Source of the DNA: a virus
IMG/VR virus record: IMGVR_UViG_3300017744_000178
Location: 1 to 22,458 of that record
Reading direction: 5' to 3' (one strand)
Length of the DNA stretch: 22,458 nt
The notes beneath the pieces were generated by a model, which searched no databases, was not told the DNA's origin, and saw only the letters and a list, made by a program, of their open reading frames with translations. This document shows, piece by piece, positions 1 through 22,458 of this stretch (positions are counted from its first letter, which is position 1; each line of letters starts with the position of its first letter). The position numbers were made by a program, and so were the translations under genes.

Positions 1-525
1 ATGAGGCATATCATAATAAGTTCCGATAAAGATAGACCCCATTTTTATTGTTCCTGCATTAGTAGTATCATCAGCACTTTTTATCCTAAATACCCATCGC
101 TCAAATTCACCACCCTCTATACCGTGTTCTACTTCATATAGACTAAAACCATCATATTCAGGGACTTCATCCCTACCCCAATTAACTATTTCTATTCCTT
201 GTCCATAGCTATCAGCTGCATTCTCAATATTAATTTTTACACGAGGTTCTATATTTACACTATTAAAGTTATGACCAAGAAATCCATAGACTGTTTTGTT
301 GTGAGTCGAGTTTCTTATTATTTCCTCACTTAAAAGATTTGAAGTTTTATATGAAAAAAAGTCAGCTAAGTCCTCTGAGCCTCCATGAGTAAAATCATAG
401 CTTCCTGCATTTGTGGGATTTAGACCACAAGGAAAATATTGAGATTCATAACCTGTTAATCCTATTGCCCTTAAATAACTAAATATATCTACATAAAATC
501 TTGGTGTGCCTACGTTCTGTGCCAT
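1..525 (-). CDS. Putative distal tail / appendage protein (3' end beyond the window)
   Basis: The reading frame starts with ATG at 525-523 and stays open for 175 codons to the window edge, so the C-terminus is missing. The start is well supported. A strong Shine-Dalgarno sequence (GGAGGAGG) lies just upstream, and the ATG overlaps the TAA of the preceding gene by one base (TAATG). The protein begins MAQNVGTPRFYVDIFSY and later shows a 'FLGHNFNS' segment followed by many short beta-type stretches. It ends in this window with a 'GSIFIGTYYDMPH' stretch. This pattern (GTP-FYVD opening, LGHN, then an 'iG.yydmP' segment) looks to me like a recurrent beta-sandwich tail protein of marine phages, but I cannot name a family. 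Position after the tail hub and a 215-aa tail protein supports a tail-tip or periphery role. Virion protein is a fair call; the exact function is not known. Confidence 0.6.
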   Translation of the reverse strand, partial: MAQNVGTPRFYVDIFSYLRAIGLTGYESQYFPCGLNPTNAGSYDFTHGGSEDLADFFSYKTSNLLSEEIIRNSTHNKTVYGFLGHNFNSVNIEPRVKINIENAADSYGQGIEIVNWGRDEVPEYDGFSLYEVEHGIEGGEFERWVFRIKSADDTTNAGTIKMGSIFIGTYYDMPH

Positions 526-1172
526 TAATATCCTCCTCCACCACCTGAACTGCTACCACCACTTGAACTTGCAGAGGTGATTGGAGTTGTGGCTTGCCTA
601 ATTTGTGAAATTTGTTTTTTTGTTATATTGACTCTATCTTTATGAGGATATATATTTACGGAATCTTGAGTATGTACTCCACCTGTCATAACAACACCAT
701 CAGAATGGATATGTATCAACTCATTAGCAGGTACAGGAGTTCCATCGCTATATTGATATTGCCCCTTAGATTGTGTCCTAATATTATTATTAACTACAAT
801 GTTATGCTTATTGAATCTTTGCTGAGATCCTATAAGATATTTACCATTACGAGTTCCCCACAGTGAACCATCATCTTCCCACTTTTCTTTATCTAATTCC
901 CAGTAATCTACACCTTGTAGTACAACATCTTCTCTCTCTAAAACATTATTCTTTACCGACTTACAAGACAAGATCCTAAGATCGCCTACATAATTAAATA
1001 GCTCCTGAGGCATATTAGTTCCATCAAGCATTACACCTACAATCTTATTTTTATTTGCAGACAAAAAAAGACTATCAGGACTATTTGTAATTCTGACTGA
1101 GCCCTTATACCTTAACTCAAAACCCTGAGAGTCACCATCAAATAAAACTTCGCCATTTCCATAAGTTATCAT
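525..1172 (-). CDS. Putative tail protein with HIH...M.G..H motif and Gly/Ser-rich C-terminus
   Basis: A 215-aa protein of unknown function. It starts at ATG 1172 behind a GGAAG-type ribosome site and only two bases after the stop of the tail hub gene. The first 110 residues look beta-rich and globular. Around residues 140-170 there is a histidine motif, H154-I-H156, M162-T-G164 and H167. I recognise this kind of 'y.IH.dg..M.G..H' segment from small virion proteins of marine phages. The last 20 residues are almost only Ser and Gly and end GGGGGY. The final Gly codons also supply the Shine-Dalgarno sequence for the next gene. The gene order (hub, this protein, next tail protein) suggests a component of the tail tip. 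The HxH could bind a metal ion, but that is inference. No catalytic domain or signal peptide is visible. Confidence 0.65.
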   Translation of the reverse strand: MITYGNGEVLFDGDSQGFELRYKGSVRITNSPDSLFLSANKNKIVGVMLDGTNMPQELFNYVGDLRILSCKSVKNNVLEREDVVLQGVDYWELDKEKWEDDGSLWGTRNGKYLIGSQQRFNKHNIVVNNNIRTQSKGQYQYSDGTPVPANELIHIHSDGVVMTGGVHTQDSVNIYPHKDRVNITKKQISQIRQATTPITSASSSGGSSSGGGGGY

Positions 1173-1174
1173 AA

Positions 1175-4100
1175 TTATTCTTCCAGTATAGCGTTCATAA
1201 GTATAACAATATCTAAAATATTAATTAGAGAATCATCATTCATATCCATTACCATATGTGTATGTGCTTCTAAATTTTCATCGCCCATAAAATCAATTTG
1301 ACCTAAAATAAAATTAATCATTAGAACAATATCCAATATATTCAACCCACCATCTGCGTTAGCATCTCCACTTAAAAAAGGAGGAGCACCTTGAGTAAAT
1401 ACCTGTAATTCAATATCTACTGATTCATTTGTGTTTATTGGAAAATCTTGGTCGTTAAATTGTGTTAAAGAATCACCTATTCCATCTCCATTAGTATCAA
1501 GTTCTTCTTGTGGATAAAATATATAGAGATTTGGATTGCTCTGTGAGCCTAAATAGCTATGGGTAAATCTGAATATATTAGGAGCACCAAAAGCAGGTGC
1601 ATTTAAACTTGTAATTACCTCTCCATTCAATTTTAGGGTTAAAAGATAATATACGCTTGACCCATTACTATATGTAGCAGGTATTATTCCATCTAAATTA
1701 TTTTGCTCATTAGGGATTGTAATCCGTAAATATGAACTCCCTGCGGCCTGAACAATTCCAGACAAGTTATAAAACTCACCTTCTTCTTCTTCTTCTTGTG
1801 CTTCTATTACTACAGATTGTGATGCGTTAGTTATATTCCCAGAAGAATCTATTGATTCATAGAATACTTGGAAAGAACCTGCCTCTGAATAACTTCCTGC
1901 TAATTGAGCTTCCTCTGCCATTGTATTGCTATATGTAATATCTACAGTTAATTCTCCATCTGTATAATCAACAGCAGTAGCAGTAAATGGAACAAAAGCA
2001 TCCCCTACAGTATATGTTAGTGATGCACTTCCAAAAGTTATAACTGGAGCAGTTGTATCTTCAGGTCCTATTACCTCATCATCCCAATCACTATTATCAA
2101 CATCCCCTAATGCGTGTAATTGCATACACTCAACAGATAATGAATCTAAACTCTTTGTAGTAGAAGTTACCATAAATAAAGGGTATCTTGTTTGAAAATT
2201 AACTGACCTTAATGCAGTATAGTTTATACCATAAGCCTTTACACCTTGAAATAGCTTCTCAAACTTTACTAAATCCCCAATCTCTAAATCGATGTATTGT
2301 AGTGGGAGTTTAAGGTTAAATATTAAATGATCATTCTTATATTGCTCTGATAAGAAAGATGCCAAGTCATCAGCAGTTTCCTTGTGTCTAATATGATCTG
2401 ATCCAAATTCTAAATGTGCATCAGCAGAATCTTCAATGCCATAGTATGAGTCAGCCCCTAAGTCTTCAGAGAAAGCTGTTTTTAAGTATGAATCTTGTGC
2501 ATAGTCTTTATGGTAAGATACAGTTACCTTCTTGTAAATCTGCTCAGGTTTGGTTTTCTTAAATGAGTAAGATATAACCTCTGATTCTTTAATTGGAGTG
2601 GCATTTACATAATCACCATTTAAAGTATAGCTATCTTTAACTGTATTGAAACCAAAACTACCATCATTCTTAAATTTAGGAAAGCACTTAGTAGACTTAG
2701 CTATATCTTCAATAAGTTTCTTTGATGAGATCTTCTGGTTTACAGTAAAAGCAAACCTCCAGTCAGCGTGTTGCAACTTTGCCTGTTCGTATTCATCGTA
2801 ATTAATGTTCTCGTGTCCAATCTCACTTCTAACTAAATCATAGATAATATCAATAGGGTTTTCAATTAATTCATACTCAGTAGTAGGGAAAAATCCTCCT
2901 GTGTCTACAAAACTTGGCCATAGACTTGAATCAGGATGGTCAACAAATGTATTTATTCTGCCATTTACATTAGCGTAGAAATCTTTGTCCGTAGTTCCTT
3001 TTGATATTCCCCATCTCCAATAGTCTAAATTCTTTGCCCTTACCTTTATGGTTATTGAACGTGGATGATAGAAAGTTCCAAAAGCTACATTAGTAAACCC
3101 TAACTTAAAACCATCAAACCCTTTTGGAGTTAGATTGTTTGACGCCGCATTTGTATCTGTTCCCTTAATACATACAAAGTCATTGCCTGATGGACCTGCT
3201 TGTCCCCATAAATGCGTTCCAGCGTTGGTTGTGAATTGAAAGAGGAAATCTGGCTGTATAGATGAAGGGATAAGTTGAGACCCAGTGTCAATATATCCTT
3301 CGCCCATAAAAAAATCATCATTATTCGTAAAAGTATGAGTTGGGTCATAATTACTGTAATCTCCAACAGGGATTTCAAAATTATCCTCTCTGTCCATTCT
3401 TGTTCCATTAAAGAAGAAAGTAACTTTCTCTGCATCAAATGCAAAGCTTCTATCTACAACATATTTAAAATGTAAAAATGGCATAGCCATATTGAACGTA
3501 GCGCCTGTTCCCCCAACCTCATAGGTTCTTTGATTATCAAATAGCACAAAACTTTCATCATCCAATGTTAAATTATGGAAATCTGCACCTGATAAATCCA
3601 TTATTGAAGTAACTCCTGCGACAGAGTCAGTAACATCATCAACCCAATCACTTGGAGGCAATAGCACATCAAAACTATCAGAACTTGAAAGGAAAGATGT
3701 AAATAAAATGTTATTTATAAAAAGGTCATTTTCTTGAAATCTCAACAACTTACAGTTAATGTTACTAAATGGAGATTCATCCTCTACATATTGTTTTGTG
3801 CTTGTAGTAAACACTATCGTTGCATCTGTATTTTCACCCACTAAATATTGGTCTAAATCCCACCCAATAGAATTTGCGTGTCCAGAATTAGTAAGCATAT
3901 ATTTTGGCACATTAGCATACGAATTGCCATTTGAAACATATAATGGATAAATTATATTATCTATTAAATCAACTTCCTCAGAAATGTAATTTTTTATCTC
4001 ACGATAGTCTGGGATAATATAAGTACCTCCATCTACTCTTAGTACGCAAGGACTCTTATCTACTCCTCCATAAACTATTGGTATTGGCTTATTCTTATAT

Positions 4101-4723
4101 TTATCAGGAACATTATTATCGACCCCTAAATATTCGCTTGGCAAACTCTTATGTGTCTTTTGCTCTGTTAAATCTTCAAGCTCTACCCTAACTTTCTCGT
4201 CATCGTGAGATATGCGCCTAATAATTCCCTGATAGACCATTTTAGCCATCATAATAGCATCTTGATCATCTACATATCTGTCATAAAAAGATTGGACAGG
4301 ATCATAGTTAAGGACCCCAAATATAGTAGAGTATGCAGTAACAGATGGAGAAACGAATTGGATGCTAACTTTCCAGTTAAGTAGGCTTGTATCAGATAAA
4401 ATATCAGTAAACCTTTCTCCTTCATATTCAATATTAGATATATTTAAATTAACACTTGAGATCTTAAATTTTCGAGATTCAACATCTACAGATTCCTTAA
4501 TAGACGGTATGTTTAAAAGAAGTGGTTTAAAATAAACACTATCAAGATTTAGCGCAGTGTTTCCCATAAGCCTATGTATATGCCCCAAAGATACATTGTT
4601 AGTAGAGAGTGTGATTACTCTATCATGGTTTTCCATAGTATTAAACATATCTTCAGGTGGTTCAATAGTTACTATTGGATATAGCTGGGTATTCTGACCC
4701 TTTATATCATCTTCAAAAGACAT
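1175..4723 (-). CDS. Large tail hub / tip protein with Ig-like and dockerin-like C-terminal extension
   Basis: This is the largest protein in the window, at 1182 aa. It begins at ATG 4723, overlapping the tape-measure stop (TAATG), with AGGAG seven bases upstream. Residues about 1-880 fit a siphophage tail hub or tail-associated protein. A hub-like 'GIIRRISHDDEKVRVELEDL' segment precedes 'KPIPIVYGG', and an 'IENPIDIIYDLVRSEIG' segment follows. The position right after the tape measure fits as well. The rest looks like an add-on. Residues 889-976 resemble a DUF5011-type Ig-like module (opening DTTAPVITF, with TVGD and DSSGN). Next come an EEEEE linker, a beta-rich module at about 984-1075, a DTNGDGIGD calcium-binding-type loop (1076-1084), and two dockerin-type-I-like repeats (1119-1141 and 1160-1182). 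Each repeat carries Asp/Asn ligand positions followed by an NILDIV helix. The hub role is inferred from order and motifs. The dockerin call is from the repeated pattern. Confidence 0.8.
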   Translation of the reverse strand: MSFEDDIKGQNTQLYPIVTIEPPEDMFNTMENHDRVITLSTNNVSLGHIHRLMGNTALNLDSVYFKPLLLNIPSIKESVDVESRKFKISSVNLNISNIEYEGERFTDILSDTSLLNWKVSIQFVSPSVTAYSTIFGVLNYDPVQSFYDRYVDDQDAIMMAKMVYQGIIRRISHDDEKVRVELEDLTEQKTHKSLPSEYLGVDNNVPDKYKNKPIPIVYGGVDKSPCVLRVDGGTYIIPDYREIKNYISEEVDLIDNIIYPLYVSNGNSYANVPKYMLTNSGHANSIGWDLDQYLVGENTDATIVFTTSTKQYVEDESPFSNINCKLLRFQENDLFINNILFTSFLSSSDSFDVLLPPSDWVDDVTDSVAGVTSIMDLSGADFHNLTLDDESFVLFDNQRTYEVGGTGATFNMAMPFLHFKYVVDRSFAFDAEKVTFFFNGTRMDREDNFEIPVGDYSNYDPTHTFTNNDDFFMGEGYIDTGSQLIPSSIQPDFLFQFTTNAGTHLWGQAGPSGNDFVCIKGTDTNAASNNLTPKGFDGFKLGFTNVAFGTFYHPRSITIKVRAKNLDYWRWGISKGTTDKDFYANVNGRINTFVDHPDSSLWPSFVDTGGFFPTTEYELIENPIDIIYDLVRSEIGHENINYDEYEQAKLQHADWRFAFTVNQKISSKKLIEDIAKSTKCFPKFKNDGSFGFNTVKDSYTLNGDYVNATPIKESEVISYSFKKTKPEQIYKKVTVSYHKDYAQDSYLKTAFSEDLGADSYYGIEDSADAHLEFGSDHIRHKETADDLASFLSEQYKNDHLIFNLKLPLQYIDLEIGDLVKFEKLFQGVKAYGINYTALRSVNFQTRYPLFMVTSTTKSLDSLSVECMQLHALGDVDNSDWDDEVIGPEDTTAPVITFGSASLTYTVGDAFVPFTATAVDYTDGELTVDITYSNTMAEEAQLAGSYSEAGSFQVFYESIDSSGNITNASQSVVIEAQEEEEEGEFYNLSGIVQAAGSSYLRITIPNEQNNLDGIIPATYSNGSSVYYLLTLKLNGEVITSLNAPAFGAPNIFRFTHSYLGSQSNPNLYIFYPQEELDTNGDGIGDSLTQFNDQDFPINTNESVDIELQVFTQGAPPFLSGDANADGGLNILDIVLMINFILGQIDFMGDENLEAHTHMVMDMNDDSLINILDIVILMNAILEE

Positions 4724-6513
4724 TAAGAAACTCCTATGTCAGCACCACGTCTGATCGCTTCTTTAATCATTGGGATAGCTTCATCTTCTATAAAGTCTTG
4801 ACTCATTACATTCCCACTAAAAGATACATTAACACTGCTTTGTGGACCATTTATATTTGGGGATGATAATGGAGTTATTTGCACACGCTCTTGTCCTCCA
4901 GCGTTATCCCCAACCATTATCATTTGAGGGCCAGAAGTTACAAAATCACCACCCTTTGCAAACTTAGGAACAACCTGCTCGAATAGAAGTGCGGCCGAAG
5001 CTGCTCCTACTGCACCAGTTACCAGACCTGCAAAACCTTTAGAGGATATTTCTTCTTTCAGCATTCCTGCTATCATCTGCGCAAAGTAACCTTTAATAGT
5101 AGACCTGATAATATTTAAGGCATCATTGCCTGTTTGAATGTTTGCAAGCCCTTGCTCAAGCGTACTTTTTTTAGTAGCATCGACTTGATTTGTTAAATCT
5201 TTTTGAGCGCCTATTTGTAGATCTTTGCCTTTTTTTATCCTCTTATCACTTTCTACTATGTTGTCATTAACAACAAGAACCTTACTACCATAATTGCTCC
5301 ATATTTCAGCCATCTTATCAGCTACTTCTTGATTGCTATTTACTTGATCATCAAACAATTCACCCATGCTTGTTGTGGCCAGACTTAATCCTTCTTCGCT
5401 TATCTTAGGCGTAAGCTCAAACTCGACACCAGGTAATTTATTTACCTGTTCCTTCATTAGATTGACCGCATCTATAAAAAAGTTAGCTATCTTAATTCCC
5501 ATCAATTTGCCCATTACAATTATTGGCTCGAATAGAAACTCAGCAGTTCTTTTAATTATATTAAAGGCTTCTGTCATAACAAAACCCATTGCAACTAAAA
5601 TACCGCCTAAAACATTTTTCATCGCACTTGAATCAAACATAACTTTAAGCGAGTCAATTATAGCATCACTTAAAGCATTCATATTTAGTAATATGTTTTT
5701 ACCTGTTTGAGCAAAGTCTATATCAAGAGCCCTCATTAATGTATTTGATATTTGTCCACTTACTTCAGAAATAACATCAAGAGCACTACTAAATGCTGGT
5801 TCCAGCTTAGTACCTATTGCGGTAGCAGTATCTATAAAGGACACTTTCATTTGTTGCATTTTATCAGATACAGTTAATTGTTCATCACCAAGATCAGCAA
5901 CCAGTCGTTTAGCTTGTCGCATTGTTTCATTGTTAAATGCTATTTTTTTCTCTGCATCTGTTAGTTCACTTGTGGACTTCTTTAATTCTTTTGCATAAGT
6001 TTTATTGGCTGTTTCCAGATCAACCATAATACCAAGATTATCAAGCATTAGTTTAGATTGCCTACCCATACCAGTTACAAGAGAATCAACACCAAACTTA
6101 GCATCCTCACCGACCGCGGCTCCAAGTCTTTGTGCAATATCAAACATCTCAGCCATCTGTTCAGAGGAATCAGCTATTCCGAGTAGCATAGCATTGTTAC
6201 TCATAGTCATAATATCCTGCTTACTGACAGTTCCATCCAATGCAGTCTGATATTGTTTTAAAGCATTGCTACTAAATCCAGCATTCCGATTCAAGTTATT
6301 AAAAGCCAGTTCGACCTTCTTCATTTCTCCAGCCATGTGTACAGCTTTAAGACCTGCACCGCCTAATGCAGTTCCAACGATAGCTGTTCCTTTAGCTACC
6401 TTTGTTCCAACACCAATAACCGCTCCCATACTGTTCTTTAATGCTTTAAATCCAGCTGAAGCCTGTTTTAAACCTTTTGTAGTTATTTCTATTAAAAATT
6501 TACTTTTTGACAT
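4723..6513 (-). CDS. Tail tape measure protein
   Basis: A 596-aa protein that should act as the length ruler inside the tail tube during assembly and pass to the host envelope at infection. It opens with 'KFLIEITTKGLKQASAGFKALK', the usual start of tape measures. An Ala/Gly-rich hydrophobic stretch follows (about residues 31-58), then a long helical region with Gln, Lys and Glu. Two further hydrophobic stretches lie around residue 300 and around residues 470-515. The segment with 'MGRQSKLMLDNLGI' is a common tape-measure motif. The start is ATG 6513 with a strong AAGGAGG site. It overlaps the end of the frameshifted chaperone ORF by 14 bases. At the accepted ratio of about 1.5 angstroms per residue, it would specify a tail of roughly 90 nm, which is short for a siphovirus. 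Confidence 0.93.
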   Translation of the reverse strand: MSKSKFLIEITTKGLKQASAGFKALKNSMGAVIGVGTKVAKGTAIVGTALGGAGLKAVHMAGEMKKVELAFNNLNRNAGFSSNALKQYQTALDGTVSKQDIMTMSNNAMLLGIADSSEQMAEMFDIAQRLGAAVGEDAKFGVDSLVTGMGRQSKLMLDNLGIMVDLETANKTYAKELKKSTSELTDAEKKIAFNNETMRQAKRLVADLGDEQLTVSDKMQQMKVSFIDTATAIGTKLEPAFSSALDVISEVSGQISNTLMRALDIDFAQTGKNILLNMNALSDAIIDSLKVMFDSSAMKNVLGGILVAMGFVMTEAFNIIKRTAEFLFEPIIVMGKLMGIKIANFFIDAVNLMKEQVNKLPGVEFELTPKISEEGLSLATTSMGELFDDQVNSNQEVADKMAEIWSNYGSKVLVVNDNIVESDKRIKKGKDLQIGAQKDLTNQVDATKKSTLEQGLANIQTGNDALNIIRSTIKGYFAQMIAGMLKEEISSKGFAGLVTGAVGAASAALLFEQVVPKFAKGGDFVTSGPQMIMVGDNAGGQERVQITPLSSPNINGPQSSVNVSFSGNVMSQDFIEDEAIPMIKEAIRRGADIGVS

Positions 6514-6922
6514 TCTTTTCCTCCTTATTCACACAGGAATTATATTCTTGTTCGATGATCATAAAGTCATCAACGATGTAGCTTGGAGTTTCTTGCATAG
6601 ATGGATATGGAGAGCATGAAAAGGTCTTACAATAGTTATACTCTTTAATCGTGGTTTGATGTTTTGCAGATAAAAGGGTTTCATAGTCAGTAAAGAAAGG
6701 ACACTGGGAATATAAAGACTTCCCAAGCTCATAGCCTTCCTTTTGAGAGATAGAATATAGTTTTTCAATTTCTTCATACACATCTTCTATACTCTCATAT
6801 ACCCTTTTCTTGTTAGTTACAAGTGATACTGCTTTATAAGGATATTCGTCTTTAAAACGAGATGGACCCAATCCATTAAAACTTATCCATACATTAATCC
6901 TTAACAGAGCATCATCAATTAC
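6500..6922 (-). CDS. Tail assembly chaperone, gpT-like part made by -1 frameshift (gpGT-like fusion)
   Basis: This reading frame has no good start of its own. The first in-frame start-like codon is a TTG at 6871 without a convincing ribosome site, and no in-frame ATG appears until the last third. The frame is open upstream to 6928, so it overlaps the end of the 88-aa ORF in the -1 frame. Slippage on A AAA AAG (6922-6928) would join all 88 residues of that ORF to 140 residues starting VIDDALLRINVW, giving a 228-aa fusion. This is the layout of lambda G and GT: a short and a long chaperone, the long one bridging tape measure and tube protein, just upstream of the tape measure gene. The gpT-like part contains several cysteines (SQCPFF, YCKTFSC, NSC). 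The chaperone role follows from position and frameshift, not from sequence similarity. Confidence 0.82.
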   Translation of the reverse strand, partial: VIDDALLRINVWISFNGLGPSRFKDEYPYKAVSLVTNKKRVYESIEDVYEEIEKLYSISQKEGYELGKSLYSQCPFFTDYETLLSAKHQTTIKEYNYCKTFSCSPYPSMQETPSYIVDDFMIIEQEYNSCVNKEEKNVKK

Positions 6923-7185
6923 TTTTTTTTATTAGCTTCCTCAAATATAGCATTCGCAATAGCTACGATCTCATCAGTAGAATACTTATTTAAATCATCC
7001 TCATTTAGCTCTGTGCAATCCAAGACGACCTTACCCCAGAAACTAAAGCTTGGAATTGTACCAGAAGCACTTTCTTTAAGCATCATGTCATTCAGCTCAC
7101 ATCTTTTTTTCCAAGTTATAGGTAAAACCTCGATCTCAAAAGCCTTAAATTTCTGATTTATTGATTTATCTGGTGTAATCTTCAT
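6919..7185 (-). CDS. Tail assembly chaperone, gpG-like (frameshift upstream ORF)
   Basis: An 88-aa acidic protein starting at ATG 7185, which overlaps the stop of the tube protein gene by one base (TAATG). It ends in ANKKK, encoded by the slippery run AAT AAA AAA AAG TAA. It lies exactly between the major tail protein and the tape measure. In long-tailed phages that place is held by the tail assembly chaperone pair, which coats the tape measure until the tube polymerises. These chaperones are not part of the mature virion. Most ribosomes would make this short form, and a minority would shift to make the 228-aa fusion. No motif identifies the family, but the length, position and recoding signal together make the role very likely. 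Confidence 0.85.
   Translation of the reverse strand: MKITPDKSINQKFKAFEIEVLPITWKKRCELNDMMLKESASGTIPSFSFWGKVVLDCTELNEDDLNKYSTDEIVAIANAIFEEANKKK
6922..6942 (-). promoter_or_regulatory. Programmed -1 ribosomal frameshift site (A AAA AAG with upstream SD-like stimulator)
   Basis: On the minus strand the heptamer A AAA AAG occupies 6928-6922 in the correct phase relative to the 88-aa ORF (codons AAA, AAA, AAG). The zero-frame stop TAA follows at once (6921-6919). After a one-base backward slip the tRNAs re-pair on AAA AAA and translation continues with GTA into the downstream frame. A Shine-Dalgarno-like GAGGA lies at 6942-6938, nine bases before the heptamer, comparable to the stimulator of the E. 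coli dnaX frameshift site. The run contains eight A residues, so transcriptional slippage could add to the effect. I see no strong downstream hairpin by eye. Confidence 0.85.
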
Positions 7186-8171
7186 TATGCAGTATGTATT
7201 TCAATTAAAGCGTTTGTAACATTCGCAGAATTATAAGTGAAAACTAAAGGGATAGTATCTTTCCAGCCATCATCATCCATTGAGATTCCAGTTTCTCCAA
7301 CAAAGACTTTATCACCTTGAATCTTAAATGTTCCATCATCAAGAATCAAAGCCATTCCAGCCTCATTGTCAATAGCTGACACTGATTCACCATCTCTTTT
7401 CACCGTTATATTCCCAGTTACACTAATATCTCCCATAGCATAACCAGTTGGTTTGAAATTTGCGCTTGAATCAAAACCTATTCTATTTACATCCTTAGTA
7501 ATTGTAACATCAAAACCATAAACCAGAACATCTTCACCATCTAAGGTAGATGTGGTTAGGTCATGGATATTAAAATAAGCAGTTTGATCTGCTACTGTAG
7601 TTTCTGTACCGCCAGAATAAGATTTATCTGCAAGAGTTGGAATATATCCAGTAACAAAAGTTGCTGTACATAAATAGACACCAGCATTATCGTTTATATT
7701 CCCAGAGATAGAAAGAGAATTGCAGAGGCAACTTATAAAGCTTACATCAGTTCCAGTATGATGAGCATTTTCAATAGTAATTGTTACTGGCAAAGCATTA
7801 CTTTCCCCATCAGTTAATTTAACTGTTGTAGGCATTGAACCTAAAACCTTTAGCTCATTAACTCCATCTTCAAATAGATTTAAACAAACCCTATTTAGGG
7901 AATCGGCTGTAGCCATAAATGTCATCGAAACCTCGAACATTCTATCATGTTTATTCCATTTTACCATTTGATCACTTAAAGTAGCCCCAGTTTGACCAGT
8001 TCTTTTGGGTGCCTCCATTAAACTATGCTTGAATGGATTATCAAAACTATAATCAGTTACAGGCATATTAATTCTGGTAGCGTCATTAGCGGCGATTGTT
8101 CCAACTGTGGTTTCAGTTGCAATCGTTACAAAAGTATCTTGTTTTGTTTGAAAAGTAGTTGATAGTGTCAT
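7185..8171 (-). CDS. Major tail tube protein
   Basis: A 328-aa protein expected to form the stacked rings of the non-contractile tail tube. It starts at ATG 8171, overlapping the stop of the 63-aa gene (TAATG), and is followed by the chaperone pair and tape measure, the normal order in siphophages. The N-terminus (LSTTFQTKQDTFVTIATETT, then 'INMPVTDYSFDNPFKHS') and the middle 'FEVSMTFMATAD' segment fit tube proteins, which open with a beta strand and an exposed loop. The C-terminal half contains repeated beta-type stretches, such as 'YGFDVTITKDVNRIG' and 'GDISVTGNITVKRDG'. This may be a second tube-like or Ig-like domain, and the length is above the roughly 150-250 aa of simple tube proteins. 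Confidence is high from position and composition; no single signature motif proves it. Confidence 0.82.
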   Translation of the reverse strand: MTLSTTFQTKQDTFVTIATETTVGTIAANDATRINMPVTDYSFDNPFKHSLMEAPKRTGQTGATLSDQMVKWNKHDRMFEVSMTFMATADSLNRVCLNLFEDGVNELKVLGSMPTTVKLTDGESNALPVTITIENAHHTGTDVSFISCLCNSLSISGNINDNAGVYLCTATFVTGYIPTLADKSYSGGTETTVADQTAYFNIHDLTTSTLDGEDVLVYGFDVTITKDVNRIGFDSSANFKPTGYAMGDISVTGNITVKRDGESVSAIDNEAGMALILDDGTFKIQGDKVFVGETGISMDDDGWKDTIPLVFTYNSANVTNALIEIHTA

Positions 8172-8362
8172 TACTGCTCCTTGATTTCTGTTAATGTGTC
8201 CGTAATTGCTTTAGGAAGAGTTCCATTCTTAGTAGCATCCCAAGTAATCTCCCCACCACCCTTTAATATTTCGTGTGTAGATGCAGAATGCATTGATTGG
8301 AAGTTTTTATCAGGTCCTAAGTTTTTATAATCATCTGTTGCTTTATATTTTTTTGTAGCCAT
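8171..8362 (-). CDS. Small hypothetical protein between tail terminator and tube genes (63 aa)
   Basis: A 63-aa, charged, soluble protein (MATKKYKATDDYKNLG...). Its ATG at 8362 has a GGGG-type ribosome site and comes two bases after the stop of the previous gene. Its stop overlaps the ATG of the tube gene. It has a Lys/Asp-rich N-terminus, a central 'ILKGGGEITW' stretch and a short acidic helix at the C-terminus. I do not recognise a family. Tight coupling on both sides suggests it is really translated and belongs to the tail-assembly set, perhaps as a small neck or tail accessory protein. There is no membrane segment. Confidence 0.6.
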   Translation of the reverse strand: MATKKYKATDDYKNLGPDKNFQSMHSASTHEILKGGGEITWDATKNGTLPKAITDTLTEIKEQ

Positions 8363-8364
8363 AT

Positions 8365-8802
8365 TTACCCCAAGTTACTTAAATGTGTACATTCAAAGCT
8401 CCACCCAGAAATATTATATTCTTCATATTCCTCTGGTGGATCTATGCTCAATTCCAGATCACCTATTAACAAATTGTAAGCCTTAGAACCATCTGACAAT
8501 GTCAGGGTTGGATTATCGTGCACCAATGCCTCTAAGATGCTCACTTGATTAAATACATAATCTTGGAAATTTTTATTCTTTTGCTCCATGATGTAATACT
8601 GAATGTCTATATTAAAGACTCTAACCTCTGACTTAGATGTTACATCTCCCTGTATAGATCCAGTAGGAATCAGTTTTATAAATTGATTTGACTTTGTGAC
8701 ATCATAGAAATCACTAAATATTGGACATTTCATCTCAGATTTCAACTTACTTGAAAGTGCAGTAATAATGTTTTTCCAGTTATTATTATAAGTTACAGAC
8801 AT
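8365..8802 (-). CDS. Putative tail terminator / tail completion protein
   Basis: A 145-aa protein coded between the head-tail adaptor and the tube protein. That place is usually held by the tail terminator, the ring that caps the finished tail tube and docks to the head. The sequence alternates helices and strands in the way of that family. An N-terminal helix (NNWKNIITALSSKLK) is followed by 'IFSDFYDVTKSNQFIKLIPTG', then a strand 'VRVFNIDIQYYIM', a helix ending in HDNP, and a C-terminal strand 'YNISGWSFECTHL'. The start ATG at 8802 overlaps the previous TGA by one base (TGATG). Direct family evidence is weak, so this is a call by position and predicted shape. A minor tail protein of another type remains possible. 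Confidence 0.6.
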   Translation of the reverse strand: MSVTYNNNWKNIITALSSKLKSEMKCPIFSDFYDVTKSNQFIKLIPTGSIQGDVTSKSEVRVFNIDIQYYIMEQKNKNFQDYVFNQVSILEALVHDNPTLTLSDGSKAYNLLIGDLELSIDPPEEYEEYNISGWSFECTHLSNLG

Positions 8803-9788
8803 CAGTTCCTGTGTAGCTGGATTGAACCAGTCTTAGAGTTCGTTATTTGCACATTGTCGCCATAAACTTCAATTTCCCATATATCACCATCAGTAGCAGA
8901 AGATCCAGAGAAGCGACCGTATAATCCCTGATAAAGCTCCTGTAATCCACCAGTAACTGTTTCTGAAGCAGTTTCATCTCCGAAGATCTTATCGTTTCCA
9001 TGATGTAGTACTTTAAACTTTGCTATTCCATAAGCCCCAGTAGTTGTTATCTCTACTCTTAAAAGATCATATTTTTCGCCATAATAATCACCATAAAGCT
9101 CGACCAAGTCCATTGATCCAGCAAGATTCCTGTACTTAATAGCCCCCTTAGAGCTGGTATTTGATATTTCAGAAGATAACTTTATCTTACCCTCATTTAA
9201 CCTGTCAATAAGACCAGTACCATCGCTATTAATCACCATATCATAATACGCTTGAGCATCTTCATCCTGTGGATCTCTTGACCTTATAAGATTAGAAGCA
9301 CAAATATAACAGGTAGCTTTAATTATAACTGGATCATATTCCTCTGCAATAGAATCCGTTGCAGTGTCTACATCACTCTGCTTGGATTTCTCCAAAGGAG
9401 TGCTAAATCTTGCATCTAAAAGGCTATTTAATTCAAGTGAAGCATTCACAAGCTGTTGATCAATAAAGGTTTCAAAGTCTATACCTGATTCAAATATTTG
9501 CTCATTTATTGTGGTTGATGAATAGTAAGATGCCTGAAATTTTAAATCATTATTGTCTGCTCTATAACACCATTGACCATCTCCATTAACATTGTCAAAA
9601 TCCGCTTGAGGAGAAGCCTGTTCTGATCCATTTACAAAGAATGCAGTCACTAATCCACTATCCCTAAAAAAATGATTGTTCCCAGAGGTTTCGGTGGGGA
9701 ATATCTGAGTTTTCTGATCGAAATCCCCATAATTATTAAAATAATTCTTTAGATCTAATTGTGTTGCGTATTTAAAATTAGTAGCCAT
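8802..9788 (-). CDS. Head-tail adaptor (DUF1320 / gp36-like core) with extra domains
   Basis: A 328-aa protein starting at ATG 9788, directly after the stop of the 25-aa miniprotein, with AAGGA seven bases upstream. The N-terminal 'YATQLDLKNYF' and the helical segment from about 104 to 204 match the DUF1320 / gp36-type connectors that bind under the portal. That segment includes 'VNASLELNSLLDARF', 'CYICASNLIRSRDPQDEDAQAYY' split by a short turn, and 'LIDRLNEGKIKL'. Those proteins are normally about 130-180 aa. Here about 70 residues are inserted between the N-terminal motif and the helical core. A beta-rich C-terminal domain of about 120 residues (205-328) is also added. The extra domains might be exposed neck or collar decorations. 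Adaptor role fairly likely; the roles of the extensions unknown. Confidence 0.7.
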   Translation of the reverse strand: MATNFKYATQLDLKNYFNNYGDFDQKTQIFPTETSGNNHFFRDSGLVTAFFVNGSEQASPQADFDNVNGDGQWCYRADNNDLKFQASYYSSTTINEQIFESGIDFETFIDQQLVNASLELNSLLDARFSTPLEKSKQSDVDTATDSIAEEYDPVIIKATCYICASNLIRSRDPQDEDAQAYYDMVINSDGTGLIDRLNEGKIKLSSEISNTSSKGAIKYRNLAGSMDLVELYGDYYGEKYDLLRVEITTTGAYGIAKFKVLHHGNDKIFGDETASETVTGGLQELYQGLYGRFSGSSATDGDIWEIEVYGDNVQITNSKTGSIQLHRN

Positions 9789-9866
9789 CTATTTCCTTTT
9801 CTTTGGCATCTTTTTCTTCTTAGGCCTACCTATTTTTTTACCGTATGTTCCTTTACCTTTTGGCAT
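9789..9866 (-). CDS. 25-aa highly basic miniprotein
   Basis: A 25-codon gene, too short for normal gene callers. It starts at ATG 9866, preceded by TAGGAG at a seven-base distance, which is a strong ribosome site. It ends with TAG directly against the ATG of the adaptor gene. The product begins MPKGKGTYGKK and continues with IGRPKKKK and a second Lys/Arg cluster. It has 15 Lys/Arg among 25 residues and no acidic residue. I have the impression that similar 'MP.GKGTYG...GRP.KK' peptides occur among structural genes of other phages. The function is not known. Binding to packaged DNA, to the portal channel or to scaffold acidic patches are possibilities by charge only. It could also mainly serve translational coupling of the adaptor gene. 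Confidence 0.7.
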   Translation of the reverse strand: MPKGKGTYGKKIGRPKKKKMPKKRK

Positions 9867-9876
9867 TTTTTTTCTC

Positions 9877-11403
9877 CTACTTTAATGCTATCAAGCTAAT
9901 AGTTGTGTCAATTTTTGTATTTACACTTCTGGCTGAAATAGCAGTTATAGAATTACCAAGAGTTGTAGAAAATTCTGAACCTCCAGATAGTGCCGAACCA
10001 TAACTTGCACTTACTACAAAATGAGCATTAGGAGGACATCCAACCAAATCAATCGCACCTGTCTCATAATTAATTGTACCACTACAAGCTCCTGAAATAT
10101 TACCAAATCCATCATCGTAAAACATTGCTGAAACATTAGGCGAAGATATGTTTGTCTGCTTATCATATACAACATCATCAGGCAATCCTGCTGGAACTGC
10201 TGCTTCAATATCTCCAACAGCCATCACAAACCTACCTACTCCAAATGGAGTTGTTCCACTTGCTGGAGCAGTAATGGATATTGCAGATGTAGATAAACGC
10301 TGACCTGAAGTAAATCTAATATCCCCATTCACTATCCCACAAGCTACCTTCTTTTCTAATAAGTTCCCAGAAGCATAATAACCTGCATCAAGTGCATCTT
10401 GAATTTTTCTAATAACTCCATCAGAACCACCGAATTTAGTATTAGCTGATGTGGTAAATGATAATGTATAATCAGAACCTCCATCTACTGCAATATCAAA
10501 AGCATATGCAGTCGAAGCAACAAGCCCTGATTCTGTTGAAGCTGTAATTCCACTCATGCCTAATTCTTGATACCCTGCATTATAAAATTTCCCACTAAAA
10601 GAACCTGCAACAAATCCATCAGCTACCGCATCACCTTTTCTTCCATAACCGAATAAATTCATTGCTTTAAATCTTCCAGAATTATCTGTTTGTACAGTAG
10701 AATACTTATCAAAATCTGCATAGGCATTAAAGAATGGTAACCTAATTGCTACATCATCTGCGTGAGTTGCCGCGGTAGAGCCATATAACCCTCTTTTAAT
10801 ATGAAGATAGCTGGTGGCTAAGTCTGCTCCTGTTCCAACATAAGTAACTTCACATATCTCATCTTCTATTCGGATTAAGTCGCCAACCTTGAAGTATTTA
10901 GAATGACCATTCTCTAAATGTAAAATTGTATGTGTTGCATCTGAACCCATTGTAGCAGATGTTGCGTGATCTAAATCTGCTCCACTATCAACATACCTAT
11001 TAGTAGCAGGAATTTGGTCATCTAAGGTTTCACCATTTGCTGCCGAAAGTGAATTGCTATATCCAACAAATTTTATATTGGGTAGAAAAATAAAATCACC
11101 TGCACCCAAAAGATAGTGAACCCTATCAGGGTCGCCATTTGTATCAGGGGAAGCCGCAGACCAAGTTTCGTAACTTACTTTTATTTCTGCTCCTACATTG
11201 CCTGAATTTTTAACAATTAATGACTTCGCATTTCCTATTGAATTTGTACCTTTATTCGCACTCCCTGTGACCAAAAGAATAGGTTGGTCTGAGCTATCTA
11301 CAACCTGAGTTAAATTGATAGCATCATCATAATTCCCAGATAAAGATGCACCTAATGTTTCTGTTGGAGTTGTTATTGTTAAATCTGTTTTAAAATTTGC
11401 CAT
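9877..11403 (-). CDS. 508-aa putative virion structural protein
   Basis: The frame is open further upstream, to 11481. I choose ATG 11403 (MANFKTDLTITTPTET), eight bases after the previous stop and behind AAGGGATGA, because the longer version would run 70 bases into the upstream gene. The protein is Thr/Ser/Gly-rich and beta-like. Residues about 171-220 contain 'VGDLIRIEDEICEVTYV' followed by 'HIKRGLYGSTAATH'. This is a small barrel-like motif (level of a 'feature', then 'RG..GT.A..H') repeated in many phage tail and baseplate proteins. The segment with 'FGVGRFVMAVGDIEAAVPAG' and a GTINYETGAIDL strand follow. Gene order (after two fibre-like genes, before the adaptor) makes it a virion protein, perhaps a fibre, collar or head decoration. 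No enzyme motif is visible. Confidence 0.65.
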   Translation of the reverse strand: MANFKTDLTITTPTETLGASLSGNYDDAINLTQVVDSSDQPILLVTGSANKGTNSIGNAKSLIVKNSGNVGAEIKVSYETWSAASPDTNGDPDRVHYLLGAGDFIFLPNIKFVGYSNSLSAANGETLDDQIPATNRYVDSGADLDHATSATMGSDATHTILHLENGHSKYFKVGDLIRIEDEICEVTYVGTGADLATSYLHIKRGLYGSTAATHADDVAIRLPFFNAYADFDKYSTVQTDNSGRFKAMNLFGYGRKGDAVADGFVAGSFSGKFYNAGYQELGMSGITASTESGLVASTAYAFDIAVDGGSDYTLSFTTSANTKFGGSDGVIRKIQDALDAGYYASGNLLEKKVACGIVNGDIRFTSGQRLSTSAISITAPASGTTPFGVGRFVMAVGDIEAAVPAGLPDDVVYDKQTNISSPNVSAMFYDDGFGNISGACSGTINYETGAIDLVGCPPNAHFVVSASYGSALSGGSEFSTTLGNSITAISARSVNTKIDTTISLIALK

Positions 11404-11411
11404 TTCATCCC

Positions 11412-12200
11412 TTACCTTAAATGATATACTAATTGCATATTGACTGTTATATCTGCGTTTGTTCCATTTTGATGCACACAAGCTACAATTACTTGTCCTG
11501 CATCTACTCTTGATGATGATACGGTTAATGCTTGATAGTGTGCTTGTTCATAACCAAACCCTACAACTGTTGAAGGGGAAACACAAACCTCTGAACCACT
11601 TGATAAATCTCCACTCGTAGTGCCATTTGCACTATCTACTGCATATTGCATAACTGAAAATTTTACAGTATCACCACTTGCATCATCTGCCCCAAACCAT
11701 ACATTACAAGAATCTATCGTTATGTTAAGTGGAACATACCACATTGCTTGAACTACATTGTTCGCAGTAGTTGATATTGTAAGTGAGGTATCAGGAGTTG
11801 AGCCTGTACCTAATTCTACTGCTGCTACAAACCTTGCACTTCCTATAGATGATAAAGCTGTCCAAGTATTAGCACTTGAGGGCTGTGAGTTTACAGAGGT
11901 TATACAAAAATCTTTAATTTGAGTGTTTACAATATGTTGCCCTGCTCCTGCCTTTACCAAAGAATTAGTTGAATCTACTGAAAAAATGTCATACCCTGCT
12001 AAATCCATTGTTCTAATTAAATTAGTGCCATTATCATTGTTTGGTCTAATATAAAGATTGTCATCTGATATAGATATTGAACTTGTAGTTCCCTCACCAT
12101 CAACAACTGCTCTTGGAGTTGTATCTACTCCACTATTGCTATTATTCATCTGCAATAGGTCTTTATATGAACCTGCTTTTGTTTTACCTGTTAAACTCAT
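11412..12200 (-). CDS. Fibre-like virion protein, 262 aa
   Basis: A 262-aa protein starting at ATG 12200, which overlaps the stop of the 42-aa gene (ATGA). The N-terminal 60 residues, with 'KAGSYKDLLQMNNSNSG' and 'SISISDDNLYIRPNND', resemble the attachment ends of phage fibres. The rest is a Ser/Thr/Asn-rich beta domain with 'YVPLNITIDSCNVWFG' and 'GDTVKFSVMQYA'. It ends in 'ITVNMQLVYHL'. The C-terminal part looks like a distant relative of the 227-aa protein upstream (a 'P.n.ti....' strand followed by a hydrophobic strand), so the two may be paralogous appendage proteins. Receptor binding or head-fibre function is inferred from composition and N-terminal style. No chaperone or peptidase domain is seen. 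Confidence 0.6.
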   Translation of the reverse strand: MSLTGKTKAGSYKDLLQMNNSNSGVDTTPRAVVDGEGTTSSISISDDNLYIRPNNDNGTNLIRTMDLAGYDIFSVDSTNSLVKAGAGQHIVNTQIKDFCITSVNSQPSSANTWTALSSIGSARFVAAVELGTGSTPDTSLTISTTANNVVQAMWYVPLNITIDSCNVWFGADDASGDTVKFSVMQYAVDSANGTTSGDLSSGSEVCVSPSTVVGFGYEQAHYQALTVSSSRVDAGQVIVACVHQNGTNADITVNMQLVYHLR

Positions 12201-12325
12201 TGAGCATTAATCCAATCTATAATTTCATTAATCTTTTCTTTGATAGCATCAATAGCTATACCTTCTTCAGTATCTTCAAGAGCCTTTTTATCCTCATCAG
12301 TATTACTTATTTTTTCAATAGACAT
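12197..12325 (-). CDS. 42-aa acidic helical protein
   Basis: A short gene between two fibre-like genes, starting at ATG 12325 and ending TGA at 12197. Its start lies one base after the previous stop, with GAGG about ten bases upstream. Its stop overlaps the next ATG (ATGA). The product begins MSIEKISNTDEDKKALEDTE and continues with a helix 'AIDAIKEKINEIIDWINAQ' that has a heptad-like spacing of Ile residues. It is strongly acidic in the first half. No family is recognised. It could be a small coiled-coil partner of the neighbouring fibre proteins, or a coupling peptide. The tight two-sided coupling makes translation likely. Confidence 0.6.
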   Translation of the reverse strand: MSIEKISNTDEDKKALEDTEEGIAIDAIKEKINEIIDWINAQ

Positions 12326-12326
12326 A

Positions 12327-13010
12327 TCAGCTTACCTCACAAACTATACTAAAGCACATATAGAAATAATAGTACGTACTATTATCAGTAGTTGTTCTTC
12401 TCAATGCAGGTAGTATCATATCACCTGCTACTAAATTTTCTGATAATCCTGTTTCGCCCAAAGAGTAAGGTCTATTTGAGGTTGCTGCTACTTCTTGGGT
12501 TGAACCTATTTGTGTCATATTAAAAGTAGCATCAGAACCATAAGTAGGCTTTGGAATTTTAACTAAAGCTGCTTGATATGTTTGGCTTGAGCTAAATGAA
12601 CCTGTATAATTATATTCTTTTAAAGTACAGTTCTTTGGTACTACAAGCTGAGGATTCCAACTGTCAAACCAAGTAGATTCTAATGTTGAATTTGCCCTAT
12701 TAGTACTCCATTGAAAGTTATTAAGCCCATAGAGAGAACTGCCATAAAACCAATTATCATATCGAGTATAAAATCTTGCACTCCAAGACTGTATCCAATA
12801 GGAAGTACCACCTGCATTATCATCTACATATTGCTTAGTAGCCAATCCATCACCTGTTGTAGGAGTTTGACCTTTAGCCTCACCTGATATTTCTAAACTT
12901 TTTACTCTTGCTTTATCAGTAGATACTTCTAATGCACAAGGAGTTCCATCTGAATCCTTTACAGGTTTTAGGTTTCCATCAAGTGCGCTATCTATTGAGA
13001 GGTGTTTCAA
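12327..13010 (-). CDS. Fibre-like virion protein with LATKQYVDD trimerisation-type motif, 227 aa
   Basis: A 227-aa protein that appears to start at TTG 13010, overlapping the stop of the 53-aa gene (TTGA). No nearby ATG fits better, and the ribosome site is weak, so translation probably depends on coupling. Residues about 55-66 read GLATKQYVDDNA, the common phage fibre motif at the junction between a fibre shaft and the next domain. The C-terminal two thirds are rich in Trp, Tyr, Ser and Asn (for example 'YWIQSWSARFYTRYDNWFYG'), a composition typical of carbohydrate-binding tips. 'LVVPKNCTLKEYNYTG' and 'FMCFSIV'-like hydrophobic ends recall the next fibre-like protein. It is likely a receptor-binding or head-fibre subunit. 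Which virion part it decorates cannot be told. Confidence 0.65.
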   Translation of the reverse strand: MKHLSIDSALDGNLKPVKDSDGTPCALEVSTDKARVKSLEISGEAKGQTPTTGDGLATKQYVDDNAGGTSYWIQSWSARFYTRYDNWFYGSSLYGLNNFQWSTNRANSTLESTWFDSWNPQLVVPKNCTLKEYNYTGSFSSSQTYQAALVKIPKPTYGSDATFNMTQIGSTQEVAATSNRPYSLGETGLSENLVAGDMILPALRRTTTDNSTYYYFYMCFSIVCEVS

Positions 13011-13168
13011 GACTCTAATTTCTCTACTCTGGCTTCTAATTCTTTAACTTTATGATCTAACTCATTAGGTTGCTCTACATAGCTTAAAACCTTATCGAGC
13101 TTAAATACCTGCATAAGGTGATCTAAAACCTTTGGTAAAATCAACTTTAATAACATAGGGGGAATCAT
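13007..13168 (-). CDS. 53-aa protein with hydrophobic N-terminus and C-terminal coiled coil
   Basis: A 53-aa protein starting at ATG 13168, which overlaps the previous stop (ATGA). It ends TGA at 13007, where it overlaps the next gene by four bases. It begins MIPPMLLKLILPKVLDHLMQ, a short amphipathic or hydrophobic helix. It continues 'KLDKVLSYVEQPNELDHK' and ends in a Lys/Glu-rich coiled-coil segment. I have seen this layout (hydrophobic helix, 'YVEQPNELD', charged heptads) as a small conserved phage gene, but no function is assigned. It lies in a block with endolysin and holin candidates, so a membrane-associated lysis accessory is possible. A fibre-linked role is also possible. Confidence 0.65.
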   Translation of the reverse strand: MIPPMLLKLILPKVLDHLMQVFKLDKVLSYVEQPNELDHKVKELEARVEKLES

Positions 13169-13377
13169 TTTTTAGTTTCGTTCTCAGCAAGTTCTTCAAT
13201 TAATGAAACAATAGCTTCTATTGCTTTCTTTGCTTCTTTCTGCTCATTCTTTTCACTTACAAAAGGAATATCAACAGAATCAGCCATTTTTTTAGCAAAC
13301 CAGTCAGTTTTTCCTTTTATAAGATCTATTGCCAACCTTAAACCAAAACCTTTTAACCATTTCAAAAACTTATTCAT
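13165..13377 (-). CDS. 70-aa amphipathic protein in the lysis block
   Basis: A 70-aa protein starting at ATG 13377 behind AAAGGAAAAGAG, overlapping the holin-candidate gene by eight bases. The first 25 residues (MNKFLKWLKGFGLRLAIDLI) form a basic amphipathic helix with four aromatic residues. A short linker and a Lys/Glu-rich helix ('KEAKKAIEAIVSLIEELAENE') follow. It has no full-length transmembrane segment. The position next to the endolysin and a membrane protein suggests a membrane-active accessory, such as a second holin or an antiholin. This is only inferred from the amphipathic N-terminus and neighbours. Confidence 0.55.
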   Translation of the reverse strand: MNKFLKWLKGFGLRLAIDLIKGKTDWFAKKMADSVDIPFVSEKNEQKEAKKAIEAIVSLIEELAENETKK

Positions 13378-13663
13378 CTCTTTTCCTTTTCTTTAAGCCA
13401 TTCCCTGTAAGACTTTGTATGATCTCTACAAGGCTTTCATAACTTGACCTCATATCAGCCAAACTCTCCATAGTTTTTTGCTCTAATTCTTTCTGTTTTG
13501 ATATTAAGGTTATAATAATACCTTCTAAACGAGCATGAGATTCTTGCAAATCTTCCATAAAAAACTTCTGGATAAATTGAGTTTGTCGCCAGATAAACCA
13601 CATTGAGGCACCAGCAACAGCGACTGGAACTCCAAGCTTTTCCACAACATCAATCAACTCCAT
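13370..13663 (-). CDS. Putative holin-like membrane protein with coiled coil
   Basis: A 97-aa protein starting at ATG 13663, overlapping the endolysin stop by one base (TAATG). One membrane-spanning stretch lies at about residues 10-28 (GVPVAVAGASMWFIWRQ). A long charged helix of about 55 residues with coiled-coil character follows, and the end is a basic KKRKRDE tail. This resembles single-pass class III or BhlA/UviB-like holins in layout: N-terminal membrane segment, cytoplasmic coiled coil and basic tail. The immediate coupling with the endolysin is strong context for a role in pore formation or endolysin release. Family identity is not proven. A spanin is unlikely, because no lipobox or second component is visible. 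Confidence 0.55.
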   Translation of the reverse strand: MELIDVVEKLGVPVAVAGASMWFIWRQTQFIQKFFMEDLQESHARLEGIIITLISKQKELEQKTMESLADMRSSYESLVEIIQSLTGNGLKKRKRDE

Positions 13664-14076
13664 TAAAGCCCTATATTCTTAATAATATCTGATAATTCAT
13701 TTGCACGATCAGGAGTTTGCCTTGCCCAAAGGCTATCTAACATTTCTTTAGAGGCATCACTCCACATCCTCATTTCGAATGCTTTAAGTGTTTTCTTAAA
13801 CTTTAATAAACCAGAAACCCCAAGTTGATAAGCCATATTAACTAATACTACTTTAGCTTCATCTGGGAGATGATCAAAATAAGCAAGATTTGATTGCAAC
13901 CTATTTAGAATCTTATCAATCTTCTCTTTTAAGATTAGATCACAAACTTCCTTTGAAAGCTTTAAATCCTTAATAGCAAAACCATATCCTATGGTGTCAA
14001 AGTTCTGTGTACACTTATAAACCTGAGGCTCATAACCCTCATGCTTTACGATAGACTCTACAATTTTACTATACAT
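13663..14076 (-). CDS. Endolysin, T4-type lysozyme (GH24)
   Basis: A 137-aa glycoside hydrolase family 24 lysozyme that cleaves the MurNAc-GlcNAc bond of peptidoglycan. It starts at ATG 14076. The catalytic set is visible: Glu13 in 'KHEGYEP', Cys22 in 'VYKCTQ' and Thr28 in 'DTIGYG'. The spacing is Glu, eight residues, Asp/Cys, five residues, Thr, as in the family. Cys takes the place of T4 lysozyme Asp20, which is a known and active variant. Later motifs 'NMAYQLG' and 'WARQTPDRA' match the T4 lysozyme segments NM.FQ.G and W..QTP.RA. There is no signal-arrest helix or signal peptide at the N-terminus, so release should need a holin. At 137 aa it is a little shorter than T4 lysozyme (164 aa). 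Confidence 0.93.
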   Translation of the reverse strand: MYSKIVESIVKHEGYEPQVYKCTQNFDTIGYGFAIKDLKLSKEVCDLILKEKIDKILNRLQSNLAYFDHLPDEAKVVLVNMAYQLGVSGLLKFKKTLKAFEMRMWSDASKEMLDSLWARQTPDRANELSDIIKNIGL

Positions 14077-14079
14077 CTA

Positions 14080-14235
14080 TTATTTAGACCTCTTTTTCTT
14101 AGTCTTTTTAGCGACCTTTTTTAATTCTGATCCATTACTATCACATTCAATAAATCTGTCCTTTAAGGACTGAATGTCGTGATTAGGTTGCACTTTTACG
14201 ATTACCCCAGTAGGTTTCTTAAAATATCTTTCCAT
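14080..14235 (-). CDS. 51-aa basic protein following the capsid gene
   Basis: The frame is open from GTG 14271, but I prefer ATG 14235 (MERYFKKPTGVIVKV). It has an AAGGGATAAT ribosome site, and the longer version would run through the hairpin terminator. The 51-aa product opens 'YFKKPTGVIVKVQPNHD', includes a 'DSNGSEL' turn, and ends in a Lys-rich tail (KKVAKKTKKKRSK). Small proteins with a KKP..V.V opening and a basic tail are common near phage head genes, but no function is known. Its stop TAA is followed by TAG, giving a double stop. The next gene is the endolysin, and it starts three bases after this gene's stop. Confidence 0.6.
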   Translation of the reverse strand: MERYFKKPTGVIVKVQPNHDIQSLKDRFIECDSNGSELKKVAKKTKKKRSK

Positions 14236-14253
14236 ATTATCCCTTTCAATAAA

Positions 14254-14288
14254 GGGAGCATCATTATTCACAAGGAAAAGATGCTCCC
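14254..14288 (-). terminator. Hairpin terminator after the major capsid gene
   Basis: On the minus strand a perfect nine-base stem, GGGAGCATC with GATGCTCCC (14288-14280 and 14262-14254), encloses a 17-base loop and is followed by TTTATT. It sits in the gap between the capsid stop (14311) and the next likely start (14235). The short, interrupted U-run makes it a moderate, probably leaky, intrinsic terminator. It could also act as a 3' stabiliser of the capsid message. Confidence 0.6.
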
Positions 14289-14310
14289 AATATTATAACA
14301 TGCGATCTAT

Positions 14311-15207
14311 TTACGAAACATCAGTTAAGATGTAAACACCAAAACCATCATGTATTTCAATCTCGCCCCAGAATCCAGTAGCAACATATTCTGTTGTTCT
14401 GAATGAAGCATTACGCTCAGTTTCGATTCTCATTAGACCTTCTGGCCCTATAGCACAACCGATAGCCCCTTTGGACATAGCAAACCCAGCCGCATCTCCA
14501 CCTGAACCAATATTTTCATCGATTTCATCAGAGTAATAAACATCAAATCCAGCAAATGAATTAACATAGCCAGTAGCTAATGCTTCTTCACCTTTATTGC
14601 CCATGAAGCTCATTGGCTTTGAGTTTGTTCCTGTTACAGCATCATCATGCAATAGGGAGATAATACCCTTAGCGCCCCACACTTGCTTTGGAGATAATAC
14701 CAAAGAGTAAGGCATTGGAGCACCAGCAGACTTTAATTGCCTCATTGCACCAAATACATGAGCTATTGATAAAGCAGTTCCAGCCGATGATTCAGTTTGA
14801 GTGAACCCAGCTCCTAATGCAGTTAAATCAGCATCAAGTTTAGCAGATACAGCATTACCAAGAACCTGACCAACATTACCAGTATAATCTTCAGCTGATC
14901 CCATAGCGGCTAAATCTGAAACATCAGTTCTGATAACATGCTCAGAAACTACTGCCTGTTTAGCGGCGGTATCGATCGAAGTCATAGTAGCATAATCAGC
15001 TCCATCAGTAGCCTCTCCTACATCAGTTGAAGCTATTTTAGTATAATCTACGAATTGTACAGTTAATGCACCTTTTACAGCTTGTTTTGCGGTAACGAGT
15101 GGAAGCATGACATTAGCTTGATTGAATGCAACTACTGCATCACCAACTATTAATCCTAAGCCACCTTTTACCCTACTCGCTCCAGTATCACTTATAGCAT
15201 CAGCCAT
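14311..15207 (-). CDS. Major capsid protein (HK97-type fold expected)
   Basis: A 298-aa protein that should build the icosahedral shell. It starts at ATG 15207 behind AGGAGT at a good distance. The N-terminus is Ala/Gly-rich (MADAISDTGASRVKGGLGL). The body includes 'TVQFVDYTKIASTDVGEATDG', an E-loop-like region, and 'VVSEHVIRTDVSDLAA'. A helical spine follows, then 'PYSLVLSPKQVWGAKG', and the C-terminal domain ends 'TEYVATGFWGEIEIHDGFGVY'. The last segment is characteristic of capsid proteins of this group (R.tTey...G.w.e..i.dg.Gv). Gene order after scaffold and before a strong hairpin agrees. It has no long N-terminal delta domain, so assembly should depend on the separate scaffold. The codon composition is richer in G and C than that of its neighbours, as is common for highly expressed capsid genes. 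Confidence 0.88.
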   Translation of the reverse strand: MADAISDTGASRVKGGLGLIVGDAVVAFNQANVMLPLVTAKQAVKGALTVQFVDYTKIASTDVGEATDGADYATMTSIDTAAKQAVVSEHVIRTDVSDLAAMGSAEDYTGNVGQVLGNAVSAKLDADLTALGAGFTQTESSAGTALSIAHVFGAMRQLKSAGAPMPYSLVLSPKQVWGAKGIISLLHDDAVTGTNSKPMSFMGNKGEEALATGYVNSFAGFDVYYSDEIDENIGSGGDAAGFAMSKGAIGCAIGPEGLMRIETERNASFRTTEYVATGFWGEIEIHDGFGVYILTDVS

Positions 15208-15265
15208 CGTAATACTCCTTTTCTATTAATCCCCTCTATCAACTGCATAAAGCCTTCAAGTAGGG

Positions 15266-15490
15266 TTATTTTTTATTTAAAGTTCCTTGACCCCATCCAG
15301 CAAAAGACCCAATAACTTGACGACCATTATAACTTACTCTTTCTTCCAACTCATCGATTACATCATCATATTTCATCTTAGAACCTTTGTAAGTTGCTTT
15401 AACATCACCATCTGGTGTAGTCTTGCATTTGATCTCATTATTTGGATCATAATCCTTGCCGAATATTGTGGTATACTTCTTCTCACTCAT
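15266..15490 (-). CDS. 74-aa protein between scaffold and capsid genes
   Basis: A 74-aa soluble protein starting at ATG 15490, with an eight-base overlap with the scaffold stop. It reads MSEKKYTTIFGKDYDPNNE, has a strand-rich middle ('DGDVKATYKGSKMKYDD'), a helix and a C-terminal 'GSFAGWGQGTL' stretch. I do not recognise a family. In phages the slot between scaffold and capsid often holds a capsid decoration or head-stabilising protein, so that is a reasonable but unproven guess. About 58 bases without a gene follow before the capsid start. They hold only the capsid ribosome site. Confidence 0.55.
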   Translation of the reverse strand: MSEKKYTTIFGKDYDPNNEIKCKTTPDGDVKATYKGSKMKYDDVIDELEERVSYNGRQVIGSFAGWGQGTLNKK

Positions 15491-16079
15491 AAGCTATCTT
15501 AATCCCAGCAGGTCCAGCAATCGGATTTCTTGAAGCCTTATAACTGTCTGGATCTTGACTCGCCCACTCTGCAGGAGAACTATATCCACCAAACTCTCCA
15601 GATGGATTGACGCCCTGTCTGTCTGAGCCTAATTTCCCAGCATTAACTGGAATTGATTGTACTTGGTTATCAACAAATTGCATTAACTTTGGAGTAGATA
15701 AATCTTCGCCAAAGGTTCTTTGTTCTTCTGGTAATTTTTCTAAATACTGATTCCTAATAGTGTTTTCAAATTCATCTTTACCCTTTAACCTATTAGTTAA
15801 GGTATTAATGGTTTGTTTTTGCTCATTTAGGATAGTCTGCATCTCACCATTTTTAATCCTATCTTCTTCCAACCTCGCATTATCTTTAGCTTCCAACTCA
15901 TTCAATCTTTCCTGTAAAGCTTCAGCTTTAGAGATTGCTTCGTTCTTTTGCGAAGAAATTTTAGATATTCTTTTCTGAAAAACATCTTGTGATACATTAT
16001 CATTATTTTCACCAGCTTTTGTGCTGGGATCATTTATCGTGGAATCATCACTTTGTACAATCATATTTTCTTCTGACAT
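15483..16079 (-). CDS. Putative capsid scaffolding protein
   Basis: A 198-aa protein starting at ATG 16079 behind AAGAGGT. The first 30 residues are acidic and disordered. About residues 33-110 form a long charged coiled coil ('KRISKISSQKNEAISKAEAL', 'RLNELEAKDNARLEED'). A linker with Pro and Gly follows. The C-terminus carries 'SSPAEWASQDPDSYKASR' and is short. Coiled-coil, highly charged proteins directly upstream of the capsid gene act as internal scaffolds and leave the procapsid before or during DNA packaging. No protease motif is present, so this does not look like a protease-scaffold fusion. Function rests on position and architecture. Confidence 0.78.
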   Translation of the reverse strand: MSEENMIVQSDDSTINDPSTKAGENNDNVSQDVFQKRISKISSQKNEAISKAEALQERLNELEAKDNARLEEDRIKNGEMQTILNEQKQTINTLTNRLKGKDEFENTIRNQYLEKLPEEQRTFGEDLSTPKLMQFVDNQVQSIPVNAGKLGSDRQGVNPSGEFGGYSSPAEWASQDPDSYKASRNPIAGPAGIKIAYE

Positions 16080-16158
16080 GTTTACCTCTTTTGTGAGTTA
16101 TCGTTTGCATTAAGTTATGTGTTATTAATCACATCTATTTACTTAATTATTTTTCAGC
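16080..16158 (-). other. Intergenic gap upstream of the scaffold gene with a short inverted repeat
   Basis: This 79-base gap is the largest in the head-gene region apart from the capsid terminator region. Besides the scaffold ribosome site it holds an imperfect palindrome at 16117-16134 (ATGTG, eight bases, CACAT). I see no convincing -35/-10 promoter pair and no terminator T-run. The AT-rich sequence could hide a promoter that I cannot confirm by eye. Confidence 0.3.
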
Positions 16159-16611
16159 TTATAAGCCTATATTAATTTTAACCTTCTTATTAGGGATTAA
16201 CCTATTTTTATTAACATATTCAGTTGCCTCTTCCATTATGAAATCCCTTATATCATCAGGAATAGGTTTATCTTTACTGCTTATAGTTCTATCGTTTCGA
16301 TCAAGACTTTTTACTTTAGCGCCCCAAGATGTAGTTCCGAAAGTGAAGCCTTCTTCAGTCGTTTTTCTTAATTTGAAATCTCTCATAAGATCACCAGTAA
16401 GAACTGGAGATGTGCTATTTCTATGCTTTGCTACTTGCCTTTTCAATCTCCCAGTAGTCTTCTTTCTGGAATATTGTCTTTTATATGGTGGGAATGGATC
16501 TCCATGCACATCTTTTGCATTCTTCCCACCTCCTGCATCATCGAATATCCAACTTCTATAACGAGTTACTACTCGCTTTCCTATCTGCAACCAGAATTTC
16601 TTATCAAGCAT
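16159..16611 (-). CDS. Putative virion morphogenesis / tail completion protein (HK97 gp10- or Mu gpG-like)
   Basis: A 150-aa basic protein starting at ATG 16611 and overlapping the MuF-like gene by eight bases. The N-terminal 60 residues are rich in Lys, Arg and aromatic residues. Residues 71-76 read LTGDLM within 'SPVLTGDLMRDFKLRK', followed by 'GFTFGTTSWGAKV'. Together these are the usual central motif of the HK97 gp10 / Mu virion-morphogenesis family, in which a 'TG.Lr.s' helix is followed by a beta hairpin. Those proteins help join head and tail. In many phages they lie after the capsid gene, but here the gene sits before the scaffold, next to the MuF-like gene, as also occurs in Mu-like genomes. 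Role likely, exact family uncertain. Confidence 0.62.
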   Translation of the reverse strand: MLDKKFWLQIGKRVVTRYRSWIFDDAGGGKNAKDVHGDPFPPYKRQYSRKKTTGRLKRQVAKHRNSTSPVLTGDLMRDFKLRKTTEEGFTFGTTSWGAKVKSLDRNDRTISSKDKPIPDDIRDFIMEEATEYVNKNRLIPNKKVKINIGL

Positions 16612-17323
16612 CTATTGTTTCCATATCTTCGTTATAACCTTGACCTGCTGGATCTTCTTCATCCATTTCTTCCCATTTATGCCTACAATTCCAGATAGCA
16701 TTGTTAAAATTGCCGAATTTACTCTTTAAAATCTGTACCCTTGTAGATGGACCCATCTTAATGCGTTCTACGCATTCATCCCTTGTTTTCGCATCAAAAG
16801 GACCTATATATATAAACTTTGTATTCTCAGGCAACATCTCTGCTAATTGATTTGTAATTGCATTGTTGAATTGATTATATGTCGTGTTGATCAAGGTTTC
16901 AAGTTGTTTAGGTGATAACGCAGAATCTATTTCACCTATTATTTCACTTGGGAATTTATTTGTAGCCATTCCGTTTACTATCTGATCCATCATTTCATTA
17001 GATAGTCGACCAGTAACCTCTGTAGAAATTCTATTTCTGGCCTGATTTAATAATGTTTGTAGTGATGACTCTGGTAATGTTGCAGTTGTAAAGGTAGACT
17101 CTAATGATCTTCTAATCCCTTCCTCATATATGCCCATTGCATTGGTAAGCTTCCCTGTCATAATTGTTGCAACTTCTATTTCACCCAGAAAGATCATCCT
17201 TTCTTCTGGTGTCATATCTTCCATTGCAACATATAAGCCTTCGACTACTTCATCCCTTGCCTGTCCTACCTTTTCAGCAAAATCACTTGACAATGCTTCC
17301 AACTCAAATGAAATATCAGCCAT
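16604..17323 (-). CDS. Minor head protein, MuF / SPP1 gp7-like
   Basis: A 239-aa protein starting at ATG 17323, overlapping the stop of the membrane-protein gene (ATG shares its first base with the TAA). The first 160 residues are helical. Residues 170-215 carry the Phage_Mu_F signature: 'FIYIGPFDAKTRDECVERI', then after a short gap 'NAIWNCRHKW', with the conserved N212-C-R-H215. MuF-like proteins are incorporated in a few copies near the portal and may be ejected with DNA. Phage versions can carry toxins or enzymes as C-terminal fusions, but here only a short acidic tail follows, so no cargo domain is present. The gene sits between portal and scaffold, the expected position. Confidence 0.85.
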   Translation of the reverse strand: MADISFELEALSSDFAEKVGQARDEVVEGLYVAMEDMTPEERMIFLGEIEVATIMTGKLTNAMGIYEEGIRRSLESTFTTATLPESSLQTLLNQARNRISTEVTGRLSNEMMDQIVNGMATNKFPSEIIGEIDSALSPKQLETLINTTYNQFNNAITNQLAEMLPENTKFIYIGPFDAKTRDECVERIKMGPSTRVQILKSKFGNFNNAIWNCRHKWEEMDEEDPAGQGYNEDMETIDA

Positions 17324-17637
17324 TACTTCTTTTTCTTACCCCATGAGAAAGGATTTAAATTTAATTCACTCTCATACCATGCCATCTGTGCTTCAAGTTG
17401 CCTGATATGTGCTGCTTCTGCTTCTGCTCGCTCTTCCTCAAATATGACTACTTGCTCAAGTGCTATATCCATATTGCGTTCTAATTCTTGTAGTCGTGAT
17501 TCATATTTCCAGAATGAGTAAACAATCATAGCGGTAAATACAATTATCTGGAGTAACCATTTAAAGTTGATAGTAATAGCCATACTATCCCCTATTACTT
17601 CTCCCTTATATGACCTTGCTCCTTTATTGACATCCAT
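17323..17637 (-). CDS. Single-pass membrane protein with coiled coil in the head operon
   Basis: A 104-aa protein. The ATG at 17637 overlaps the previous stop (TAATG). An internal ATG at codon 19 (MAITINF) has a GGGGATA site and may be the real start. A membrane-spanning segment follows (about 26-43, WLLQIIVFTAMIVYSFW), then a charged coiled coil ('RLQELERNMDIALEQV', 'EEERAEAEAAHIRQLEAQM'), and a C-terminal 'ELNLNPFSWGKKKK'. The Lys-rich end and membrane anchor suggest a cytoplasmic coiled coil attached to the inner membrane. No lipobox or signal peptidase site is seen. The location between portal-linked genes and the MuF protein is unusual for a membrane protein. A role in lysis (spanin-like), in membrane-linked head assembly or in ejection is possible, none proven. 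Confidence 0.6.
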   Translation of the reverse strand: MDVNKGARSYKGEVIGDSMAITINFKWLLQIIVFTAMIVYSFWKYESRLQELERNMDIALEQVVIFEEERAEAEAAHIRQLEAQMAWYESELNLNPFSWGKKKK

Positions 17638-17936
17638 TAGCCCAGCAAATCTCCAACCGTTTTGCCAGACTCCCAGAATTTACAACTCCAGTATCTTGCT
17701 TTAGTTTTATCTTTAGGTGGATTACTATCACATTTATGCCTTGCCCTGAAAGATTTCCTTCGCTTAGGCCTATCTCTTTGAATGGAAAGATTAGGATCTC
17801 CGAATGTAACTCTTACAACATTCCCTTTTGCACTCGTTACGAATACTTCAAACTTCTTTCGACCATACCCTGCATTACCTTTAGATATTCTTCTGGGTTT
17901 ATTTAATGTTACTTTTTTGCCTTTATATTCAGCCAT
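17637..17936 (-). CDS. Basic conserved phage protein with GDPN / SFRARH / YWSC motifs (DUF5872-like)
   Basis: A 99-aa basic protein starting at ATG 17936, overlapping the portal stop by one base. Its core 'VRVTFGDPNLSIQRDRPKRR', 'KSFRARHKCDSNPPKDK' and 'ARYWSCKFW' match a motif I know from many marine phage genomes (GDPN..I.RD.P.RRkSFRARH.Cd ... K....YWSC..W), which I believe is DUF5872. Cys and His at 'ARHKC' and 'WSCKFW' could bind a metal ion, but only two cysteines are present. In other phages this module is often found alone or fused near portal or protease genes. The function is not established. It probably belongs to head assembly because it is locked between portal and head genes. Confidence 0.65.
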   Translation of the reverse strand: MAEYKGKKVTLNKPRRISKGNAGYGRKKFEVFVTSAKGNVVRVTFGDPNLSIQRDRPKRRKSFRARHKCDSNPPKDKTKARYWSCKFWESGKTVGDLLG

Positions 17937-19276
17937 TAAACCCTCTTGGTTAAAGCATCTCTAAGCATATTAGATGAAGCTTCTTCTTCTTCATCATCCA
18001 TTGGTTCTATTTTTTTTCTGTCAAATATATGATCAAGTGCAGAATCTCGGTCTGGAAACCCATCTGGATTCATTTGCATTAATACATCAGCCTCATCTAT
18101 TAACCCATGCGAAAGCTCCCATTCCCATTGCTCTCTCTGTTCCTGTGCGCTCATGACATCGGTTGATTCGGTAAAATCTATTGAAAGCAGATCTCCAGCA
18201 TCTATCCCCATTTCATGTAGCAATATCACTTTTTCAACATCAAATAGATCTTTTTCTACATTTCTCCATCGTGCAACATCAGACTTCCTCTCATCATTTA
18301 ACTCTTGATTGCGAAGCCTTAACGCTACTCCAGATTCAGCAACTGTACCCTCTGCAAAATTGGATGGCAGATGGTAATTCTGCGTAAGCATTTTATATGA
18401 ATCCTGTATTGCTGAGCTTAACGCTGGAATACTATTAGGTGGAGAAACTACATTTAATGCTCCATCTACACCGAGGTACATAATCTTGTCTTGTCCTATA
18501 TCAATATCTTCCTTGTCAATCTGTGATCCATTCGCATATAAATAACCAAACGATTGGAAATGCACATTAGCCATCTTATTAGTTTCTGAAACATTAATTA
18601 AATGATTAGTAGATATTAAATCAAGTAATGGATCTGTATCAAAATAAGCATATTCAGGCTTCCCATCTCTGAAGCATTCTACAAAAGGCAATATTCCATA
18701 GAAATTAATATTATCTGGATTATCTGGGTTTTGCTGAATCTTTCCATTCTCATCATATATAAAATGAGTGTCCTTATCCCAATAGGCATACATAGTTGGA
18801 GTATCATCAAGAACTTCTGATCGTATAGATAATGGGTAAGTAAAAGCAATAGGTTTCATTGGATCTTCATCAAAGTGTGGCTCGAAATTATGTATAATAT
18901 CGTACTCCATTCTTCCAGTTCTCCAGACAGGTTTCATAAGTACAGCGTCCAATAGATTGGTGTATCTTTCCAATCTCTGCAATTTGTGATTCTTCTGATA
19001 GAAGAAATCAACAACATCTTCCTTTGTATATTCCCTTACTGGATCAACCATGTAAACCATAGAGATTCTATCTATAATTCGCTTCGTAATATTTATATTA
19101 GCTATCGGAATAGAGTTCTGCAATTTAAGACTGAATAAATCTTGAGTATATTGCCTTGTCCTTCCATTATAATAATCCAATGCAACAGACCTGTTCTTTC
19201 GGAACATATTCTTTTCTGCCTGTTGTGCATCAAATTGGCTTTGCTTTTGTAAAATCTTTGACATTGGAACCATCAT
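17936..19276 (-). CDS. Portal protein (SPP1 gp6-like)
   Basis: A 446-aa protein expected to form the dodecameric DNA entry ring at one capsid vertex and dock the terminase. It starts at ATG 19276, overlapping the large terminase stop (ATGA), with GGAG about ten bases upstream. The N-terminal 'VALDYYNGR' (31-39) is the usual portal start in the SPP1 gp6 group. The middle has the wing and stem regions, with 'NHLINVSETNKMANVHFQSFGY' and 'HLPSNFAEGTVAESGVALR'. The latter is the helix-rich stem and crown part typical of portals. The C-terminus is acidic ('DDEEEEA') and then ends LTKRV. The order TerL-portal-MuF is standard. Confidence 0.9.
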   Translation of the reverse strand: MMVPMSKILQKQSQFDAQQAEKNMFRKNRSVALDYYNGRTRQYTQDLFSLKLQNSIPIANINITKRIIDRISMVYMVDPVREYTKEDVVDFFYQKNHKLQRLERYTNLLDAVLMKPVWRTGRMEYDIIHNFEPHFDEDPMKPIAFTYPLSIRSEVLDDTPTMYAYWDKDTHFIYDENGKIQQNPDNPDNINFYGILPFVECFRDGKPEYAYFDTDPLLDLISTNHLINVSETNKMANVHFQSFGYLYANGSQIDKEDIDIGQDKIMYLGVDGALNVVSPPNSIPALSSAIQDSYKMLTQNYHLPSNFAEGTVAESGVALRLRNQELNDERKSDVARWRNVEKDLFDVEKVILLHEMGIDAGDLLSIDFTESTDVMSAQEQREQWEWELSHGLIDEADVLMQMNPDGFPDRDSALDHIFDRKKIEPMDDEEEEASSNMLRDALTKRV

Positions 19277-20529
19277 CGGCTAACTCTCCATAAGTTTGGT
19301 TTTACGCATGGATATTCCCAAACTACACTATAGCCGAGAGCATCTGTCATGTGGGTTAATTCTGGATTACTTTTATCAATTTTGCGAGTATGAAGAACAT
19401 TGGTTACTCTTTCAAGGTCTAATATTAAAGCCTTACAAGATGGATCTATAATCATATTATCTTCTAATACTTTATTCATAGCATTCACTCTGTTTATAGG
19501 TGCTGGATTAGACGGATTAACTTTAACATTAAACCCAGCGCGTCTTATCAATTCTACATCTGTATATCTTGAAGCTGAATGCTTCGCACTTCCAGTTGCG
19601 TCTGGATATACATAAGTATATGGATTTGGATATTGATCCTTTATCGTTTGACACATTCGCTCGGTAAGTAGGTCACCACCTCCTGTGTGGTATAATTCAA
19701 TGGCATCGAAAACACGAATGTTCGGTTTGTCATCGTACTTCTGCCATAATACGGCACATTCTGGCGATACATTCCAGTCGATACCGACATACAAAGGTTT
19801 GTTTGGGTCGTATCTATTAGCTTTGACATTGCTATCCCTTGAAAAATTATAATATGTAGAACCAGATTGGAGATTAACGAACTCCCCATCTCTATATGCC
19901 CTTAATAAATTAGCATCATAATTACTTTCCATTAAACTTAAATATTTTTCTGGCAAATACACATTATCAGTTGTTTTCCCATGTATAAGTCTTCGGTCGT
20001 CATTTGCATCCTCGACAAAGATCTTATATGTATATTTGAAACCCTCCGGTGAAGTCACGATATAGATTTCTGGATTATTAGTACCACGAATACGACCTAA
20101 TGCTTTCTTAAAGGCTATATCACAGTTTTTATAGCTCTCAACATCAAACTCATCAAAGCCAATATATGTAAGCTCTGCTCCAATGATTCGTTGTGGTTTC
20201 TGTAATTGATATATTCGGATGTTACCAGCAGATGTGTGAAACTTATGCTTAGCCATAGAATAGTTATATTTCAAACCTATGTCATCCATCATTTGACAGA
20301 AAGGATCTACAAACAATTCCTCAGCTAATGACAATGTTGGATATATAATCCACCCATTGCTACGACCTTCTTTATTCTTTCGCATGAATAAATTCGCTAA
20401 GGTCTTTTTCAGGAATACGTGGGTTTTACCGCTTCCAAAACCAGCTACGAGGCCATTAATAGCTTTATCAGATGTTAGGAAATCCCATTGGTGTGGAAAG
20501 TAATCCTTTTTATTGAAATGTAAATCCAC
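19273..20529 (-). CDS. Terminase large subunit
   Basis: A 418-aa DNA packaging motor with an N-terminal ATPase and C-terminal nuclease. The start is GTG 20529, directly after the TAA of the small subunit gene. Walker A is 'GFGSGKT' (30-36), Walker B is YIGFDE (122-127) and the coupling motif is VTSPEG (158-163). The RNase H-type nuclease acidic residues are visible as Asp251 ('VGIDWN'), Asp310 ('YPDATG') and Asp396 ('HMTDALGY'). All key residues are therefore present, so it should be active. The Walker A lacks the usual Gly-X4 spacing variant of lambda-like enzymes and resembles terminases of the type 'GG.gSGKS'. Coupling to the portal gene is by ATGA overlap. Confidence 0.95.
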   Translation of the reverse strand: MDLHFNKKDYFPHQWDFLTSDKAINGLVAGFGSGKTHVFLKKTLANLFMRKNKEGRSNGWIIYPTLSLAEELFVDPFCQMMDDIGLKYNYSMAKHKFHTSAGNIRIYQLQKPQRIIGAELTYIGFDEFDVESYKNCDIAFKKALGRIRGTNNPEIYIVTSPEGFKYTYKIFVEDANDDRRLIHGKTTDNVYLPEKYLSLMESNYDANLLRAYRDGEFVNLQSGSTYYNFSRDSNVKANRYDPNKPLYVGIDWNVSPECAVLWQKYDDKPNIRVFDAIELYHTGGGDLLTERMCQTIKDQYPNPYTYVYPDATGSAKHSASRYTDVELIRRAGFNVKVNPSNPAPINRVNAMNKVLEDNMIIDPSCKALILDLERVTNVLHTRKIDKSNPELTHMTDALGYSVVWEYPCVKPNLWRVSR

Positions 20530-20865
20530 TTATACTTCGATGAATTTAACTTCTTCTATGTTATGATCCCAATCTATTTCAGCTTTATCCTTCTGGCCCA
20601 AATACTGCTTCCCTAACCATATAAGCATTGCAACATTACCTCGAGCCGCGCTTTCAAACTGAAGCTTTCGTAATCTCATTTTAGACATCTCTTTCCCTTT
20701 TGTGATATTTTCGGAAAAACGCTTACGAATTGTTCCTTCATCACAATCGAAAAATGCGGCGATCTCACTGTTAGTACAATTAAAGGATGCTAATTGCTCA
20801 ACTTGTTCTGGATCTATATCCAGTTTTGGTCTACCAGTCTTTTTAACTTTCGAATCTTGTGCCAT
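20530..20865 (-). CDS. Terminase small subunit
   Basis: A 111-aa protein starting at ATG 20865, overlapping the ParB-like gene by 23 bases. It opens MAQDSKVKKTGRPKLD and carries a helix-turn-helix at about 24-50 ('TNSEIAAFFDCDEGTIRKRF'). A helical segment 'MRLRKLQFESAARGNVAMLI' and a short acidic tail follow. This is the standard form of small terminases that read the packaging start site on the phage DNA and feed it to the large subunit. The 'GRPK' opening and 'ARGN..M.IWLGKQ.LGQ' segment are typical. Its stop abuts the GTG of the large subunit gene. Confidence 0.9.
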   Translation of the reverse strand: MAQDSKVKKTGRPKLDIDPEQVEQLASFNCTNSEIAAFFDCDEGTIRKRFSENITKGKEMSKMRLRKLQFESAARGNVAMLIWLGKQYLGQKDKAEIDWDHNIEEVKFIEV

Positions 20866-21361
20866 CAGTCGTAGGTACCCATGCGTTATTAAACTCTTCT
20901 TCTTTATCCATTTGTAGAGGGATTCCTTTTTCGTGCATTAACCTGATCACTTCTTCATCTTCCATTTGCAATCTTTCCATGATCTCATGTGCACTTAAAC
21001 CATCTTCTTTCATCTTCTGCACTATATCAGACATCTTTAATATAGCATGAGTTCCTCTTGCTCTGTTATGTCTAATCGTACTCATCATCTGATGATTCTC
21101 ATCTTTTGGGTTCATAGTTACAACTGGTACTTTGCCCTTTGTAATCTCTATTACATCTGGATCACCGCTTATTGTCCACCTATGGAAACCATCTACAATA
21201 GTATTATCTGGATTCCTAACAATAGGCTGTGTCCAACCATCTTCTATTATACTAATTTTTAATAGCTCTAATTCTGCTGGAGCTACACTATTAGGATTGT
21301 AATTGTTAGGTTTTAATAGATCTCTATCCACCCACTCTATTTTATCTAATGGTTGTTTCAT
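20843..21361 (-). CDS. ParB/Srx-type protein (IbrB-like)
   Basis: A 172-aa protein starting at ATG 21361, which overlaps the stop of the PAPS-reductase-like gene (ATGA). It has the ParB/Srx N-terminal fold: 'NYNPNSVAPAELELLKISI', 'QPIVRNPDNTIVDGFHRW' (the DGfHRw motif at 55-62), and 'STIRHNRARGTH' (box-II-like, 94-105). A helix-turn-helix-like stretch follows ('LSAHEIMERLQMEDEEVIRL', about 120-141). Such proteins bind or cut DNA or use CTP/ATP. In phages and prophages a ParB-like protein next to a PAPS-reductase-like protein forms the IbrA/IbrB pair, described as a regulator pair in E. coli prophage regions. Here the pair lies directly upstream of the terminase genes and overlaps the small terminase, so it may regulate late genes or act at the packaging site. 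That last step is inference. Confidence 0.8.
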   Translation of the reverse strand: MKQPLDKIEWVDRDLLKPNNYNPNSVAPAELELLKISIIEDGWTQPIVRNPDNTIVDGFHRWTISGDPDVIEITKGKVPVVTMNPKDENHQMMSTIRHNRARGTHAILKMSDIVQKMKEDGLSAHEIMERLQMEDEEVIRLMHEKGIPLQMDKEEEFNNAWVPTTDGTRFES

Positions 21362-22443
21362 ACACTACCTTTCTTATAATCTAAATATGAAGAATTAAAT
21401 TCTTTTGCAACTTTTGGATCAAACATTCTTTTCGACTTGGTTCGACCTTTTAGATCTCCCTTCATAGCCATCTGACACAACAACTTCCAGCTAATACCAC
21501 TATTTGGACAGGGAGAATCCTCTGGAATCGTAGATTTGGATTTATTATTGTGAAGCCTTATACACTGATTAACTGACTTATACAAGATCTTCTGTTCTTT
21601 TTTACCATTTAAAGCTATACATAGAGGTAAATATTCCTGCCAAGTCATACCATAAGGTGGCTTCTTTAAGAAAACTCCATACATAGAACTATTTCCATAC
21701 CTCCAAGCAGTTGATACTCCTGGTACCCTCTTAATCATTTTATGCCATAACTCAGGCCAACACTCTGCATATAACCATAATCCCCTTAATGGTTCTTCAC
21801 CGAAAGGTGGACATACTCTGGCTTTCTCCATTTCTACACCGCACCTTTGAAATACATCATAAGTCTGGTTATAATCCCATTCCTGTTTTGCAGTTGCTAA
21901 CCAAATATCTTTAGCACTCCAATCATATACTGGAGAAACATTGTAATAGTTCTTGCTATTCATCGAACTTTGGCTTATGTAATTATATTCAGTCCTACCA
22001 GAAACAGCCCTATATCGGTTCATGCTTTCTAATGCTCTTAAACCTAATATCATTCCAACCTTACCCTTATCCTCTGGGTACATTTTACGAGCATGTTCTG
22101 GTACAGTCATCCCTGTTTTAAATTTAGGACATTCTGTAATAGCATTTTTAGGTAGATCTCTAACCCATAAATCTTTCTTCTCTGGGTCCCAGCAGTACCA
22201 CCAAGGCTCTTTTCTGCTACAAGCGTTTCTATGTTTAACTGGTAAGCAATACCATTTAAAATCTATGTCAGGATTAGATTCCACCCTTTCCAGATATTCT
22301 ACTGTTTCTGGATGTATAGCTTCTTCATCCCAATGAACTACTTCCAACGGTAATCGATCTAACTCTCTTGCAACCTCTAATGTTATATTGAGTACTGCTG
22401 TTGAATCTTTACCACCAGAAAATGAAACTGCAATATGATCCAT
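21358..22443 (-). CDS. PAPS reductase-family ATP pyrophosphatase (IbrA-like)
   Basis: A 361-aa protein of the adenine nucleotide alpha-hydrolase fold. The PP-loop SGGKDS is at residues 9-14 ('HIAVSFSGGKDSTAVLN'). Later come 'MILGLRALESMNRYRAVSG' (the GiRa.ES..R motif) and 'NVSPVYDWSAKDIWLATAK' (P+.dW...DiW). There are many cysteines, including 'WYC', 'NACSRKEPWWYC', 'TEC', 'QRCGVEMEKARVC' and 'PCPNSG'. The ECGLH-type end of assimilatory PAPS reductases is absent, so this is more likely an IbrA/DndC-relative than a sulfate-assimilation enzyme. ATG 22443 is the first start in the window, but no ribosome site precedes it. The frame remains open to the window edge, so a longer N-terminus cannot be excluded. 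It is coupled to the ParB-like gene by ATGA. Confidence 0.85.
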   Translation of the reverse strand: MDHIAVSFSGGKDSTAVLNITLEVARELDRLPLEVVHWDEEAIHPETVEYLERVESNPDIDFKWYCLPVKHRNACSRKEPWWYCWDPEKKDLWVRDLPKNAITECPKFKTGMTVPEHARKMYPEDKGKVGMILGLRALESMNRYRAVSGRTEYNYISQSSMNSKNYYNVSPVYDWSAKDIWLATAKQEWDYNQTYDVFQRCGVEMEKARVCPPFGEEPLRGLWLYAECWPELWHKMIKRVPGVSTAWRYGNSSMYGVFLKKPPYGMTWQEYLPLCIALNGKKEQKILYKSVNQCIRLHNNKSKSTIPEDSPCPNSGISWKLLCQMAMKGDLKGRTKSKRMFDPKVAKEFNSSYLDYKKGSV

Positions 22444-22458
22444 TTGCTTGTAAGTTTC

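Follow-up and report, generated by a model that had tools for sequence, protein, structure and literature searches.

A type I dockerin at the tip of the tail hub in a phage family, and its possible docking to a surface cohesin of Neomarinimicrobiota

The type I dockerins of cellulosomes (PF00404; PDB 5nrk, 5nrm and 1daq) are built of two calcium-loop/helix repeats and share this build and their C-terminal place with the phage protein described here. They differ from it in three respects: the phage dockerin sits on a tail hub and not on a secreted enzyme, there is no scaffoldin in the phage, and the recognition positions hold V/I-L in both repeats, unlike in cellulosomal type I dockerins. On the phage side, the closest described proteins are the hubs T5 pb3 and lambda gpJ, which have the same core fold and the same place in the gene order. 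C-terminal, host-facing extensions are already known in this class, but here the extension ends in a dockerin instead.

A cellulosome-like dockerin/scaffoldin system with a T9SS anchor was inferred for the Cloacimonadota (PMC8542988). It combines C-terminal dockerins with a cohesin protein carrying a C-terminal surface-attachment domain, as do the Neomarinimicrobiota discussed below. However, the Cloacimonadota scaffoldin is a multi-cohesin protein of 3755 aa, whereas the Neomarinimicrobiota have mainly a single-cohesin protein of ~250 aa, and in their case, unlike in the Cloacimonadota system, a phage is possibly exploiting the docking. Two phage papers share with our case only the word dockerin. 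For gene 40 of VvAW1 it comes from a Blastp remark made in connection with lysogeny (PMC3558961), and for Gp02 of vB_EcoS_HSE2 the match is a carbohydrate-binding module of a cellulosome protein, not a dockerin (PMC5967307); neither is a conserved hub tip. In the open-access literature we found no paper joining dockerins with this phylum (under the names searched), with a phage receptor or with a tail fiber. As far as we found there, C-terminal adhesion modules of hubs are known, and a dockerin in that role is new.

The window, that is the whole stretch of DNA analysed, is a virus record of 22,458 bases, whose products match terminase, portal, major head, tail tube and tape measure families. 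The hub gene directly follows the tape measure gene and is followed by two further genes (Table 1). An AlphaFold2 model of the hub core, built from 24 relatives, had a pTM of 0.67. In fold comparisons it matched the solved hubs of T5 (pb3) and its relative DT57C (8hqz, 7zqp and 7zhj; E 6.9e-14 to 2.6e-13) and lambda gpJ (8xcg, E 6.5e-9). Judged by this modelled fold, the 1182-aa protein is a tail-tip hub of the T5/lambda type, which bears out the first-pass annotation, where it had been called a normal siphophage hub.

Table 1 Location of the hub, its parts and the adjoining genes in the window.
Feature	Position	Strand	Basis
Second downstream gene, 175 aa seen, cut by record end	1..525	-	Start resembles L052/L023 genes
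Next gene, 215 aa, Gly/Ser-rich C-terminus	525..1172	-	ORF 3' of hub
Tail-tip hub ORF (P0001), 1182 aa	1175..4723	-	Open frame and gene order
Dockerin repeat 2, DMNDDSLINILDIVILMNAILEE, residues 1160-1182, ends at stop codon	1178..1246	-	D-N-D-N-D intact
Dockerin type I domain, residues 1119-1180	1184..1369	-	Pfam PF00404, PDB dockerins, predicted three-helix fold
Dockerin repeat 1, GDANADGGLNILDIVLMINFILG, residues 1119-1141	1301..1369	-	Calcium positions D-N-D-N-D intact
Second beta-rich spacer module, residues about 981-1115	1379..1783	-	Low-confidence model strands; similar only L003, partly L007
DTNGDGIGD calcium-loop-like motif, residues 1076-1084	1472..1498	-	Sequence
Putative Ig-like module, residues about 889-980, first spacer part	1784..2059	-	Weak PF16403; similar stretch in L003, L241, L037
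Hub core, residues 1-874, kept across whole hub family	2102..4723	-	Alignment of 24 hubs and AlphaFold2 model
Tape measure protein, adjoins hub upstream	4723..6513	-	PHROG 3779 tape measure, E 2.5e-5

The 215-aa product of the gene after the hub gave no Pfam or PHROG match. The product of the cut gene behind it starts with NxGTPRFxV and by eye resembles two genes of other virus records, L052 (9215-11032) and L023 (4305-5627). Both relatives have an internal dockerin, so that in some of these phages (L052, L023) two proteins of the tail region carry a dockerin. At the right end of the window (21358-22443), a PAPS reductase-like gene adjoins a ParB-like gene.

The C-terminal end of the hub is a genuine type I dockerin. 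Pfam Dockerin_1 (PF00404) matched residues 1119-1180 with 26 bits (E 1.1e-5), against a curated cut-off of 22.9 bits, and covered profile positions 2-57 of 57. The same match reached 30.5 bits (E 9.7e-9) in a six-frame search of the record. Among PDB sequences, solved dockerins matched best (5nrk, E 1.2e-5). The calcium-binding D/N residues at loop positions 1, 3, 5, 9 and 12 are present in both repeats and are kept across the phage family. AlphaFold2 placed helices at residues 1129-1139, 1149-1159 and 1169-1180, with block pLDDT values of mostly 85-94 and a value of 62 for the block at about residues 1145-1154. Foldseek on the whole tail model, in which a low-confidence beta region dominates, returned only noise. 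The two C-terminal repeats had been read at first pass as dockerin type I repeats, and this reading held: the profile search found the dockerin and did not place the repeats in an unrelated family, and the predicted structure has three dockerin-like helices, not a lack of any helix-loop-helix pair. An EF-hand or thrombospondin type 3 identity was rejected, as only Dockerin_1 matched the repeats at E <= 1 in Pfam.

A scan of viral contigs that used only the hub core, a part free of dockerin, yielded 78 hub relatives. The family consists of uncultured phages that are probably marine. PF00404 was above its cut-off in 40 of the 50 hub-relative records examined. Among the 58 distinct hubs of the core-only scan with a judgeable C-terminal region, 45 had the dockerin in the hub ORF and five more in the next, overlapping ORF. 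An ORF that differs from the window's next gene and is tipped with a dockerin lies directly 3' of the hub in L055, L056, L060, L065 and L069, and L062, with a 219-aa dockerin ORF at the other end of its record, probably belongs to the next-ORF group as well. The first-pass annotation had called a dockerin on a phage tail tip unusual; within this hub family it is instead the rule (45 of 58, plus 5-6).

Seven or eight hubs had no dockerin (L046, L048, L058, L068, L077, L082 and L090, with L021 being cut just past the hub), corresponding to about 12-15% of the complete hubs. The dockerin is not strictly required in the family. In a tree of the hub core, every deep branch had the dockerin, absences were scattered, and the split form occurred in two places. 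In one clade (L066, L070, L078-L081, L085 and L091) the hub consists of two adjacent ORFs, with the dockerin at or near the end of the second. The dockerin-less hub of L077 (8701-10644) ends in a GWNLI-type module matching a secreted-type bacterial protein (29% over 162 aa). Misassembly or a chimera was ruled out by the same architecture in many independent contigs. When used as a single query against viral sequences, the window's own dockerin found nothing, and tblastn searches of the INPHARED phages with the hub and with a dockerin gave no match.

The closest cellular dockerins pointed to Candidatus Neomarinimicrobiota (SAR406): by their titles, at least 55 of the best 80 matches among 84,980 species genomes came from this phylum. 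The 25 not labelled as such share the NxLDIV motif. Compared at each position, the dockerins of the phages and of Neomarinimicrobiota hardly differ, and they share both the calcium residues and the V/I-L pair, which lies at the positions by which cellulosomal dockerins select their cohesin. Of 134 cellular dockerins in the fetched loci, 103 were C-terminal, as in the phage. A signal-peptide heuristic gave no separation between dockerin ORFs (47/74) and background (153/268). Neither a hub homologue nor a prophage was found in the 84,980 species genomes, hence these gave no direct phage-host link.

We took 20 candidate genomes from the list of best dockerins, so that they were selected for dockerin richness and not for the presence of cohesins. 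Nineteen of them encoded 33-112 dockerins, and one, G061, encoded a single dockerin. Cohesin matches were found in 19 of the 20, and the T9SS translocon SprA likewise in 19. A recurrent protein of ~250 aa begins with a signal-like N-terminus, contains one cohesin domain and ends in a T9SS type A sorting domain; by a profile of its cohesin part, it was present in 18 of the 20 genomes and not in G061. From three of these candidate socket proteins, all had the T9SS sorting domain TIGR04183 above cut-off, and all matched PF00963 (E 3e-6 to 4.5e-4), one above its cut-off and the other two slightly below (20.9 and 21.2 vs 24.1).

Across the phylum, dockerin and cohesin tended to be found together. 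From 80 genomes 39 had both, 23 neither and 18 only one of them (10 and 8; Fisher p 2.4e-6); MAGs are incomplete. The three genomes with >30 dockerins all gave a strong match to the socket protein.

From this we infer that Neomarinimicrobiota are the hosts and that the phage dockerin binds the host cohesin. On balance, we lean toward an attachment mechanism in which the phage borrows the dockerin-cohesin docking of the host itself. Weighing against it are the lack of a hub homologue in the 84,980 species genomes, the 25 best dockerin matches not labelled Neomarinimicrobiota, the hubs with no dockerin and the two socket proteins slightly below the cohesin cut-off. The hub would be the cone that closes a T5/lambda-like tail tip, with its C-terminus toward the host. 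Its last 64 residues are a dockerin of the kind which Neomarinimicrobiota place C-terminally on their own secreted proteins. The host would secrete the small protein, in which a signal peptide precedes a single cohesin domain and a type IX sorting domain. Once secreted, this protein should be held at the cell surface, where it would be the socket of the dockerin-tagged secreted proteins. The phage, whose tail tip would display copies of this plug, could dock in the socket and use it as receptor or first receptor. Calcium in seawater may fold the phage dockerin after its exit from the low-calcium cytoplasm.

Three roles had been suggested at first pass: docking of another phage protein, docking to a host surface cohesin, or a calcium-dependent switch. 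The host cohesin is the best supported of the three, because the candidate hosts have a cohesin with a surface-sorting signal and tens of dockerins, and no cohesin was found in 50 phage records. A calcium switch could act together with the docking to a host cohesin.

Dockerins were also found in other phage records. In a separate T4-like lineage, with contigs of about 110 kb, a trypsin with a lipoprotein-like start is fused to a similar dockerin. For example, the 113-kb virus record L214 encodes a trypsin-like protease-dockerin (6041-7408), with T4-like genes for DNA polymerase, clamp loader, helicase and ribonucleotide reductase beside it, and L197, L201, L221, L222, L223 and L228 have similar proteins. 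The trypsin-dockerin points the same way as docking to the host. A wider reading, in which viruses of SAR406, an uncultured phylum abundant in the sea, enter by mimicking the exoprotein plug and unrelated T4-like phages send dockerin-tagged trypsins to the same socket, we hold only tentatively. Two further records had dockerins in other contexts. In L217 (108 kb, 58-798), a fragment that forms the end of a protease-like protein has a stretch that looks cohesin-like by eye, with no Pfam cohesin match, and behind it a dockerin. In L263 (51 kb, 5888-7159), an arylsulfotransferase-like protein has a C-terminal dockerin, and could be host DNA.

An unlikely alternative is a dockerin partner within the virion itself, e.g., a neighbouring tail product, by which a fibre or cap would be kept at the tail tip. 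The two further tail genes 3' of the hub, the small separate tail protein that carries the dockerin in five relatives and the second dockerin in another tail gene of L052 and L023 would fit with this. However, no cohesin (PF00963) was found in the 50 phage records at E <= 1, nor in the window tail proteins scanned with Pfam, a search which a divergent cohesin could escape.

It is similarly improbable that the dockerin works without a cohesin partner, either as an end cap that folds with calcium or stabilises the trimer, or as a self-associating domain. Other organisms have lone dockerins for which no cohesin is known, and the place at the extreme C-terminus and the good conservation of both calcium loops agree with such a role. 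A cap would not account, however, for the V/I-L pair, which is kept besides the calcium residues and matches the bacterial dockerins, nor can hub capping apply to the dockerins on separate small ORFs and on the phage trypsin.

The region between core and dockerin is variable. Its length ranged from 8 to 495 aa in 85 distinct hubs, a set including some hubs from a second scan that selected for dockerins, and most spacers could not be aligned (105 of 1953 pairs detectably similar). The dockerin lay <=10 aa from the C-terminus in 77 of the 85. That the tip stays the same while the linker varies is what one would expect if the tip is functional, and suggests that it is the working part. In the window, residues 889-1182 (1178-2059, minus strand) had been described at first pass as an Ig-like module, a calcium loop and the dockerin repeats. 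The Ig-like module is plausible but weak: the Bact_surface_Ig-like profile PF16403 matched residues 898-971 with 14.6 bits, below its cut-off of 27 (E 0.034). The DTNGDGIGD loop is present, and L007 has kept it (DHDGDGIAD), but it is absent from the closest relative, L003, and is thus not a constant part of the hub. Both belong to the variable spacer, and not to the conserved parts.

Spacers of such diversity are typical of receptor-binding regions, and some resemble host secreted modules. The spacer modules (Ig-like, Cys-rich or beta-rich) might themselves bind the receptor, with the dockerin only helping the phage to adhere in a general way to material on surfaces, e.g., proteins shed by the host. 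We consider this quite unlikely, as 18 of the 85 hubs have a spacer of <=40 aa and still keep the dockerin. A cellulosome component with its own cohesin scaffold was rejected, given the lack of PF00963 matches in the 50 phage records and the cohesins in the candidate hosts.

Without cultures, it is difficult to identify the receptors of phages that infect uncultured marine bacteria such as SAR406. For docking to the host cohesin, the sequence gives a concrete receptor candidate, the small cohesin protein, and a 64-residue ligand, both easy to express. The dockerin/cohesin set also suggests how SAR406 cells may keep tens of secreted proteins on their surface. If the proposal is true, these phages attach by hijacking a calcium-dependent docking pair known until now from cellulosome assembly, and the interactions of phages with their receptors would gain a new class, that of cohesin with dockerin.
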